NCBI RefSeq assembly: GCF_028607085.1
Contig: NZ_CP117411.1
Span: 930,001 to 994,000 of the forward strand
From: Sphingomonas naphthae
GTDB lineage: Bacteria > Pseudomonadota > Alphaproteobacteria > Sphingomonadales > Sphingomonadaceae
Reading direction: 5' to 3'
DNA length: 64,000 nt
Positions 1 through 64,000 of the stretch are shown here, one piece after another; within the stretch, counting starts at the first letter, position 1; each line of letters opens with the position of its first letter. The notes below the pieces were generated by a model. That model worked only from the letters and a program-made list of their open reading frames with translations, ran no database searches and was not told the DNA's origin. The position numbers and the translations under genes were made by a program.

Positions 1-402
1 ATCGTCATCGGGGATGTCCCGTCGTAGCCACAGCGCCTCGCTGAGATCGGGCTTATGGCGACCATCGACGACCGCATCGCCATATTTGATCTCGCTGCTC
101 TGCATCGGCGCATAGCCGGTTTGCTGCTCATCGATCTTTATGCTCGTTTTGCGATCAAGCGGCTGCGCGTGGAAACGAGACGTCTCCGCGAACATGCGGT
201 CGATCAGATCTTGCGGCACGCCGTGGTTGTGAATGTAAAAGAAACCGATCCGCTCCTGGGCATCGCGCAGACCCGCGCCAAGCTGCTCCGCAGCGCCGGC
301 CTTGCCGGCAAGATAATCGCCGAGATCGAGTACCGGAATTTCTTCCAGTCCGGCTCTCGGCCAGTGATGCTGCGCGGTATCAATCGTCGGCTCGCTCGCC
401 AT
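1..402 (-). CDS. 2-oxoglutarate/Fe(II) oxygenase, N-terminal part (runs off window)
   Basis: An open frame starts at ATG 402 and leaves the window at base 1 (134 codons seen). The N-terminus shows the DIOX_N pattern of the isopenicillin N synthase group of non-haem iron oxygenases: IPVLDLGDY at residues 22-30 and GFFYIHNHGVP at 53-63. The HxD...H iron triad lies in the missing C-terminal part, so activity cannot be judged. It is the last visible gene of a minus-strand series that begins with the hydrolase at 2414, and a perfect palindrome lies 83 bases before its start. A role in hydroxylating or cleaving a catabolic substrate is inference. Confidence 0.8.
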   Translation of the reverse strand, partial: MASEPTIDTAQHHWPRAGLEEIPVLDLGDYLAGKAGAAEQLGAGLRDAQERIGFFYIHNHGVPQDLIDRMFAETSRFHAQPLDRKTSIKIDEQQTGYAPMQSSEIKYGDAVVDGRHKPDLSEALWLRRDIPDDD

Positions 403-484
403 TCCTGCTTTCCTCTTCCCGACTTGTTTTTCTGTTTCTTCAGATTACCCGGTGGCGAGGGAGGGTCGAGGTTGGGGCTTTCTA

Positions 485-499
485 TTCCATATTATGGAA
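485..499. promoter_or_regulatory. 15-bp palindrome, candidate operator
   Basis: TTCCATA-T-TATGGAA is a perfect inverted repeat around one central base. It lies in the 124-bp gap between the stop of the hydrolase (527) and the start of the oxygenase (402), so it could be an operator for an internal promoter of the oxygenase gene. Its shape resembles binding sites of dimeric IclR-type regulators, but no copy was seen near another gene of the window. Confidence 0.4.
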
Positions 500-526
500 G
501 AACGACCTGTGACGCCCGGTTGGACG

Positions 527-1312
527 TCAGTCGGTTGCGCCTTCGCCATCGGCCGCGCCCCGCAACACTGCCTCGACGAAGGCGGCCGGATCGTCGAGCA
601 TGGGGAAATGGCCGCACCCGGGCAGTACGATCAGAGCGGCGTCCGGGCGAAGTGCCTCGAATTTCGCCCTGTCGGCCAGGGTAGGCCCGTTGCCGCCGAT
701 GACCACGGTGGCCGGAACCGAGCCTGCCGCATAGGTGCCGGCGGCATCGAAATCGCGCACCGCCCAGCCGAGATCGACCAGCGTCCAGCTTCCGCATTTG
801 TTACGATCGATGTTCCAGCGACGATGCAGATCCGGGGTGAGCGCGCGGATGCGTTTGGCCAGCGCGTCAAACGGCGTGTCGGGGATGGCGCACATCGCCT
901 CGAACATCGGCCAGTTGGCGTCATACCAGGCGGAATCGCGCAGCGGCGCTTCCGCCAGGACGACGCGCGACAGGCCGGCCGGTCGGGTGACCGCGTGATG
1001 CATGGCGATGTAGCCACCGATCGAGACGCCGGCCAGGATCACGTCGGCGAGACCGAGGGCGGCGATCAGACCCGCAAGGGCTTCGTCGTGACCGGCGATC
1101 GTCATATGGCGCAGCAGCGGATCGGAATCACCGTGACCCGGCATGTCCCATGCAATCACCCGGTGATGCTCGCTCAGTGGTGCGATCACATGTTCGAACT
1201 CGTAGGCCGATCCGCCGCCGCTGTGCAGCAGGACCAACGGCTGACCTTCACCGGCTTCAAGGTAGTGGATGCGACGCCCTTCGACCTGGACGAAACCGTC
1301 ACGCGCGATCAT
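527..1312 (-). CDS. alpha/beta hydrolase
   Basis: This 261-residue protein has an alpha/beta-hydrolase fold signature: an oxyanion-hole region HSGGG at 30-34, WDMPGHGDSD near 55, the nucleophile elbow GVSIG with Ser97, and a catalytic His at 235 in GCGHFP. ATG 1312 overlaps the stop of the upstream DUF1330 gene (ATGA), which implies translational coupling and sets the start. It is a paralogue of the hydrolase at 1644-2414; the two share the GGxSAxEF and WDMPGxGDSD stretches. Such enzymes commonly hydrolyse ring-cleavage products, esters or lactones. The substrate here is unknown. Confidence 0.85.
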   Translation of the reverse strand: MIARDGFVQVEGRRIHYLEAGEGQPLVLLHSGGGSAYEFEHVIAPLSEHHRVIAWDMPGHGDSDPLLRHMTIAGHDEALAGLIAALGLADVILAGVSIGGYIAMHHAVTRPAGLSRVVLAEAPLRDSAWYDANWPMFEAMCAIPDTPFDALAKRIRALTPDLHRRWNIDRNKCGSWTLVDLGWAVRDFDAAGTYAAGSVPATVVIGGNGPTLADRAKFEALRPDAALIVLPGCGHFPMLDDPAAFVEAVLRGAADGEGATD

Positions 1313-1641
1313 TCGGATACACTCCCGCTCATGTCGTCCGGTCCTTCGACAACGACCAGTTCGTTGATCCCCGCGCCGCCAAGGCGATAGGCCGCCGCGG
1401 CGCGATATTCGGGCGATTGATGGAAGCGCACGGCGGTCGCCACATCGGGAAACTCGACGAGGACATGTCGTTCGAAGGTGGAACCGCCTTCCAGCACGAT
1501 CTGCCGTCCGCCGCGCGCGAGAAAACGGGCGCCCATCGTCGGAAACAGCAGGGCGCTCGCCTCGCCGGCGCGGCGGGCATATTCGGCGTAGCCATCGGGG
1601 TCCACGACATGGGACCGGCCGATCCAATAGGCTTTAGCCAT
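1309..1641 (-). CDS. DUF1330-family small protein
   Basis: The 110-residue product matches the DUF1330 (dimeric ferredoxin-like) pattern: an AYWIG start, a central ARGGRQIVLEGG stretch and VEFPDVATAVRFHQSPEY near residue 63. These proteins have no settled biochemical role and are often found in catabolic operons. It lies between two paralogous alpha/beta hydrolases, 2 bases after the stop of one and overlapping the start of the other by 4 bases, so the three are almost certainly co-transcribed. Confidence 0.85.
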   Translation of the reverse strand: MAKAYWIGRSHVVDPDGYAEYARRAGEASALLFPTMGARFLARGGRQIVLEGGSTFERHVLVEFPDVATAVRFHQSPEYRAAAAYRLGGAGINELVVVEGPDDMSGSVSE

Positions 1642-1643
1642 CG

Positions 1644-2414
1644 TCAGCCTCCGAAATGCCGCAGGATCGCCGCCGCCGTGGCGGTGGGATCATCGGTCTG
1701 GGGGAAGTGGCCACTGTCGCCGATGATCTCGAGTTGCACGCGCGGATTGAGTGTCGGCAGCAGCAACGCGGCATCGGGCGCCACGCCCCGAATGCCGTTG
1801 AGGAACAGCGTCGGCACCCGGAGCGAGCGGATCCGATCAAGGGTTGCGTCCGCATCGTCGCGGCCGGCCCACAGCACGTCGATCATCGTCCAGCCGCCCG
1901 CCTTGTGCCGATCCATGCGAAGCCGGAGCGCGAGGTCCGCGGGGACGGCGCGAAAACGGCCCGCAACCTGTTCGGGGGTCTCGTCCGGAACAGCGAACAT
2001 CCGTTCGACCATGGGCCAGTGATCGGCCCACCAGCCGCCGTCGCGTGTCATCGGCAGTTCGATCGGGATGCAGCCGGCGAAGCGGTCGGGATGCTCCGCC
2101 GCCGCCGCCAGCGCGAAGACCGCGCCGATCGAGGAACCGGCGATGATCGGTGGCGCGGAGCAGAGCGCATCCACCACCTCGAGCAATATGGCGACGTAAT
2201 CGGCGACTTGAAAATGCCGGGTCAGCCGATCGGAGTCGCCCTGGCCGGGCATGTCCCAGGACATGATCGTGAAGCGATCGGCCAGCGCGGTTGCGAGCGG
2301 ATCGAATTCATGAGCGGACCGCCCATTGCTGTGCATCAGGAAGAGCGGGGGGCCATCGCCGGTGGCCCGGCAATGTATCCGTCCTGCGCTGGTCGCTGCG
2401 AAAAGATCCCTCAA
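1644..2414 (-). CDS. alpha/beta hydrolase (paralogue)
   Basis: This 256-residue alpha/beta hydrolase has a nucleophile elbow GSSIG at 93-97 (Ser95), WDMPGQGDSD near 53 and a catalytic His in GDSGHFP close to the C-terminus. It is the first gene of the minus-strand series 2414 to 1, divergent from the flavin reductase at 2577, so the 162-bp gap between them should hold both promoters. It is related to the hydrolase at 527-1312 but clearly diverged, which suggests two different ester, lactone or C-C bond substrates rather than simple gene dosage. Confidence 0.85.
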   Translation of the reverse strand: MRDLFAATSAGRIHCRATGDGPPLFLMHSNGRSAHEFDPLATALADRFTIMSWDMPGQGDSDRLTRHFQVADYVAILLEVVDALCSAPPIIAGSSIGAVFALAAAAEHPDRFAGCIPIELPMTRDGGWWADHWPMVERMFAVPDETPEQVAGRFRAVPADLALRLRMDRHKAGGWTMIDVLWAGRDDADATLDRIRSLRVPTLFLNGIRGVAPDAALLLPTLNPRVQLEIIGDSGHFPQTDDPTATAAAILRHFGG

Positions 2415-2576
2415 GCTCCGCTCCCGTCGTTTTCCTGATGGTGGGCTCGGGGCAGCGCGCGCGGCATCACAACGACGTGCGACATGGGGCCTTGTCGCTG
2501 CGCCGGGTCACACGATCGCGGAATGTCTCGGGCAATCGAGCCCCGGGATAAGGGGGCGGCAGAACAAGGAAATAGC

Positions 2577-3065
2577 ATGGTCGAGGATGTGGCGGGGACG
2601 ATGAAGCTGGCGCTCCGGCGCTTTGCCAAATCGGTGACGGTAGTGACGACGCGCTGGCAGGGCGAGCGTCTGGCGATGTCGGCGACGGCGGTCGTGGAAC
2701 TAAGCCTGGACCCGCCGTCGTTGGTCCTGTGCATCAATCGCACCGCGAGCCTCGCCGTGCCGATCGTGCAGGGCGCGGTCTTCGCAATCAACGTGCTGGG
2801 CGACGCGCACGACGAACTGCCTTTGCGCTGTATCGCGCCATTCAGGGGCGAGGAGCGGTTCGCGCTGGGTGAATGGCGAGAGGAGCGGGGTGTGCCGGTT
2901 CTGGCCGATGCCCAGGCCTGGTTTGTCTGTCACGCCGATCGCGTGATCGATCATGGCACCCATCATGTCGTGATCGCTGCCGTGGACGGGGTCGCTTCGT
3001 CCGGCGCGGTGCGGCCGATGGTCTATGTCGATGGCGGCATGTTCCGCACCGTCGCCTTTGCCTGA
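2577..3065 (+). CDS. flavin reductase of two-component monooxygenase type
   Basis: The 162-residue product resembles the FMN-binding split-barrel flavin reductases (HpaC/DIM6-NTAB type): RRFAKSVTVVTT near the start and LSLDPPSLVLCINRTAS in the flavin-binding region. Such enzymes supply reduced FMN to a partner monooxygenase. ATG 2577 was chosen because AAGGA lies 6 bases upstream, whereas the in-frame start at 2484 lacks a good ribosome site and would add 31 unconserved residues. The two luciferase-like monooxygenases at 3926-4960 and 6247-7293 are the natural partners. The downstream cupin gene begins 26 bases later. Confidence 0.85.
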   Translation: MVEDVAGTMKLALRRFAKSVTVVTTRWQGERLAMSATAVVELSLDPPSLVLCINRTASLAVPIVQGAVFAINVLGDAHDELPLRCIAPFRGEERFALGEWREERGVPVLADAQAWFVCHADRVIDHGTHHVVIAAVDGVASSGAVRPMVYVDGGMFRTVAFA

Positions 3066-3090
3066 ACAATCATTTCAACGGAGAGCGAGC

Positions 3091-3879
3091 ATGAGCGCGC
3101 AGTTACACACGTCGAGCGGTGCCGGCGTCTATGCCTATGATATGCCCAATTTGCCCTGGCAGGAGACTGGTCGCCCCGGCATTCGACAGAAGGCGATCCG
3201 GGCCGATCGCGCATCCGGCCACTTCCTTGGGCTCGTCGCGTTCGAGCCGATGATTTCGTCCGGGGTTCATCAGCACCATGGCCCGGCGACGAGCTTGATG
3301 CTCGGGGGCTCGCTGAGCGACTATCAGGACAATTACGGCCGCGACACCATAACCATCAACCTCGACGGCACGACGCACGATGCGATCACCTGGGAAGGCT
3401 GCTCCTTCGTGTCGCGGCTGGAGGGGGCAACCAGTTATCTGCCGGCCAACGCGGGGCAGGGGGCGGGGCATGTCGGGGCGGGCGAAGCGATCTTCGCCAA
3501 TCCCCGACCCGAAGAAATGCCCGCGCTCGACTTTCCCCTGCGATCGGCGCGGCAATATGCGACCTCGATCGCGCGGCTCTCGCGGCGCATGCTGTTCGAT
3601 TACAGTATCGCCAAGGAAAACCACCGCTTCGTCGAGCTGACGTTGTGGCCCGACATGCGCATTCCCGCGCATCGAGTGACGGCGCTCACCGAATGGATGG
3701 TGCTGGCTGGTGGGGCCACGATCAACAATGTGCCGGTGCCGATCGGGGCGGTGGTGGTGATCGAGGCCGGCACGGAGGTTTCGATCGAAAGCCAGTTCGG
3801 CTGCCGCCTGCTGGCATGGGCGGACGGGCCGATCACCTGGTCCGAGGGGCAATCCCTGCCGGATATCTACGGCTTCTGA
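3091..3879 (+). CDS. cupin protein, possible dioxygenase (ChrR/acetophenone-dioxygenase type)
   Basis: The 262-residue product has a metal-binding cupin pattern with His60, His62 and His63 in SGVHQHHG and a second, weaker cupin-like half (LTLWPDMRIPAHR, later GAVVVIEAGTE). The arrangement recalls ChrR-type cupins, which include dihydroxyacetophenone dioxygenases, but a regulatory or isomerase role is equally possible. ATG 3091 follows GGAGAGCG. It sits 26 bases after the flavin reductase and ends at a strong hairpin shared with the convergent monooxygenase gene. Confidence 0.7.
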   Translation: MSAQLHTSSGAGVYAYDMPNLPWQETGRPGIRQKAIRADRASGHFLGLVAFEPMISSGVHQHHGPATSLMLGGSLSDYQDNYGRDTITINLDGTTHDAITWEGCSFVSRLEGATSYLPANAGQGAGHVGAGEAIFANPRPEEMPALDFPLRSARQYATSIARLSRRMLFDYSIAKENHRFVELTLWPDMRIPAHRVTALTEWMVLAGGATINNVPVPIGAVVVIEAGTEVSIESQFGCRLLAWADGPITWSEGQSLPDIYGF

Positions 3880-3883
3880 TTTG

Positions 3884-3920
3884 CCGCGACCTGCCGGGCC
3901 CCACGCCCGGCCGGTCGCGG
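3884..3920. terminator. bidirectional terminator hairpin
   Basis: CCGCGACC (3884-3891) pairs with GGTCGCGG (3913-3920), and inside it CCGGGC pairs with GCCCGG around a CCCAC loop. The hairpin lies between the convergent ends of the cupin gene (3879) and the flavin monooxygenase gene (3926), so it can stop transcription from both sides. Confidence 0.7.
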
Positions 3921-3925
3921 GCGTT

Positions 3926-4960
3926 TCAGGCGGCGCGGGCCTTGGCGGGCGCCGCGTCGGCGAAACGTGGCATGATCTGTTCGGCGAAGATGCGCAGCGA
4001 ATCCTGCGATCCGGTGATGTCGGCCAGCAGCACATAATCGACGCCGGCGTCGCGAAGTACGGCGATCTTGTCGGCCACCTCATGCGGATAGCCGATCAGC
4101 GCGGCCTCATCGATAGTCAGCGACGAATCCGAAAAGGTCTTGAGCTTGTCCGTCGCGAAGGAGGAGGAACCGCTTCCCGCCTGCGCACGCAATTGCTCGC
4201 GCAGCTTGGCCCGCAATTCGTGTGCCGCACGCCATTCCTGATCGTTGGCGACGAGGTGGAGGGCGCGAGTGACGCCGACCGACGCCGGCTGAAAGGTTCG
4301 GCCGCTCTGCTCCACCGCCTGGCGGTAGATGCGGATGCGTTCCGCCACCACATCCGGCGTACCGATCTGGTCGAGGAGCAGGTTGAGCCCCTCGCGCCCG
4401 GCACGCGCGATCGATGCCTCGCTCGCCGCGCCGACCCACATCGGCGGATGCGGCCGCTGCACCACGGGCGGATCGATGACGACATCGTCGAAGGACCAGA
4501 ATTCGCCGCGATGATTGAAACGCTGGTCGCTCATCCAGGCGCGGCGCAGGAAGGCGTAGGTCTCCTCGTAACGGCGATGGGCTTCCTCCATCGAGACGCG
4601 GAAACAGGCGAACTCGTTAGGCCGATAGCCACGGCCGATGCCAAAATCGAAGCGGCCCTTGGACAATTGATCGATGGTCGCGACCTGCTCGGCGACCAGG
4701 ACGGGATTGTGCCACGGCAGCACGACGACGCCGGTGCCCAGGCGAATATTTTTGGTGCGGCCGGCCAGATAGGCCAGCAGCGAAAGGGCCGATGAAATCT
4801 GCCCGGTGCCCATGAAATGATGCTCGACCAGGAAGAGGCCGTAATACCCCAGCCGATCCGCTTCCTCGACATAGGCCGTAAAGCCGTCGAGCCCCTGCAT
4901 ACTATCGCTGGCATCCTGGGTGGTCGAAGCGGAGGCACCGCCGAACAGGCCGAATTTCAT
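3926..4960 (-). CDS. LLM-class flavin-dependent monooxygenase
   Basis: The 344-residue product is a bacterial-luciferase-like (LLM) TIM-barrel flavin oxidoreductase. Seen in sequence: GLFLVEHHF near residue 41, the IRLGTGVVVLPWHNP core near 72, and FDFGIGRGY near 104. Enzymes of this class use FMNH2 and oxygen to hydroxylate, desulfonate or insert oxygen next to a carbonyl, and need a separate flavin reductase, which is encoded at 2577-3065. It is transcribed away from the LuxR gene at 5956, with 102 bases between them. A second LLM enzyme lies at 6247-7293. Confidence 0.9.
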   Translation of the reverse strand: MKFGLFGGASASTTQDASDSMQGLDGFTAYVEEADRLGYYGLFLVEHHFMGTGQISSALSLLAYLAGRTKNIRLGTGVVVLPWHNPVLVAEQVATIDQLSKGRFDFGIGRGYRPNEFACFRVSMEEAHRRYEETYAFLRRAWMSDQRFNHRGEFWSFDDVVIDPPVVQRPHPPMWVGAASEASIARAGREGLNLLLDQIGTPDVVAERIRIYRQAVEQSGRTFQPASVGVTRALHLVANDQEWRAAHELRAKLREQLRAQAGSGSSSFATDKLKTFSDSSLTIDEAALIGYPHEVADKIAVLRDAGVDYVLLADITGSQDSLRIFAEQIMPRFADAAPAKARAA

Positions 4961-5062
4961 GTCACTCTCCCAAGCGGCGACCTTGCGCCGCCCCAGCTTG
5001 TTTAGCGGTCGGCGGCGTTGTTCGAAGTAACAGCGGCGTGCGACGCGCCGCTGGGCCGTTTC

Positions 5063-5956
5063 CTAAAATAGCAGGCCTTCGGCCATCAGCGCTTCCTCCT
5101 TCATCGCATCGCGGGCGGGCGTCGCATTGTCCTCGCGATGCAGCGGGGTGAGGCCCTGGCCGGTGCGCGTATCGTTCCGGCTGAGCGCGAGCATCGCGTT
5201 GATGAATGTCACGAACAGCTCGTTCTGCGAACTGATCGACAGTTTCTCGTACAGCCGCTTGCGATAGGTAAGGACGCTGTTGATCGATATCCCCAGGTTG
5301 ATGCCCATGCTTTCCGAGGTATGGCCGGTAAGGATGCCGGTGCACACGGCAGCCTCGCGGGGCGTCAGCGTGGCGAAGACCGGCGATTCCTTCATCACCC
5401 GCCCGACCAGGAATTGCTCGCGTCCCGCGACCGCGTGGAGATGCGAGAAATGCTTGCGGATGTGGGCCGAGATCATCTCGCCCACCTCCTTCAACAGCCA
5501 ACGTTGGGAACCGGCGAAGCGAAAGCCCCCGGTGCGCAGGAATAGCACGTAGTAGATCACCCCATCCTGGCCGACCGCAAAACTGGTGAGATCGCTGATG
5601 TGGCAGGGCGCGAAGAAAGCATTGCGGAATTCCTCGCAATAGAGTTCGGGGCGCTCGCAATCGAACCAAGCCGCCGGGTCATCCGGCCGCAAGCGAAGCT
5701 CGGAGTAATTGGGGTCGAGCAGATACAGATAATCGCAGAAACGATCCGCCGCCGTCCGCGCGGTTTCCCCGTCGATCCGCCCGCAATTCACGACATTTCT
5801 GGGCGTTTGGCGGGGCGAGTAAGCAAAGACCATGACGTGATCGACGTCACCCACCGCCTTCACCACGTCCGCCAGTACATCGCCGAAACTGTCTTCCGCG
5901 ATCGCCAGGGTGAGATGATCGATCCGCGCCATCGACGCGAGGTTGCCGAGCCCCAT
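5063..5956 (-). CDS. LuxR-type transcriptional regulator
   Basis: The 297-residue protein has a C-terminal LuxR/NarL helix-turn-helix at about residues 197-245 (LTPREAAVCTGILTG, then SINSVLTYRKRLYEKL). The N-terminal 190 residues look like a ligand-sensing domain but lack clear autoinducer-binding or receiver features. ATG 5956 is preceded by AGGAGAG 4 bases upstream; a start at 6031 is possible but has no such site. It is transcribed toward the first LLM gene and divergently from the second, so it is the likely local activator of the monooxygenase genes. Confidence 0.85.
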   Translation of the reverse strand: MGLGNLASMARIDHLTLAIAEDSFGDVLADVVKAVGDVDHVMVFAYSPRQTPRNVVNCGRIDGETARTAADRFCDYLYLLDPNYSELRLRPDDPAAWFDCERPELYCEEFRNAFFAPCHISDLTSFAVGQDGVIYYVLFLRTGGFRFAGSQRWLLKEVGEMISAHIRKHFSHLHAVAGREQFLVGRVMKESPVFATLTPREAAVCTGILTGHTSESMGINLGISINSVLTYRKRLYEKLSISSQNELFVTFINAMLALSRNDTRTGQGLTPLHREDNATPARDAMKEEALMAEGLLF

Positions 5957-6050
5957 AAATCTCTCCTGTTGCCATTCATTGATCGAACGGTCGGTCTTGA
6001 AATTCTGACCCATGAACGGGGTACGGGTCAAGGGTGCGGCGTTGCCTGCG

Positions 6051-6066
6051 TCACAATTTCTTGTGA
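6051..6066. promoter_or_regulatory. inverted repeat in LuxR/LLM divergent promoter region
   Basis: TCACAA-TTTC-TTGTGA is a perfect 6-bp inverted repeat, 95 bases upstream of the LuxR start (5956) and 180 bases before the divergent monooxygenase start (6247). Its place in the 290-bp shared promoter gap makes it a candidate operator for the adjacent LuxR-type protein. A match this short could still be chance. Nothing else in the gap stood out. Confidence 0.3.
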
Positions 6067-6246
6067 GGCCGACCGAGGCCGTGGCGGCGTTCGGCCCGCG
6101 AATCGATTTGCGGGGTTAGCAGTTTCGGGGGCGGCGCGGCGGCCCTGCTCCGCAGATCGTCGCACGTCAGTGTGATGCCTGTCAGCGGCGGCCGAGCCTA
6201 GCTTTGCGGCATTGGATACGAGATCGATTGGGGAGTGGCGCCTGCC

Positions 6247-7293
6247 ATGAGCAGCCTGGAATTTTGCGTTTTCGACCATCTCGACGCGCGCGGCGAGCCG
6301 ATCGCGAAGCTCTATGCTGATCGGCTGGCGTTCGCGGCGGCGGCCGAGCAGGCCGGTTTTGCGGGCTATTATATCGCCGAGCATCATTCCACGCCGCTGG
6401 GGCATGCTCCGTCCCCCAGCGTCTTTCTGGCGGCCCTGTCGCAACGAACCGAGCGGATGCGCATCGGATCGATGGTCCATGTCCTGCCGGCCTATCAGCC
6501 ACTCCGGCTGGCCGAAGAGATCTGCATGCTGGATCATCTCAGCAACGGCCGGCTCGATATCGGGGTGGGGCGGGGTGCTTCGCCCTACGAGATCGGGCTG
6601 TACGGAGTCGCGCCGCAGGAGGCGCGGGACATTTTCGAGGAAGCGCTGGCGGTGCTGAAGCAGGCGCTGACCGCGCCGGTGCTGTCTCATCGCGGCACCT
6701 TCTTCCGCTATTACGATGTGCCGATGACGATGCGCCCGCTTCAGGCGGGTGGGCCGCCGATGTGGTACGGCGCCTTCACCGAGCGCAACCTCGATTTCGC
6801 GGCCGAACACGGCCTCAACATCACCTTGAACGGGCCGCCGCCGCGTCTGCGGCAATTGTCGCACCGCTATCGCGAGCTTTGGGCCGAGCGGCGCCCGGAG
6901 GCGCGCCCACCGCAGATCGCCAGCATGTACCAGTTGTTCGTGGCCGAAACCGACGCGGAAGCCGAGCGTATCGCCGCCAACGCTTATGCGATGTGGTATG
7001 ACAACATGACGCATCTATGGCGCGCCAACAACGCGATGCCACGGGACACGTTGCCGAACAGCCTCGAGGCTGCCCGCAAGGTGGGGTCGTTCGTCGTCGG
7101 CAGCGCCGATACCGTTCGTGAGAAACTCCAGGCGATCCTGGAGGCGAGCGGCCTCACCAGACTCCTGCTCCAATGCAACATCGGCGACATGCCGCAGGCG
7201 GCAGTGCTGGAATCGATCGGCCGTTTCTCCGCCGAAGTCATGCCGGCATTGGCCCCCGCCGTCGGCCCCGCCATGGCCCGCGCCGCAGCTTGA
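6247..7293 (+). CDS. LLM-class flavin-dependent monooxygenase
   Basis: The 348-residue product is a second luciferase-like flavin enzyme: AGYYIAEHHSTPLG near residue 40, MVHVLPAYQPLRLAEE near 77, LDIGVGRGASPYEIGLYG near 102, and a PPMWYGAFTE segment. It is only distantly related to the product of 3926-4960, so the two probably act on different intermediates. ATG 6247 is preferred over the GTG at 6235 because GGGGAG ends directly before that GTG. It starts a coupled series: its stop overlaps the TTG start of the SDR at 7290, which overlaps the GMC gene, which overlaps the transporter gene. Confidence 0.9.
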   Translation: MSSLEFCVFDHLDARGEPIAKLYADRLAFAAAAEQAGFAGYYIAEHHSTPLGHAPSPSVFLAALSQRTERMRIGSMVHVLPAYQPLRLAEEICMLDHLSNGRLDIGVGRGASPYEIGLYGVAPQEARDIFEEALAVLKQALTAPVLSHRGTFFRYYDVPMTMRPLQAGGPPMWYGAFTERNLDFAAEHGLNITLNGPPPRLRQLSHRYRELWAERRPEARPPQIASMYQLFVAETDAEAERIAANAYAMWYDNMTHLWRANNAMPRDTLPNSLEAARKVGSFVVGSADTVREKLQAILEASGLTRLLLQCNIGDMPQAAVLESIGRFSAEVMPALAPAVGPAMARAAA

Positions 7294-8048
7294 GCCTGAC
7301 GCTTCCCCTGGATGGCAAGCGCGCGCTCGTGACCGGCGCCGCGACCGGCATCGGTCGCGCGACGGCCGTTGCGCTGGCCGCTCAAGGGGCTGCGGTCATC
7401 ATCAATTGTCGCGATGAGGCGCAATGCCCGCAGGCGGAGGCAGTGGTGGCGCAGATCGAGGCGGCCGGGGGATGGGCGAAGATGGTCGTCGCCGATGTCG
7501 AGCAGGTGGCCGCGATCCGATCCCTGTTCGCGATGGCGCTCGAAACATGCGGTGGGCTCGATCTGGTCGTGAGCAACGCGGCCGGCAATGCCGCCATCAA
7601 GCCGGTCGCCGATACCAGCGAGGCGGAGTATGACCGCGTGACGGCGCTTAACGCGCGCAGTCAATTCTTCGTGATGCAGGAGGCGGCGCGTGCCTTGACG
7701 AACGGAGGAAGGATCATCGTGCTGTCGAGCAGCAGCGTCGCCGGACCCTATGCCGGCACGGCCGGCTATGGCGGCGCGAAGCGTGCGGCCGAAATCCACG
7801 CCAGGGTTCTGGCTTACGAAGTCGCGGCGCGCGGCATTACCGTGAACATCGTGGCACCGGGGCCGACCGACACCGAAACGATGCAGGCGCAGACCAGCCC
7901 GGCCCGCAAGGCCGAGGTGGCCAAGATGATCCCGCTGGGCCGGCTTGGAAAGCCCGACGACATTGCTGACGTCATCACTTTCCTGGCCAGTGATGGCGGC
8001 CGATGGATGACCGGACAGATCGTTCAGGTCGGTGGCGGCATCCAATGA
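7290..8048 (+). CDS. short-chain dehydrogenase/reductase (SDR)
   Basis: The 252-residue product is a classical SDR: cofactor motif GAATGIG near residue 15, NAAG near 91, catalytic Ser in LSSSS and YGGAK for the Tyr-Lys pair, and a C-terminal GRLGKPDDIADVITFLAS with a typical GG end. The start is inferred as TTG 7290, which overlaps the stop of the preceding monooxygenase (TTGA); no ATG or GTG fits before the Rossmann motif. Its own stop overlaps the ATG of the GMC oxidoreductase. It probably oxidises or reduces an alcohol/ketone intermediate of the same pathway. Confidence 0.88.
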   Translation: MSLTLPLDGKRALVTGAATGIGRATAVALAAQGAAVIINCRDEAQCPQAEAVVAQIEAAGGWAKMVVADVEQVAAIRSLFAMALETCGGLDLVVSNAAGNAAIKPVADTSEAEYDRVTALNARSQFFVMQEAARALTNGGRIIVLSSSSVAGPYAGTAGYGGAKRAAEIHARVLAYEVAARGITVNIVAPGPTDTETMQAQTSPARKAEVAKMIPLGRLGKPDDIADVITFLASDGGRWMTGQIVQVGGGIQ

Positions 8049-9733
8049 CGCTGCCTCCATCCCATGCGGATTATGTGATCGTGGGCGGTGGCTCCGCCGG
8101 CTGTGTCCTCGCCAGCCGCCTCTCCGAAGATCCGGCCAGCACCGTTATCCTGATCGAAGCGGGTGGCGACCATGCGCCCGGCGAGGAGCCGGCCGACATC
8201 GCCGACAGCTTCCCGCGAGCGGCGACGCCCGCCTACATGTGGCCGGGTCTGGTGGCCACTCGCGACGACGGTATCGCTCCACGCCCGTTCGAACAGGCCC
8301 GCGTGATCGGCGGCGGATCGAGCATCATGGGCATGCTGGCGCTGCGCGGGCTACCCGGCGATTATGAGGCCTGGGCCGATGCCGGTGCAGCCGGCTGGGG
8401 CTGGGCCGACGTGTTGCCTTGGTTCCGCAAGCTGGAACGCGATCAGGATTTCGGCGGCCCGCTACATGGATCGGGCGGACCGGTGCTGATCCGTCGGCAT
8501 AGGCCCGCTGACTGGCCGCCTTTCTGTCGTGCAATGGAGGCGGTCCTCAACCAGGACGGTCTGCCGACCATCGCCGATCTCAACGGTGAGACGCACGATG
8601 GGGTTGGCTCGGTGCCGATGACCAACAGCCCTGCGCGACGGGTGTCCGCCGCATCCGCCTATCTCACGCCGCAGGTTCGCGCCCGGCCTAACCTTCACAT
8701 ACTGGCGGATCAGGCGGTGACGCAGGTTCGGTTCGATGGTCGTCGGGCGGTGGGCGTCCGTATCGGCCGGGGCGATGCTGCCCGCACCATCGATGCGGGC
8801 GAGACGATCGTCAGTGCCGGGGCGATCCACTCGCCCGCCTTGCTGATGGCTTCGGGGGTCGGCCCGGCTGGTTTCGTCGTCGAACGGCGAGGGGTCGGCC
8901 AGAATCTCCAGAACCACCCGGCCTTGGCAGTCTCCGTCGTTCTGTCGTCCGCTGCCCGGCAGGAAGCGGCGATCCGTCCGGCGTTTCAGAATTGCGTCCG
9001 GTACAGCTCGGGCCGTGACGATTGCGCGCCGGGCGATCTTTTCATGACGATCCTCAACAAGACCGGCCTGCATCCCGTCGGGGCGCGGATCGGCGCGCTG
9101 ATGCTCTCGGTTTATAAGAGTTACAGCCGAGGCTGGGTACGGCCGAACCCGGCCGATCCGCTCGGGCCACCCCAATTCTCCTTCAACCTTCTTTCCGATC
9201 CGCGTGACTTCGCGCGGCAGGTGGCCGCGCTGCGGCAGGCCCTGTCGTGGCTGGATCAGCCAGCCGTGAAGCGTGTCGCGAGCGATCCTTTCATCCCGAG
9301 CAACATGGCCCTGATCCGCCGTCTCGCTCGAGACGATGCGATGAGCCGGACGATGGGCCACGCCGCATCCGCGCTCTTTTCGCTGCCCGGCCCCATGCGC
9401 CGCGCCCTCGTCCGACGGGGCGGTGTGTCTTTGGCTGGATTGGCGGGCGATGAGGCGGCGCTGGGCGATATCGTTCGCCGACACAGCGTGCCCACGGGGC
9501 ATGTCGTGGGAACCTGCCGTATCGGTCGGGAGGATGATGCCGACGCGGTCGTCGATATCGAATGCCGTGTGATCGGCGTGGACGGCCTTCGGGTCGTCGA
9601 CGCTTCCGTGATGCCCTCCATCGTGCGGGCAAACACCAATATCCCCGTCATCATGATCGCCGAGCGCATGGCGGACCGCATCCGCGCCGATCGGCGCGCC
9701 CGGCCGCAACCCGCGATGGAGACCGCACAGTGA
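8045..9733 (+). CDS. GMC-family FAD-dependent oxidoreductase
   Basis: The 562-residue product carries the GMC hallmarks: an N-terminal FAD dinucleotide fold VIVGGGSAGCVLASRLSED, the GGGSSIMGM signature near residue 97, the second signature GAIHSPALLMASGVGP, and the C-terminal catalytic region HSVPTGHVVGTCRIG followed by VVDASVMPSIVRANTN. GMC enzymes oxidise primary or secondary alcohols with FAD. ATG 8045 overlaps the stop of the SDR, and the GTG of the following transporter overlaps its stop, so the block is translationally coupled. Confidence 0.92.
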   Translation: MTLPPSHADYVIVGGGSAGCVLASRLSEDPASTVILIEAGGDHAPGEEPADIADSFPRAATPAYMWPGLVATRDDGIAPRPFEQARVIGGGSSIMGMLALRGLPGDYEAWADAGAAGWGWADVLPWFRKLERDQDFGGPLHGSGGPVLIRRHRPADWPPFCRAMEAVLNQDGLPTIADLNGETHDGVGSVPMTNSPARRVSAASAYLTPQVRARPNLHILADQAVTQVRFDGRRAVGVRIGRGDAARTIDAGETIVSAGAIHSPALLMASGVGPAGFVVERRGVGQNLQNHPALAVSVVLSSAARQEAAIRPAFQNCVRYSSGRDDCAPGDLFMTILNKTGLHPVGARIGALMLSVYKSYSRGWVRPNPADPLGPPQFSFNLLSDPRDFARQVAALRQALSWLDQPAVKRVASDPFIPSNMALIRRLARDDAMSRTMGHAASALFSLPGPMRRALVRRGGVSLAGLAGDEAALGDIVRRHSVPTGHVVGTCRIGREDDADAVVDIECRVIGVDGLRVVDASVMPSIVRANTNIPVIMIAERMADRIRADRRARPQPAMETAQ

Positions 9734-10734
9734 AAATCGATGGTTTCCTGATCGCGATGGCATCGGCCATCGTGTTGGCGTTGCTGTTCCCTTGGGTCGG
9801 CATGGACGATGGTCCTGTCCATCTGGGCATCCTCACGACGATCGGCATTGCGGGGGTGTTCTTCCTGCATGGCGCCAATCTGGCGCCCAAGGCGCTGCGT
9901 GACGGGGCTCTGCACTGGCGGCTGCACCTGCTGGTGCAGGGGACGACCTTCCTCTTTTTCCCGCTGATCGGCGCAGCGCTCTATTTCGCCAGCGAAGGCT
10001 GGTTGCCGGACGGCCTGCGCCTCGGCTTCTTCTATCTGGGGGCTCTGTCATCGACGATCTCTTCGTCCGTCGCGATGACGGCCATGGCGCGCGGTAACGT
10101 GGCGGTGGCGGTATTCAACGCGACGTTGTCCGGCTTGATCGGAATGGTCGCCACGCCGCTGCTGGTGAGACTGGTCAGTACGGTCGGCGCGGGCGGCCCG
10201 GCTGTGGGGGAGGCGATCCTCGATATCCTCAAGACGCTTCTGCTGCCCTTCGCGCTGGGGCAGGCGTGCCGACCGCTGATCGGCGCCTTCCTCCATCGCC
10301 ACAAGAAGGTCGTATCGACCCTGGATCGTGGCGTGATCGTGCTAATCGTCTTCGGCTCCTTCGCAGAATCGACCGCCTCGGGCCTCTGGCGCCAGTTCTC
10401 TCCCCAGAGTTTTCTGATCGTCACCGGGCTTGCAGCCGGAATGCTGGCGCTCGCGCTGTTCTTTACGATTAGCATCAGCCGTCTGTTGAAGCTCGACACG
10501 GCGGACGAGGCGGCGGCGGTTTTCTGCGGATCGAAGAAGAGCCTGGCGAACGGCGCGCCCATCGCCAAAATCCTGTTCGCGGGCAATCCGGCGATCGGCA
10601 TGATCGTGCTTCCGGTGCTGCTCTATCACCAGATCCAGCTGATCGTGTGCGCCAGCCTGGCGCGCCGTTACGCGTTACACATCCAGCGCTTGGCGCCGCT
10701 GTCGGAGCCCTCGGAAAGCGCATTTCAATCGTAA
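9730..10734 (+). CDS. SBF-like (bile acid:sodium symporter family) transporter
   Basis: The 334-residue hydrophobic protein has about ten membrane segments and matches the SBF-like (YfeH-type) family: FFLHGANLAPKALRDG near residue 38, FFYLGALSSTISSSVAMT near 99 and AVFCGSKKSLANGAPIAKILF near 255. GTG 9730 overlaps the stop of the GMC gene (GTGA). Such carriers move organic anions with sodium, so uptake or export of a pathway acid is likely. It is the last gene of the coupled series starting at 6247; the next gene has its own promoter region. Confidence 0.85.
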   Translation: MKIDGFLIAMASAIVLALLFPWVGMDDGPVHLGILTTIGIAGVFFLHGANLAPKALRDGALHWRLHLLVQGTTFLFFPLIGAALYFASEGWLPDGLRLGFFYLGALSSTISSSVAMTAMARGNVAVAVFNATLSGLIGMVATPLLVRLVSTVGAGGPAVGEAILDILKTLLLPFALGQACRPLIGAFLHRHKKVVSTLDRGVIVLIVFGSFAESTASGLWRQFSPQSFLIVTGLAAGMLALALFFTISISRLLKLDTADEAAAVFCGSKKSLANGAPIAKILFAGNPAIGMIVLPVLLYHQIQLIVCASLARRYALHIQRLAPLSEPSESAFQS

Positions 10735-10753
10735 TTATGATAGCAAAATATAT

Positions 10754-10767
10754 TGCATCATAGTGCA
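10754..10767. promoter_or_regulatory. TGCA-N6-TGCA box, candidate BoxR/BzdR-type operator
   Basis: TGCA (10754-10757) and TGCA (10764-10767) are spaced by 6 bases, the arrangement described for BzdR operators. The box lies in an AT-rich stretch with TATATT at 10749-10754, 53 bases before the MFS start. A related box with the same spacing (TGCA-N6-TACA) lies before the BoxR/BzdR-type regulator gene at 20185. The control link is inference. Confidence 0.55.
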
Positions 10768-10819
10768 TGTAAGCGTAATTACAGAATCAGACGCCGGAGA
10801 GCGACCCGTGGAGAGCGAC

Positions 10820-12175
10820 ATGCCTCAAGGCCATTCCGTGGCAGATATCATCGATGAAGCGCCGGTAGGTTGGCTACAGATCCGCACTTTCATCTTCTGC
10901 ATCCTGGTGTCGCTCCTGGACGGGTTCGACACCCAGTCGATCGCTTTCGTCGCTCCCTCCATCTCGACCGAATGGGGCTTGTCGAAACTGAGCTTCGGGT
11001 TCGTATTCTCCGCTACCTTGCTAGGTACGGTGATCGGCGCGGCGGTCTTCGGCGTGCTGGCCGATCGGGTGGGTCGCAAGCGGCTGGTACTGCTGAACAC
11101 GGTGATCTTCGGCCTGTTCACCGGTGCCTGCGCGTTCGCCCGCAATGTGGAGATGCTGCTGCTGTTCCGGCTGCTCGGCGGCATTGGGATGGGGGGCGTG
11201 ATCCCCAACATGATGGCGCTGGCATCGGAATATGCTCCTCGACGCAAGCGGGCCACCATCGTGACCTTCACATTGTGGGGGTTCCCCGCCGGGGCGGCCC
11301 TGGGTGGCCTGGCGGCGACCCCGCTGATCGCGCGGTTCGGTTGGGAGTCGGTGTTCGTCGCCGGCGCGATCGCGCCGTTGGTGCTGGCGGCCTTCCTGCT
11401 TCCGTACCTGCCGGAATCGCTACGCTTCCTGGAGCAGCGCGCCACCAATCGGCCAATGATCGTGCAGCTGCTTCGTCGCATCGATCCCGTTCGTGCCAGT
11501 GGGGCCGTGCTGGTCCCTGCGTCTGCGGAAGAGGCGCGCCAAGCCGGCGTCGGCATATTGTTCACCAAGGGGCTCGCGCTACCGACGGCCGTGATTTCGG
11601 CCGCCATGTTCCTCAGCCTGTTTCTCACCTACCTGCTGCTCAACTGGATCCCGCTACTGCTTGAGGCGGCCGGCATGTCGTTGGCCCAGGCCATCCTCGG
11701 CACCGTGGCCGTCAATCTCGGCGGCATCGCCGGCAGCTATCTGCTGGCCCGCGTGATCGATAATGTCGCGCAGCCGCTCTGGTATCTGATCGTGGGCTAT
11801 CTCGCGGCGGGCTGCGTGATTGCGTTGACCGGTCGGATGGTCGGATCGCCGGCCCTGGTGCTGATGACGCTGGCAGGCTGTGGCGTGTTCCTCATCGGCA
11901 CGCAGATGTCTCTCAGCGCCTATGCCGCGACGCGCTTCCCACCAGCGGTCCGTGGCCGCGCTGTCGGCTTCATACAGGCGGTTGGCCGGACCGGCTCGCT
12001 GATCGGTCCCGTGGTGGGCGGGGCGCTCCTCGGCTTCGGCGTGTCGCCAAAGGGCCTGTTCGCCCTGGGCTTCCTGCCTGCCGCGCTCGCGGCGTTGCTC
12101 CTCGTCATTCTGGCGGGCTCGGTCCGCCGCCACCTCATGTTCGGACAAGGAAGACCTCATGTCGCATACCCTTGA
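10820..12175 (+). CDS. MFS transporter, aromatic acid:H+ symporter type
   Basis: The 451-residue product has twelve predicted membrane segments. Its first segment carries LLDGFDTQSIAFVAPSI, the DGFD signature of the aromatic acid:H+ symporter group (PcaK, BenK, MhpT), followed by the loop motif GVLADRVGRKR and by LPESLRFL before the central loop. ATG 10820 is chosen because GGAGAG lies 4 bases upstream and because the alternative GTG 10763 lies within the TGCA-N6-TGCA box. It probably imports an aromatic or similar carboxylate. The next SDR gene overlaps its 3' end by 17 bases. Confidence 0.88.
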   Translation: MPQGHSVADIIDEAPVGWLQIRTFIFCILVSLLDGFDTQSIAFVAPSISTEWGLSKLSFGFVFSATLLGTVIGAAVFGVLADRVGRKRLVLLNTVIFGLFTGACAFARNVEMLLLFRLLGGIGMGGVIPNMMALASEYAPRRKRATIVTFTLWGFPAGAALGGLAATPLIARFGWESVFVAGAIAPLVLAAFLLPYLPESLRFLEQRATNRPMIVQLLRRIDPVRASGAVLVPASAEEARQAGVGILFTKGLALPTAVISAAMFLSLFLTYLLLNWIPLLLEAAGMSLAQAILGTVAVNLGGIAGSYLLARVIDNVAQPLWYLIVGYLAAGCVIALTGRMVGSPALVLMTLAGCGVFLIGTQMSLSAYAATRFPPAVRGRAVGFIQAVGRTGSLIGPVVGGALLGFGVSPKGLFALGFLPAALAALLLVILAGSVRRHLMFGQGRPHVAYP

Positions 12176-12914
12176 TGGCAAGGGCGCCATCGTAACCGGC
12201 GCGTCGCGCGGGATCGGTCGCGAGATCGCTATCAAACTCGCCGCGCAGGGGGCTCAGGTCGCCGTGAACTATCCCTTCGATCGCGAGGCAGCGGCGGCGG
12301 AGGAGGTTGTGAACGAGATCCGCGCAGCCGGCGGCATTGCCCAGGCGGTGAAGGCCGACGTGCGCGACATAGCACAGATCGAGGCGATGTTCGCCGAAGC
12401 CGCCGAAGCCTTTGGCGGGATCGATATCGTCGTGAGTAACGCCGGCGGCGATGCCGTGGTGAAGCCGGTCGTCGACGTAACCGAGGCCGAATATGATGCC
12501 GCGATGGCGCTTAACGCCCGCGCCAACTTCTTCGTGCTGCGGCAGGCGGCGCGGACCGTGAGGGACGGCGGGCGGATCGTGGTCATCGCCAGCAGCATGA
12601 CGGCACTCTGCTATCCGGGGTCCGCCATCTACGGCGGCGCCAAGGCGGCGGCCGAACATTATGCCCGCGTGCTTGCCAAGGAACTGGGACCGCGCGGCGT
12701 GACGGTCAACGCCGTGTCGCCGGGCTTCGTCGACACCGAAGCCACGCGGGCGGCCGGAAATGTCGAGGAACGCTACGAAATGGCGCTCAGGCAGACGCCG
12801 CTCGGCCGGATCGGCGAGGCGGACGACATCGCAGACGTCGTCGCTTTCGTTGCTGGCAGCGGCGCACGCTGGATAACCGGGCAGAATCTGCGGGTCGGCG
12901 GCGGCATCGTCTGA
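12159..12914 (+). CDS. short-chain dehydrogenase/reductase (SDR)
   Basis: The 251-residue classical SDR shows GASRGIG near residue 15, NAGG near 90, ASSM for the catalytic Ser and YGGAK for the Tyr-Lys pair, and a C-terminal GRIGEADDIADVVAF. It is the closest relative of the SDR at 7290 in this window: both have the same NARxxFFV stretch and VGGGI ending. It overlaps the MFS gene and is followed 17 bases later by a hydrolase gene, so it belongs to the MFS operon. Confidence 0.9.
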   Translation: MSHTLDGKGAIVTGASRGIGREIAIKLAAQGAQVAVNYPFDREAAAAEEVVNEIRAAGGIAQAVKADVRDIAQIEAMFAEAAEAFGGIDIVVSNAGGDAVVKPVVDVTEAEYDAAMALNARANFFVLRQAARTVRDGGRIVVIASSMTALCYPGSAIYGGAKAAAEHYARVLAKELGPRGVTVNAVSPGFVDTEATRAAGNVEERYEMALRQTPLGRIGEADDIADVVAFVAGSGARWITGQNLRVGGGIV

Positions 12915-12931
12915 ACAGAAGGGGGCGGAAA

Positions 12932-13705
12932 ATGACGCGAGTGGGTATCGGCGGCATCGAACTGACCGGTGCGGACGAAACGATCGTCGCGGGCGGTCTG
13001 TCGCTTCCCGTGCATGTCTACCGGCCTGAGCCGGGCGCGGAGCGGCCGTCGGCGGCGCTGATCCTGTGCCCCGGCGGGATCGGCACGGGGATGTTCGAGA
13101 TCATGGAATGGATCGCGGGGGCCGCGCGCGATGCCGGCATCTTCACGGTCACGACGAGCTGGCGCGCGCCTTCGCCGGAACATGACCCGGACGACGTCTC
13201 AATGGTGGTCGACTGGCTTCAGCAGCAGCCCGATGTGGATGGCGAGCGGATCGCGATCATGGGTATGTCGCGCGGTGGGAACGCCACCCTGCGGGCGGCG
13301 GCGCTCGATACGCGGCTCAAGCTCGTCGTCACGTTCGGCCCGGCCACGAATTTCGTGCAGCAGGCTGAGGGGACGGCGGTCTACGCGCCCGGCCGCCACC
13401 GGATGCTCGTCGATTGGCTCGGTGATCCGGTTGAGAAGCGGTCTTTCTACGAGAAGGTCCAGGCCATCGGATATGCGGACCGCATCAAACAACCCGTACT
13501 GATGGTCCATGGCCAGCACGACATGCATTCGCCGCCGGAGCAGTCGATCTGGATGAAGGAGGCGATCGAGGCCGCCGGCAACAGTGACGTCGATCTGCGG
13601 ATCGTGCCGATGATGGGCCATTATGGCGATGTCATCCCGAACAGTTACGGCTTCGATCAGCTTCGAGCGATCATCATCCCGTATCTTCAGCAAAGACTGA
13701 AGTAA
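12932..13705 (+). CDS. alpha/beta hydrolase, dienelactone-hydrolase/prolyl-oligopeptidase type
   Basis: The 257-residue product has the nucleophile elbow GMSRGG near residue 107, a VLMVHGQHDMHSPPEQS segment carrying the likely acid residue, and GHYGDV for the catalytic His. The PGGIGTGMFE stretch near 50 probably forms the oxyanion hole. The layout fits small dienelactone-hydrolase-like or acyl esterases rather than the two hydrolases at the start of the window. It lies 17 bases downstream of the SDR and 78 bases before the TonB receptor start. Confidence 0.82.
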   Translation: MTRVGIGGIELTGADETIVAGGLSLPVHVYRPEPGAERPSAALILCPGGIGTGMFEIMEWIAGAARDAGIFTVTTSWRAPSPEHDPDDVSMVVDWLQQQPDVDGERIAIMGMSRGGNATLRAAALDTRLKLVVTFGPATNFVQQAEGTAVYAPGRHRMLVDWLGDPVEKRSFYEKVQAIGYADRIKQPVLMVHGQHDMHSPPEQSIWMKEAIEAAGNSDVDLRIVPMMGHYGDVIPNSYGFDQLRAIIIPYLQQRLK

Positions 13706-13783
13706 TCGCGGCCCGAGCGGGCGCAACACTCAGTATCAAAGATGCCGCAGCCAAGAATGCGGCGCAATCAAGGGGAGAGATGT

Positions 13784-15907
13784 ATGACTAACAAGGCCAT
13801 GATGATGCTCGGCGCAACCGCGCTGGCGACGATGGTGTGCGCCGCACCGGCGCTGGCGCAGTCTCAACCTGCGGCGCCAGCGGTGCCCGTCGCCAGCGAG
13901 CAGGCGACCGATGGCGACATCGTCGTCACCGCGTTGCGCCGTGACCAGCGTCTTCAGGAAGCGCCGGCCGCCGTTTCGGTCGTCACGTCCGAGACCATCC
14001 AGAACGCGGGCGTGCAATCGCTCAACGACGTCGGCAAACTGGTGCCCAGCCTGCGTTTCGAGGCGGGATTGCGCCCGGGCGTACCCAGCATTGCGCTGCG
14101 GGGCATCGCGGCGGTCCAAGGGGGCGATGCGCCCTTCTCGCTCATCGTCGATGGCGTGCAGGTGCCGTTCCTGGAGCTGGTCAATCAGGATCTGCTCGAT
14201 ATCGCGAGCGTCGAGCTGCTGAAGGGGCCGCAGGGCGCGCTATACGGACGCGGCGCCATCGCGGGTGCGCTCATCATCAACACGCAGGCACCCGGTGACG
14301 AATTTCGCGGATCGCTCAAGCTGTCGGCTGAGGGCGGCGGGGATTATCGCGGAGCGGCCACGGTCTCCGGCCCGCTGATCGACGGCGTGCTCTCCGCCAA
14401 GGTGACCGGGTCCTATCGCAAGCGCGACGGCATGATCTACATCCGCACGCTCGATCGGGACGGCGATTATGCCGATGACGGCACGTTGCGCGGGCAACTC
14501 CACTTCACGCCGGGCGCCGACACGGCGATCGACCTGATTGGATCCTATACCAAGGCCAAGGACGGCTGGGCCTTGTTCGCGCAGATCCCGGTCGGCGTGC
14601 CCGGCGCCATCAAGGATTTCGACACCTACAAGCCCAACCAGAACGTGAAGCCCGTGACGCGGCGGACGCTGTGGAACACGGCACTGAAGATCAACCAGAA
14701 GGTCGGCATCGGCACCATCACGTCGGTGACGCAATATGCCTATGCCCTGGCACGCAATTTCAACGACTTCGACTATTCGCCCGTACCCGGTCGGGTGAAT
14801 ACCAATCCGATCAAGGATACGGCCTTCAACCAGGATCTGCGCTTCAGTTCGACGCTGGATGGCGCCTTCAACTTCATCGTCGGCGCTTTCTATCAGAAGC
14901 GCATCGGCCATAACGACGTCAATATCCGGCCCGATCCGGCGGCGGTGCCGCCGCTGCTGCCGAGCCAGACGACCCTCCAGCACCTGACCAGCGAGGCGTG
15001 GGCCGGTTATGGTCAGGCCAACCTAGAGCTGGGCGCGTGGAGCCTGACGGCGGCTGTCCGCTACGATGAAGACAAGCGGTTCGACGAGCTAACGAACGTG
15101 CCCGGCAGCGGCGTGAGTAATACCTTTAGTGCCTGGCAGCCGTCCGCGACCGTCAAGTATCAATTCTCTCCCGACTTCATGGCTTATGGCACTGTCGGGC
15201 GCGGTTTCCGCAGTGGAGGCTTCAACGCGCAGAACCTTGTGATCCCGGCAATTGGGGCGCAGCGCATCTATCCCAAGGAAATGTCCACCAGTTACGAAGC
15301 CGGCTTCAAGTCGCAGGCGTTCAACCGGCGGCTAACGTTCAACGTCGCGGCCTTCCTCACCAATTTCGAGAATTCGCAGTTCCAGCAAACGCTCGTCGTT
15401 CCGGTGCCCGCGCGTTTCATCACGTCGATTCCGAAGGTTCGGGTGAAAGGGCTGGAGGCCGATATTGTGCTGCGCCCCGTCGCGGACGTAACGATCACCG
15501 GGGCGGTCTCGATCACCCATGCCAGAATTCGCGATTTCAACGGCACCGCGCTCTACGTCGGCAATCAGCCCCCGAACGTCTATTCGGACAATGAGCAGCT
15601 CAGCATCCAGTATAATCCCGAGGTGATGGACGGATATCGGGCGCTGTTCCGCCTCGATGGCAACCGGCGAGGCAAGATCTCGTACGATCTGACCGAACAA
15701 TTCACCTTCCAGCCGGCGGCCTTCCTTGATGCCCGCGTCGGCGTGGAGGCGGATCGCTGGACGCTCGCGGTGTATGGCAAGAACCTGACCAGCAAGCGCG
15801 CACCCGATTTCTTCTCGCCGCTCGCCTTCCGCGTTGCGAGCGCGCGACTGGAAAATCTGTCGTTCCGCGCCGGCGTCGAGCTGAGCGTGAAGTTCGGGGC
15901 GCGTTGA
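13784..15907 (+). CDS. TonB-dependent outer-membrane receptor
   Basis: The 707-residue product starts with a signal peptide (cleavage expected after APALA near residue 25), then a TonB-box region DGDIVVTALRRD, a plug domain (NAGVQSLNDVGKLVPSL, LKGPQGALYGRGAIAGA) and a 22-strand type barrel ending in an aromatic-poor SVKFGAR. ATG 13784 is supported by GGGGAGAG 4 bases upstream. In sphingomonads such receptors often serve uptake of catabolic substrates rather than siderophores, and the catabolic neighbours favour that here. The downstream SDR starts 6 bases after its stop. Confidence 0.92.
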   Translation: MTNKAMMMLGATALATMVCAAPALAQSQPAAPAVPVASEQATDGDIVVTALRRDQRLQEAPAAVSVVTSETIQNAGVQSLNDVGKLVPSLRFEAGLRPGVPSIALRGIAAVQGGDAPFSLIVDGVQVPFLELVNQDLLDIASVELLKGPQGALYGRGAIAGALIINTQAPGDEFRGSLKLSAEGGGDYRGAATVSGPLIDGVLSAKVTGSYRKRDGMIYIRTLDRDGDYADDGTLRGQLHFTPGADTAIDLIGSYTKAKDGWALFAQIPVGVPGAIKDFDTYKPNQNVKPVTRRTLWNTALKINQKVGIGTITSVTQYAYALARNFNDFDYSPVPGRVNTNPIKDTAFNQDLRFSSTLDGAFNFIVGAFYQKRIGHNDVNIRPDPAAVPPLLPSQTTLQHLTSEAWAGYGQANLELGAWSLTAAVRYDEDKRFDELTNVPGSGVSNTFSAWQPSATVKYQFSPDFMAYGTVGRGFRSGGFNAQNLVIPAIGAQRIYPKEMSTSYEAGFKSQAFNRRLTFNVAAFLTNFENSQFQQTLVVPVPARFITSIPKVRVKGLEADIVLRPVADVTITGAVSITHARIRDFNGTALYVGNQPPNVYSDNEQLSIQYNPEVMDGYRALFRLDGNRRGKISYDLTEQFTFQPAAFLDARVGVEADRWTLAVYGKNLTSKRAPDFFSPLAFRVASARLENLSFRAGVELSVKFGAR

Positions 15908-15913
15908 TCCGGC

Positions 15914-16759
15914 ATGGCGATCACCGATCTCCTGAAAGGGCAGACCGCCATCGTCACCGGGGCAGCGCGCGGCATCGGGCGAGGGATAGCGACGCTGTTC
16001 CTCGCCCAGGGGGCTTGTGTGGTGACGGCGGACATCGACGCTATCGCCGATTTCGACGGCGCGGACGGCCGTGTCCTGAAGGTCGCGGCGGATGTGTCGC
16101 GTGACGGCGACGTCGCGGCGACGGTTCGGGCGGCGGTCGATCATTTCGGCGGGCTCGACTGTATCGTGAACAATGCGGCGCGGCCGGGACCGATCGAGGG
16201 TATCGCCGATCTGGCGGCAGAGGCGTTCGAGGCGACCATCGCGCTCGTGCTAGGCAGCGTCTACTCGGGAATCCGCCATGCCGTGCCGGTGATGCGCGCG
16301 CAGGGCAGGGGCGGCTCGATCGTCAATATCGGGTCGACGTCGGCGCTCGTCGCTTCATCCGTGCTCCAGCCCTATGGCGCGGCCAAGGCGGGGGTATCGA
16401 TGCTGACCCGATCGACTGCGGTCGAGCTGGCGGCGGATCGCATCCGGGTCAATTGCCTCTGCCCCGGCGGAATCGCGACCGCGCTCTACGGCCTGTCGGC
16501 GGGCCTCGATCCCGAGGCGGCCGCATCGCGGATCGATGTCGTGGCCGGTAATCTGGCCGCGCAACTTCCTCTGGGGCGCGCCGGTACGCCCGAGGACGTT
16601 GCCCATGCCGCGCTGTTTCTGGCGAGCAGCCTGTCCACATTCGTGACCGGTCAGATCATCGCTGTCGATGGCGGCATGACCGCCGGTCGGCCGATGCCGC
16701 CGGGCGTCACCCCCGATCGCTTCTTCGGCCGCGTCGCCGGCATCGATCCTCAATCCTGA
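15914..16759 (+). CDS. short-chain dehydrogenase/reductase (SDR)
   Basis: The 281-residue product is an SDR with GAARGIG near residue 16, NNAA near 91, catalytic Ser in NIGSTSALV, the YGAAK pair and a C-terminal TGQIIAVDGGMT, followed by a 25-residue tail. Only 6 bases separate it from the TonB receptor stop, and the class II aldolase gene starts a few bases after it, so the three are co-transcribed. SDR plus class II aldolase suggests handling of a hydroxylated, aldol-cleavable intermediate. Confidence 0.9.
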   Translation: MAITDLLKGQTAIVTGAARGIGRGIATLFLAQGACVVTADIDAIADFDGADGRVLKVAADVSRDGDVAATVRAAVDHFGGLDCIVNNAARPGPIEGIADLAAEAFEATIALVLGSVYSGIRHAVPVMRAQGRGGSIVNIGSTSALVASSVLQPYGAAKAGVSMLTRSTAVELAADRIRVNCLCPGGIATALYGLSAGLDPEAAASRIDVVAGNLAAQLPLGRAGTPEDVAHAALFLASSLSTFVTGQIIAVDGGMTAGRPMPPGVTPDRFFGRVAGIDPQS

Positions 16760-16769
16760 CGTGGATATC

Positions 16770-17528
16770 ATGACAACAGCTGTACTCCCGCCGCTGCCGC
16801 CCATCGTCGATGAGGCAAGCGCACGCCTCCATCTGGCTGCACTGTACCGCCTGATCGATCGGCATTTCCCGTCGACCGACGGTGTTTACAATCATCTGAG
16901 CCTGAGGGTGCCGGGCCATCCGGATTTGTTCCTGATGAAACGTCATGAGCTTCTGTACGAAGAGGTGACCGCGTCGAACCTTGCGGTCGCCGATATGACG
17001 AAGCCCTTCGATCCGAATTGGCAGGTCAACGGGCCGGGCTTCGTGCTGCACGGGGCGATCCTGCTCGCCCGGCCGGACGTGAATTGCGTGGTTCATATCC
17101 ATAGCTCGGTGGGTCTGGCGATGGCGGCCCATGGATCCGGCTTGCGCATGCTGTCGCAGAACGCCCTGCGCTTTCACAACCGCATCGGCTATCACGATTA
17201 CGAGGGCATCACGGAGGACGCCGGTGAGGGCCCACGGATCGCAACGGCGCTCGGCGCCGATGGGATCGCGGTCGTGCTGCGCAATCATGGCTTGGCGATC
17301 GTCGGCAACACGCCGCGCGACGGCTTTGAACGGACGAGAGACCTGCTGATCGCGTGCGAGACGCAGCTCATGCTGGAGGCAACCGGGGCCCCGATGATCG
17401 AAGTGCCGGAAATGGTGCGGGAGAAGGTCGCGCGTCAGTATGTTGCGCATGATGCGGGGCGGGGCGGGGCCGACTGGCCGGCCTGGGTCCGCCACATCGA
17501 CCGGCTCGATCCCGGTTATCGCGACTGA
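16770..17528 (+). CDS. class II aldolase/adducin family protein
   Basis: The 252-residue product matches the class II aldolase/adducin head domain: VYNHLSLRVPG near residue 40, the metal-binding pair in VVHIHSSVGLAMAAHG near 110, and RNHGLAIVG carrying the third His. Family members are Zn-dependent aldolases or decarboxylases. The start is uncertain between GTG 16761 and ATG 16770; neither has a strong ribosome site. It is convergent with the GntR regulator, only 23 bases apart. Confidence 0.85.
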   Translation: MTTAVLPPLPPIVDEASARLHLAALYRLIDRHFPSTDGVYNHLSLRVPGHPDLFLMKRHELLYEEVTASNLAVADMTKPFDPNWQVNGPGFVLHGAILLARPDVNCVVHIHSSVGLAMAAHGSGLRMLSQNALRFHNRIGYHDYEGITEDAGEGPRIATALGADGIAVVLRNHGLAIVGNTPRDGFERTRDLLIACETQLMLEATGAPMIEVPEMVREKVARQYVAHDAGRGGADWPAWVRHIDRLDPGYRD

Positions 17529-17551
17529 CGTGCGGCGCCGGGCACCATCAC

Positions 17552-18283
17552 CTAGCGATAATCGTCCCATAATCGGGTGCCGCCACGCAGCATGGTCAGC
17601 GTCTCGCGTTCGACATTGTGCTGATGCAGTTCGATCGCCGCGACGGCAGCCTGCCTGTCGCGCGCCATCAACTGTTCCAGCAGGGCTTCATGCTCGTCGA
17701 TAAAATGGTCGCCGACATGGGCCTGATCCATGCCTTGGAACCGCGCGCGGCGGAGATGCGCGACGAGGGAGCGATGGATGTCGATCAGCGACTGGTTGCC
17801 GGTGCTTTCGACCAGGGCGCAATGAAACCGCTCGTTGGCGTTGAAATATTCGACGGGTTTGGCCGATCGCTGGGCGTCGAGGAGCCGCTCGTGCAGCGCG
17901 CGCAGCGTGGCCACGGCCGCGTCCGGCGCATGATCGCAGATCCAGCCCACCGAATAGCCTTCGATCATGCGCACGATATCGAACTTGTCGGCGACGTCGG
18001 CGGCGCGGATTTCCGACACCATCGGGCCGCGACGAGGCCGGAGATCGACAAGACCTTCGGCGGCCAAGACCTTGAGCGACTCGCGGATCGGCGTGCGCGA
18101 GATACCGAAGTGAACGCACAGATCCTTTTCGGAGATCGGATCGCCCGCCGGCAGTTCGCCGGACACGATCATGTCGCGCAGACGATCGGCGATACGGTCA
18201 TGCAGCGGCTGATCGGCGACCGGCGTGAGCGAAGCCGTATCGCCGCGCTCCTCTTCCTGCCGTTCGGTCGATCTGGCACCCAT
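17552..18283 (-). CDS. GntR-family regulator, FCD subfamily
   Basis: The 243-residue product has an N-terminal winged helix (LHDRIADRLRDMIVSGELPAG, then FGISRTPIRESLKVLAAEGL at about residues 60-80) and an all-helical FCD ligand domain with FHCALVESTGN near 153 and a DEHEALLEQLMARD stretch near 208 of the metal-site type. FCD regulators usually repress catabolic genes and release them on binding an organic acid. It is divergent from the FAH-family gene at 18378, so that 94-bp gap is the likely target. Confidence 0.9.
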   Translation of the reverse strand: MGARSTERQEEERGDTASLTPVADQPLHDRIADRLRDMIVSGELPAGDPISEKDLCVHFGISRTPIRESLKVLAAEGLVDLRPRRGPMVSEIRAADVADKFDIVRMIEGYSVGWICDHAPDAAVATLRALHERLLDAQRSAKPVEYFNANERFHCALVESTGNQSLIDIHRSLVAHLRRARFQGMDQAHVGDHFIDEHEALLEQLMARDRQAAVAAIELHQHNVERETLTMLRGGTRLWDDYR

Positions 18284-18377
18284 CGCTTATGCTTTGCGCA
18301 TCGCGGCATACAGGGTCAAGTGGCCGGCCGCAGAGCCTTTTTCCTGGAACCACGTATCGAAGGGACAGTGAATCGCG

Positions 18378-19274
18378 ATGAAACTGGTGACGTTTCGCCA
18401 CGAGGGGCGGGTATCGTTTGGCGTGGTGGAGGGCGGCGCCATCGTCGATCTCGCCCCCAAGTTTCCGGGGGTGCTGCATTTGCGGGCTTTGCTGGCTGCC
18501 TTGGGCAGCGATCTGGTGCGGCGAGTGAAGGCGGCGCTGCCCGCCGCGCCACGGATCGACGCGTCGTCGGTTACGCTTCTCGCCCCGATCCCGAACCCAT
18601 CCAAATATCTCGCTTTGGGCGGTAATTATCGGGCGCATCGCGCCGAAAGCGCGTCCGCCGCACAGGCCGACAAGTTCGGGCAGATCTGGTTCAACAAGCA
18701 GGTGACCTGCGTCGTGGGGCCGAACAGCGCGATCCTGCACCCGGCGATCACTAGCCAGCTGGATTATGAAGGCGAGTTGGGGATCGTCATCGGCGTTCGA
18801 TGCCGCAACGTATCCGCCGCGAACGCGCGGTCGGTTATCGCCGGCTATCTGGTTTGCAACGACGTCTCCATGCGGGACTGGCAGGCGAAGGCGCCGACCC
18901 ATACGCTGGGTAAATCCCACGACACGCATGGGCCGATCGGTCCGTGGCTGGTCACGGCGGATGAAATTGGCGATCCTCACGCGCTCTCGCTGGAGACGCG
19001 CGTCAATGGTGAGATCCGACAGAATGCCAGCACGGCCGATATGGTGGCGCGGGTGGAGGACATAATCGCGGAACTCTCCGCGGCCTGCACGCTCGAGCCC
19101 GGCGATATTCTTGCCACCGGTACGCCCGCGGGTGTCGGCAAAGGCTTCGATCCGCCCCGCTTTCTGCGCGTGGGGGATGTCGTGAGCGTGACGATCGAGC
19201 GGCTGGGAACGCTTGAAAATCGGGTCGCGGACGATACCAGCCCGACCGTTTCGCCGTTACCCGTCTATTCCTGA
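18378..19274 (+). CDS. fumarylacetoacetate hydrolase (FAH) family protein
   Basis: The 298-residue product shows FAH-domain landmarks: YLALGGNYRAHRAE near residue 77, LDYEGELGIVIG with the metal-binding Glu pair near 128, NDVSMRDWQ near 161, and LATGTPAGVGKGF near 251. The family includes acylpyruvate hydrolases, 2-hydroxyhepta-2,4-dienedioate isomerases and oxaloacetate decarboxylases, so it may act late in a meta-cleavage-like route. It is divergent from the GntR gene and its 3' end overlaps that of the BoxR-type gene by 10 bases. A second FAH protein is encoded at 61749-62603. Confidence 0.88.
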   Translation: MKLVTFRHEGRVSFGVVEGGAIVDLAPKFPGVLHLRALLAALGSDLVRRVKAALPAAPRIDASSVTLLAPIPNPSKYLALGGNYRAHRAESASAAQADKFGQIWFNKQVTCVVGPNSAILHPAITSQLDYEGELGIVIGVRCRNVSAANARSVIAGYLVCNDVSMRDWQAKAPTHTLGKSHDTHGPIGPWLVTADEIGDPHALSLETRVNGEIRQNASTADMVARVEDIIAELSAACTLEPGDILATGTPAGVGKGFDPPRFLRVGDVVSVTIERLGTLENRVADDTSPTVSPLPVYS

Positions 19275-20185
19275 CCGCTTCGGAGTGGTGGCTGGGGCCG
19301 GGGATCGGCCATCACCTTATCGACCTGCTCGGCCAAACGGGTCAGGCTCATGTCGAACGCCAGCCCCGATGTATCGAAATGAAGCTGCGTCCGCGCGTAA
19401 TCGGGCGAGCGGGCGTCGAGCACCGACTCCAGATCGTCTCTCGCGATGCGAGCGGCGGCACCGGCACGCACGCCACCCTCCGCGATGACCCGCGCCATAT
19501 GATCGTCGGCCGACGCCTTCAGCCAGACGCTGTAGGCTGTCGTCAGCATCTCGTCATACAGATCGGGATCGGCGACGATCCCGCCCGGCACCGCGATGAC
19601 GGCAGCGCGATGCGTCCGGCATATGTCCTGCCACGCCGCACGCTCGTAGCGGTGTAGCGCGGCATAGCCGTTGCGCTCGATCAACTGGCCGATATCGTCG
19701 CCATAGGCGTCTTCGACGAGGCTGGTCATTTCCACGAAAGGAACGCCGCGCAGATCGGCCAGGCGTTTGCCCAGACTGGACTTTCCGGCACCACGAAGCC
19801 CGATGAGAATGACGCGCCGGTCTCTTGTCGTTGCCGGCGTCGTCGCCCGCTCCTCGCGGAGCCATGCCTCCAGCGCACCCTGTCGGTCGAAGGAAAGATG
19901 ACGCACGAGGCCGACAAGTGTGGCGGTGGGCGCATCGCGCTCGCCACCCAGTGGCAACAGTTCGGCGAGCGAAAGATCCAGTGCCTGGCTCAACGCGATC
20001 AGCACGCTCAGGGTGGGATTGCCCTCCCCGGACTCGAGTAGCGCCAGATAGCGTTCCGAGGTGCCCGATGTCTGGGCCAACTGCTTGCGGGCCATCCCCG
20101 ACTTCAACCGCGCGGCGCGCAATATCGCGCCCACCTCGCCCTCGCTGACGGGGCAGGTAGTGGGGCGTGCATCGGGCTTTTTCAT
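19265..20185 (-). CDS. BoxR/BzdR-type regulator (XRE domain fused to shikimate-kinase-like domain)
   Basis: The 306-residue product combines an N-terminal XRE helix-turn-helix (GAILRAARLKSGMARKQLAQ, then TSERYLALLESGEGNPTL) with a C-terminal shikimate-kinase-like P-loop domain whose Walker A is GLRGAGKS. This fusion is the hallmark of BzdR/BoxR, regulators of benzoyl-CoA pathways that bind benzoyl-CoA in the kinase-like domain. The start ATG 20185 is preferred over ATG 20209 because the latter lies within a TGCA-N6-TACA box, which would then be an autoregulatory operator. No benzoyl-CoA pathway genes are recognisable here, so the effector may be another aryl-CoA or acid. Confidence 0.85.
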   Translation of the reverse strand: MKKPDARPTTCPVSEGEVGAILRAARLKSGMARKQLAQTSGTSERYLALLESGEGNPTLSVLIALSQALDLSLAELLPLGGERDAPTATLVGLVRHLSFDRQGALEAWLREERATTPATTRDRRVILIGLRGAGKSSLGKRLADLRGVPFVEMTSLVEDAYGDDIGQLIERNGYAALHRYERAAWQDICRTHRAAVIAVPGGIVADPDLYDEMLTTAYSVWLKASADDHMARVIAEGGVRAGAAARIARDDLESVLDARSPDYARTQLHFDTSGLAFDMSLTRLAEQVDKVMADPRPQPPLRSGQE

Positions 20186-20204
20186 GCGAATCTCGAGGGC
20201 ATGA

Positions 20205-20218
20205 TGCATTATAGTACA
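20205..20218. promoter_or_regulatory. TGCA-N6-TACA box upstream of the BoxR-type gene
   Basis: TGCA (20205-20208) and TACA (20215-20218) are spaced by 6 bases. The core reads TGCATTATAGTACATG, against TGCATCATAGTGCATG at 10754-10769, so 14 of 16 positions agree. It lies 20 bases before the regulator start at 20185, a position that suits autorepression. Confidence 0.55.
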
Positions 20219-20351
20219 TGTTATGCCCGCCCGGTATCGGCCGGTTTGAGTTCGTCGGCTATGGCTCGACGTAGGCATAGCCTTACCTCCGACAGGGCAC
20301 GCGCTTTATAACTTCAGGCGCAGCCGAATGATCACCGATCGCCTCTCTCTG

Positions 20352-21554
20352 TCAGCTTTCCAGCGGCCAATTGTCGATGACATCGACGAAGCGGGATAGC
20401 CAGGCGTTGGTCTGGTGTCCGTCGACGACGCGGTGGTCGATCGTCAGCGACACATAGGCCATCGGCCGGATCTGGATGGTATCGACGCCGCCCACCTCGC
20501 GCACGACCACGCGCTTCTCCAGCTTGCCGACGCCCAGGATGGCGGATTGCGGCTGGCTGATGATGATCGGGATCGCGACGAGCGAACCCGACACGCCATG
20601 GTTGGAGATGGTGAAGGTGCCGCCGCGCATGTCGGCGGGCTGGAGGCGATCGCCCCGGGCCTTGGCGGTCAGCTCTCCCAGCCGCGCGGCGATGCCGCGG
20701 AGCGAGAGTTCCTGCGCCTTGTGGACGACGGGCACGACGAGACCCTTGTCGCCGAGGGCGGTGCCGATCCCGATATTGACGTCGCCGAAGATGTCGAGCC
20801 GGTCGTCGTACCAGCGGGAGTTGATCGCCGGCGCGGCGCGCATCGCCTCGACACAGGCGGCGATGAAATACGCGGTGAAGGTGAGACCGATGCCGTCCTT
20901 CTCGAACGTCGCCTTGTGCTTGCGGCGATGCGCCATGATCGCGGAGAAATCGGCCTCGAACACGGCGGTGACGTGCGGGGCGACCGTCACCGAGTTCAAC
21001 ATGTTCTCGGCGATGGCGAGCCGCATCCGGTTGTGCGGGATCGACTGGACAGCGCCGGAGACCGGGGCGGGGGAGGGCGGCGCCGCGATCCGCTGGGGGA
21101 CAGGCGTGGGGACGGGCTCCGCCGGCGCCTGATCGCGCGTCGCGACGGCGCGATCGACGTCGGCACGGGTGATGCGGCCGTTGCGACCGGTGCCCTCGAT
21201 GCGCGCCGGGTCGATCGCCGCTTCCTTGACCGCGCGGCGGACGGCCGGCGACAGAGCGGTGTTGCGCTCGCCGGTCGGCTGCGGGGGCACGGGCGCCGGG
21301 CGGGGCGCTTCGACCGGCGCCGCCACGGGCGCCGGCTGGGCCGCCTGCGCGACGCCGAGCCGACCCAGCAAGGCGCCCGGAAGCGCCTCGGCGTCCGTAT
21401 CGAGCAGGATTTCGGTCAGCACGCCCGCCGCCGGAGACGGCACCTCCTGCGTGACCTTGTCGGTCTCGAGTTCGACCAGCGGGTCGTTGATCGCGACCGT
21501 GTCGCCGATCTTCTTCAGCCACGACCGCACGATCGCCTCGATGGTGCTGTCAGT
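20352..21554 (-). pseudogene. dihydrolipoamide acyltransferase (E2), truncated at its 5' end
   Basis: About 400 residues of a 2-oxoacid dehydrogenase E2 are readable: the end of a lipoyl domain with the lipoylated Lys in ELETDKVTQEVPSPAAG, a Pro/Ala-rich linker, an E3/E1-binding domain (SPAVRRAVKEAAIDPARIEGTG), and a catalytic domain ending in DHRVVDGHQ. The frame meets TAG at 21555-21557 right before DSTIEAIV, so the usual first residues (the MPQLG region) are missing. An internal GTG at 21530 could still give a short product. No E1 or E3 gene is nearby. The break lies next to IS6-type transposase remnants. Confidence 0.8.
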
Positions 21555-21621
21555 CTAACGCGAACCGCTCTCCCCACGATGGTGTTCGGTCTATGAGGGC
21601 AGGGGACTAGCTTGCGAGGGA

Positions 21622-22079
21622 TTACCACTCCGCCAGGGCGGCGGAGCGACGGTCCTTGTAGGTCTGACGATCGACGAGGTGGCGTTCGAGGTTGAAGTGG
21701 TTGTGGACGTTGGCGTGAACCGAGGCGAACTTCTGAAGTGTCTTCATTCGCCTGAATCTCAGTATCGCCCGCTCTCGTCGTCGAAAGGGGAGGTGGCTGT
21801 TCTCGACGCGGTTGTTAGCCCAGCGACCGACCTCTTGCTTCTCGGCATTGCCCAGGTCGTTCATCGCCGCGCGATAGGAGCGCAGACCATCGGTGGTGAT
21901 GGCCTCCGGTGACCCGTGCGCTTCAGCGCCTTCTTCATGAAGGTGAGAGCCGCATCCTTGTCGCGGGTCTTTGTAATGTAGCTCTCGAGCACCTCACCCT
22001 CGTGATCCACGGCTCGCCAGAGGTAGACCATCTCACCATTCAGCTTCACGTACATCTCGTCCAGGTGCCACCGCCAATG
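21622..22079 (-). pseudogene. IS6-family transposase, C-terminal fragment
   Basis: The frame reads WRWHLDEMYVKLNGEMVYLW, then a DDE catalytic core of the IS6 (IS26/IS6100) type: the first Asp in HLDEMYV, the second in TTDGLRSY, and the Glu in NRVENSHLPFRRRE. The N-terminal third is missing at 22080. A one-base deletion near 21917 (CGCACGGG where CGCCACGGG is expected) splits it into two frames, read at 21861-22055 and 21622-21864. The missing N-terminal piece is found at 41158-41298. Confidence 0.85.
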
Positions 22080-22080
22080 G

Positions 22081-22618
22081 TGAAACCCGCGCGGCGAGAT
22101 CGGTCAGCCAGCGCCACAGATCGTTGCGCGTGACGATGTCGAGCCCCGCGGTCGGCTCGTCGAGCAGCAGCAGCGGGCGCCGGCAGCATCGTCGCGGCGA
22201 ATTGCACGCGCCGCGCCCAGCCGCCGGACAGGCGATCGAAGCGTGTCGCGAGCATTGTGGTGATGCCAAGCCGTTCGACGAGTTCGTCGATCCGGTGCCT
22301 GGGTATGTCATGAAGTTCGGCACGGAAGCGCAAATTCTCGCGCACGGTAAGTTCGGGGTAGAGCGACAGGCGCTGCGGCATGTAGCCGATGCCGCAGCCT
22401 TGTCCTCGGCGAATGTCCCGGCCGAGAACCGTGCCGCAGCCATCGTCTGCCAGGATCAGTCCGGCGAACATCCGCAGCGTCGTCGTCTTGCCACCGCCGT
22501 TGGCGCCGACCAGCCCGACGATTTCGCCACGCGCGAGCGTTAGCGTCACGCCCTGCACGACGCGGAGGCCGCCGTAGCTCTTCCCGAGCCCAGTCACGTC
22601 GATCAGCGGTTCAGCCAT
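22081..22618 (-). pseudogene. ABC transporter ATP-binding protein, truncated and frameshifted
   Basis: From ATG 22618 the product shows a normal ABC ATPase start with Walker A GANGGGKTT and the signature LSGGW. Around 22185 the frame shifts, so Walker B (LLLLDEPTAGLD) is read in another frame, and a second one-base change near 22092 restores the first frame for GFTI. The gene is then cut at about 22080 by the IS6 transposase fragment, losing the H-loop and C-terminus. It overlaps the ketosynthase gene and was the last gene of the bufA1 series. The paired frameshifts could also be sequencing errors, but the truncation is certain. Confidence 0.8.
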
Positions 22619-23657
22619 GCTCATAGACGAACCCGCCGTGCATGAACTTGGTCGCTTCGGCGCCGAGTATGAGTGTGCGGCTCCCCCGCGCCGGGCCGGC
22701 GCGTCGTAGCTCCGCGAGCGCCAACCAGATCGCCGCCGAACCGGTATTGCCGAGCCGATCCGCGTTGACGGAGAAGCGCTCCGCCGGGAGGCCGAAATGC
22801 GCTGCTGCCTGGCGCCCGATCCGCCCGCTCACCTGATGCGGAATGATCGTGTCGACGCCGTCGAGTTCTACCCCATGCTGTGCAGCGGCGCCTTTGCCAG
22901 CCTCGAATAGCTGCGCTCCCGATGCCAGGATCGTCGCGAAATCATGCCCGAACGTGCGCGGCGTCTCGGCGCTGGCCTGCAAACCGGTAGCACGGTTCAG
23001 CCCGATCGCGCCGAACCAGGCAGCCTCGATGCTTGCGCGCCCTCCGCCGGGCCCGAGGACAATCGCGCCGGCTCCGTCACCCATCTGTACGAGATTGACG
23101 CATTGACCGGGACAGCGATCGGCATCGTTTGGGTCGAAAAAGAGCGAACCCGTTTCTGATCCCACGATCGCCACCGGTTGCGCGCCTGGCATCGCCAGCA
23201 GTCCGAAAGCGATCATGAGCGCATTGGCGAATCCCGTGCACGCCTGCCGCAACTCGAGATGCGGCCCGCCATAGCCCAGCCGGTCGGCCACGAAGGCGAT
23301 GTTGCCGGGGAGTGGCTGCAGCGGCGTCGTCGTATGGCCGATCAGATAGCCGATATCGCCGACCGCCAGTCCGGCTTCGCGTAGGGCGGCGGCGACTGCC
23401 GCAGCGGCAAAATCGGGATTGGATTGGCCCGCGCGCGCCACTTCGTGCGCCACCTCGAAGGGCCGGCATAGATAGCGTGTCTCGATCGCCAGCCGCCGTC
23501 CGATCGCGGCCGCCTCTCGATGTCGTGAGAGCGTGAAATGCGTTGCGATATGGTCAATCAACGCGTCCGTAGGGACTGGCGGCCCCGAAAACGCCGCGCC
23601 CGTGCCAAGCACTGAAACGCGACCATGGGACAGCCAGGGCTGATTTGGCTGGCTCAC
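22611..23657 (-). CDS. beta-ketoacyl-ACP synthase III-like (KASIII) enzyme
   Basis: The 348-residue product has the KASIII/thiolase fold with all three catalytic residues: Cys140 in RQACTGFANAL, His274 in IIPHQVSGR and Asn304 in GNTGSAAIW. Family members condense acyl-CoA with malonyl-ACP or, in secondary metabolism, transfer acyl groups. GTG 23657 overlaps the stop of the ferritin-like gene, and its own end overlaps the ABC gene, so it belongs to the operon that starts at bufA1. Its presence behind a metal-responsive bufferin gene is unusual. A small natural product or lipid change is possible, but no acyl carrier protein gene is visible. Confidence 0.85.
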   Translation of the reverse strand: MSQPNQPWLSHGRVSVLGTGAAFSGPPVPTDALIDHIATHFTLSRHREAAAIGRRLAIETRYLCRPFEVAHEVARAGQSNPDFAAAAVAAALREAGLAVGDIGYLIGHTTTPLQPLPGNIAFVADRLGYGGPHLELRQACTGFANALMIAFGLLAMPGAQPVAIVGSETGSLFFDPNDADRCPGQCVNLVQMGDGAGAIVLGPGGGRASIEAAWFGAIGLNRATGLQASAETPRTFGHDFATILASGAQLFEAGKGAAAQHGVELDGVDTIIPHQVSGRIGRQAAAHFGLPAERFSVNADRLGNTGSAAIWLALAELRRAGPARGSRTLILGAEATKFMHGGFVYEHG

Positions 23658-24136
23658 GGCCTCAGCAATCCCTCAGGCAGCCGTCGCAGGCGACGGTCCA
23701 GCACTCTTGGGTCAACCGCCAACACCTCCAGCGCATCGCTTAGCGGCATGATGATCTGAGCGAGCATCTCACGCGTCGCCGCTGCGGCGTCTCGCACCGA
23801 CACACCTGCGCCGCGCCGCGCGACGATCGCGCGCGCGATCCTCACATGGCGGACCTCGTTACGCCGGATCCGGTGCAGGACGGGCGCAGCGTGGCGATGA
23901 GTGGACAGCGGTGCGCCCGCGCACAGCAAGGCGCCGAGGATCGTGCAGACCGCGGCATCGAGCGCGGCGATGCGCGCGAGGTGCAAGGTCGTGCCGCCCG
24001 AACCGAGGCTCGCATGGAAACTTTGCGTAGTTTTCAGCAGACCGGGCGGCGGGCCTGTAGCGGGGAGTTGACGGGCCAGAGCATCGTGAAGGCGCTCTTC
24101 CGCCGCGATCATGTTGAGCGCTTTGGCCTCGTCCAC
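23654..24136 (-). CDS. ferritin-like di-iron protein (start uncertain)
   Basis: The frame shows four-helix ferritin-like features: a first helix with EEAAAVAFDDLARRE (upstream of the listed start), EERLH near the start, and NEVRHVRIARAI in the last helix, giving carboxylate and His ligands for a di-iron centre. The sequence looks coding from about 24303, but no ATG, GTG or TTG occurs in frame between the stop of the preceding gene (24314) and GTG 24136. A non-standard start (ATT 24303) or a sequence error is therefore likely, and helix one would otherwise be lost. It is coupled to the ketosynthase gene by a 4-base overlap. Confidence 0.65.
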   Translation of the reverse strand: MDEAKALNMIAAEERLHDALARQLPATGPPPGLLKTTQSFHASLGSGGTTLHLARIAALDAAVCTILGALLCAGAPLSTHRHAAPVLHRIRRNEVRHVRIARAIVARRGAGVSVRDAAAATREMLAQIIMPLSDALEVLAVDPRVLDRRLRRLPEGLLRP

Positions 24137-24313
24137 GCTTTCCCGACGCGCAAGATCGTCAAACGCGACGGCCGCAGCCTCCTCGCCACAACCGAGTACG
24201 GGAAGTAATCGCGCAAGCGCTTCGGCGGCATGATCGTCGCAGCGGGTTTCGGCATGATCCGTTTCAGGGACGCTGATCCGCCCCGGGGGCGATGAAGCAA
24301 TGCCGTCGCACCG

Positions 24314-24769
24314 CTATCGCACCGTGCCGACCGCCCGCCGCGCCATGGCATCGAGAGACCAGGTGCCGCCGCCGCGCACGATCAGCGGTAGCAATATCGC
24401 GGCCCAACTAAGATGCGTCGGCCACGCATCGGGATAGACGAAGATCTCGATCGTCAGCGTCATCCCGAGCAGGGCGAGCGCCGAGAAGCGCGTCGCCAGC
24501 CCGAGCACGAGCAGGATGGAAAACAGATGCTCGGAATAGGTCGCCGCCACCGCCGCGATCTCGGGCGGCACGAGCGGCAGCGCATATTCGGTGCGGAACA
24601 GCTCGTAGGTGCCATCGGTGATGTGCAGCACGCCGTCGACCTTGGTGCGGCCCGACATGAAGAACACGGCGGCAATGCCAAGCCGGCCGATCAAAAGCAG
24701 CAGCGCATCGGGCACGCGCCTGCACAGGCTGCGGATCACGCAATCATAGCGCGCGACGAGCGAATTCAT
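24314..24769 (-). CDS. DoxX-family membrane protein
   Basis: The 151-residue product is a four-helix DoxX/DUF417-like membrane protein: [19 protein letters not shown] near residue 28, then [21 protein letters not shown] and [25 protein letters not shown]. DoxX proteins are standard partners in bufferin operons (often called BufD). ATG 24769 is preceded by GGAG 7 bases upstream. It follows bufA1 after a 59-bp gap with a hairpin and is transcribed from the same sigma-F promoter. Confidence 0.88.
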
Positions 24770-24794
24770 CCGAATTCTCCACTTGGAAGGGTTT

Positions 24795-24819
24795 GGGGCG
24801 GCGATCGTGTTGCCGCCCC
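24795..24819 (-). terminator. hairpin between bufA1 and doxX (attenuator)
   Basis: GGGGCGGC (24795-24802) and GCCGCCCC (24812-24819) form a perfect 8-bp stem with a 9-base loop, 10 bases after the bufA1 stop. No long T-run follows, so partial termination or 3'-end protection of the small precursor mRNA is more likely than a full stop. Confidence 0.55.
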
Positions 24820-24828
24820 GGCAGGGCG

Positions 24829-25107
24829 TCAGGCCTTGGGGGTTAGCGAACCGTTGCCCTTCGGGGTCTTGGTCGTCACGCACGAACCGGCCTTGACCAG
24901 CTTCCAGGCATTGCCCTGATAATTGACTTTAGACGTGCCCGCGCAACTCGTGCCCGCGCCTGCCTTGCAGTCGTTCTTGCCGGCGAGCGCGACGCCGTAG
25001 CATTTCTCCATACCGGGCTTTGTCTGGGCGGAAGCAGAGGTCGCGATGGCGGCGCTGGCGACGGCAATAGCAAGAATCGCGGCGAGCGAAGCATGAGTCG
25101 GACGCAT
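24829..25107 (-). CDS. bufA1: BufA1-family bufferin precursor (DUF2282)
   Basis: The 92-residue secreted protein has a signal peptide (cleavage after ATSASA near residue 27) and a DUF2282 core with four Cys: C36 in KCYGVA, C47 in KNDCKAG, C55 in GTSCAG and C76 in KAGSC. DUF2282 proteins are now known as bufferins: RiPPs whose Cys residues are converted to thiooxazole-type groups by a multinuclear iron oxidase (BufB) with BufC, and which buffer copper in the periplasm. It heads the minus-strand operon. A perfect GTAACC-N16-CGAA promoter lies about 107 bases before ATG 25107. Confidence 0.9.
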
Positions 25108-25213
25108 AGATAGGCTCCTCGGATGTCAGCCTCCTGGCGCGCGGCCCGACACAGAGTCGATCGGGCCGCGCGGCGATCCGGCCAGGAGGCGGGAAGCCGG
25201 ATCACACCAGCTA

Positions 25214-25239
25214 TTCGGGCACCCCGCCGGGTTGGTTAC
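25214..25239 (-). promoter_or_regulatory. sigma-F promoter for bufA1-doxX operon
   Basis: On the minus strand GTAACC (25239-25234), a 16-base spacer and CGAA (25217-25214) match the Caulobacter sigma-F -35/-10 elements exactly. It points toward bufA1 (start 25107), leaving a leader of about 100 bases. Confidence 0.85.
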
Positions 25240-25284
25240 ATACGTCGCCGGGTGACATTTTTCGGGCATTCTTCTGCGGATACT

Positions 25285-25310
25285 GTAACCATTGTTTCTT
25301 GTGAGCCGAA
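25285..25310 (+). promoter_or_regulatory. sigma-F promoter for sigF-nrsF (autoregulation)
   Basis: GTAACC (25285-25290), 16 bases and CGAA (25307-25310) match the sigma-F consensus exactly. The -10 element lies 19 bases before the sigF start at 25329, so the sigma factor drives its own gene. Confidence 0.88.
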
Positions 25311-25328
25311 TGCCTCGCGGGAGCGCGA

Positions 25329-25862
25329 ATGCGAGCGAGCGAGGACACATTGCGGGCTTTGATGATCAGCGGGCTCGACGGCGATGCCGGCGACCATGCC
25401 GCGCTGCTGCGCGCGCTCGTCCCGCTGCTGCAGGGCTTTTACCGACGACGCATGGGCGATGGAGAGATCGACGATCTTGTTCAGGAAACATTGATCGCGG
25501 TGCACACTCGCCGCGGCACCTACGATCGCGACCGCCCCTTTACGGCATGGTTGTTCTCAATCGCACGTTACAAGATGGTCGACCATTTCCGGCGTGGACG
25601 TAGGCTCGTGCCCATTGAGAGCCTTGAGGGGATTCTCGTTGCCGAAGGCTTCGAGGAGTCATGCCTCGCGCAAATGGACGTGGATCAGTTGTTGGAAATC
25701 CTGCCGCCCAAACAGGCGCGCATGATCCGAGCGACGCGCATCGACGGTCTCAGCACCGTCGAAGCCGCCGAGCGCGACGGCATCAGTGAATCTGACGTGA
25801 AAGTCTCCGTACATCGCGGCTTGAAATCGCTGATTACGCGCATCCAGGGAGGGCGTCGATGA
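25329..25862 (+). CDS. sigF: ECF sigma factor, SigF type
   Basis: The 177-residue product is an ECF sigma factor: region 2 with DLVQETLIAVHTRRGTYD and WLFSIARYKMVDHFRR, and region 4 with LPPKQARMIRATRIDGLS and AAERDGISESDVKVSVHRGL. The pairing with the NrsF anti-sigma gene, the three matching promoters and the controlled bufferin genes identify it as the SigF group known from Caulobacter, which responds to heavy metals such as copper, chromate and cadmium. ATG 25329 follows GGGAG at 5 bases. The stop overlaps the nrsF start (ATGA). Confidence 0.92.
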   Translation: MRASEDTLRALMISGLDGDAGDHAALLRALVPLLQGFYRRRMGDGEIDDLVQETLIAVHTRRGTYDRDRPFTAWLFSIARYKMVDHFRRGRRLVPIESLEGILVAEGFEESCLAQMDVDQLLEILPPKQARMIRATRIDGLSTVEAAERDGISESDVKVSVHRGLKSLITRIQGGRR

Positions 25863-26500
25863 ATACCGACGACCTAATCAGCCGCCTCGCGGCCGATGTC
25901 CCGCCCGTGCCCCGGCACGCCATCGGGCGACGCCTTACGATCGGCGTCGTGATGGGTATGCTCGTGTCGCTCTTCTATGTTGTCACGATGATGGGCGTTC
26001 GGCCCGATCTGCAGATCGCCGTGCACGGTTTCGCGTTCTGGATGAAATGGGCGTACACGATCTCGCTGTCGTTCGCCGCCGTCGTGGTGACTTCGCAGCT
26101 GGCGCGGCCTGACAGCGACAGGATGCGCTGGGTGTGGCTGGTGGCAATCCCCGTGCTGCTATTGGCGAGCGTCGGTGTGTGGGAACTGGTGCGGACGCCA
26201 CGTGCCGACTGGCTCGCCATGTGGCTTGGCGCGAGCTGGATGGTGTGTCCGTGGCGGGTGCTGGCGCTGGCGATGCCGATATTCGTTGGACTGTTGTGGT
26301 CGTTCCGCAAGCTCGCGCCGACGCGGCTGCGTGCGGCCGGTGCTGCGGCGGGACTGGCGGCCGGGGCGTTCGCCGCGACCGTCTACTGCGTCCACTGTCC
26401 GGAGGTCTCGGCGATCTTCGTGCTGACCTGGTACTCGCTCGGCATACTGCTCGCGACCACGCTCGGTGCGCTGCTCGGCCCGCGCCTGTTGCGGTGGTAA
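25859..26500 (+). CDS. nrsF: NrsF-family (DUF1109) membrane anti-sigma factor
   Basis: The 213-residue product has a short cytosolic N-terminus and six predicted membrane helices, the DUF1109/NrsF layout. Cys130 (WMVCPW) and Cys177/Cys180 (YCVHCPE) sit near the positions of the two Cys residues (131 and 181) reported as essential for signal sensing in the Caulobacter homologue. It should hold SigF at the membrane and release it on metal or redox stress. It overlaps sigF by 4 bases, and the bufA2 promoter begins 15 bases after its stop. Confidence 0.92.
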   Translation: MNTDDLISRLAADVPPVPRHAIGRRLTIGVVMGMLVSLFYVVTMMGVRPDLQIAVHGFAFWMKWAYTISLSFAAVVVTSQLARPDSDRMRWVWLVAIPVLLLASVGVWELVRTPRADWLAMWLGASWMVCPWRVLALAMPIFVGLLWSFRKLAPTRLRAAGAAAGLAAGAFAATVYCVHCPEVSAIFVLTWYSLGILLATTLGALLGPRLLRW

Positions 26501-26514
26501 TTTTTCCGGCGGGT

Positions 26515-26540
26515 GTAACCACCGTCCCATCGACAGCGAA
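26515..26540 (+). promoter_or_regulatory. sigma-F promoter for bufA2-bufB-bufC-P460
   Basis: GTAACC (26515-26520), a 16-base spacer and CGAA (26537-26540) form a third perfect sigma-F site. The bufA2 start is at 26584, giving a leader of about 36 bases. Confidence 0.88.
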
Positions 26541-26583
26541 GGAATAGAGCCAATCTGGCCGTACGTCTTTCTGGAGAACCATC

Positions 26584-26841
26584 ATGACCATTCTTCGTAA
26601 CAGCGTGAGTTTCGCCGCCGCCGCCGCCGTGGTCGCTATTGCAGCCGCCGCCCCGACCGCTGCGTTCGCCAAAGGCGCCGCCAAGATTCATTGCTACGGC
26701 ATCAACTCGTGCAAGGGCACGTCGGACTGCAAGTCGGGTACGCACGAATGCAAGGGCCAGAACGACTGCAAGGGCCAAGGCTTCAAGGAAATCTCGGCGA
26801 AGGCCTGCACGGCGCAGCACGGCAGCACCTCGCCGAAGTGA
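26584..26841 (+). CDS. bufA2: BufA2-family bufferin precursor
   Basis: The 85-residue product has a signal peptide ending near AAFA (residue 29) and a short core with six Cys (37, 43, 49, 56, 62, 75), most in CKG/CKS-type repeats spaced 6-7 residues apart: INSCKGTSDCKSG, then HECKGQNDCKGQG. This is the BufA2 subtype of bufferin RiPPs, distinct from the four-Cys BufA1 at 24829-25107. It is the first gene of the operon with the modifying enzymes bufB and bufC. ATG 26584 follows GGAGA. Confidence 0.9.
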   Translation: MTILRNSVSFAAAAAVVAIAAAAPTAAFAKGAAKIHCYGINSCKGTSDCKSGTHECKGQNDCKGQGFKEISAKACTAQHGSTSPK

Positions 26842-26858
26842 TCGGCCAGCATCGTACT

Positions 26859-26922
26859 GATCGACGAGCTTCGTCGATCTAACTCACGACCCGGGCGTCC
26901 AAAGACGTCCGGGCCGACTTTT
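26859..26922 (+). terminator. double hairpin after bufA2 (attenuator)
   Basis: Two stems follow bufA2: GATCGACGA/TCGTCGATC (26859-26867 with 26871-26879, 3-base loop) and CCCGGGCGTC/GACGTCCGGG (26890-26899 with 26904-26913, one G-T pair), the latter followed by CCGACTTTT. This resembles a partial terminator that would make much more precursor mRNA than bufB-bufC mRNA. Confidence 0.6.
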
Positions 26923-26940
26923 CGCCGAGAGATTGCGTGC

Positions 26941-27771
26941 ATGACCATTCCCTTTGCCGGTTACGGCCTCGGCCTGCGCAAACCGCACTATGCCGATTTC
27001 CTCGATGGCTACGTCGATGTCGATTTCGTCGAGGTGATCTCCGAGAATTTCATGGTACCCGGCGGCCGTCCGCGCCAGATCCTGCGCGGCGTCCGCGCGC
27101 GCCACCCGGTCGCGCTGCACGGCGTATCGATGTCCATCGGCTCGGCCGACGGTCTCGACGGCGCCTATCTGACGCGACTGCGCGCGCTGGTTGACGAGAT
27201 CGAACCACTGTTCGTCTCTGATCATCTCAGCTGGTCGCGGATCGAGGGCTTCAATTCGCACGACCTGCTGCCGCTGCCTTATACTGAGGAAGCGCTCGAC
27301 CTCGTATGCGCGAACGTCGATCGCGCGCAGGATGCGCTCGGTCGAACCATGCTGATCGAGAACCCGTCCAGCTACATCGACTTTGCACCAGCCGACATGA
27401 CAGAATGGCAATTCCTCGATCGGGTTTGCGGGCGGACCGATTGTGGTCTGTTGCTCGACGTCAACAATGTATTCGTCAGCGCGACCAATCACGGCTTTGA
27501 TCCGATCGCCTATCTGGACGGTGTCCCGCACGATCGTGTCCGCCAGATCCATCTCGCCGGGCACAGCCAGGGCAAAGAATTGCTGATCGACACGCACGAC
27601 AAGCCGGTGCCGACGTCGGTTTGGGATCTGTACGCGCACGTGATCCCACGCCTCGGTGCGGTCGCGACGATGATCGAGCGCGACGACGACATTCCGCCGC
27701 TTGCTGATCTGTTGAGCGAACTTGGTACCGCACGCCAGATCGGCGGCAAGATGCTGGCGCGCGCGGCGTGA
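26941..27771 (+). CDS. bufB: BufB, multinuclear non-heme iron oxidase (DUF692/MNIO)
   Basis: The 276-residue product is a DUF692 TIM-barrel: YGLGLRKPHYADFL near residue 8, VEVISENFMVPGG near 31, LHGVSMSIGSADGLD near 59, FVSDHLSWSR near 91, IENPSSYIDF near 139, LLLDVNNVFVSATNHG near 174 and QIHLAGHSQG near 203, which carry the His/Asp/Glu iron ligands. MNIO enzymes modify Cys in RiPP precursors. In bufferin operons they act on BufA with BufC as partner. Its GTGA overlap with bufC shows coupling. It is the only MNIO gene in the window, so it probably serves both precursors. Confidence 0.93.
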   Translation: MTIPFAGYGLGLRKPHYADFLDGYVDVDFVEVISENFMVPGGRPRQILRGVRARHPVALHGVSMSIGSADGLDGAYLTRLRALVDEIEPLFVSDHLSWSRIEGFNSHDLLPLPYTEEALDLVCANVDRAQDALGRTMLIENPSSYIDFAPADMTEWQFLDRVCGRTDCGLLLDVNNVFVSATNHGFDPIAYLDGVPHDRVRQIHLAGHSQGKELLIDTHDKPVPTSVWDLYAHVIPRLGAVATMIERDDDIPPLADLLSELGTARQIGGKMLARAA

Positions 27772-28514
27772 GCCTCCTTGCCCTCCAGCGCGATTTCAGG
27801 GCGTGGCTCGTCGATGAGGACGCGGGTGCGGCCCGGCGCCTCGGCGTGTCGGCCGTACCGGGTCTCGGGGTCTACCAGAACAATTACCGCGCGCAGCTTG
27901 TCGCCTGCCTTGAGGAGACTTTCGCACGCACGCGCGATTGGATCGGCGGCGGCGCATTTCACGAAGCGGTCATCACGCATATCGCCCGCGTGCCGCCGAA
28001 CAACTGGACACTTGACGCCTATCCGCGCGATTTCCCGGCAACGCTGGCGATGCTCTATCCGGACGATGCCGAGGTCGCGGAACTTGCCTGGATCGATCTT
28101 GCGCTCGGCGAGGCTTTTGTCGGCCCCGATGCGGTCGCGCTGACGACGGAGGAGCTGCCAGGCGTCGATTGGGACACGGCGATCCTGCGCTTGACCCCGA
28201 CGCTCGATCTTGCCGATCTCACCACCAACGCGACGGCGATCTGGTCGGCGCTTGCCGAGGGAGAAGTGCCCCCCGCGGTCGAGGCACTTCCGCAGACCGG
28301 TGCCATCCTGGTATGGCGACAAGGGCTGTCCGCGCAGTTCCGCGCGATCGATCACTACGAGCGCCAGGCGCTTTTGTCGGCACGTGACGGCCTGTCGTTC
28401 GCGGAATTGTGCGACGTGATGGTGGCCTCCCGGGGCGAGACCGAGGGCATCGCCCGTGCTGGCGCATTGCTAGGACGATGGGTCGCCGACGGGCTGATCG
28501 TCGCGACGCAATGA
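27768..28514 (+). CDS. bufC: BufC, DUF2063-type RiPP partner protein
   Basis: The 248-residue product begins LLALQRDFRAWLVDED and has GLGVYQNNYRAQLVACLEETFARTRDW near residue 29, the classical DUF2063 (once 'putative DNA-binding') domain that pairs with MNIO enzymes and recognises the precursor, followed by a C-terminal winged-helix-like region (LSFAELCDVMVASRG). GTG 27768 overlaps the bufB stop. The cytochrome P460 gene follows after 10 bases. Confidence 0.9.
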   Translation: MSLLALQRDFRAWLVDEDAGAARRLGVSAVPGLGVYQNNYRAQLVACLEETFARTRDWIGGGAFHEAVITHIARVPPNNWTLDAYPRDFPATLAMLYPDDAEVAELAWIDLALGEAFVGPDAVALTTEELPGVDWDTAILRLTPTLDLADLTTNATAIWSALAEGEVPPAVEALPQTGAILVWRQGLSAQFRAIDHYERQALLSARDGLSFAELCDVMVASRGETEGIARAGALLGRWVADGLIVATQ

Positions 28515-28987
28515 TGGGGTCATCATGCGATTAAAGGTTCTGCTAACCGGTGCAGTAGCGATAAGCGGGGCGCTCGCGTTTCGCGCTGCTCAGGGCAATG
28601 CTCGCGCTGCTGCCGCGACTGGCGGAACGCCCGCTTACACGAAGGGTGGCCGATTGATTGTTCCGGCCGATTACCGCGAATGGGTGTTCCTCTCGTCGGG
28701 TATCGACACGAGCTATACCGAGCGCCCGGTGCACCAGTTCGACAATGTGTTTGCGCCGCGCGATGCCTATCGCGCTTTTCTCAAGACCGGCGTCTGGCCC
28801 GACAAGACGGTGCTGATCGTCGAAAATCGCGCGGTGGAGACCAAGGGTTCGATCACCAGATCCGGCCAGTTCCAGACCAGTGGCGTGATTGGACTAGAGC
28901 GTGCTGCGGATAGATTGAATCGATTGGGGATTCCCGACGGTCGCTGGATGTGATTCAAGCTGCTGGCTGGCGAGGAGGTCAGTCAGA

Positions 28988-29368
28988 ATGGCACGAGCCT
29001 ATTCGCAAGATTTGAGGGACCGGGTGATCGATGCGGTGCTGCGTGGCGGAGAGAGCCGGCGGTCTGCGTCGCGGCGCTTCGGGGTAAGCGAGGCCTCGGC
29101 GATCAAATGGGTGCAGCGGGTCGAGCGGCTGGGTGACCGGCGGTGCGCCGGCACTGGCGGGCACCGTCCCTCGAAGGTGAAGCCGGAGCGCGACTGGTTG
29201 CTGGCGACGATCGCGGAGGAGCCCGACATCACACTGGCGGCCCTGTCGGCCCGGCTACTGGCCGAGCGCGGCGTACGGGCGGACACCGGCATGCTGTCGC
29301 GCTTCTTCACCGGCGAAGGCATCAGCTTCAAAAAAAACCGTGCTGCCCAGCGAGCAGGACCGGCGTGA
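28988..29368 (+). CDS. IS630 transposase, first frame (HTH part)
   Basis: The 126-residue frame begins [20 protein letters not shown] and contains the Tc1/IS630-type helix-turn-helix regions ([19 protein letters not shown]) and a second winged-helix part ([21 protein letters not shown]). The frame ends shortly after a run of eight A (29330-29337). The catalytic domain is in the next frame, so a programmed ribosomal or transcriptional frameshift at this A-run should make the full enzyme. Confidence 0.9.
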
Positions 29369-29936
29369 CGTTGCCCGCCGGCGGGCGAGCTGGAAACGGT
29401 ATCAGGGCAAGCTCGATCCCCGGCGGCTGGTCTTTATCGACGAGACCTGGGCCAAGACCAACATGACGCGCACCCATGGGCGTTGTCGGCGCGGGGAGCG
29501 TCTCCATGCCAAGGTGCCGCATGGCCACTGGAAGACGCTGACTTTCCTGGCGGCGCTCCGCCACGACCGGATCGATGCACCTGCGGTGATCGATGGCCCG
29601 ATCAACGGCAAAAGCTTCCTCGCCTACGTCGAGCAAATCCTCATCCCGACGCTTGGCCCCGGCGACATCGTCATCCTCGACAATCTCGGCAGCCACAAAG
29701 GTGAGGCTGTGCGCAGCGCCATCCGGGCCGCAGGTGCAAGGCTACTGTTCCTTCCGCCCTACAGCCCAGACCTCAACCCGATCGAGCAGGTCTTCGCCAA
29801 GCTCAAGACGCTCCTCCGCAAGGCCGCAGAGCGCACTGTCGAAACCACATGGCGACGCATCGGATCGCTCCTCGACGCCTTCTACCCGTCCGAATGCGCC
29901 AATTACCTCGTCAACTCCGGCTATGCTTCAATCTAA
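29340..29936 (+). CDS. IS630 transposase, second frame (DDE catalytic part)
   Basis: The 198-residue frame carries the catalytic triad of the IS630 family: Asp in [12 protein letters not shown], Asp in [12 protein letters not shown] and Glu in [16 protein letters not shown]. It overlaps the first frame by 29 bases. In its own frame, coding sequence continues upstream to the A-run, which supports a fused product through frameshifting rather than separate translation. Confidence 0.9.
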
Positions 29937-30332
29937 TAACAGAATGCTCTAGAGGCGCATGTGAAGGACAAGGCGCGGTTCAAAGGTGGCTGGGGATTCT
30001 TCGGCGCAAAAGGCGAAATGTTTCCATACACCGCCAATTGCTATGCCTGCCATCAGCAGCATGCCGCCGCCAACACCACCTTCGTGCAATTCTACCCGAC
30101 GCTCCTTCCGGCGGCGACGCGTCTCAAAACGCTTAGCCCAGCCTACCTGGCGGACCTTGCACGGCTCGCCAAAAAGTGATGTGAAACTAGCCGAATTTTG
30201 CCGAAATTCGGGGTGTCCGGATCGATGGGTCGCGGATACTGCGAGGAGTGACACACCAGCACATGGTACGATCTGACCTGCTCCCCGGAAATCATGCCAT
30301 TGGTAGGTTAGCTCGTCAGATGGAGACGAGCG

Positions 30333-30596
30333 ATGCGTCGAGGCCGTTTTACCGAGGACCAGATTATTGGCGTGCTGCGTGAGCACGAGGCGGGCGTGAA
30401 GACCGCCGAGCTATGCCGGAAGCATGGCATCAGCGATGCGACGTTCTACAACTGGAAGGCGAAGTACGGCGGCATGACCGTGTCGGAGGCGGCGCGGTTG
30501 CGCACGCTCGAGGATGAGAACCGTCGGCTGAAGAAGCTGCTGGCGGAGTCGATGCTGGACGTGTCGGCGCTGAAGGATCTGCTGGGAAAAAACTGA
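30333..30596 (+). CDS. IS3-family transposase OrfA
   Basis: The 87-residue OrfA has a helix-turn-helix ([39 protein letters not shown]) and a leucine-zipper-like tail ([19 protein letters not shown]). A run of six A (30587-30592) before its TGA allows a -1 frameshift into OrfB, reading [11 protein letters not shown] across the junction, as in other IS3 elements. Confidence 0.93.
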
Positions 30597-30604
30597 CCCG
30601 GTCT

Positions 30605-31453
30605 GTGGATCGCTACGCTGCGGTGGAGAAGCTGATGGCCGACCACGGCTTCTCCGAGCGTCGCGCTTGCAGACTGATCGGGGTCAACCGGTCGGCATGG
30701 CAATATGAGCCGCTTCGCGGGAAGGACGACGCTGTGCGCGAACGGATGCGCGAGATCGCCAACGAGCGTCGTCGGTTCGGTTATCGCCGGCTGGCGGTCC
30801 TGCTCCGGCGTGAAGGCAAGGGCATGAACCTGAAGAAGATGTACCGGCTGTATCGCGAGGAGCGGCTGACGGTGCGAAAGCGCGGCGGCCGAAAACGAGC
30901 GTTGGGCACGCGGGCGCCGATGGCGATTCCGCAGGAACCCAACCAGCGCTGGTCGCTCGACTTCGTGTCGGATGCATTGGCCTGCGGCCGGCGGTTCCGC
31001 CTGCTCAATGTCATCGACGACTACAGCCGGGAGTGCCTGGCCTGCATCGTCGATACCTCGCTGTCAGGGCGGCGTGTCGTGCGGGAGCTGACGGCCATCG
31101 CCGAGCGTCGTGGGCTGCCATGCATGGTGGTCAGCGACAACGGGACCGAACTGACCAGTCACGCCGTCCTCGCCTGGTGCCAGGACACGGGCGTGGAGTG
31201 GCATTACATCGCGCCGGGCAAGCCGCAGCAGAACGGCTTTGTCGAGAGCTTCAATGGTCGCTTGCGCGACGAGTGCCTGAACGAGCACCTGTTCTCCTCG
31301 CTGGCTGCGGCGAGACGGATCATCGAGGCATGGCGGACAGACTATAACACCGTGCGTCCGCACAGCAGCCTCGGCGGCATGGCGCCCGCCGAGTTTACCA
31401 ACCGCCCCCGCCAGGGGCATGAGGACACCGAAGCTAACTTATCAGCGGCATGA
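30605..31453 (+). CDS. IS3-family transposase OrfB (DDE)
   Basis: The 282-residue OrfB has the HTH_21 region ([21 protein letters not shown]) and an integrase-type catalytic core with Asp in [10 protein letters not shown], Asp in [11 protein letters not shown] and Glu in [20 protein letters not shown], followed by [12 protein letters not shown]. The usual product is an OrfAB fusion made by -1 frameshifting; the GTG at 30605 may also serve as an independent start. No break is seen, so the element is probably still active. Confidence 0.93.
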
Positions 31454-31474
31454 AAACGGGGAGCAGGTCAGATC

Positions 31475-32881
31475 TTAAGCAGTGCCGCCAAGCCACGCAT
31501 TGCGGTCGCGCAGGCGGCGCTTGTAATCGGGTTCGGCAAGCGCATGCAGCAATTGGTCCGCGCGCGCCAGCACCGCGCGGCGATTGGCGCCCGACAGCGC
31601 ATCCTCGGCGAGTTCACGGAACGCGGTCGCCTGCCGCGCCAGCACGGCGACCCGGTCGGGCGCGTCGCAACTGAGCGCGACGTCGCCAAGTGCCGCGAGG
31701 CAGCGATTGCCGGTGATCATGTCGGCAGAGGCATATTGCGCGAGCGCCCCGAACGCGCGGTCGATGAAGCCGGCAAACGTCATTGGGTGCGCGATAACGC
31801 GAAGCGCGCCGTCATCGTCCGCGCGCAGTCGCGACGGCAGGTCACGCCGCGCCAGATCGGACAGCGCCGCGCCGAGCCAGTCGAGGCAGGAATTCGCGGT
31901 GAACGGATCGTTGACACCGGGCGACAGCGCGCGCGCCGCGATCTCGACCAGTTCGTCGATCGGGAAGCGCAGATCCTGTAACGCCGTCCGCCGTGATCCG
32001 ATCGCGAAGGCGGCGCGCAGGGCCTTTGCGGCATCGTCGTCCAGATCCTCGGCAGGCCAGGCCTCGACCAGAACGCTGCCGCGATGGGTGAAGTCGCCGG
32101 GCTGATATTGCAGGCGCAGGATCAGGCCATGATCGCGCGCGGTATCGATCAGCGCGGCCTCGTCGATCAACTGGATATAGCCGGTGTCCTTCGCGCGGAC
32201 GGCGGCAAGGCGCTCGATCGCGGCGACATCGGCGTCGGGGCGGAAGGCGGCGGGGATGCGTGGGTCGTCGGCACGCTCGTCAAGCGGCTGGCCGACAAAG
32301 ACCGGGAAGCGATTGTCGATCTCCGCGATCAGCCGGTCGCCGATCCGCTCGATCACGCTGTTGATATGGATGCGGCTGGGAACGTGGTGGATGAAGAAGA
32401 TCAGCACCGCGATCGAGCAAAGCACCAGCAGTACACCGACCAGCACGGCCAGTTGCGGCACGAACGCGGTCTCGCCCGCGATCTCACCGGGCGAGCGGAT
32501 CGTGCGGACCACGATCAGCGAGTAGAGGAAGGTCGCGATGAAGGTGCCCAGCGTCACCTGGTTGCCGCGATCGGACATGAAGTTGCTGAGCAGGCGCGGG
32601 CCGTACTGGCCCGAGGCATAGACGACCGCCGCGATCGTGACCGAGAAGGTGGTGCCGGCGACGCCGATCATCGAACCACCGATCGACGACAACAGGCTGC
32701 GCGCACCATCGGGTCGCGCGGCCTGGAGCCAGGGCATGCGGTCCATCCAGGTCGTCGCATGATGGCTGTCGAGCCAGACCAGTCCCGCCGCCAACAGCAT
32801 CGCGCCGACCGCCATAATTGACGGCAGGAACCAGTAACTCTCGCGCAGATGATCGGCAATGCGCAGCAGACGGGCTCTCAC
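31475..32881 (-). CDS. DUF2254 membrane protein
   Basis: The 468-residue product has four predicted membrane segments in the first 150 residues and a large cytosolic C-terminal domain, the DUF2254 layout (VYASGQYGPRLLSNFMSDRGNQ near 89; ALSPGVNDPFTANSCLDWL near 336). Function is unknown; these proteins are predicted ion channels or transport regulators. GTG 32881 overlaps the stop of the antiporter gene. It is the last gene of the ion-transport operon. The IS3 element is inserted with its target repeat adjoining the stop codon. Confidence 0.85.
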   Translation of the reverse strand: MRARLLRIADHLRESYWFLPSIMAVGAMLLAAGLVWLDSHHATTWMDRMPWLQAARPDGARSLLSSIGGSMIGVAGTTFSVTIAAVVYASGQYGPRLLSNFMSDRGNQVTLGTFIATFLYSLIVVRTIRSPGEIAGETAFVPQLAVLVGVLLVLCSIAVLIFFIHHVPSRIHINSVIERIGDRLIAEIDNRFPVFVGQPLDERADDPRIPAAFRPDADVAAIERLAAVRAKDTGYIQLIDEAALIDTARDHGLILRLQYQPGDFTHRGSVLVEAWPAEDLDDDAAKALRAAFAIGSRRTALQDLRFPIDELVEIAARALSPGVNDPFTANSCLDWLGAALSDLARRDLPSRLRADDDGALRVIAHPMTFAGFIDRAFGALAQYASADMITGNRCLAALGDVALSCDAPDRVAVLARQATAFRELAEDALSGANRRAVLARADQLLHALAEPDYKRRLRDRNAWLGGTA

Positions 32882-34149
32882 GATGTGCTGTCCTTCGCCG
32901 TCAGATGTTCGAGAACGCGCTTGATAGTGCCGCCCTGCACGATCACGGAGAACAGGACGACGACATAGGTTGCGGCCAGGATCACCGAACGCTGCGGCCC
33001 CTCGGGCAACCCCAGCGCGAGCGCGATCGAGATGCCGCCGCGCAGTCCTCCCCAGATCAACGTCACGGGTGCGACGGGGCCGTAATGATAACGCGGACGG
33101 ATGGCGCGCAGCGGCAGGACGACCGAAATCGCACGAGCCAGCAGCGCGAGCGGGATCGCCGCCACACCCAGCACCAACAGTCGCAGGTCGCCCGGGATCG
33201 TGACCACCTCCAGCCCGATCAGCAGGAACAGGACCGTATTGAGGATGTCGTCGATCAGATCCCAGAATTTGTGCAGATAGTCGCGTGTCGTGTCGCTCAT
33301 CGCATGCGCGACCCCGGCATTGCCGATGATGAGCCCCGCGACCGCCATCGCGACCGGGCCGCTGGCATGGAGCGGGCGGGCGATCGCGTATCCACCCATG
33401 ACGACCGCCAGGCTGATCAGCACCTCGACCTTGTAGTCGTCGATCGACCGCATCGCGCGAAACGCGATCCAGCCTATCACGAGGCCCAGCAGGATGCCGC
33501 CGCCCGCCTCGACCGCGAAAAGTTCGGCGCCGTGGGCAACGGAGAAGGGTTCCCCCGACAGCGCGGAGACGAGAAGGATGGTGAAGATCACGACACCGAC
33601 GCCGTCGTTGAACAGGCTTTCGCCGGCAACCGTGGCCTCGAGCGCGGGCGAGACATTGGCGCGTTTCAGAACGCCCATCACCGAGACGGGGTCGGTCGGG
33701 CTGATCAGCGCACCGAACACGAAGCACCAGATCGCGGGGACTTCGAAGCCGATGAGCCGCGCGAGCAGGAGGAAGCCACCGCCGACCAAGGCCGTCGAGA
33801 GCACCACGCCGATCGTACTGAGCACGAGGATCGGCCAGCGGCCGCGCGCCATCTCGGTCCAGTCGACATGCAGCGCGCCCGCGAACAGCAGGAAGGAGAG
33901 CATGCCTTCCATCAATGTCGTGTGGAAATCGATCCCCGCGATGAAGCGCATGACATCGTGGCCAAGCCCGGCGCGGGGGAACAGCCGGTCGAGCACCACG
34001 ACGATCAGCGACGCGACGGCGCCCATGATGGTCAACCCGATCGACGACGGCAATTGCAGGAACCGGAAGTTGAGATAGCCGAGCGCCGCCGCCAGCACGA
34101 TCAGGATGGCGGCGGCATCGAACGGCGTCAGCGTCAGGCCGCCGATCAT
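32878..34149 (-). CDS. CPA1-family Na+/H+ (cation:proton) antiporter
   Basis: The 423-residue product has about twelve membrane segments and CPA1 hallmarks: FVFGALISPTDPVSVMGVLK near residue 144, the ion-binding core ATVAGESLFNDGVGVV near 171, and WGGLRGGISIALAL near 363. It exchanges Na+ or K+ for protons across the inner membrane. It overlaps both neighbours by 4 bases and is therefore coupled to the DUF389 and DUF2254 genes. Confidence 0.9.
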   Translation of the reverse strand: MIGGLTLTPFDAAAILIVLAAALGYLNFRFLQLPSSIGLTIMGAVASLIVVVLDRLFPRAGLGHDVMRFIAGIDFHTTLMEGMLSFLLFAGALHVDWTEMARGRWPILVLSTIGVVLSTALVGGGFLLLARLIGFEVPAIWCFVFGALISPTDPVSVMGVLKRANVSPALEATVAGESLFNDGVGVVIFTILLVSALSGEPFSVAHGAELFAVEAGGGILLGLVIGWIAFRAMRSIDDYKVEVLISLAVVMGGYAIARPLHASGPVAMAVAGLIIGNAGVAHAMSDTTRDYLHKFWDLIDDILNTVLFLLIGLEVVTIPGDLRLLVLGVAAIPLALLARAISVVLPLRAIRPRYHYGPVAPVTLIWGGLRGGISIALALGLPEGPQRSVILAATYVVVLFSVIVQGGTIKRVLEHLTAKDSTS

Positions 34150-35708
34150 GGCGCGATGACGCCAGTGACGAGCGCAAAACGCTGCCCGGAGGCTGGCGCG
34201 GCGACCGGGATCACGCCTTGCGCGCGCAGCGTGTTCGCGATGGCGAGTGCGCGGCGCTGCGAGAGGTTCGGGCTTTTGGGAACGGGACCGACGGGCAGGC
34301 CGGGAACGCCGAGCGCGGCCATGTTCCAGCGCCGCGCGGCCCAGATCGATGTCGCCAGCGCGCCGCGTGCCGCATCGTCCAGCGTGTCGACGCTGTCGGC
34401 GAACTCGATCTCGGGCAGCGGTCCCTGCGGCGGGACGATCGCTACCGACCAGCCGTCGGTTTCCGCCGCCGCGCGAGCTTCCAGCGCGCGGTATGTCGCG
34501 ACCGTCGCGCCGGGCAGTGGCGCGGCGGCGGCGGTCGCGCGGCGGTGATCGCGGTCAATCGTCACGTCATCCGCCGGGATGCCGGTGACGAGCGCGATCA
34601 TCCGGGCGAGCGCGGTCATGCGCTGCGCTTCCGGGTTGGGCGTGTCGGCCGCCTGACGCAGTTCCTCGCGCTGTGCCTCCAAGGCATCGGCGCCGGCCTC
34701 CAGGACGATCTGGTCGAGGTCGAGGCGGATCGGGCGGCCGAGCGTCTCCTCAAGCGCCGATTGCACCGCCGGCGTCTTCTTCACGGCTGATCGCGGCGTG
34801 ATGACGACCGCGCGGACGACCAGGGGCTCGGCGGAGAAAATGAGATCGAGCTGGGTCACGCGGGCTTCGTCGCCGAACGTGCCGGTCAGCAGCGAGCGCG
34901 TCTGCGATACCGCCAGCGCCTCGCGCCCGATCCGATTGAGCGAAATGCCGAGCGGGATCGCCATCGCGACGAAGACCAGCGCGAGCACGATCGTCTGCGT
35001 CCAGCTCTGCCGTCGCGACAGATGATGCCCGAAGCCATAATAGCGCGCCATCGCGGTGGCCGACAGCGCGATCGTGATGAAATTGGTCGCGAACAGCGCG
35101 AAGGCGCCGCCGGCGACCGGCATGTTGCGCGTGGCGAGGCCATAGCCGACCACCGCAAGCGGCGGCATCAGCGCGGTGGCGATGGCGACGCCCACGATGG
35201 TCTCGCCGCGCCCGCGGATGATCGCGAAGGTGCCGGCCAGCGCCGCGAATAGAGCGACCGCGAGATCGAACAGATTGGGCCGCGTCCGTGCGACGATCTC
35301 CGACGTCGGGGCTTGCAGTGGCGAGACCGTGACGATCAGCGCGGTGAACGCCACCGCCGCGACCGCGCCGATCGCCAGCGCCTTCAGCGACCGGCGCAGT
35401 TCGGCGAAATCGAACAGCGCCAGACTGAATCCGAAGCCGAGGATCGGGCTCATCAAGGGCGAGATCAGCATCGCGCCGATCACCACCGCTGGGGACGACA
35501 GCAACAGTCCGAGCACGGCGATGCCCGCCGACATCATCGTCATGAAGGCATAGCGCGGCGACCAGCCGCTATCCTCGACGATCCGTGCGATGACCGCTTC
35601 GTGATCGACCCGTCCGACGACCGCGCGCCGCCACCAGCGGTACAGCGCCATCCGGGCCAGTTTTTCGTTCAGGTCCGGACCTGCGTGCTCGGTGGTCTCA
35701 GCGGTCAT
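34146..35708 (-). CDS. DUF389 (TIGR00341-type) membrane protein
   Basis: The 520-residue product has a membrane core of about six helices typical of DUF389: SSPAVVIGAMLISPLMSPILGFG near residue 71, the GRGETIVGVAIATALMPPLAVVG stretch near 166, and FATNFITIALSATAM. A long soluble C-terminal half of about 250 residues follows, with a C-terminal segment LSQRRALAIANTLRAQGV that resembles an OmpA-like helix. The function is unknown. It overlaps the permease upstream and the antiporter downstream by 4 bases each. Confidence 0.85.
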   Translation of the reverse strand: MTAETTEHAGPDLNEKLARMALYRWWRRAVVGRVDHEAVIARIVEDSGWSPRYAFMTMMSAGIAVLGLLLSSPAVVIGAMLISPLMSPILGFGFSLALFDFAELRRSLKALAIGAVAAVAFTALIVTVSPLQAPTSEIVARTRPNLFDLAVALFAALAGTFAIIRGRGETIVGVAIATALMPPLAVVGYGLATRNMPVAGGAFALFATNFITIALSATAMARYYGFGHHLSRRQSWTQTIVLALVFVAMAIPLGISLNRIGREALAVSQTRSLLTGTFGDEARVTQLDLIFSAEPLVVRAVVITPRSAVKKTPAVQSALEETLGRPIRLDLDQIVLEAGADALEAQREELRQAADTPNPEAQRMTALARMIALVTGIPADDVTIDRDHRRATAAAAPLPGATVATYRALEARAAAETDGWSVAIVPPQGPLPEIEFADSVDTLDDAARGALATSIWAARRWNMAALGVPGLPVGPVPKSPNLSQRRALAIANTLRAQGVIPVAAPASGQRFALVTGVIAP

Positions 35709-36811
35709 GCGTGTTGCTCATGCGTCATCGGGGCTTTGCGGGATAGCGTGTAAAGCCACAGCGCCACGCCGATCGCGATCAGGTTGAGGTAGAAGGTGTA
35801 GTTCAGGCTGAAATCGGTCACGCGCTCGCGGATCGACACGGCGCGGTCGGGCACGAGGTGCAGCCAGGTGAAGGCGCCCTCCATGACGAGCGCGGCGATC
35901 GCCATCGTCACGAAGAACACGCCGCCCATATAGGCCGCCATGCGCCATCCGAAATAGCGGCGATAGGCGTCCAGCAGCGGCAGCACGATCAGGTCGGCAT
36001 AGAGAAACGCGAGCACGCCGCCGAAGCTCGCGCCGCCCGCCCATAGGACCGCCGCCAGCGGCACGTTGCCGATCGAGCAGACGAAGGTCAGCATGGCGAC
36101 GATGGGACCGATGACCGCGTTGGCCGGCGCCTGGATCGCCAGCGGCGCGTCGGTGAAGAACAGCGCGCGCCAAACGCTGTCGGGCACGAACGCCGAAATG
36201 ATCCCGCCAATCAGGAAACCGGCGAGCAGGTCCTTCCATAGCATCCGCCATTCCATCGTGAAATTCCGCGCGACGGCGACGCGCGTGCCGGGGGCGGTCA
36301 GGCGCTGGCGCCAGGTTTCACCCTTGCCGGTGGCGCCTTCGTGCTGGTGGCCGGCGCCGGTCTCTTCGTGATGTCGGGCTTCGTCGACCAGCGATTTGGG
36401 TAGCGTGAGCTTCACCAGCATACTCATCACCGCGATCAGGACGAGCCCGCCGATCCATTCCGCGACCATGAACTGCCACCCGAGCAACAGATACAGGATG
36501 ATCCCGAGTTCGATGACGAGATTGGTCGAGGCGAAGAGGAAGGCGAGGCTCGCGACCAGTGCCGCGCCCTTCTTGAACATCGTCCGCATGATCGCGGCGG
36601 ATGCGTAGGAGCAACTTGAACTGGCCGCGCCCGCGACGGTGGCCAATGCGATCTGGCGGATACCGCCGCGTCCCAGCGCACGCTGCATCTGCTCGGCGGG
36701 CACGATCGCCTGTAACAGCGCGGAGATGCCGAAGCCCAGCACCAGGCTCCAGCCGGTCTGCCAAAACATACCGGCCGCCATCAGCAGCGCGTGCTCGATC
36801 TTGTCGATCAT
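35705..36811 (-). CDS. permease (DUF318/SO_0444-type, possible metal or metalloid efflux)
   Basis: The 368-residue product has eight or more membrane helices in two repeats, each with the permease-family pattern: GAASSSCSYASAAIMRTMF near residue 61 and FVCSIGNVPLAAVLW near 260. A His-rich loop (ARHHEETGAGHQHEG) joins the halves, suggesting metal contact. Relatives export copper or arsenical species. ATG 36811 overlaps the stop of the MscS gene. A metal role would fit the nearby bufferin locus, but this is inference. Confidence 0.82.
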   Translation of the reverse strand: MIDKIEHALLMAAGMFWQTGWSLVLGFGISALLQAIVPAEQMQRALGRGGIRQIALATVAGAASSSCSYASAAIMRTMFKKGAALVASLAFLFASTNLVIELGIILYLLLGWQFMVAEWIGGLVLIAVMSMLVKLTLPKSLVDEARHHEETGAGHQHEGATGKGETWRQRLTAPGTRVAVARNFTMEWRMLWKDLLAGFLIGGIISAFVPDSVWRALFFTDAPLAIQAPANAVIGPIVAMLTFVCSIGNVPLAAVLWAGGASFGGVLAFLYADLIVLPLLDAYRRYFGWRMAAYMGGVFFVTMAIAALVMEGAFTWLHLVPDRAVSIRERVTDFSLNYTFYLNLIAIGVALWLYTLSRKAPMTHEQHA

Positions 36812-37770
36812 GCGTCGTCGGATACGCGAGCGGGACGACGTGCGGCTGGCGGGTTGGCGCCCGCAGGCCAGCCCTCGCGCTGCGCCGATCGATCGCCGTC
36901 GGTCGCCTCGCTCTGATCGTGGAACAGCATGACGGTGGTCGGATAGGGCAGATCGATCGCAGCCTCTTTCGCGGCCTTGTACAGAGCGAGAATGACGCGT
37001 GCTTGGGTATGCGCGACATTTGTGCGCTTGGAGTCTGTCCACCAGCGCGCGCGCAGCATCACATAGCTGTCGGCGAGACCCCAGGGCAGCACCTCCGGTG
37101 CGGGGTCGGCCTCGACCCCTTCGACCTTCGCGACCGCCTCCGCGAAGACGCGGCACGCCTCCTCGGGATCGTCGCCATAGCCGATGCCGACGTCGAACTG
37201 GCTACGGCGCGTCGGAAAGGCGGTGTTGACGATGACGGGCGAGGTATAGACGTCGGAGTTGGGGATGATGACACGCCTGCCGTCATAGGTCTTGATGAGC
37301 GTGGCGCGGCTCTGGATGTGTTCGACGGTGCCCTCGAAATCCTTGACGACGATCTGGTCGCCGCGCCGATAGGGCCGGTTGATGAGCAGCAGGATACCGG
37401 CCAGCAGATTCTGCAGGATGTCCTTGAAGGCAAAGCCGATCGCGACCGATCCGATGCCGAGGCTGGAGATGATCGTGGCCGGCTTGACGCTGGGGAAGAC
37501 GATGACCGCCGCGATCATCACCGCCGCCGCCACGATCAGCCCGAACACGAGCGAGGAGATCACCCCGCCCAGATCGACCAGCCCCTTGTGATGGAACCCC
37601 TTGCGCACGCCGCGCGCGATCAACTTGCCCGCGAACCAGGCGATCACGACGAACACGATGCCGCCCAGGATATTGGGCGATTGCAGAAAGAAGTCGTTTG
37701 CCGCGACGTGGAGCTTGGCGACGATCAGGTCGACCGGGTTCTTGACGGGTGGGGGCGTAACGGGCTGCAT
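36808..37770 (-). CDS. MscS-family mechanosensitive ion channel
   Basis: The 320-residue product has three N-terminal membrane helices and the MscS pore/beta domain: SSLGIGSVAIGFAFKDILQN near residue 103, INRPYRRGDQIVV near 129, VEHIQSRATLIKTYDGRRVIIPNSDV near 148, then the alpha-beta C-terminal domain. It lets ions escape under osmotic stress. It is the first gene of the series with 4-base overlaps, 57 bases after the SLC13-like gene. Confidence 0.92.
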   Translation of the reverse strand: MQPVTPPPVKNPVDLIVAKLHVAANDFFLQSPNILGGIVFVVIAWFAGKLIARGVRKGFHHKGLVDLGGVISSLVFGLIVAAAVMIAAVIVFPSVKPATIISSLGIGSVAIGFAFKDILQNLLAGILLLINRPYRRGDQIVVKDFEGTVEHIQSRATLIKTYDGRRVIIPNSDVYTSPVIVNTAFPTRRSQFDVGIGYGDDPEEACRVFAEAVAKVEGVEADPAPEVLPWGLADSYVMLRARWWTDSKRTNVAHTQARVILALYKAAKEAAIDLPYPTTVMLFHDQSEATDGDRSAQREGWPAGANPPAARRPARVSDDA

Positions 37771-37827
37771 CCTCTGCGAACGGGCCGGTGGCGACGTTGT
37801 TCCGGGCCCGTGACGGCTTTCCTTCCT

Positions 37828-39609
37828 TCAGATCAAGGCGTTGATCGCAAAGCAGGTGGCAAGGCCGACGATGACGTTCATCGGAATGCCGATCTTCACG
37901 AAGTCCGAGAAGCGATAATCGGCCGCCGCATAGACCATCGTATTGGTCTGATAGCCGATCGGCGTCGCAAAACTGGCCGATGCGGCGAACATCACCGCGA
38001 TGATCAGCGCGCGCGGATCGTTGCCCGTAGCGTGCGCGAGGCCGATCGCGACCGGCGTCATGATGACGGCGACCGCATTGTTCGTCACCGTCTCGGTCAG
38101 CAGCGATGTCAGGAAATACAGGACGAGGATCAGCATCAGCGGCGACAACGTGCCGAGCCAAGGCGAAATCGTGTCGACGACAAGTCCGACCGTGCCGATC
38201 GCCTCCAGTCCGCTGCCGATCCCGAGCATCGAGAAGATCAGGACGAGGACGCTGCCGTCGATCGAGCGCCAAGCTTCTTCGGGATCGATGCAGCCGGTGA
38301 TCAGCACGACGCCCACACCGATAAGGGCCAGCGCCACGACCGGCAGCACGCCTATCGCGGCCAGCACGATGACGCCCGCCAGCGTCAGGATCGCGATCGG
38401 CGCCCGGCGGCGGCGGAAGCGGCGGACATGGCTGGTGTCCTCGGCGATCAGATTCGTGTTCTCGCGCAGTTCGGCGATGGCGGATTCATCGGCGGCGACG
38501 AGCAGGCTGTCGGCGGCGCGCAGGCGGACGCTGCCGAGATCGGGACCCGGCAGATGGCGGGCGCGCCCGATCCCCAGCACCCGTGCCGGCAGGTTCGACA
38601 AGAAGGGGATATCGCGCAACTGGCGACCAAGGGCGGGATGCGACGGGGCGATCGTCAGGCCGATCAGGCGCACGTCGTCGGCGCGCTCGTCATCGGCCAG
38701 CCGGATCGGCCGCCCGACATTCTGCAACCCGACGACCACGTCATGGCTGCGCGCAAGCCCGTCGAGTTCGTCGGCCGAACTGGACACCACGAGCCGATCT
38801 CCGCGCAGAAGCCGCGTGTCCGGGGATGGATCACGGAGCAACTCGACGCCGCGACGGATCGCGACCAGGCGAACTGCGTCACGCTTCAGGAACGCCAGAT
38901 CCTGGACGATGGCGTCGCGTTTCGAAAGAGCCACGGCCAGCGTCAGTTCGGTCAGATAGGTCAGTCGATGCCGGTCCGCAATGTCGTTGTCCGCGCGCGC
39001 CGGCAGGAGCTTGGGACCCAGAACGAGCATCGTCACGACGCCCGCCGCCATCGCCGCCAGACCGACCCCGGTGATCTCGAAGATTCCGAACGCGCGCTGT
39101 CCGTTCGCCCGCGCGACGCCATCGACCAGCAGATTGGTCGAGGTCCCGATCAGCGTCAGCGTGCCGCCCAGGATCGAGAGATAGGATAACGGGATCAGCA
39201 GACGTGTCGCGGGGATCCCGACCGTCTTGGCCAAGCGGCGCACGAGCGGGATCAGCACGATCACGACGGGGGTATTGTTGATGAAGGCAGGCGCGGTCGC
39301 GGCGCCCGCCAGCATCTCCGCAACGGTACGGCGCGGCGCCATGCCCGCGCGTCTGACGACGGTACTGGCCAGCGCCTCGATCGTGCCGGTGCGAACCAGC
39401 GCGCCCGACAGGATGAAGAAGGCGGCGATCGTGATCGGCGCAGAATTGGCGAAGGCGTCGGTCACGAGCTCGGGCGTCAGCCAGCCAAGCGCGATCATCA
39501 GCGCGGCGCCGAACACCGCGATCGTGACGGGAGGAAAGCGCTCGGTGGCGAAGGCAACGAACAGCGCGAGCACGAACACCAGCCCCAGAACGGACTGATG
39601 GGCGGTCAT
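37828..39609 (-). CDS. SLC13/DASS-type transporter with TrkA-C (RCK_C) domains
   Basis: The 593-residue product has an N-terminal half with membrane helices (NNTPVVIVLIPLVRRLAK near residue 108, LGGTLTLIGTSTNLLVDG near 138), two cytosolic TrkA-C/RCK_C domains in the middle (about residues 200-370, with LLRGDRLVVSSS and RLRAADSLLVAAD) and a C-terminal membrane half with SLLTETVTNNAVAVIMTPVA. The layout is that of the CitT/SLC13 ion-transporter group that moves sulfate, dicarboxylates or other anions. ATG 39609 was chosen as the first Met directly before the first helix. Confidence 0.87.
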   Translation of the reverse strand: MTAHQSVLGLVFVLALFVAFATERFPPVTIAVFGAALMIALGWLTPELVTDAFANSAPITIAAFFILSGALVRTGTIEALASTVVRRAGMAPRRTVAEMLAGAATAPAFINNTPVVIVLIPLVRRLAKTVGIPATRLLIPLSYLSILGGTLTLIGTSTNLLVDGVARANGQRAFGIFEITGVGLAAMAAGVVTMLVLGPKLLPARADNDIADRHRLTYLTELTLAVALSKRDAIVQDLAFLKRDAVRLVAIRRGVELLRDPSPDTRLLRGDRLVVSSSADELDGLARSHDVVVGLQNVGRPIRLADDERADDVRLIGLTIAPSHPALGRQLRDIPFLSNLPARVLGIGRARHLPGPDLGSVRLRAADSLLVAADESAIAELRENTNLIAEDTSHVRRFRRRRAPIAILTLAGVIVLAAIGVLPVVALALIGVGVVLITGCIDPEEAWRSIDGSVLVLIFSMLGIGSGLEAIGTVGLVVDTISPWLGTLSPLMLILVLYFLTSLLTETVTNNAVAVIMTPVAIGLAHATGNDPRALIIAVMFAASASFATPIGYQTNTMVYAAADYRFSDFVKIGIPMNVIVGLATCFAINALI

Positions 39610-39716
39610 GATCGTCGTCAGTTCGTGCAGCAAGTCGCTATCCCGACGGTCATTTTTCGTTTCCGGCAGGACGACCGGTGGCTGTCCAACGCGCCGATCC
39701 GCGCTAAGGCACCACC

Positions 39717-40751
39717 ATGTTTCGCCCGGACCTGCCCCCCGTCGAGCGCTCACCCGTCCTGCGCCAGCGCGGCCGCACACCAATATGGCTGGCGTTGTCG
39801 TGGCGGATCGGCCTGGCGCTGGCGCTGATCGGCGTCGCGCTGGCCGGGCACTGGTTCGACCGGACGGGATTGCGCGACAATGTCGATGGCAGCGTCAGCT
39901 TCGTCGACGTCGTGTATTTCACGATGATCACGGTGACGACGGTCGGTTATGGCGACATCGTCCCCGTCACCGACCGCGCGCGCATGTTCGATACTTTCGT
40001 GGTGACGCCGGTGCGGCTGTTCGTCTGGCTGATCTTTCTTGGGACGGCCTACGACTTCCTGTTGAAACGCGTTTGGGAGAGGTGGCGCATGCGCGTCCTG
40101 CAGAACGATCTTCACGGCCATATCATCGTGGCGGGCCACGGCACGAGCGGCACCGAGGCGGTCGCGGAGTTGATCCGTCGCGGCAACTACCGCGACAAGA
40201 TCGTCGTGATCGACCCGCGTGCCGACGCCCTGGACAAGGCCGAGGGCGAAGGCGTCGTCGTGCTGGCCGGCGATGCCACGCGCAACACCACGCTGGAGGC
40301 GGTGCACGTGGCCCGCGCGAGCGCGATGATCGTTGCGGCGGGGCGCGACGACACCTCGATCCTGATCGTCCTGACGGCGCGACGGCTGGCGGCAACCCTG
40401 CCGATCAGCGTCGTGATCCGGTCGGAGGACAACGAAGCGCTGGCGACGCAGGCCGGTGCCAACACCGTGATCAATCCGGCGAGCTTTGCCGGTCTGTTGC
40501 TCGCCGGATCGACCAGCGGGCCGCATCTGGCCGATTACATGATGGATCTGGCCGGGCTTCACGGCGCGGTGTCGCTCCACGAACGCGCCGTCGCGCCGCA
40601 CGAGATCGGCAAGCCGCTATCGGCGATCACCACCGGCATGGGGTTGCGCGTGTACCGGAACGAGGTGCGTTACGGTTTCTGGCAACCGGAAGTACACGTG
40701 CTGGAAACGGGGGACCGGATCATCGAGGTCGTACCAAGCAGGACGGTTTAA
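39717..40751 (+). CDS. two-helix K+ channel with TrkA-N (RCK) domain
   Basis: The 344-residue product has two membrane helices flanking the selectivity filter TVGYGD (residues 75-80) and a cytosolic RCK/TrkA-N domain starting near residue 113 (HIIVAGHGTSGTEAVAELI) with VVIDPRADAL and GDATRNTTLEAVHVARA. This is the MthK/Kch-like layout. It is divergent from the SLC13-like gene, sharing a 107-bp gap, and its stop at 40751 is the last intact gene of the central segment. Confidence 0.92.
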   Translation: MFRPDLPPVERSPVLRQRGRTPIWLALSWRIGLALALIGVALAGHWFDRTGLRDNVDGSVSFVDVVYFTMITVTTVGYGDIVPVTDRARMFDTFVVTPVRLFVWLIFLGTAYDFLLKRVWERWRMRVLQNDLHGHIIVAGHGTSGTEAVAELIRRGNYRDKIVVIDPRADALDKAEGEGVVVLAGDATRNTTLEAVHVARASAMIVAAGRDDTSILIVLTARRLAATLPISVVIRSEDNEALATQAGANTVINPASFAGLLLAGSTSGPHLADYMMDLAGLHGAVSLHERAVAPHEIGKPLSAITTGMGLRVYRNEVRYGFWQPEVHVLETGDRIIEVVPSRTV

Positions 40752-41068
40752 ATCGCGTCTCCGGTCCGCCATCGGAGCAGATGATAAGTTGGCTGCCAAA
40801 ACGATCCGACACGGAAAACTGAATGAATGCCAGAAACTGAATAGTCTCGGGTGCGTCGCGAATGTCCCAGTTTGGGTCACCTTCTCAGCGGCGGCCATCC
40901 TGGAGGTCGTCAGTCGTCAATCGGCTGTTCCTATCGATCTGTGACGTGGTTGGCCGTGGGCTGAACGTCTCCTTTTGACAGGTGCAGCCGTTCGGAATGC
41001 CGCATGAGTACGATGGTTTTGTCGCAGGCGCCCGTGTTCGGCTCCCCCGGACACGGGCTCCCACAAAT
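40752..41068. other. intergenic stretch with a hairpin, no gene seen
   Basis: No convincing coding frame lies between the K+ channel stop and the recombinase remnant. The clearest structure is a perfect 8-bp inverted repeat GCCCGTGT (41030-41037) / ACACGGGC (41051-41058) with a 13-base loop, just downstream of the remnant's stop on the minus strand. It may be the old terminator of that gene. No T-run follows it. Confidence 0.5.
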
Positions 41069-41155
41069 TCAGATCTCGGTGTTTTCGGCAAGCGCGAGCG
41101 CGTCTTCCACGTCGATCCCAAGATAACGCACCGTGTTCTCGATCTTGCTATTGAC
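41069..41155 (-). pseudogene. tyrosine recombinase/integrase, last 28 codons only
   Basis: The minus strand reads NSKIENTVRYLGIDVEDALA and then LAENTEI before a TGA (41069-41071). This is the typical C-terminus of phage-type integrases (helix after the catalytic Tyr region, TVRYLG). Everything upstream is missing and is replaced at about 41156 by the IS6-type transposase N-terminus. It marks the edge of a former integrative element. Confidence 0.75.
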
Positions 41156-41157
41156 GT

Positions 41158-41298
41158 GATACCGCGCTCGAACAGCAGGTCCTCGACATTCCGCAAGCTC
41201 AGTGGAAAGCGCACGTACATCATCACCACGAGCCGGATCACCTCGGATGACGAGTTGAAATAGCGAAATGGGCTGGGAGGCTTGCGATGGCGAGGCAT
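41158..41298 (-). pseudogene. IS6-family transposase, N-terminal 47 codons
   Basis: From ATG 41298 the frame reads PRHRKPPSPFRYFNSS, then VVMMYVRFPLSLRNVEDLLF and ERGI, the conserved start of IS6-type transposases, and then breaks off into recombinase sequence. It has the same strand and belongs to the same subgroup as the C-terminal fragment at 21622-22079. The two do not overlap in the protein, leaving about 30 codons missing between them. Confidence 0.85.
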
Positions 41299-41564
41299 CT
41301 CGCCGTGCTACCGGCTGGTTCCTAACATCCGGTGCATTTGCTCTGACAGAGTCCTCCGCAGTGACAGACCCTCTCCTGCTCGAACGGTACTATGACGGTG
41401 CCGGGCGGCGATATGAGCAAAGAGAAACAGCCTCCCCAAGAAGGCATTGGACGACAGCAACGCCGCTCCTCCAAGTTGACCGGCGGGTTGATGCAAGGGC
41501 CATGACCCTGTGGGCGGCCGGCTCGTACACCGCCCTAAGAACAAAAACGATATGGGAGAGACGC

Positions 41565-43040
41565 ATGTCCACGCTCACGGCGCGTTTGAGACATTCCTAC
41601 GCGAACCCCGCGACGGATGCCTCGTTCGATCTCACGGCCGCGCTCGAGGAGGTCCTCGGTGGCGTCGGCATGTCGGTGGCGGATGCTGATGGTAGCGTGA
41701 CGCATGCCGGGGCGGATCCGGTCATCCGCAGTCCGTTGCGACTGGGCGGGGCGGCGACCATCGCGCTTCTCGCGAAATCGGTTTCGGCGGCGGCCTTTCA
41801 TCGCTGGCGGGGTGGTGCCGGACAGGACATCGATATCGATCTCCGCAAAGCGCCGCATCGGCTATGCCCCTTCTACGACAACAAATGGGAGCGTATCGGC
41901 CGCTATCCGACTAAGACGACACTAGAAGTCGGTAACGAGATGATGTTCGATTTCTATCGGACGGCCGACGATCGCTGGGTCTTTCCGCAGGCTGGCTATC
42001 CCAATTTGCGCCTTCGCGCCCAGAAGTTGCTCGGGGTGCCGCTGACGCGGAATGCCATCGCTAAGGCGATCGGTGGCTGGAAGGCGGCGGACCTGGAGCA
42101 GGCGGCGCACGAAGCCGGCGTGGTCATGCCGGTGGTGCGCACACTGCCGGAGATGATGGAGGAGCGGCAATATACCGAGGTGCTGGCTGATCTGCCCCTG
42201 ATCGAGGTGACGAAGATCGGCGAGTCCGATCCCGAGCCGCTGCGGCCGGTGGGGGCGCTGCCCTTCTCCGGCTATCGCGCGCTGGGCATGGCGCATGTGA
42301 TCGCGGGGGCGGGGCTCGGCCGGTCGCTGGCGCTGCACGGATGCGATGTCCTTAATCTGTGGCGTCCGGGCGATGGCGAGCATGAGATCACCTATTGCTC
42401 GGCCCACGTCGGCATGCGTTCGGCATGGCTCGATCCGCGCGCCGATCGGTCGCTCGCGATCGAGCTTCTGCGGGGAGCGGACATCTTCTTCCAGAACCGG
42501 CGGCCGGCTTTCCTCCGCGAGATCGGCATGACGCCGGACGAGGTCGCGCGGGAGCGGCCCGGCATCATCTATGTGTCGGTCTCCCTGCATGGCAACGGCG
42601 GGCCATGGGCCGAGCGGCCGGGGTTCGATCAGTCCGCCGGTTCGGTGACGGGCATCATGGCGCTCGAAGGATCGCCGGATCGGCCCGCGCTGCCGCCAGT
42701 CGGCGTCGTCAACGATTTTCTGACACCGTGGCTGGCGCAGGCCGGTGTCGTGTCCGCGCTGCGTCGTCGCGCCGCGGAGGGTGGCTCGTACCATGTCCAT
42801 GTCTCGCTATCGCGGGTCGCGCTGTGGATCCTCGCGCTCGGCATATTCGACAAGGATTGGGCCTATCGGACGGCCGGCATGTCCGAGCCGCATCGCTATC
42901 TGGACCCGGATATCTTCACCGCGGAGACGCCGTTGGGCGATTATCAGGGGGTGACGGATCAGGTGACGATGTCACGCACGCCCGGTGCCTACGATCCGGT
43001 TCTGGTGGCGCAGGGAAGCTCGCGACTGGAATGGCGGTGA
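41565..43040 (+). CDS. family III CoA-transferase (CaiB/BaiF type)
   Basis: The 491-residue product belongs to the CaiB/BaiF family: GYRALGMAHVIAGAGLGRSL near residue 238, DIFFQNRRPAFLREIGM near 308, PGIIYVSVSLHGNGGPWAERPGFDQ near 329. The first 150 residues also look like a partial family III half (AAFHRWRGGAGQDIDIDL), so it may be a two-lobed version. These enzymes move CoA between carboxylic acids and could activate the pathway acid. ATG 41565 has GGGAGAG 4 bases upstream. The first bases upstream hold IS remnants, so its promoter lies between about 41345 and 41550. Confidence 0.87.
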   Translation: MSTLTARLRHSYANPATDASFDLTAALEEVLGGVGMSVADADGSVTHAGADPVIRSPLRLGGAATIALLAKSVSAAAFHRWRGGAGQDIDIDLRKAPHRLCPFYDNKWERIGRYPTKTTLEVGNEMMFDFYRTADDRWVFPQAGYPNLRLRAQKLLGVPLTRNAIAKAIGGWKAADLEQAAHEAGVVMPVVRTLPEMMEERQYTEVLADLPLIEVTKIGESDPEPLRPVGALPFSGYRALGMAHVIAGAGLGRSLALHGCDVLNLWRPGDGEHEITYCSAHVGMRSAWLDPRADRSLAIELLRGADIFFQNRRPAFLREIGMTPDEVARERPGIIYVSVSLHGNGGPWAERPGFDQSAGSVTGIMALEGSPDRPALPPVGVVNDFLTPWLAQAGVVSALRRRAAEGGSYHVHVSLSRVALWILALGIFDKDWAYRTAGMSEPHRYLDPDIFTAETPLGDYQGVTDQVTMSRTPGAYDPVLVAQGSSRLEWR

Positions 43041-43044
43041 GCGG

Positions 43045-43069
43045 CCGCGCCGTCAGATGAACGGCGCGG
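43045..43069. terminator. bidirectional terminator hairpin
   Basis: CCGCGCCGT (43045-43053) and ACGGCGCGG (43061-43069) form a perfect 9-bp stem with a 7-base loop. It lies between and partly within the convergent ends of the CoA-transferase (43040) and the serine hydrolase (43053). Confidence 0.6.
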
Positions 43070-44252
43070 TCACGCCGAGCGCCCGGTAGGTCGCCGTCAG
43101 AAGGCGTGACAGGCGCTCGTCCGCGATGCGCGGATCATCGACGACCATGCGGTTCGGCGTATAGGCGAAGCTCAGGCGAAGTTCGGGATCGGCGAAAGCG
43201 ATCGCGCCGCCCCAGCCCGAGTGGCCGAAGGTAGACCGGTTTGGCCCCATACGGCCGCCGGTGGCCAGTTGGTAGCCGGCCGAAAGCCGGCGATAATTGC
43301 CCGTGGCCTCGTCGATGCCGTCGATCCGTTCCAGTGAAGCGGCGGCGATCGTGTCCGGCGACAACAACCGGACATTGCCCAGTTGCCCACCGTTTGCCAG
43401 CAATGCGTAAAGACGGGCGAGACCGCGTGCGTTGGCCATGATGCCGCCTGCCGGTAGGCCGCCCTCCTGCCAATCCCGCTGGTTCGCCCAAGCGGCGGCC
43501 AGCGGGGGATTGAGCACTGCCGCGTCGAATGCCTCCTGATTGGGCACCACCTGTAGTGAATATTGCCGGTCGCCGGACGGGGGAATGGTCTCGGTCAGCC
43601 GAGACGCCTCCGCCACGGGCAGGCCCATGAAGATGTCCAGCGACAACGGCCCCGCCAGTTCCTGACGGAAGAATTCGGCGACCGTGCGGCCGTCGACCCG
43701 GCGGACCAGTTCATCCGCCAGAACGCCGATCGACAGGGCGTGATAGCCCCATGCCGAGCCGGGCGTGAAGAAGGGCTTTTCCAGCGCCAGCAGCCGCGCC
43801 ACGGTGTGATGGCCGTAATAATCCTCGATGGTGATCGGCGTCCGCACGCCGCAGATGCCGGCCTGATGCGACATCATCTCCGCCACAGTGACCCGGCCTT
43901 TGCCCTCCGCCGCGAATTCCGGCCAGTAATCGGCGACCGGCCGCTCGTGATCCAGCTTGCCGTGTTCGACGAGCAGGGCGATGCAGGTCGCGGTGACGCC
44001 CTTCGATGCCGACCATATCGCGAACAGGCTGTCGCGATCGACCGGGCAGGTGCCGGCCTCGTCGGCATGGCCGCCCCACAGATCGACGACGATCTCCCCG
44101 CCCACGGTGATGGCGACCGCCGCGCCGATGTCGGCCCCGGTGGCGAGATGCTCCTGAAAGACCGTGGCGACATCCTCGAAGCCGGCCGCGACATAGGGGG
44201 CTGGGCTGATCGGCGGGGCGATCCGCTCTGGCATATCCATCTGGTTCAGCAT
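43053..44252 (-). CDS. serine hydrolase, class C beta-lactamase/esterase fold
   Basis: The 399-residue product has the beta-lactamase-like esterase pattern: the nucleophile motif SASKG (SxxK) near residue 87, GYHALSIGVLADELVRRVDG near 168 with the Tyr of the YxN-like element, and FGHSGWGGAIAFADP near 335 at the place of the KTG box. Such proteins are usually esterases or lactone hydrolases rather than lactamases. No signal peptide is seen, so it is cytosolic. It lies 58 bases after the MFS gene on the same strand. A close paralogue is at 55418-56608. Confidence 0.88.
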   Translation of the reverse strand: MLNQMDMPERIAPPISPAPYVAAGFEDVATVFQEHLATGADIGAAVAITVGGEIVVDLWGGHADEAGTCPVDRDSLFAIWSASKGVTATCIALLVEHGKLDHERPVADYWPEFAAEGKGRVTVAEMMSHQAGICGVRTPITIEDYYGHHTVARLLALEKPFFTPGSAWGYHALSIGVLADELVRRVDGRTVAEFFRQELAGPLSLDIFMGLPVAEASRLTETIPPSGDRQYSLQVVPNQEAFDAAVLNPPLAAAWANQRDWQEGGLPAGGIMANARGLARLYALLANGGQLGNVRLLSPDTIAAASLERIDGIDEATGNYRRLSAGYQLATGGRMGPNRSTFGHSGWGGAIAFADPELRLSFAYTPNRMVVDDPRIADERLSRLLTATYRALGVTAPFI

Positions 44253-44310
44253 CTCGGATCCTCGGATTGATGGCCTCAGGCGTTCGCGCCGGCTGGGGCG
44301 GGGCAATGCG

Positions 44311-45588
44311 TCAGTGAGAGACGGTGTGGCGGGTTTCGAAGCGATACGGCCCGAGCCGCGTGGCGAGCAGCGCGGCAAGGGCCGTCAGCGAGACGCAGGC
44401 GAGGATCGCGAGGTGATAGCTGCCGAAATGATCGAAGATCGCACCCGAAAGATAGGAGGCACAGCCGCCGGAAATCCCGAAGACGCCGAACATCCAGCCA
44501 TAGATCGCGCCGAACTCCCGGTGGCCGAAATAGCGCGATGTGAAATAGGCGATCATGTCGATTTCCGACCCGAAGGCCAGGCCGATCAGCAGCACGGCGA
44601 AGGGCGCCGTGACCGGGCCGGGGAGCAGCAGGAGGATGCCGGCCGAGGCGACGATCGGCACCAGCACCGCGATGATCGGCCCTCTGGCGCGATCCAGCGC
44701 GAAGCCGACGAGCAGCCGCGCCGCCATCGAGGCCAGACCGAGGATCGAGGCGATCGCCACCGCGCGGGCCGGGGAGGCACCGGCATGGTGGAACAGCGGG
44801 ATGAGGTGGCTCGTCATCCCGACGATCCCAAGTGTCAGCGCGGTACCGAGGATGATGAGCAGCCAGAAGGTCCGGGTCCGCGCCGCCTGATGGAGCGTCA
44901 GGCCGTCCAGCTCATCCTTTCCTGCATGCGTGACGGCCGGGGTCGCCGCAGCGTCGGCCGACGGCCCCAGCAGGAACCAGACGATGGGCGCGGCGGCGAA
45001 CGACATCGCGCCGAGCGCATGATAGGCGAACCGCCAGCCGCCCTGCTCGATCAGCCATTGCGTCGCGAGCGGCACCCAGAAGGCGCCCAGACCGATACCG
45101 GCGAACGCCACGCCGAGCGCGATGCCGCGCGCCGCGAAGAAATTGTCGTTGATCGGCTTCGTCAGAGCGGCGGCGGTCGCCCCGGTTCCGGCGATGCTCG
45201 TGATGAAATAGATCAACCAGAAGGGGAGAAGGTGGATCAGATCGGGCGCCGACGCCAGCAGCGTACCGTACACCAGCAGCGATAATACCGCGACGCGCCG
45301 CGCCCCAAAGCGATCGGACAACGCACCCCAGCGCGCGCCGCCGAGCAGGACGGCCAGCCCGAAGGCGGTGATGCCCAGCGACAGATAGCTGCGCGACCAG
45401 CCATATTCGGCCTCCAGCGGGCCGATCAGCGCGCCATGGCTATATCCGAGGGTCGAGGCGGCCCCTGTACTCAGGCCGATGACGACCGCCAGCAGCGCGC
45501 GCCAGTGCGAGCGGAATTCCGCCACCTTCGCGGACGACCCCGAAGAGGGCCGCGCCTCGCCGTCGATGGAAGGCGCGATATCGCTCAA
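44311..45588 (-). CDS. MFS transporter (monocarboxylate/oxalate-formate antiporter type)
   Basis: The 425-residue product has twelve membrane segments: TLGYSHGALIGPLEAEYGWS near the first helix, GALSDRFGARRVAVLS for the loop motif, and EIDMIAYFTSRYFGHREFG in the C-terminal half. It resembles MCT/OFA-type carriers of small carboxylates. The start is taken as TTG 45588, overlapping the SDR stop (TTGA). It is a paralogue of the MFS at 54216-55439; both carry the GYSxGAL and SExDMIAYFxSRYFG stretches and both are next to a serine hydrolase of the same subfamily. Confidence 0.85.
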   Translation of the reverse strand: MSDIAPSIDGEARPSSGSSAKVAEFRSHWRALLAVVIGLSTGAASTLGYSHGALIGPLEAEYGWSRSYLSLGITAFGLAVLLGGARWGALSDRFGARRVAVLSLLVYGTLLASAPDLIHLLPFWLIYFITSIAGTGATAAALTKPINDNFFAARGIALGVAFAGIGLGAFWVPLATQWLIEQGGWRFAYHALGAMSFAAAPIVWFLLGPSADAAATPAVTHAGKDELDGLTLHQAARTRTFWLLIILGTALTLGIVGMTSHLIPLFHHAGASPARAVAIASILGLASMAARLLVGFALDRARGPIIAVLVPIVASAGILLLLPGPVTAPFAVLLIGLAFGSEIDMIAYFTSRYFGHREFGAIYGWMFGVFGISGGCASYLSGAIFDHFGSYHLAILACVSLTALAALLATRLGPYRFETRHTVSH

Positions 45589-46388
45589 AACAGCCCGCCA
45601 TCGATGGGGATGAGCGCCCCGGAGACGTATGATCCCAGGTCGGTGACCAGAAACTCGATGACCCCCGCGCAATCGTCCGGCGTGCCGAACCGCTGGAGCG
45701 AGATTTTCGACTTGGTATCGCTGCCCAGCGCGTCGTGGATCGGCGCCGTCCGGCCGGTGCGGATGATGCCGGGCGCGATGCAGTTGGCGGTGATGCCGAA
45801 CGGGCCGAGTTCCTGCGCCAGATAGCGAGTATAGGCTTCGATCCCGCCCTTGGCCGCGCCATAATGGGCATAGCCGCCGCCCATCTCGGGGCGCTTGGCG
45901 GCGAGGCTGGACGTGGTAACGATCCTGCCGGATCGCTGCGCTTTCATGATGGTGGCGGCGGCGCGGCAGGTGTACATCGTGCCGTAAAGATTGCGCCTGA
46001 TGACGGCGTCCAGCACCTCGTCCTCCAGTACGCTTCCACCGGTTTCGGCCAGACCGCCCATGCCGCCGCCGGCGTTGCAGACGACGATGTCCACCCGGCC
46101 GAACGTCTCGGCGACCTGCGTGACCGCTGCTGTCACCAGATCGGGTTGGGTCACATCGACCTCGATCCCGACGCTCCGGCAACCCATGGCCTCGACTTCG
46201 GCCATGGCCGTGTCGGCGGTCATCGCCGACTTCTCCTGCTCGAACGCCTCGAACGAGCGGAGATCGGCGTCGAGGATCGCGACATCTGCGCCCAGCGACG
46301 CCAGCCGGAGCGCATAGGCCCGGCCGAGGCCCCGCGCCGCGCCCGTCACGATGGCGCATTGTCCGGCCAGTTTGTGCTGAAGCTCCAT
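45585..46388 (-). CDS. short-chain dehydrogenase/reductase (SDR)
   Basis: The 267-residue classical SDR has GAARGLG near residue 15, CNAGG near 100, TTSSLA for the catalytic Ser, and YGAAK for the Tyr-Lys pair, ending SGALIPIDGGLF. ATG 46388 (MELQHKL) is preferred over 46406 because GGAGAGACGGGA stands right before it. Its stop overlaps the TTG start of the MFS gene. It may act on an alcohol of the same substrate that the neighbouring VOC protein and hydrolase handle. Confidence 0.88.
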   Translation of the reverse strand: MELQHKLAGQCAIVTGAARGLGRAYALRLASLGADVAILDADLRSFEAFEQEKSAMTADTAMAEVEAMGCRSVGIEVDVTQPDLVTAAVTQVAETFGRVDIVVCNAGGGMGGLAETGGSVLEDEVLDAVIRRNLYGTMYTCRAAATIMKAQRSGRIVTTSSLAAKRPEMGGGYAHYGAAKGGIEAYTRYLAQELGPFGITANCIAPGIIRTGRTAPIHDALGSDTKSKISLQRFGTPDDCAGVIEFLVTDLGSYVSGALIPIDGGLF

Positions 46389-46447
46389 TCCCGTCTCTCC
46401 AATCATTCGTCTGATATTCGTGCCTGCCGGGCGCCGATCGCTTGGTG

Positions 46448-47023
46448 CTACGACAGGATCACGTCACTGGGGGCGGGCTGGTCGTAGACCAGTGACCGGC
46501 CATCCCATTCAGCAGCGCATGTCCGCATGAAAGCGTAGAAGGCGTCGCTCGCCGGCAACAGCTCGATATATTCCTCGATCGCGTGCGGCGCGCCCTCGCG
46601 GCGGACCATGACGCACCGGGCGCCGCGTGGCGTTACCCCATAATGCAGGCTTTCGAGGCCATCGCTGCGAAGCGTCTCCGCCACCGCGTCGAAATCGCGC
46701 ACGCCGAAGCCGAGATGGTGGAGGCCGTATCCCTGCCGATCGACCACCTCGCGGAAGATCGAGGGCATCTCCGGGCGCGGGCATGCGAGTTCGTACATCA
46801 TGTCGCCGGCATAACCCAGCGCCACACGGGTGCCCATCGGTGTCGGCCGGCCACGATAGAGCGTCCGGTCGAGGTGGGCCGGCGGCTCCTTGTAGAGGAA
46901 CCACGGGCCGGCCCCGAAAATCCGCGAATGGTCGGCCATGGCGGCCTCGAGATCCTCGACCACGAAGCAGAGCTGGATCAGCTTCGCCTGAATTCTGGTC
47001 GAGGGTGAGGCCGGAATGGTCAT
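46448..47023 (-). CDS. VOC-superfamily (glyoxalase/dioxygenase fold) protein
   Basis: The 191-residue product shows two beta-alpha-beta-beta-beta VOC modules: QLCFVVEDLEAAMADHSRIFG near residue 17 and LHHLGFGVRDFDAVAETLRSDG near 100, with metal-ligand candidates His101/His102 and Glu in IEEYIELLP. It is close to methylmalonyl-CoA-epimerase-like and ring-cleavage-type VOC proteins, but the reaction cannot be read from sequence. It is 59 bases upstream of the SDR and 60 bases downstream of the TonB receptor, all on the minus strand. Confidence 0.82.
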   Translation of the reverse strand: MTIPASPSTRIQAKLIQLCFVVEDLEAAMADHSRIFGAGPWFLYKEPPAHLDRTLYRGRPTPMGTRVALGYAGDMMYELACPRPEMPSIFREVVDRQGYGLHHLGFGVRDFDAVAETLRSDGLESLHYGVTPRGARCVMVRREGAPHAIEEYIELLPASDAFYAFMRTCAAEWDGRSLVYDQPAPSDVILS

Positions 47024-47083
47024 AGGTCGCGATGTCCTTCGATCGATGGGCGGAGTGGGGGGAGAGCGGCGGGCCCCCCGCCC

Positions 47084-49207
47084 TCAGATTTCCAGTTCGA
47101 ACTGCACGCCGATCGTGCGCGGGCGGAGGCGGTCGGCATAATCGTTCACCGGCTGGGGACCGACGCGGCGGACACGGCCGTAATCGTCGGTGATGTTGTC
47201 GGCGAAGAGGGAGACGTTCCAGCCCTTAGTGGACGTGAGCTTGATCTCGGTGTCCACCTTGGTCGTGTTGTTGCCGTACAGCAGGGTGAACCCCGACGTA
47301 TTGTAGATCTTCGACATGTGGGTGAGCGCGGTCGACAGGCGCAGGCGGAAATCTTCGGATACCGCGAAAGCATAACCGGCCTGGGCCGTCGCGGTCATCT
47401 TCGCCGATTCGGGCAGCCTGGACGATTTGCGGAACAGCACCGCCGTGCCCGAGATGATGTCCTGATCGAATTCGAGATTGTTCACGCTGATCGTGCCACC
47501 GAAATCGAAGCCGCGTGCCGGGCGCACGGTGACCGCGAGATCGGCGCCTAGGCCGCTTGCCGAGCCCGAGTTGATCGCCTGGTTGACGCCGAACTGACCC
47601 GCCGGCGTCTGGACGATGACGTTGAGGACCTGAACCGTGTCCTTCCAGTCGATATAGTAAAGCGCGGTGTCGAACTCGAACAGGCCGTCGGCAAGGCGCC
47701 CCTTCGCGCCGATCTCGTAATTGTGGAGGCGATCGGGCCGCACGGATTGGGCGGCATTGGTGATCCGCAGGACTTGGCCGTTCTGGCTGAAGCCGCTGCG
47801 GAAGCCTTGCGAATAGCTGGCGTAGAGCGACAGCGCCGTGTTCGGCCGGAACGCGATCACGGCGCGCGGCGTCACGGCGTCGAAATTCTCGCGCCGATCC
47901 GGGAGCAGCGGCCCGGCGACCCAGTAGGAAGTTTCGTGGTAGCTAGTCTTGTCCTTGAAGTAGCGCAGCCCGCCCGTCACCGTCAGCCGATCGTCGAGGA
48001 ACTTGCGGCTGATCTCGCCAAACACGGCGTAAGACTTCGATCCATAATCGAAATCCAGGGTCAGGCCTGAGAAGAGCGTATCGAAATTCTGCCGCTGATT
48101 GTCCTGCGCATCGCGGTAGATGCCGCCGATCGACCATCCCCACGGGCCGTCATTGCTCGAAACCGCGCGAACCTCCTGCGACCACAATCTGGCCCCCAAC
48201 TCGGTCAGATGGCGGGCGCCACCGACGGGCGCGTCGATGATGCTCGAATTCTTGAACTTGATGTGGCTGGTGGCGCTGAGGAGCGAGAAGGTCGGGAAGT
48301 CGTAGGAGACCGTCAGCCCGTAAGCGTCGAAATCGGTGCTGGCCGGCTGGCGGAAGCGGGCGAGCCAGGTCTTGTCGTCACGCGAATTGTTCGATGAGCC
48401 GATGTCGTTACGGTTGATCCAGATCAGGCCCTCGACATTCAGATTGTCGACCGGCTCGGCATTGGCCTTGAGCCGCAGGTTCTTGGTCTTGCTGTCGTTG
48501 ACATTCTTGATGCCGGGGATCGGCAGGTCGATCCAGCCCGCATAGTCCGAATAGCCGCCGACCGCGCGCACGGCGAGGCGGCCCGGCACGATCGGGATGT
48601 TGACCGCCACGTCGCCGCGCAGATTGTCGCCGCCGTAGCGCGTGCTCGATGCCGAGCCGCGCGCCTTGAGCTGAAATTCGTTGAGGTTTGCATCCCGCGT
48701 CAGGACGCGGACCACGCCGTTGAGCGCGCTGGAGCCGTAGAGCGTACCCTGCGGGCCGCGCAGGATTTCGACGCGCTCCATGTCATAGGCATTCGCGTCC
48801 GGCGACACGGGGAAGCGGGCAAAGGCGAAGGGGATTTCATCGAGATAATAGCCGACGACGCTGCTGCCGTTGAACAGTGACGGGTTGGACGAGACGCCAC
48901 GGACCGAGAATTTGGTCATGCCGCCCTGGAAGGAGTTATAACTCGTGATGCCGGGCACCGCGCGGAGCGCGTCGTTGACGCTTAGCACGGCGCTGGATTC
49001 GAGTGCGACGCCACCGAGAGCCGTCACGGATGCCGGAACATTCCGCAGCGATTCCGAGCGTTTCTGGGCAGTGACGACGATCTCCTGCACCGGGAGCTCG
49101 CCATTGGCTGGCGCCGCAGGGGTGGCCGAGGTCTGGGCCAGAGCGGGGGCCGCCAGCAGCGTGGCGCCCGCCGTGGAGCACAGCCAGAGTGAAATCCTGT
49201 TCTTCAT
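47084..49207 (-). CDS. TonB-dependent outer-membrane receptor
   Basis: The 707-residue product begins with a signal peptide ending AAPALA near residue 24, has the TonB-box-like EIVVTAQKRSESL, the plug (LSVNDALRAVPGITSYNSFQ, ILRGPQGTLYGSSALNGVVR) and a beta barrel ending in IGVQFELEI, with the C-terminal aromatic close to the end. GGGAGGG precedes ATG 49207. It leads the minus-strand series receptor-VOC-SDR-MFS-hydrolase, a substrate-uptake operon, and is divergent from the thiamine-diphosphate enzyme gene. Confidence 0.92.
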   Translation of the reverse strand: MKNRISLWLCSTAGATLLAAPALAQTSATPAAPANGELPVQEIVVTAQKRSESLRNVPASVTALGGVALESSAVLSVNDALRAVPGITSYNSFQGGMTKFSVRGVSSNPSLFNGSSVVGYYLDEIPFAFARFPVSPDANAYDMERVEILRGPQGTLYGSSALNGVVRVLTRDANLNEFQLKARGSASSTRYGGDNLRGDVAVNIPIVPGRLAVRAVGGYSDYAGWIDLPIPGIKNVNDSKTKNLRLKANAEPVDNLNVEGLIWINRNDIGSSNNSRDDKTWLARFRQPASTDFDAYGLTVSYDFPTFSLLSATSHIKFKNSSIIDAPVGGARHLTELGARLWSQEVRAVSSNDGPWGWSIGGIYRDAQDNQRQNFDTLFSGLTLDFDYGSKSYAVFGEISRKFLDDRLTVTGGLRYFKDKTSYHETSYWVAGPLLPDRRENFDAVTPRAVIAFRPNTALSLYASYSQGFRSGFSQNGQVLRITNAAQSVRPDRLHNYEIGAKGRLADGLFEFDTALYYIDWKDTVQVLNVIVQTPAGQFGVNQAINSGSASGLGADLAVTVRPARGFDFGGTISVNNLEFDQDIISGTAVLFRKSSRLPESAKMTATAQAGYAFAVSEDFRLRLSTALTHMSKIYNTSGFTLLYGNNTTKVDTEIKLTSTKGWNVSLFADNITDDYGRVRRVGPQPVNDYADRLRPRTIGVQFELEI

Positions 49208-49561
49208 CGCATCCCTCCCGGATTGCCGAGCTTGTTCTCTTTGCGGGGCAGGGCGGCATGCGCCGTTCTCCTGCCTTGGCCGGCCTATCACCACAGACCG
49301 GCCGGGTCGGGCAAATGCCTAGTCTTCCCGGCCTATTCCTGCCGGGAATGGCGAATTCGAGCCATGAAAGAAGGGGATGGGGCTTCGCTAAAAGGAATTG
49401 GACGCCGGGTCCCGCCGTGCCCCAGATCGAAGCCCGAAGATCAGGTCGGGCCAGCGTCCGCCCGACCCTGACAGCGGGCGAGCATCGCCCGCCGATGCGA
49501 AGCGCGAGGGGCGGGCCGACCGGTCGCCAGCCGCCTTCGATGGCTTGTGGAGAGGGCATTG
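49208..49561. other. 354-bp divergent promoter region with inverted repeat
   Basis: No gene is seen between the receptor (49207, minus) and the thiamine-diphosphate enzyme (49562, plus). It holds a perfect 8-bp inverted repeat TTCCCGGC (49325-49332) / GCCGGGAA (49341-49348) with an 8-base spacer, a candidate operator for one or both of the divergent operons. Confidence 0.5.
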
Positions 49562-51265
49562 ATGAAGGTTTCCGACGTCGTCGCCGCCGCCTTGCAGCGG
49601 CATGGCATCAGCCTGTTCTTCGGGCAGAGCAATCCGATCTCGTTCAGCATCTCGGCCGAAGAGGCGGGGATGCGCCAGATTTTCTACCGCACGGAGAATG
49701 CCGGCGGCGTGATGGCCGATGGCTATTCGCGGATCACCCGCAAGATCAGCGTTCTCGTCGCGCAAAACGGCCCGGCCGCGACGCTCGCGGTCGCGCCGAT
49801 GTCGGAGGCGTTGACGGCATCGCTGCCGATGTTGGTGCTGGTGCAGGAGGTTCCGGCGTCGCTCAGGGATCGCAACGCCTTTCAGGAACTCGATCACTTC
49901 GCTTTGTTCGCGGGCGTCTCGAAATGGGTGCGCCGCCTCGACGACCCGGCTCGGGCGGACGATTATGTCGATCTGGCGATCACGGTCGCTAATTCGGGGC
50001 GCCCCGGCCCCGTGGTGCTGCTGCTCCCCCGCGACGTCCTCGACATGGAGGCGAAGCCGGCGCGGTTCGCCCGTTCGCGGAGCAGCGGTACATTTCCGCT
50101 CGATCGCACGCGGCCTGATCCCGAAAGCGTCCGCGCCGCCGTCGATGCGCTCGCCACCGCGCGATCGCCGCTGATCGTGGCGGGCGGCGGCGTCCATCTG
50201 TCGGGGGCCGCGCAGGAATTGCAGCGGCTGGCCGAGATCGGCCAGATCCCGGTCGTCACCACCAACATGGGCAAGGGCGGGATTGGGGAGGACCATCCCC
50301 TGTCGCTCGGCGTCGCCGCCAACGTCACGGGCGAGAACGGGCCGGCCCATTTCCATATCCCGCTGATCGCGGGGGCGGATGTCGTGCTGTTCGTCGGTTC
50401 GCGCACGAATGAGAACGGCACCGATGGCTGGACCCTCACGTCGCCCGAGGCGACCTACATCCACATCGACGTCGATAGCCTGGAAGTGGGACGCAATTAC
50501 GAGGCGATCCGCCTCGTCGGCGATGCCCTGCTGGCGCTTCAAGACGTGTCGGACGGGCTCGCACGGGCCGATCTGTCGCAGCGCACCGCCGGGGCCGCGT
50601 CGCTGCTGACCACGATCTCCGAGGGGCGCCGCCGACATAAGGAAGTGATGGCACCGATCTTCCGGTCGGATCAAACGCCGATCCTGCCCCAGCGCATGCT
50701 CGCCGAACTCGATGCGCTGCTCACCGCCGACGATATCGTTGTGGCGGACGCGAGCTATGCCTCGATCTGGGTGTCGAGCTACCTCACCGCCAAGCGGACC
50801 GGGCAGCGCTTCCTCCTGCCGCGCGGCATGGCGGGGCTTGGCTGGGGCATGCCGCTCGGCATGGGGGCCAAGCTGGCCTCGCCGGCATCGCGGGTCGTGG
50901 CGATCGTGGGCGACGGCGGCTTCGCCCATGTCTGGTCGGAGATCGAGACGGCGGTTCGGGAGAATATCCCGGTCGTCGTCATCCTGCTGAACAACGGGCT
51001 GCTGGGCTATCAGCGCCACGCCGAGAACCTCTTCTACGGCAAGACCTCGTCGGCGATCGCCTTCGCGCCGGTGGACCATGCGGCCGTCGCCCGCGCGGCC
51101 GGTGCGCTCGGTGTCAGGATCGAGGATCCCGCCGATCTGCGCGGCGCGCTCGAGGCGGCGCTCGCCGCCGATACGCTGACGGTACTCGATGTGATCGTCG
51201 ATGCCGACGCTTATGCGCCCTCGAAATTGTGGGACGGCAACGCCGCGAAGATGAACCTGAAATAA
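49562..51265 (+). CDS. thiamine-diphosphate-dependent enzyme (acetolactate synthase/benzoylformate decarboxylase family)
   Basis: The 567-residue product has the three-domain layout of the pyruvate-decarboxylase family: the N-terminal Pyr domain with the activating Glu in RTENAGGVMADGYSRI, a central domain (PLIVAGGGVHLSGAAQ) and the C-terminal PP domain with the ThDP motif GDGGFAHVWSEIETAV followed by LLNN. Two downstream aldehyde dehydrogenases favour a 2-oxo-acid decarboxylase giving an aldehyde, or a lyase acting on an acyloin. ATG 49562 is preferred over GTG 49547 because GAGAGG stands 7 bases upstream. Confidence 0.87.
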   Translation: MKVSDVVAAALQRHGISLFFGQSNPISFSISAEEAGMRQIFYRTENAGGVMADGYSRITRKISVLVAQNGPAATLAVAPMSEALTASLPMLVLVQEVPASLRDRNAFQELDHFALFAGVSKWVRRLDDPARADDYVDLAITVANSGRPGPVVLLLPRDVLDMEAKPARFARSRSSGTFPLDRTRPDPESVRAAVDALATARSPLIVAGGGVHLSGAAQELQRLAEIGQIPVVTTNMGKGGIGEDHPLSLGVAANVTGENGPAHFHIPLIAGADVVLFVGSRTNENGTDGWTLTSPEATYIHIDVDSLEVGRNYEAIRLVGDALLALQDVSDGLARADLSQRTAGAASLLTTISEGRRRHKEVMAPIFRSDQTPILPQRMLAELDALLTADDIVVADASYASIWVSSYLTAKRTGQRFLLPRGMAGLGWGMPLGMGAKLASPASRVVAIVGDGGFAHVWSEIETAVRENIPVVVILLNNGLLGYQRHAENLFYGKTSSAIAFAPVDHAAVARAAGALGVRIEDPADLRGALEAALAADTLTVLDVIVDADAYAPSKLWDGNAAKMNLK

Positions 51266-51322
51266 CCCTGCCCACGATCCCGGCCGGCTGCAAAACATAA
51301 GATGTGCGGAGCGGAACTGACC

Positions 51323-52744
51323 ATGGCGAACATGCGCGACTTCGTGATGACGATCGACGGGCGATCCGTCACGACCGACGGGCGGCTGCCCGTCGTCAAT
51401 CCGGCGACCGAGGAGGTTTTCGCGCATGCGCCGCACGGTTCGCCCGGCGATGTCGACGCAGCGGTCGCGGCGGCCAAGGCGGCCTTTCCCGCCTGGGCCG
51501 CGCTGCCGCTGGCGGAGCGGCAGCGCTATCTGCGCGCGATCGGGGATTGCATCGCCGAACATCGCGACGAACTCATCGAAATCCTGATCCACGAACAGGG
51601 CAAGCCGCGCGGCAATGCCAGCGGCGAGGTGGATGGCTCGATCTACTGGTGTCACGCCTTGTCGGAGCAGGATATCCCGGTCCAGGTGATCGAGGACAGC
51701 GCCGAACGGTCGGTCGAAGTCCATCATCTTCCGCTAGGTGTCGTGGCGGCAATATCGGCGTGGAATTATCCGCTGATGATCGTGGCGTTCAAGATCGCCC
51801 CCGCGCTGCTCGCCGGCAATACGCTGGTCGTCAAACCTTCGCCCTTCACCCCCTTGGCCACGCTCCGGCTGGGGGAGTTGCTCCAGCCGATCCTCCCGCC
51901 CGGCGTCGTGAATGTCGTGTCCGGCGAAGATGATATCGGCCCGGCACTCACATCGCATCCCGATGTCGCCAAGATATCCTTCACAGGATCGACCGCCACC
52001 GGACGCAAGATCATGCAGAGCGCTTCGGCCACGTTGAAGCGATTGACACTGGAGCTGGGCGGTAACGATGCCGCCATCGTGCTGCCCGACGTGGATATCG
52101 GCAAGACCGTCGAAGCCCTGTTTTGGGGCGCTTTCCAGAACAGCGGTCAGCTTTGCGTGGCGGCCAAGCGCATCTATGTCCACGCCGACATCTACGACGC
52201 TTTCCTGGCGGCTTTCGTAGCGTTTGCCGATGGGGTGCCGCTCGGCAGCGGCGTTGATCCGGCCGTAAAGTTGGGGCCGGTCCAAAACCGCATGCAATAT
52301 GACAAGGTGCGTGGGCTGATCGCGTCATCGCGCGAAGCGGGGCACAGGTTCGCGCTGGGCGGTGAGGAGCGCCATGGTCCCGGATTTTTCGTCCCCGTCA
52401 CCGTGATCGACAATCCACCGGACGATGCCGCGGTTGTGACCGAGGAGGCGTTCGGCCCGGTGGTTCCGTTCCTGAAGTTCGCCGACGTCGACGAGGCTAT
52501 TGCGCGCGCCAACGACAGCCCCTTCGGCCTAGCCGCCTCGATCTGGACGAAAGATTGGGAGTTGGCACGCGGCATCGCTGGTCGGCTCGAGACCGGAACG
52601 GTGTGGATCAACGAGATCCACAGCATGTCGCCCGATCGGGTGTTCGCCGGGCGCAAACAATCCGGGCTGGGCGCCGAACACGGCCTGGCCGGCCTGCTTG
52701 AATTCACCAGCCCGCAGGCGGTCGTCATCAACAAGGCCGCCTGA
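51323..52744 (+). CDS. aldehyde dehydrogenase (NAD(P)-dependent)
   Basis: The 473-residue product is an ALDH-superfamily enzyme: AAISAWNYPLMIVAFKIAPA near 146, KISFTGSTATGRKIM near 213, the general-base Glu in TLELGGNDAAIV, the catalytic Cys in FQNSGQLCVAAKRIYV near 276, and EEAFGPVVPFLKF near 373. The start is uncertain between ATG 51302 and ATG 51323. It lies 57 bases after the thiamine-diphosphate enzyme and probably oxidises its aldehyde product. The second ALDH follows after 20 bases. Confidence 0.9.
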   Translation: MANMRDFVMTIDGRSVTTDGRLPVVNPATEEVFAHAPHGSPGDVDAAVAAAKAAFPAWAALPLAERQRYLRAIGDCIAEHRDELIEILIHEQGKPRGNASGEVDGSIYWCHALSEQDIPVQVIEDSAERSVEVHHLPLGVVAAISAWNYPLMIVAFKIAPALLAGNTLVVKPSPFTPLATLRLGELLQPILPPGVVNVVSGEDDIGPALTSHPDVAKISFTGSTATGRKIMQSASATLKRLTLELGGNDAAIVLPDVDIGKTVEALFWGAFQNSGQLCVAAKRIYVHADIYDAFLAAFVAFADGVPLGSGVDPAVKLGPVQNRMQYDKVRGLIASSREAGHRFALGGEERHGPGFFVPVTVIDNPPDDAAVVTEEAFGPVVPFLKFADVDEAIARANDSPFGLAASIWTKDWELARGIAGRLETGTVWINEIHSMSPDRVFAGRKQSGLGAEHGLAGLLEFTSPQAVVINKAA

Positions 52745-52764
52745 GGCGATAAGAGGATCATGGC

Positions 52765-54219
52765 TTGGAACTGATGCGGGAGGCCTGCCTCATCGGCGGC
52801 GAATGGGTTACGGCCGAGCGGTGGATGGAGGTCGACGATCCCGCGACCGGGGCGATCATAGGCCGCGTGCCGATGATGGACGCCGCCGCGACCGGGCGGG
52901 CGATCGCGGCGGCACAGGCCGCGATGGGCGAGTGGGCTGCCCGTCCCGCCAAGGCCCGCGCGGATATCCTGCGCCGTTTCTTCGATCTCGTCCGGGCCAA
53001 CCGGGCGGCTCTGGCCGACCTAATGGTGGCCGAACAGGGCAAGCCCCGTGCCGAGGCGCTCGGCGAGATCGATTATGCCGCTTCCTTCCTCGAATGGTTC
53101 GCCGAGGAGGCGCGGCGGGCCTATGGCGAGATCGTGCCGGCGCACGCCGCCGACAAGCGCATCATGGTGCTGAAGCAGCCGGTGGGCGTGGTCGCGGCGA
53201 TCACGCCTTGGAATTTTCCGGCGGCGATGGTCACCCGTAAGATCGCGCCTGCGGTGGCGGCCGGCTGCGGCGTGGTGGTGAAGCCCGCCCCCCAGACGCC
53301 CTTTACGGCGTTGGCGCTGGCGGCGCTGGGCGAGGAGGCGGGCTTGCCGCCGGGCCTGCTCAATGTCGTCACGGGCGATGCGGCCGAGATCGGCGGCGTC
53401 CTGACCGCCAGCCCGATCGTCCGCAAGATCAGCTTCACCGGATCGACCGGCGTGGGGGCGCTGCTTTATGGACAGTCGGCGGCGACCATCAAGAAGCTCA
53501 GCCTCGAACTGGGCGGCAACGCGCCCTTCATCGTCTTCGACGACGCCGATCTGGACGCGGCGGTTGAGGGGGCGATGGCGTCCAAGTTCCGTAACGCCGG
53601 CCAGACCTGCGTGTGCGCCAATCGCATCTATGTGCAGGGCGCCGTCTACGACGCTTTCGTCGAGCGGCTGACGCATGCGGTGGAGGGCCTTTCCGTCGGT
53701 GCGGGCACCGAAGAGGGGGTGTCGATCGGCCCGCTTATCGACGCGGCGGCCGTCGCCAAGGTCGAGCGGCATATCGCCGACGCCATGGCCCTCGGGGGAC
53801 GGGTGCTGGCGGGGGGCGAACGCCACGCGCGCGGCGGGCGCTTCTTCCAGCCGACCGTGATCCGGGACGTGACACCGGCGATGCTCATAACTCGGGAAGA
53901 AACGTTCGGCCCGGTCGCACCCGTCATCCGCTTCGACACGGAGGCGGAGGTCGTCGCGATGGCGAACGCGACCGATTTCGGCCTGGCCGCCTATTTCTAC
54001 GCGCGCGATATGTCGCGCATCTGGCGGGTGGCGGAGGCGATCGAGGCGGGCATCATCGGGGTCAACACCGGCCTGATTTCGACCGAGGTCGCGCCGTTCG
54101 GCGGCGTAAAGATGTCGGGGCTTGGACGTGAGGGGTCGCACCACGGCCTCGATGACTATCTCGAGCTGAAATATGTCTGTCTCGGTCTGGATGCCGCGCC
54201 AACTGGGGCGACGGCATGA
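52765..54219 (+). CDS. aldehyde dehydrogenase, succinate-semialdehyde dehydrogenase-like
   Basis: The 484-residue ALDH resembles GabD-type enzymes: ITPWNFPAAMVTRKIAPAVA near 151, FTGSTGVGALLY near 224, LELGGNAPFIVFDDADLD near 247, the catalytic Cys in FRNAGQTCVCANRIYV near 283, and a C-terminal GVKMSGLGREGSHHGLDDYL. TTG 52765 is taken as start because AGAGG lies 8 bases before it; ATG 52774 is the alternative. It is only distantly related to the ALDH just upstream, so the two likely serve successive or different aldehydes. The next MFS overlaps its stop (ATGA). Confidence 0.9.
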   Translation: MELMREACLIGGEWVTAERWMEVDDPATGAIIGRVPMMDAAATGRAIAAAQAAMGEWAARPAKARADILRRFFDLVRANRAALADLMVAEQGKPRAEALGEIDYAASFLEWFAEEARRAYGEIVPAHAADKRIMVLKQPVGVVAAITPWNFPAAMVTRKIAPAVAAGCGVVVKPAPQTPFTALALAALGEEAGLPPGLLNVVTGDAAEIGGVLTASPIVRKISFTGSTGVGALLYGQSAATIKKLSLELGGNAPFIVFDDADLDAAVEGAMASKFRNAGQTCVCANRIYVQGAVYDAFVERLTHAVEGLSVGAGTEEGVSIGPLIDAAAVAKVERHIADAMALGGRVLAGGERHARGGRFFQPTVIRDVTPAMLITREETFGPVAPVIRFDTEAEVVAMANATDFGLAAYFYARDMSRIWRVAEAIEAGIIGVNTGLISTEVAPFGGVKMSGLGREGSHHGLDDYLELKYVCLGLDAAPTGATA

Positions 54220-55439
54220 CTTCGGCGACGAAGGCAAGCGAACTGCGCGCGGGCTGGCCCATCCTGCTCGGCGCGTTCCTGGGGCTGAGCGTCGGCGTGA
54301 CGTCCACGATCGGCTACAGCTACGGGGCATTGGTGACGCCACTGGAGGCCGATTTCGGCTGGTCGCGCGCGTCTTTGTCGCTGGGCCTCACCTTCTACGC
54401 GGTCGGCGTGTTCGCGACCGGGCCGTGGTGGGGCATGCTGGCCGATCGCTTCGGGGCGCGGGGCGTGGCGACGGTGTCGCTGCTGCTCTACGGTGGGCTG
54501 CTGTTCGGCATGCCCTGGCTGGTCCCCCGCGCGCCTTTCTGGCTGCTGTATCTGCTGGCGGGCGGGATCGGATCGGGGACGGGGGCCGTGACGCTCCTCA
54601 AGCCGGTCGCCGATCGCTTTTCGATCGCGCGCGGCATCGCCATCGGGATCGTCTTCGCCAGCATCGGGCTGTCGGCCTTCTGGGTGCCGCGTCTGGCGGT
54701 ATGGCTGATCGGCATCGGCAGCTGGATGCTCGTCTACAAGGTATTCGCAGGCTTTGCCTTCGCCGCCATCCCGATCGTCTGGCTCTGTCTGCCTGGCCGC
54801 AACGCTTTGCCATCGGCAGACGCCGCGCAGCCGGGCGAGAGCAGTCGTGAAGGGCTGTCCATCACGGAAGCGGCGCGCACGATCAGTTTCTGGCTGCTCA
54901 TGGCGATCGGTCTGTCGCTGACGATCGGCCTGATCGGTCTGGCGAGCCATCTCATTCCCATGTTCCACCAATCGGGCGCCTCGCTCGGCGAAGCGGCGGC
55001 GCGCGCGTCGATGCTGGGCCTTTCGTCGCTCGGCGGGCGGCTGGTGGTCGGTCTGGTGCTGGATAGGACGAGAGGGCCTGTTGTTGCGGTCATCGTCGCG
55101 GCGCTGGCGACGGCCGGGCTTCTCCTGCTGCTGGCGGGGGCGGGATCGCCCGTCCTCAGCCTGATCGCCGTACTGCTGATCGGCTTCGCCTTCGGCTCCG
55201 AGATGGACATGATCGCCTATTTCGCCTCGCGCTACTTCGGCCGGCGGGCGTTCGGCGCCATCTACGGCTGGCTCGGCGGGGTGATCGCCATGGGGGGCGG
55301 GTGCGGTGCGCTGATCGCCGGCGCGGCCTACGATCATTATGGCGATTACAGCGTGGCGATCCTGATCTGCGCGGCGCTGACCGGCCTGGCCACCTTGCTG
55401 GCGATGCTGCTCGGCCCCTATCGCTTCGCGGCCGACTGA
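54216..55439 (+). CDS. MFS transporter (paralogue of 44311-45588)
   Basis: The 407-residue product has twelve membrane segments with TIGYSYGALVTPLEADFGWS in the first helix region, GMLADRFGARGVATVS for the loop motif, and SEMDMIAYFASRYFGRRAFG in the second half. ATG 54216 overlaps the ALDH stop, so it is the last gene of the series starting at 49562. Its 3' end overlaps that of the convergent serine hydrolase by 22 bases. Close relation to the MFS at 44311 points to duplication of a transporter-hydrolase module. Confidence 0.87.
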   Translation: MTSATKASELRAGWPILLGAFLGLSVGVTSTIGYSYGALVTPLEADFGWSRASLSLGLTFYAVGVFATGPWWGMLADRFGARGVATVSLLLYGGLLFGMPWLVPRAPFWLLYLLAGGIGSGTGAVTLLKPVADRFSIARGIAIGIVFASIGLSAFWVPRLAVWLIGIGSWMLVYKVFAGFAFAAIPIVWLCLPGRNALPSADAAQPGESSREGLSITEAARTISFWLLMAIGLSLTIGLIGLASHLIPMFHQSGASLGEAAARASMLGLSSLGGRLVVGLVLDRTRGPVVAVIVAALATAGLLLLLAGAGSPVLSLIAVLLIGFAFGSEMDMIAYFASRYFGRRAFGAIYGWLGGVIAMGGGCGALIAGAAYDHYGDYSVAILICAALTGLATLLAMLLGPYRFAAD

Positions 55440-56608
55440 GACGGCGGCTTCCGGGCGTCCAGCGCCGCATAGATCGCCGCGAGCAGTTCGGACAGCCGTT
55501 GGTCGAGTTCGCCGGGGGGCGAGACCAGCATCCGGTTCGTCGTGTAGCCGACAGCGAGCCGGCCGGCCGGATCGGCGAAACCGATGCTGCCACCCCAGCC
55601 GGCATGGCCGAACGCATCGGGGTTCGGCCCCATCAGCCCGTGCATGTTGAGGTGGAAGCCCGCCGCCCAGCGACGATAGTTTCCGGTCACCTGATCGACG
55701 CCCTCGACACGCTGGCTGCGAGCGGCCGCGACGGTCGGCGCCGACAGCCATCGCCGCCCGTCCAGAACGCCGTTGTTGGCATGAAGAGCATAGAGCCGCG
55801 CGAGCCCGCGCGCGTTGCCGCCGAGGCCGGCCCCCGGAATACCCGCCAGCTTCCATGCCGTCGTATTGGCCATGCCGCCTTCCAGAACGGGATTCTGGAA
55901 AGCCGCCTCGAACGCCGCCGGGTTGGGTATCTCCACCAGTGCCTGCTGGCGGCCGGGAGGGGGCGTTATCGTCACCTGCCGATCAAGCTCGGCCGGGGGC
56001 AGCCCCATGAATAGTTCCAGTCCCAGCGGCCCGGCGAGATCCTCCTGAAAGACTCGCGCGACCGGGCGGCCATCAACCCGCCGGACCAACTCGTCCGCCA
56101 ATATGCCGAAGGTGAGGGCGTGATAGCCCCAGGCCGAAGCCGGCGGAAAGAAGGGCGCCTGCGCGGCCAACTCCGCGGCCAGCCGGTGATGCGCATAATG
56201 GTCCTCGATCGTGGTCGGCCGGCGCATGCCGCAAAGGCCAGCCTGATGCGACAGCATCTCGCCGACCGTAAGCCGCTCCTTGCCTGATGCGGCAAACTCC
56301 GGCCAATAGCGGGCGACCGGCGCGTCATAATCGAGCACGCCGCGATCGACGAGCAGGGCGATGGTGGTCGCCGTTGCCCCCTTGGTTGCCGACCAGACCG
56401 GAAACAGCGCGTCCCGCTCGATCGGCCGCGTCAGTCCGTCGTCGCGATGCCCGCCCCACAGATCGACGACACATTCCCCTTCGAGGCTGACCGCGAATGT
56501 CGCGCCCAAATCGAGCCCGAGCGCGAGGAGTTCGGCGAAGACCTCGGCGACGGGCTCGAAGCCGGGCGCCAGATGCCAGCCCGGATTATGGGGCATCCGC
56601 TCAGCCAT
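55418..56608 (-). CDS. serine hydrolase, class C beta-lactamase/esterase fold (paralogue)
   Basis: The 396-residue product has SATKG (SxxK) near residue 73, LSHQAGLCGMRRPTTIEDHY near 120, GYHALTFGILADELVRRVDG near 161 and FGHAGWGGSIGFADP near 328. It is clearly a duplicate of the hydrolase at 43053-44252; both carry the VVDLWGGH and YHAL...ADELVRRVDGR stretches. ATG 56608 is preferred to 56617 because GAGG lies 8 bases upstream. Two CGCTATGCG copies lie 22-50 bases before the start, suggesting control by the adjacent IclR protein. Confidence 0.87.
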   Translation of the reverse strand: MAERMPHNPGWHLAPGFEPVAEVFAELLALGLDLGATFAVSLEGECVVDLWGGHRDDGLTRPIERDALFPVWSATKGATATTIALLVDRGVLDYDAPVARYWPEFAASGKERLTVGEMLSHQAGLCGMRRPTTIEDHYAHHRLAAELAAQAPFFPPASAWGYHALTFGILADELVRRVDGRPVARVFQEDLAGPLGLELFMGLPPAELDRQVTITPPPGRQQALVEIPNPAAFEAAFQNPVLEGGMANTTAWKLAGIPGAGLGGNARGLARLYALHANNGVLDGRRWLSAPTVAAARSQRVEGVDQVTGNYRRWAAGFHLNMHGLMGPNPDAFGHAGWGGSIGFADPAGRLAVGYTTNRMLVSPPGELDQRLSELLAAIYAALDARKPPSQSAAKR

Positions 56609-56627
56609 CGTCACCATCCTCGCAAAG

Positions 56628-56660
56628 AACGCTATGCGTTCATATTATTCGCTATGCGAT
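56628..56660. promoter_or_regulatory. two CGCTATGCG repeats, candidate IclR operator
   Basis: CGCTATGCG occurs at 56630-56638 and again at 56650-56658, exactly 20 bases apart (two helical turns). The first lies in the palindrome AACGC-TAT-GCGTT (56628-56640). Both are directly upstream of the serine hydrolase start (56608). A third copy, inverted, is in the IclR/cupin divergent promoter region. Confidence 0.6.
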
Positions 56661-56760
56661 CAAATGACGGATTTGGAATGTGCTGGCAAGCAGCATGAGC
56701 CTGCGATTTCGGGGGGCTGTCAGGATAGCGAAACGCGGCCGTCGCCGGACGCGGGCGGGC

Positions 56761-57588
56761 TCAGCCCCGGCCGGAACCACGCATCTTCGTGATGCCGGCC
56801 TTGTGGCCCAGATCGGTGCTGATCGAGGCGGCCAACTCGACCAGTTTGGGCACCACGCGATCCCGCATCTGCTTCGCGGTCGAACGCCCCTTCGAGGTCC
56901 ATGAGGCGAGCGCCGCCACGACTTCGCCCTCGGCGTTGCGGACCGGTGCCGAGGCGGACAGGAGGCCCTGCTCCAGTTCCTCGTCGACGATCGAATAGCC
57001 GTCGTGTCGAACCTGTTCGAGCACGCGCCGCAATTCGTCCGGCGATTTCACGGTCTGCGCGGTGAACGGTTCGATGCTCACCTGGCCCAGATAGCTCTCG
57101 ATGAATTCCGACCCACGCCACGCCAGCAAGATCCGCCCCATCGACGTCGGATAGGCCGCCGCCCGCATGCCGACGGAGACGTTCACGCTCATGATGCGCC
57201 GAACCGGCACGTCGGCGATGTGGACGACCTCGGTCCCATCGAGCGCGGCGAGCGAGGCCGGTTCGGACGTGTGTTCGGCCAAAGCGACGAGATGCGGCTG
57301 CGAGATTTCGATCAGCGCATGGGATGCGGTGTAATGCTGGCCGATGCTCAGCACGCGCGGCGTGAGCGTCCAGCGGCCGTTGCTGCCCGTCACATAGCCC
57401 AGCTGCTGGAGCGTGAGCAGGATACGCCGGACGGCGGGCCGAGAGAATCCGGTACGCTTGGCGATGTCGGCGAGGGTGGGACGGGGGGCGTCGGCATCGA
57501 ACGCCGTCAGGACGGCGAAGCCCCGTTCGATGCTCTGGATGAAATCCCGCTCGTTGATCGTGTCCGTGGGCGCATCGGCGTCCGCCAT
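56761..57588 (-). CDS. IclR-family regulator, PcaR/PcaU/PobR type
   Basis: The 275-residue product has an N-terminal winged helix (FIQSIERGFAVLTAFDADAP, then LADIAKRTGFSRPAVRRILLTL near residues 33-55) and the IclR effector domain (MSVNVSVGMRAAAYPTSMGR near 130, YSIVDEELEQGLLSASAPV near 192). The VRRILLTLQQLGYV segment is characteristic of the PcaR/PcaU/PobR subgroup that activates beta-ketoadipate pathway genes. ATG 57588 gives the usual family length. It is divergent from the cupin gene. Targets probably include the hydrolase at 56608, the cupin-SDR-receptor series and perhaps catB-catC. Confidence 0.9.
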   Translation of the reverse strand: MADADAPTDTINERDFIQSIERGFAVLTAFDADAPRPTLADIAKRTGFSRPAVRRILLTLQQLGYVTGSNGRWTLTPRVLSIGQHYTASHALIEISQPHLVALAEHTSEPASLAALDGTEVVHIADVPVRRIMSVNVSVGMRAAAYPTSMGRILLAWRGSEFIESYLGQVSIEPFTAQTVKSPDELRRVLEQVRHDGYSIVDEELEQGLLSASAPVRNAEGEVVAALASWTSKGRSTAKQMRDRVVPKLVELAASISTDLGHKAGITKMRGSGRG

Positions 57589-57655
57589 CTCGTGTTCGTC
57601 CCGTCCAAGCGCCTGCCCGCTCCTTGACACACGCCCCACGTCAAGGCAAACGTGC

Positions 57656-57684
57656 CGCATAGCGCACAACATGACCGCAATGCG
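57656..57684. promoter_or_regulatory. CGC-WWT-GCG motifs in the IclR/cupin divergent promoter
   Basis: CGCATAGCG (57656-57664, the inverse of CGCTATGCG) and CGCAATGCG (57676-57684) lie 12 bases apart in the 190-bp gap between the IclR gene (57588) and the cupin gene (57779). A TTGAC-N11-GTCAA repeat at 57624-57644 contains a -35-like TTGACA. Together they suggest an autoregulated, divergent control region. Confidence 0.5.
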
Positions 57685-57778
57685 TTCAGTGATTGTTGCG
57701 CTAAAACCCCTGCGGCTCGCCGCGAGGGATTGGATGCACGGCGGAGATGCCGGCGTCGCGAACGGAAGGGGATGAGGG

Positions 57779-58228
57779 ATGACCGACGCGCCGAGGGGCA
57801 CCATCGCCGAGACGATCGAGAAACCACCGGTCGAATTCTTCGCCGCGCTGGAGCGAAATCTGCCGCGCATGCCGGGCCGCAGGGCGTGGGTCGAATATTT
57901 CGATTATGGCGTCACGGACGCCACCCACGGCCGGATGCGGGCGCAGCGGGCGATGGCCAAGGGCCAGACCGAGGGCACCGGCTGGCATTACCACATCTGC
58001 GAGATGCAGTTCATCTACCTGCTGGGCGGCGGCGTCACCATGCAGTTCGAGGACGGAAGCGTTCTGCGGCTGGAGCGGGGAGACTCGGCGCTCATCCCCG
58101 GCGGATACAAGCATAACGAACTCGACATTTCGGAGGATTTCGATGTCCTCGAAGTGACGGTTCCGGCCGTCATCGAAACGCGCCCCTGCGACATTCCCGA
58201 AGCATGGCGCGTCCCGGCCGAGGCCTGA
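57779..58228 (+). CDS. single-domain cupin protein
   Basis: The 149-residue product has one cupin barrel: GTGWHYHICEMQFIYLLGG near residue 66, which carries the His-x-His and Gln metal ligands, and LERGDSALIPGGYKHNEL near 98 with the third His. ATG 57779 was chosen as the first Met; GAAGGGGATGAGGG precedes it. Such proteins accompany aromatic degradation clusters, with unproven isomerase or sensor roles. It is the first gene of the plus-strand series cupin-SDR-TonB receptor. Confidence 0.82.
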   Translation: MTDAPRGTIAETIEKPPVEFFAALERNLPRMPGRRAWVEYFDYGVTDATHGRMRAQRAMAKGQTEGTGWHYHICEMQFIYLLGGGVTMQFEDGSVLRLERGDSALIPGGYKHNELDISEDFDVLEVTVPAVIETRPCDIPEAWRVPAEA

Positions 58229-58301
58229 CACCCCCGCATTCCGCGCATCCGACATCGCTGGCCCCGGCGCGGGCCTCACCGAACAAGCAAGGAGATCATC
58301 G

Positions 58302-59144
58302 ATGGAGAGTAACTCGTCCGGCGCCGTGCAGCGGCTGGCCCTGGTCACCGGTGCGGGTGGCGGTCTCGGCACCGCGATGGTGCTGGCGCTGGTCGATGCC
58401 GGCCATCGCGTGATCTGCGCCGAATATGATGCGGCGCTGCTCACGGCCCTGTTCGATCAGGTGTCGGACGAGGCGCGGGCGCGGCTCTATCCGCTGATCG
58501 TCGATCTCACCCAGGCGGACCAGGTCGATGGGCTGATCGATCGGGCCGAGGCGGAGCATGGCCCGATCGACATTCTCGTCAACAATGCCGGTGTCGCGAC
58601 CGGCATCGTGCGGGGCGACATCTTCCGCCGACCCGTGATCTCCGACGAAATGTCGCCCAGGATCGCCCGGCGCATGTTCGAGATCAACGCGATCGCGCCT
58701 TTCTCGCTGTGTCTGCAACTGCTGCCGAAGCTGAAGGCGCGCGGTTGGGGCCGGGTCATCAACGTCACCACCAGCGCGGACTCGCTGCTGCGGCTCGGCA
58801 ACATCGGCTATGGTGGCACCAAGGCGGCGCTGGAGGCCCATTCCGCCATTCTCGCCCAAGAACTGCCCGGCACCGGCGTCACGATGAACGTGATCGTTCC
58901 GGGCGGCATCACAAACACTGCCATCATCCCGGACGATTGCGGATGGGATCGGGCCAACATGCTCCAGCCTGACGTCATGGTGCCGCCGCTGATGTGGCTG
59001 CTCGGCGACGAGGGGGCGGCCGCCAACTGCAAGCGCATCGTCGGATCGGAATGGCAGCAGCCGGTGGGTGAGGCGGGCATCGCCGCGATGAACCCGATCG
59101 GCTGGCCGACGCCGAGCAAGGCGTTCTTCCCCACCTTGCCCTGA
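58302..59144 (+). CDS. short-chain dehydrogenase/reductase (SDR)
   Basis: The 280-residue product has the SDR features GAGGGLG near residue 18, NNAG near 93, catalytic Ser in VTTSADSLL, and YGGTK for the Tyr-Lys pair. The C-terminal 60 residues (PPLMWLLGDEGAAANCKRIVG) differ from the other four SDRs here and suggest a separate substrate. AAGGAG lies 7 bases before ATG 58302. It is 73 bases after the cupin and 102 bases before the receptor. Confidence 0.88.
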   Translation: MESNSSGAVQRLALVTGAGGGLGTAMVLALVDAGHRVICAEYDAALLTALFDQVSDEARARLYPLIVDLTQADQVDGLIDRAEAEHGPIDILVNNAGVATGIVRGDIFRRPVISDEMSPRIARRMFEINAIAPFSLCLQLLPKLKARGWGRVINVTTSADSLLRLGNIGYGGTKAALEAHSAILAQELPGTGVTMNVIVPGGITNTAIIPDDCGWDRANMLQPDVMVPPLMWLLGDEGAAANCKRIVGSEWQQPVGEAGIAAMNPIGWPTPSKAFFPTLP

Positions 59145-59246
59145 ATGCCGTCCCGCCATCGCTCTGTTTTCTAAGAGGAAATTTAACGCACCAGGTCCCT
59201 GCACAATAAAGGCCGGAAAAAAGGCCGACTAAAGGGAGAGGAAAAT

Positions 59247-61691
59247 ATGAAAAACATCTTCGCCGCGCGTTGCGGATCGCTGCTGTTCGCTTCGGTCTCC
59301 ACTTTCGCTCTTGCGCCTTCGGCGTGGGCGCAGGATCGGGTGGAGGCGAGCCCGGCCGCCACCCCGCCGGCGGAAGCGGGCGGCCTCGAGGAAATCGTCG
59401 TCACCGCGCGCAAGCGGGTGGAGACATTGCAGAATATTCCGGTCGCGGTGCAGGCTTTCACCCCCGCCCAGATCCAGCGCAACAACATCTCGTCGATCGA
59501 GCGGATCGCCGCCGCCACGCCGAACCTCACGGTCGGCAAGGCGACGTCGGGTTCGGGCGCGCAGATCTCGTTGCGGGGCATCGGCACGCCGGCCAGCGCC
59601 CTCGGCATCGAATCCTCCACCGCGATCATCGTCGATGGCGCCTATTACGGAAACGGCCGTATTTTGAACGAAGGCTTCTTCGATCTCGCCCGGATTCAGG
59701 TGCTCAAGGGGCCGCAGGCGCTGTTTTTCGGCAAGAACGCCACCGCCGGCGTGATCGCGATCGACAGCGCCAACCCGACGACCAGCTTCGAGGGGTCGGC
59801 CCGCGCCGGTTACGAGTTTCGCGCGCAGCAGGTTTATGGCGAACTGATGCTGTCGGGGCCGTTGACCGACACGCTGGGCGTGCGGGTCGCGCTCCGGGGC
59901 GCGAAGATGTTCGGCGGATACAGCCGCAATCGCGCGACGCCCGTCACCTACACGATCAACGATATCCTGAACCGGCAGCCGCTCCAGACCGTGACGGCGC
60001 CGCCCACGACGCGCAAGACGCCGCGGGAGCGCGAGTTCGTCGGCCGGGTGACGGTGCAGTGGGAGCCGATCGATGGCTTGACCAATGTGCTGAAGCTGTC
60101 CGGCGCGCTCAACCATGTCGAGGATCCGGGCTGGAACAACATCGTCTTTTCCTGCGCCAACGGCACCAGCACGCTACAGCCTGGCGTGCCGTGCGAACGC
60201 AAATGGCATTTCTATCATAATGACATGCCGGCGGAGATCGCGGCCGACTTCCCCTATGCTAAGGATGGCAAGCTCTATGCCGACTATCGCTCGTTCGCGA
60301 TCACCAACAATCTGGAATATGCGCTTGAAGGGGTGACCCTGACGGCGAACACCAATTACCAGTTCCAGCGCAGCCAGTGGCTGTCGGACAGCGATTACCA
60401 GCAGCGCGTCACCCAGCTTTGGGCCGGCTCGTATGAGCGGTGGCGGGCCTTCTCCGAAGAAGTTCGCGCGACGACGAACTACGATTCCCCGGTGAATTTC
60501 ATGGCCGGCCTGCTGTACCAGCGGACATGGTTGTTCGCGAACCAGCCGGTCTATTTCGGGAATTCGCGGGTCAGCACCGCTCCGGCTCGCGATCAATATA
60601 TCGCTTATGAGAAATATTCGACGACCGACGGCGAGACAATCTCGCCTTTTACCCAGGTCGTCTGGAAGGTGGTGCCGCAGATCGAGGTTTCCGCCGGCAT
60701 CCGCTACACGCATGAGACTAAGGACAGCTATTATATTCATCCGGTGGTGCGGCCCGGCCAGATCTATCGCCTGAACCAGCCGATCTTCACCAAGCAGACC
60801 TTCAACAATTACTCGCCGGAAATCGTCGTTTCCTACCGGCCGACGTCCAGCCTCAACATCTACGGCGGGTTCAAGACCGGCTACAAGTCGGGCGGCTTCT
60901 CGAACGAGAGCGCCTATACCAACGCCAGCGACCCCGCGGATCTCGATTTCGAGCCGGAAAAGGCAAAGGGTTTCGAGGGCGGCGTGAAGGTGACGACGCT
61001 GGACAATCAGTTGCGTCTGGGCCTCGCGACCTACAGTTACAAATACACCAATCTTCAGGTCGATTTCTTCGAAGCGCAGTCCTTCCGTTTCCTCACCACC
61101 AACGCCGGTTCGGCGCGGACGAAGGGCGTGGAGTTGAACGCCGACTTCGCGCCGCGCGCGGTGCCGGGGATGAGCCTTCGTGGTTCGGTGAACTACAACA
61201 AGGCTTATTACATCCGCTTCATCGCGCCGTGCGTGACCGGGCAGACTCCGGCACAGGGCTGTCAGACGACCACGGCCAGCCCGTTCGGCGGGCTGTTCGT
61301 GCAGGATCTGAGCGGTGCGCCGACCGCCAATGCGCCGCACTGGACCGGATCGCTTGGCGGTACGTATGAAGCGGAGGCGGGCGGGGGCCTCAAGATCGCC
61401 GTGTCGACGGACGCGCGCTACAGCGGCAGCTATAATGCGTCGCCGTTCCACAACCCGCTCGCGACGCAGGGGCGCTACGTCAACCTCGACGCCTCCTTAT
61501 CGCTGCGCGCGGATCGTTGGGACGTGACCTTGATCGGCAAGAATCTGACGAATCGGTTCGTCATCAGCGGTGCGCTGGATACGCCCTCGACCGGTTCCGG
61601 CACGGGCACGGCCGCCGGGATATTGGGCGACCAGCGCGGCTACGCCAACAACCCGCGCACGGTGCAATTGCAGTTCACCTATCGTTATTGA
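59247..61691 (+). CDS. TonB-dependent outer-membrane receptor
   Basis: The 814-residue product starts with a signal peptide ending PSAWA near residue 28, has a TonB-box region EIVVTARKRVETLQ, a plug with IERIAAATPNLTVGKATSGS and VLKGPQALFFGKNATAGVIA, and a barrel ending in the aromatic-terminal VQLQFTYRY. The start is supported by GGGAGAGG 5 bases upstream. It is longer than the other two receptors (707 residues each). The hairpin at 61703-61729 terminates it and the convergent FAH gene. Confidence 0.93.
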   Translation: MKNIFAARCGSLLFASVSTFALAPSAWAQDRVEASPAATPPAEAGGLEEIVVTARKRVETLQNIPVAVQAFTPAQIQRNNISSIERIAAATPNLTVGKATSGSGAQISLRGIGTPASALGIESSTAIIVDGAYYGNGRILNEGFFDLARIQVLKGPQALFFGKNATAGVIAIDSANPTTSFEGSARAGYEFRAQQVYGELMLSGPLTDTLGVRVALRGAKMFGGYSRNRATPVTYTINDILNRQPLQTVTAPPTTRKTPREREFVGRVTVQWEPIDGLTNVLKLSGALNHVEDPGWNNIVFSCANGTSTLQPGVPCERKWHFYHNDMPAEIAADFPYAKDGKLYADYRSFAITNNLEYALEGVTLTANTNYQFQRSQWLSDSDYQQRVTQLWAGSYERWRAFSEEVRATTNYDSPVNFMAGLLYQRTWLFANQPVYFGNSRVSTAPARDQYIAYEKYSTTDGETISPFTQVVWKVVPQIEVSAGIRYTHETKDSYYIHPVVRPGQIYRLNQPIFTKQTFNNYSPEIVVSYRPTSSLNIYGGFKTGYKSGGFSNESAYTNASDPADLDFEPEKAKGFEGGVKVTTLDNQLRLGLATYSYKYTNLQVDFFEAQSFRFLTTNAGSARTKGVELNADFAPRAVPGMSLRGSVNYNKAYYIRFIAPCVTGQTPAQGCQTTTASPFGGLFVQDLSGAPTANAPHWTGSLGGTYEAEAGGGLKIAVSTDARYSGSYNASPFHNPLATQGRYVNLDASLSLRADRWDVTLIGKNLTNRFVISGALDTPSTGSGTGTAAGILGDQRGYANNPRTVQLQFTYRY

Positions 61692-61702
61692 GCGGGACAG
61701 GG

Positions 61703-61729
61703 GCGGGCCGTCCGATGTGGACGGCCCGC
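61703..61729. terminator. bidirectional terminator hairpin
   Basis: GCGGGCCGTCC (61703-61713) and GGACGGCCCGC (61719-61729) form a perfect 11-bp stem with a 5-base loop, between the convergent ends of the receptor (61691) and the FAH-family gene (61749). It is the strongest hairpin in the window. Confidence 0.8.
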
Positions 61730-61748
61730 TTCGTCGATCACCCTCCGC

Positions 61749-62603
61749 TCATTCGGGGCGGACGACATTCTCGATCATGCCGATCCCGTCGATTTCCACC
61801 CGCACGACATCGCCCGCCGCCAGCCAGCGCTGCGGCCGCATCGCCGAGCCGATCCCGCCCGGCGTGCCGGTGAAGATAACATCGCCGGGCTCCAGCGTCA
61901 TCGCCTGCGAGAGATGCACGATCTGGTCGTAGCAATCGTAGATCAGATAGCGGGTGTTGGACGCTTGCCGCTGCTCGCCATTGACGAGGGTACGGATGCC
62001 CAGTGCGTGCGGATCGAGGACGTCGCTGGTGACGATCCAGGGGCCGAAGGGCGCGTGGGTGTCGAACGACTTGCCGAGGGTGAATTGCGATGTCTTGAAC
62101 TGCCAGTCGCGCACGGTCACGTCATTGCCGCAGCAGAAACCGAAGATCGCGGCCTTCGCCTCCTCCCGGGTAGCATGGCGGATGCGCCGCCCGACCACGA
62201 AGACCAGCTCGCCCTCATAATCCAGTGCCGACGAGACTTCCGGCAACTGGAGCGCACCATAGGGATCATTGACGCTGGTCGCCTGCTTGGAGAACCAGAG
62301 CTGCTCCTTGGGCGCCTCAATAGTCGCTTCGGCGACATGGTCGGCATAGTTCAGGCCGATGCCCATGATCTTGCCGGGGCGCGGCACCGGGGCATGGAGA
62401 ATGACATCCTCCAACTGATGGGTCGGCGCGCGATAGGTCAGCGCCTCCACCGCCGCCTGCCAGTCTGGCCACTCGGCGATCAGGTCAATCATCGTGGCGG
62501 GCGCATCGGGCAGCTCCGACAAAGCGATGACGCCCGCATCGGTGACGATGCCAAGTCGCGGGCGCCCGTCTGCCTTCGCCGAAAAGGTCGCAAGCCGCAT
62601 CAT
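61749..62603 (-). CDS. fumarylacetoacetate hydrolase (FAH) family protein
   Basis: The 284-residue product is a second FAH-domain enzyme: IMGIGLNYADHVAEA near residue 78, LDYEGELVFVVGRRI near 127 with the metal-binding Glu pair, GNDVTVRDWQFKTSQFTLGKSFD near 157, and VIFTGTPGGIGSA near 243. It is upstream of nothing else on its strand after catC but is co-oriented with catC and catB, 25 bases behind catC. Acylpyruvase, isomerase or 2-oxo-acid enol decarboxylase activities are all possible. It is not a standard member of the catechol branch. Confidence 0.88.
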   Translation of the reverse strand: MMRLATFSAKADGRPRLGIVTDAGVIALSELPDAPATMIDLIAEWPDWQAAVEALTYRAPTHQLEDVILHAPVPRPGKIMGIGLNYADHVAEATIEAPKEQLWFSKQATSVNDPYGALQLPEVSSALDYEGELVFVVGRRIRHATREEAKAAIFGFCCGNDVTVRDWQFKTSQFTLGKSFDTHAPFGPWIVTSDVLDPHALGIRTLVNGEQRQASNTRYLIYDCYDQIVHLSQAMTLEPGDVIFTGTPGGIGSAMRPQRWLAAGDVVRVEIDGIGMIENVVRPE

Positions 62604-62628
62604 CCTCTCCTGTCGTGTAATCTGCTGG

Positions 62629-62919
62629 TCAGCGGTCGTCCGGGCGGATCGACGAGGGGTGGCGACAGAGAGGCGTGACCTCGATCGCCATGTAGGGAAA
62701 CAGCGGAAGACCCATCAATATGTCGTGCAACTCGCCATTGTCCGCGACATCGAAGATGCTGACGTTCCGGTAGCGCCCCGCCACCCGCCAGATGTGCCGC
62801 CATGTGCCGGCCGCCATAAGGTCCGCGCACCGCTGTTTCTCGCTCGCCTTGAGGCGTTCGATCGTGGCCGGGTCGGCGTCGAGCGGGATGCGGACGTCCA
62901 TCGTCACCTGAAACAGCAT
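62629..62919 (-). CDS. catC: muconolactone delta-isomerase
   Basis: The 96-residue product has the length and sequence of CatC: LFQVTMDVRIPLDADPAT at the start, HIWRVAGRYRNVSIFDV near residue 47 and LPLFPYMAIEVTPLCRHPSS near the end. CatC turns muconolactone into beta-ketoadipate enol-lactone as the next step after CatB. ATG 62919 lies 2 bases after the CatB stop, so the two are co-translated. Confidence 0.95.
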   Translation of the reverse strand: MLFQVTMDVRIPLDADPATIERLKASEKQRCADLMAAGTWRHIWRVAGRYRNVSIFDVADNGELHDILMGLPLFPYMAIEVTPLCRHPSSIRPDDR

Positions 62920-62921
62920 GG

Positions 62922-64000
62922 CTAGGCTCCCACGGCCTGATCGACGAACAGCCGCGCGGGGCGGTCGCGCCGCAGGGTCGAGACGGCATCCTCGTCGAGA
63001 TCGATGCCCAGCCCCGGCCCGGCCGGCACGCCGAGAGAGAAATCCGAATAGTCCAGCGGCTGTTGCAGAATCTCGGTGGTCAGCAGGAGGGGGCCGAACA
63101 ATTCGGTGCCCCAGTCCAGCTTCGGGAAGGTGACAAAGGCATGGGCCGAGGCGATCGAGCCGATGCCGGCCTCCAGCATCGTGCCGCCATAGACGCCGAT
63201 GCCCGACACGTCGGCGATGGTCTGCACCTGTTGCGCGGCACGGAGCCCGCCGGACTGCTCGATCTTGATGGCGAACACGTCGCAGGCGGCATGGCTGGAA
63301 TGGACGTGCGCGGAGGCCGGGCCGGTCAGGCCCTCGTCCGCCATGATCGGGATCGCCGCCGCCGCGCGCAAACGCGCCATTCCGGCCACGTTGGAGCCCG
63401 CGATCGGCTGCTCGACCAGATCGCAGCCGACATCGGCGAGCATGGCGATCCCCCGGCGCGCCTCCACCTCGTTCCACGCCATGTTGACGTCAACCCGCAC
63501 CGACGCTTTCGTGCCGAGCGCTCGCTTGATCGCCCCGACATGCGCGACGTCTTCGGCTATGCTCCGCTTGCCGATCTTCAGCTTGAAGCAATCGTGGCGC
63601 CGCCGGGCGAGCATGTCCTCGGCTTCGGTGATGTCCTGCGCGGTATCGCCGCTGGCCAGGGTCCACAGCACCGGCAGCCGATCCCTCACCCGCCCGCCGA
63701 GCAACTCGCTGACCGGCAGCCCGGTGCGCCGGCCGAGGGCGTCGAACAGGGCCGTTTCGATGGCGCATTTGGCGAAGCGGTTGCCGACCACGGCCCGCGC
63801 CAGCCGCTGCATCGCCGCACCTGGCCTGTCCGCGTCCGTGCCCAGGATCAGCGGCGCGAGATAGGTATCGATCGCCAGCTTGATGCCTTCGGGGCTTTCC
63901 TCGCCATAGGCGAGCCCGGCGATGGTAGTGGCTTCGCCGATCCCAACGCTTCCGTCCGAGCAGTGAAGCCGCACGATGCAGAGCGTCTGATGGCGCATCG
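62922..64000 (-). CDS. catB: muconate cycloisomerase, partial (start beyond window)
   Basis: About 359 residues of an enolase-superfamily cycloisomerase are visible: KLKIGK with the catalytic Lys pair, metal ligands Asp in RVDVNMAW, Glu in LVEQPI and Asp in IMADEGL, then the second Lys in FAIKIEQSGG. The N-terminal strand region is cut by the window end at 64000, where sequence still reads as coding. CatB lactonises cis,cis-muconate, the product of catechol ortho-cleavage; the CatC gene right after it confirms the assignment. No catechol 1,2-dioxygenase gene is visible. Confidence 0.93.
   Translation of the reverse strand, partial: MRHQTLCIVRLHCSDGSVGIGEATTIAGLAYGEESPEGIKLAIDTYLAPLILGTDADRPGAAMQRLARAVVGNRFAKCAIETALFDALGRRTGLPVSELLGGRVRDRLPVLWTLASGDTAQDITEAEDMLARRRHDCFKLKIGKRSIAEDVAHVGAIKRALGTKASVRVDVNMAWNEVEARRGIAMLADVGCDLVEQPIAGSNVAGMARLRAAAAIPIMADEGLTGPASAHVHSSHAACDVFAIKIEQSGGLRAAQQVQTIADVSGIGVYGGTMLEAGIGSIASAHAFVTFPKLDWGTELFGPLLLTTEILQQPLDYSDFSLGVPAGPGLGIDLDEDAVSTLRRDRPARLFVDQAVGA

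Follow-up and report, generated by a model that had tools for sequence, protein, structure and literature searches.

A sphingomonad bufferin locus with sigma-F-type promoters and a conserved folded leader upstream of bufA1

Relation to described sigma-F and bufferin systems

Bufferins, a recently recognised and very widespread class of metal-binding peptides, are located in the periplasm (PMC12452194). Their control by a sigma factor is best documented in Caulobacter crescentus, where the sigma-F regulon consists of CC3252-CC3257, CC2905-CC2907 and CC2748. The -35/-10 promoter element, GTAACC-N16-CGAA, was mapped there by 5'RACE and primer extension, and NrsF was found to act negatively, its two cysteines being needed (PMC3511200). 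Copper induces the Caulobacter SigF regulon, and disruption of the gene (sigF::Tn5) renders the cells sensitive to this metal (PMC8224329). Two precursors, CC3254 and CC2907, each head an operon of their own, provided with its own MNIO gene, and the regulon additionally includes a sulfoxide-reductase target. In a published survey, sigma/NrsF genes were reported with Buf1 but not with Buf2 clusters (PMC12452194).

The locus described here was analysed within a 64-kb stretch of the Sphingomonas naphthae genome, referred to as the window; all coordinates are window positions, unless a contig is named. It shares with Caulobacter the GTAACC-N16-CGAA element, an ECF sigma factor with a two-cysteine NrsF, and targets of the DUF2282, MNIO, DUF2063 and DoxX families (PMC3511200), and with the Buf1 and Buf2 bufferins (captophorins) the precursor types, the MNIO, the PME-type-1 partner and DoxX (PMC12452194, PMC13097082). 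Unlike Caulobacter, it has a single MNIO gene, beside bufA2, a divergent bufA1 without an MNIO of its own, and all the strict promoter sites at one locus. Unlike the clusters of the survey, it has sigF-nrsF beside a Buf2 cluster, with the Buf1 precursor divergent, and is in this sense a mixed cluster. The system is of a known kind, with its parts in a mixed arrangement; the bufA1 leader is the one feature for which no description was found.

The model considered very probable is that of a sphingomonad bufferin locus controlled by sigma-F and NrsF, in which bufA1 carries a conserved folded leader. Its basis is formed by the genes, the promoter sites, their conservation, the covarying leader and the single MNIO. 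By analogy with Caulobacter, NrsF would keep sigma-F at the membrane, and excess copper, perhaps also other thiophilic metals, would act on the two NrsF cysteines, so that sigma-F is freed. Three units would then be transcribed by sigma-F: sigF-nrsF, bufA1 (probably with doxX) and bufA2-bufB-bufC. BufB and BufC would convert cysteines of BufA2, probably also those of BufA1, by oxidation into thiooxazoles that bind metal, and the modified precursors would be Sec-exported to the periplasm. The bufA1 transcript is predicted to open with a folded RNA that immediately precedes a ribosome-binding site left exposed and most likely sets the life-time or the translation of the bufA1 mRNA.

Genes, arrangement and promoter sites

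Family profiles bore out the gene calls of the first-pass annotation, i.e. DUF2282/BufA1, an ECF sigma factor, NrsF, BufA2, BufB (MNIO) and BufC (DUF2063), and the cluster was found to reach further left than had been noted, to a gene of the DoxX/HvfX type. This gene (24314-24769, minus strand), located downstream of bufA1, encodes a membrane protein scoring 64 bits with Pfam DoxX and 50.5 bits, below the cut-off of 80, with NCBIfam HvfX; doxX adjoins bufA1 in nearly all relatives. The bufA1 gene itself (24829-25107, minus strand), the sole DUF2282 gene of the genome, encodes a Buf1-type precursor of 92 amino acids (Pfam DUF2282, 80.3 bits), assigned as such as a DUF2282 protein with four cysteines, at positions 36, 47, 55 and 76.

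On the plus strand, the ECF sigma factor gene sigF (25329-25862) matches the Pfam profiles for sigma-70 regions 2 and 4_2, as well as PRK12539 (171.1 bits), and is followed by nrsF (25859-26500), encoding the anti-sigma-F membrane protein (Pfam NrsF, 250 bits). Since the NCBIfam NrsF equivalog model gives 164.9, against a cut-off of 300, the protein is regarded as a family member and not as a close copy of the Caulobacter one. Further along the same strand lie bufA2 (26584-26841), encoding a Buf2-type precursor of 85 amino acids with six cysteines and four Cys-Lys motifs (NF050166, 100.8 bits, cut-off 60), bufB (26941-27771), encoding an MNIO bufferin maturase of the Buf2, or Cys-Lys, type (NF050167, 375.8 bits, cut-off 310), and bufC (27768-28514), encoding the DUF2063 partner protein (Pfam DUF2063, 59 bits). 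A six-cysteine BufA2, an MNIO and a DUF2063 partner are thereby found in one operon, the composition of a Buf2 cluster. The N-termini of the BufA proteins are visibly hydrophobic.

Three main forms of the locus were distinguished in the sampled family, where the source genus was represented by the source genome alone. In form I, that of the source locus, doxX-bufA1 is divergent from sigF-nrsF, followed by bufA2-bufB-bufC; in form II, nrsF-sigF-doxX-bufA1 is divergent from bufA2-bufB-bufC; form III has the order bufA1-bufB-bufC-doxX-sigF-nrsF. The first two forms are mixed clusters, and the only nearby MNIO gene follows bufA2. The occurrence of such a locus in a genus other than Caulobacter, pointed out at the outset, is nothing unusual: the arrangement is common in sphingomonads, as 31 loci of the same layout show. 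Sigma-F and NrsF accompany mixed Buf1/Buf2 clusters in this group, which refines the Buf1-only picture; as mixed clusters may have been counted as Buf1 in the survey, this is a refinement and not a proven contradiction.

A pattern search of the window for GTAACC-N16-CGAA returned three exact matches, where 0.03 are expected by chance, and none of 100 shuffles reached three. They head bufA1 (25214-25239, minus strand), sigF-nrsF (25285-25310, plus strand) and bufA2-bufB-bufC (26515-26540, plus strand), at the coordinates originally claimed, and are the same as the 5'RACE-mapped sigma-F element of Caulobacter (PMC3511200), as had also been proposed. In the 31 sphingomonad loci of the same gene order, sites with spacing 16 and at most one mismatch precede bufA2 in every case and bufA1 and sigF in 30 cases each; other spacings (13-15 and 17-19) produced 0-2 matches each, and the backward motif none in the same loci. 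The maintenance of the sites at three positions supports them as functional promoters.

A genome-wide search for the site, suggested in the first-pass annotation as a way to define the regulon, found four exact N16 matches in 4.3 Mb. Three are those of the locus, while the fourth (C1:495101-495126) is antisense, within the ligA reading frame. When spacings of 15 to 17 were admitted, 10 matches were found, compared with 12 for the backward control, so that the signal resides in position and not in abundance. The idea that sigma-F governs a wider set of genes here was accordingly rejected; by the strict motif the regulon is this locus alone, and the term "self-contained", used at the outset, is apt.

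The two cysteines of NrsF, Cys130 and Cys180, correspond to C131 and C181 of the Caulobacter protein and are invariant in all 89 aligned sequences. A co-encoded ECF sigma factor, a two-cysteine protein of the NrsF family and GTAACC-N16-CGAA before the target genes are thus found together. Because the site is the published Caulobacter one and both cysteines are invariant, the regulatory reading by analogy is well supported; for the same reasons, sigma-F control of bufferins should be viewed as already known and widespread. Homology likewise suggests the metal response, the transcription and the modification at this locus. That the sites are unused as sigma-F promoters, transcription being driven by another factor, is hardly credible given their exact spacing and position, the threefold conservation and the linked sigma/anti-sigma pair.

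A conserved fold in the bufA1 leader

The most unusual feature of the locus, missing from the first-pass annotation, is the long leader of bufA1 (25108-25207, minus strand), the start of transcription being placed from the -10 element. The distance between this element and the start codon is 106 bases, and about 100-112 in most relatives. The leader of the window folds with a z of -4.34. Three helices were recognised: helix A (25205-25198 with 25180-25173; GTGAYC.../...GRTCAC), helix B (25172-25161 with 25149-25138; GCGCGGCCCG/CGGGCCGCGC) and helix C (25190-25184 with 25135-25129), in which the loop of A (GCCTCC) pairs with a stretch 3' of B (GGAGGC). The interleaving of helices A and C makes a pseudoknot. 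The Shine-Dalgarno sequence lies at about 25120-25115 of the same strand.

When 20 leaders were aligned, 89% of the cells of helices A and B paired, compared with 36-42% when the partners are slid; six pairs, including four of helix A, have both partners altered. In a test that does not depend on counting helices, true arms paired better than arms exchanged among 21 dissimilar sequences, with 0/5000 for A, 0/5000 for B and 1-4/5000 for C, versus 721/5000 for a negative control; as helix C was absent from the model used for the alignment, its test is unbiased by that model. The covariance model matches the leader of the window with an E value of 4e-16. When the model of A and B was run on 299 genomes of the family, all 11 matches lay directly upstream of a DUF2282 gene, on the same strand, a figure to be read with the model having been trained on GC-rich leaders picked for lying before bufA1. 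Within the source genome no strong match other than the bufA1 leader was obtained, and in a class-wide sample of 289 genomes the model matched the source genome and one marginal case only. In six relatives that possess the same locus, the leader measures 52-75 bases and lacks the fold, which is therefore common and not indispensable.

The arms are palindromes with a very high GC content, and relatedness is widespread among the sequences compared; the inverted repeats could for this reason be a feature of the DNA, either an operator or the by-product of a GC-rich palindrome, and not an RNA fold. This is very unlikely. Read on the bufA1 strand, the pairings include 25 G.U and 6 A.C pairs, the bias expected of an RNA made from that strand and not of a palindrome in the DNA; all three pairings fall inside the transcribed leader, where they interlock in pseudoknot fashion, and covariance matches occur only before bufA1. 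An RNA fold being preferred, its identity was sought in Rfam 15, where the bufA1 leader has no match at E values up to 1; the single candidate identity for RNA here, asX1, is below threshold (28.5 of 70 bits) and was taken as a chance hit. No paper joining DUF2282 and Sphingomonas was found by literature search, and DUF2282 is not mentioned among the matches listed for riboswitch, structured RNA and leader RNA. The leader is apparently a conserved folded RNA, as yet undescribed.

What the fold may do can be narrowed down by prediction. The openness of the Shine-Dalgarno sequence, calculated on secondary structure with the pseudoknot excluded, is 0.49 with the leader and 0.53 without it, and the leader was rejected as a plain lid on the ribosome-binding site. 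Helix B is followed by CCAGGAGGC, with no U-run of the kind that marks an intrinsic terminator or attenuator. The nearly equal openness of the Shine-Dalgarno sequence and the missing U-run make a simple lid or terminator unlikely; as the ribosome-binding site is not predicted to be masked, an effect on RNA stability or some conditional control is more probable than mere occlusion. On the plain reading, the leader would be a passive 5' stabiliser, guarding an abundant mRNA against decay with neither ligand nor switch; a switch that responds to conditions is conceivable but has no support. The chances of the passive stabiliser are judged to be about even. Helix A begins a few bases from the predicted transcript start, as would suit it, and both the barely changed openness and the lack of a terminator fit it too; one hairpin would suffice for this purpose, yet the pseudoknot pairing is maintained despite sequence change, and the six same-locus relatives do with short leaders devoid of the fold.

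It is unlikely that the leader represents a novel class of regulatory RNA acting in cis, with a pseudoknot that would switch with a metal, redox or precursor/maturase signal. If true, it would put a post-transcriptional layer on sigma-F, the precursor being made only when its maturation is possible. The SAM-II and preQ1-II riboswitches have a loop-to-3' pseudoknot near the ribosome-binding site, a likeness to the bufA1 leader by shape only: the latter has no Rfam match, and its Shine-Dalgarno sequence is not predicted to be masked.

Two precursors, one MNIO and the flanks of the operon

The locus had been called complete, a term that conceals the dependence of two kinds of precursor on a single, Buf2-type MNIO. 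BufB is the sole MNIO of the genome. An aspartate following the catalytic aspartate is present in 55 of 57 MNIOs encoded directly behind bufA2, compared with 1 of 20 behind bufA1, and the same residue has been described for Cys-Lys MNIOs (PMC13097082). BufB carries it within the motif IERDD, at the site of FonB-Phe250, and is on this ground assigned to the Buf2 type. The genome thus holds no MNIO of the Buf1 type to modify BufA1, which is for this reason filed as a Buf1-type precursor and not as a proven Buf1 bufferin; given the Buf2 character of BufB, that it acts on BufA1 is conjecture. A Cys-Lys signature that would explain the use of BufA1 by a Buf2-type MNIO was sought, and DCK turned out to be common to linked and unlinked BufA1, hence not diagnostic.

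Judged from sequence, either BufB serves both precursors or BufA1 functions unmodified. In the second case BufA1 would be no MNIO substrate at all, being exported as a plain cysteine-containing metal binder, and BufA2 would be the only true bufferin. The Buf2 mark on the sole MNIO, so unevenly distributed between BufA2-linked and BufA1-linked enzymes, speaks for this, and the authors of the survey leave room for precursors without a linked MNIO to stay unmodified (PMC12452194). However, BufA1 keeps all four cysteines in 55 of 55 loci without an MNIO directly behind it, among them the central pair that carries the modification in Buf1, and DUF2282 is almost confined to genomes with an MNIO. An unmodified BufA1 is, on balance, a serious though somewhat doubtful alternative, and one MNIO may serve both precursors. 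With only one MNIO in the genome, and a single representative of either precursor type, the locus allows one to ask directly if the two precursor families can share a maturase. The action of the conserved folded bufA1 leader is the second direct question, and in these two lies the main value of the locus.

Two hairpins are located between bufA2 and bufB (26859-26913, plus strand; 26859-26879 and about 26890-26913), with a perfect 9-bp inverted repeat, and the gap between the two genes folds strongly in most relatives. Partial termination or RNA processing at these hairpins might hold the precursor above the enzyme.

Directly behind bufC, on the plus strand, lies the 5' part of a cytochrome P460 gene (28525-28953), covering positions 1-61 of the 125 of Pfam Cytochrome_P460 and aligning with an unbroken gene in the locus of a relative (L043). 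The gene is split ahead of its haem motif by an IS630-like element of about 1.05 kb (28900-29948, plus strand), with transposase-like reading frames and break points set by the L043 alignment; the 3' part (29949-30179, plus strand), 85% identical to L043, contains the CxxCH haem motif. Among the loci examined, a P460 gene behind bufC occurs only in the source genome and in Sphingomonas glacialis.

Hairpins of the bufA2-bufB gap and of the shorter bufA1 leaders

Strong hairpins are found in the gap between bufA2 and bufB (26842-26940), recur in most relatives, and possibly set the ratio of precursor to enzyme. In the related loci L020, L025, L026, L032, L033 and L040, which have the nrsF-sigF-doxX-bufA1 form, the leader preceding the bufA1 start codon is only 66-85 bases long; these shorter leaders also have in common a hairpin rich in C and G with CCCC after it, which may be a distinct folded element.

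The P460 gene adjoining bufC

A cytochrome P460 gene (28525-30179) lies immediately downstream of bufC; an IS630-like element, inserted at a CTAG target, interrupts it. Among the loci examined, a P460 gene occupies this place only here and in L043, from Sphingomonas glacialis, where it is intact.

Variation in locus content

The sigF-nrsF pairs of L060, L061, L063 and L068 carry sigma-F-like sites, which are also found divergently in three of the four. Since no buf genes were found near these pairs in the locus DNA examined, the switch may drive other targets there. L080 (genome G214) contains bufA1, sigF, nrsF and bufA2; bufB-bufC are missing downstream of bufA2, and the MNIO maturase of G214 is located on a different contig.

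A second NrsF-family protein, accompanied by an ECF sigma factor of its own, is found at L013 (G000:C1:2394094-2394702); a copy of the sigma-F element, with one mismatch, lies upstream of the pair.
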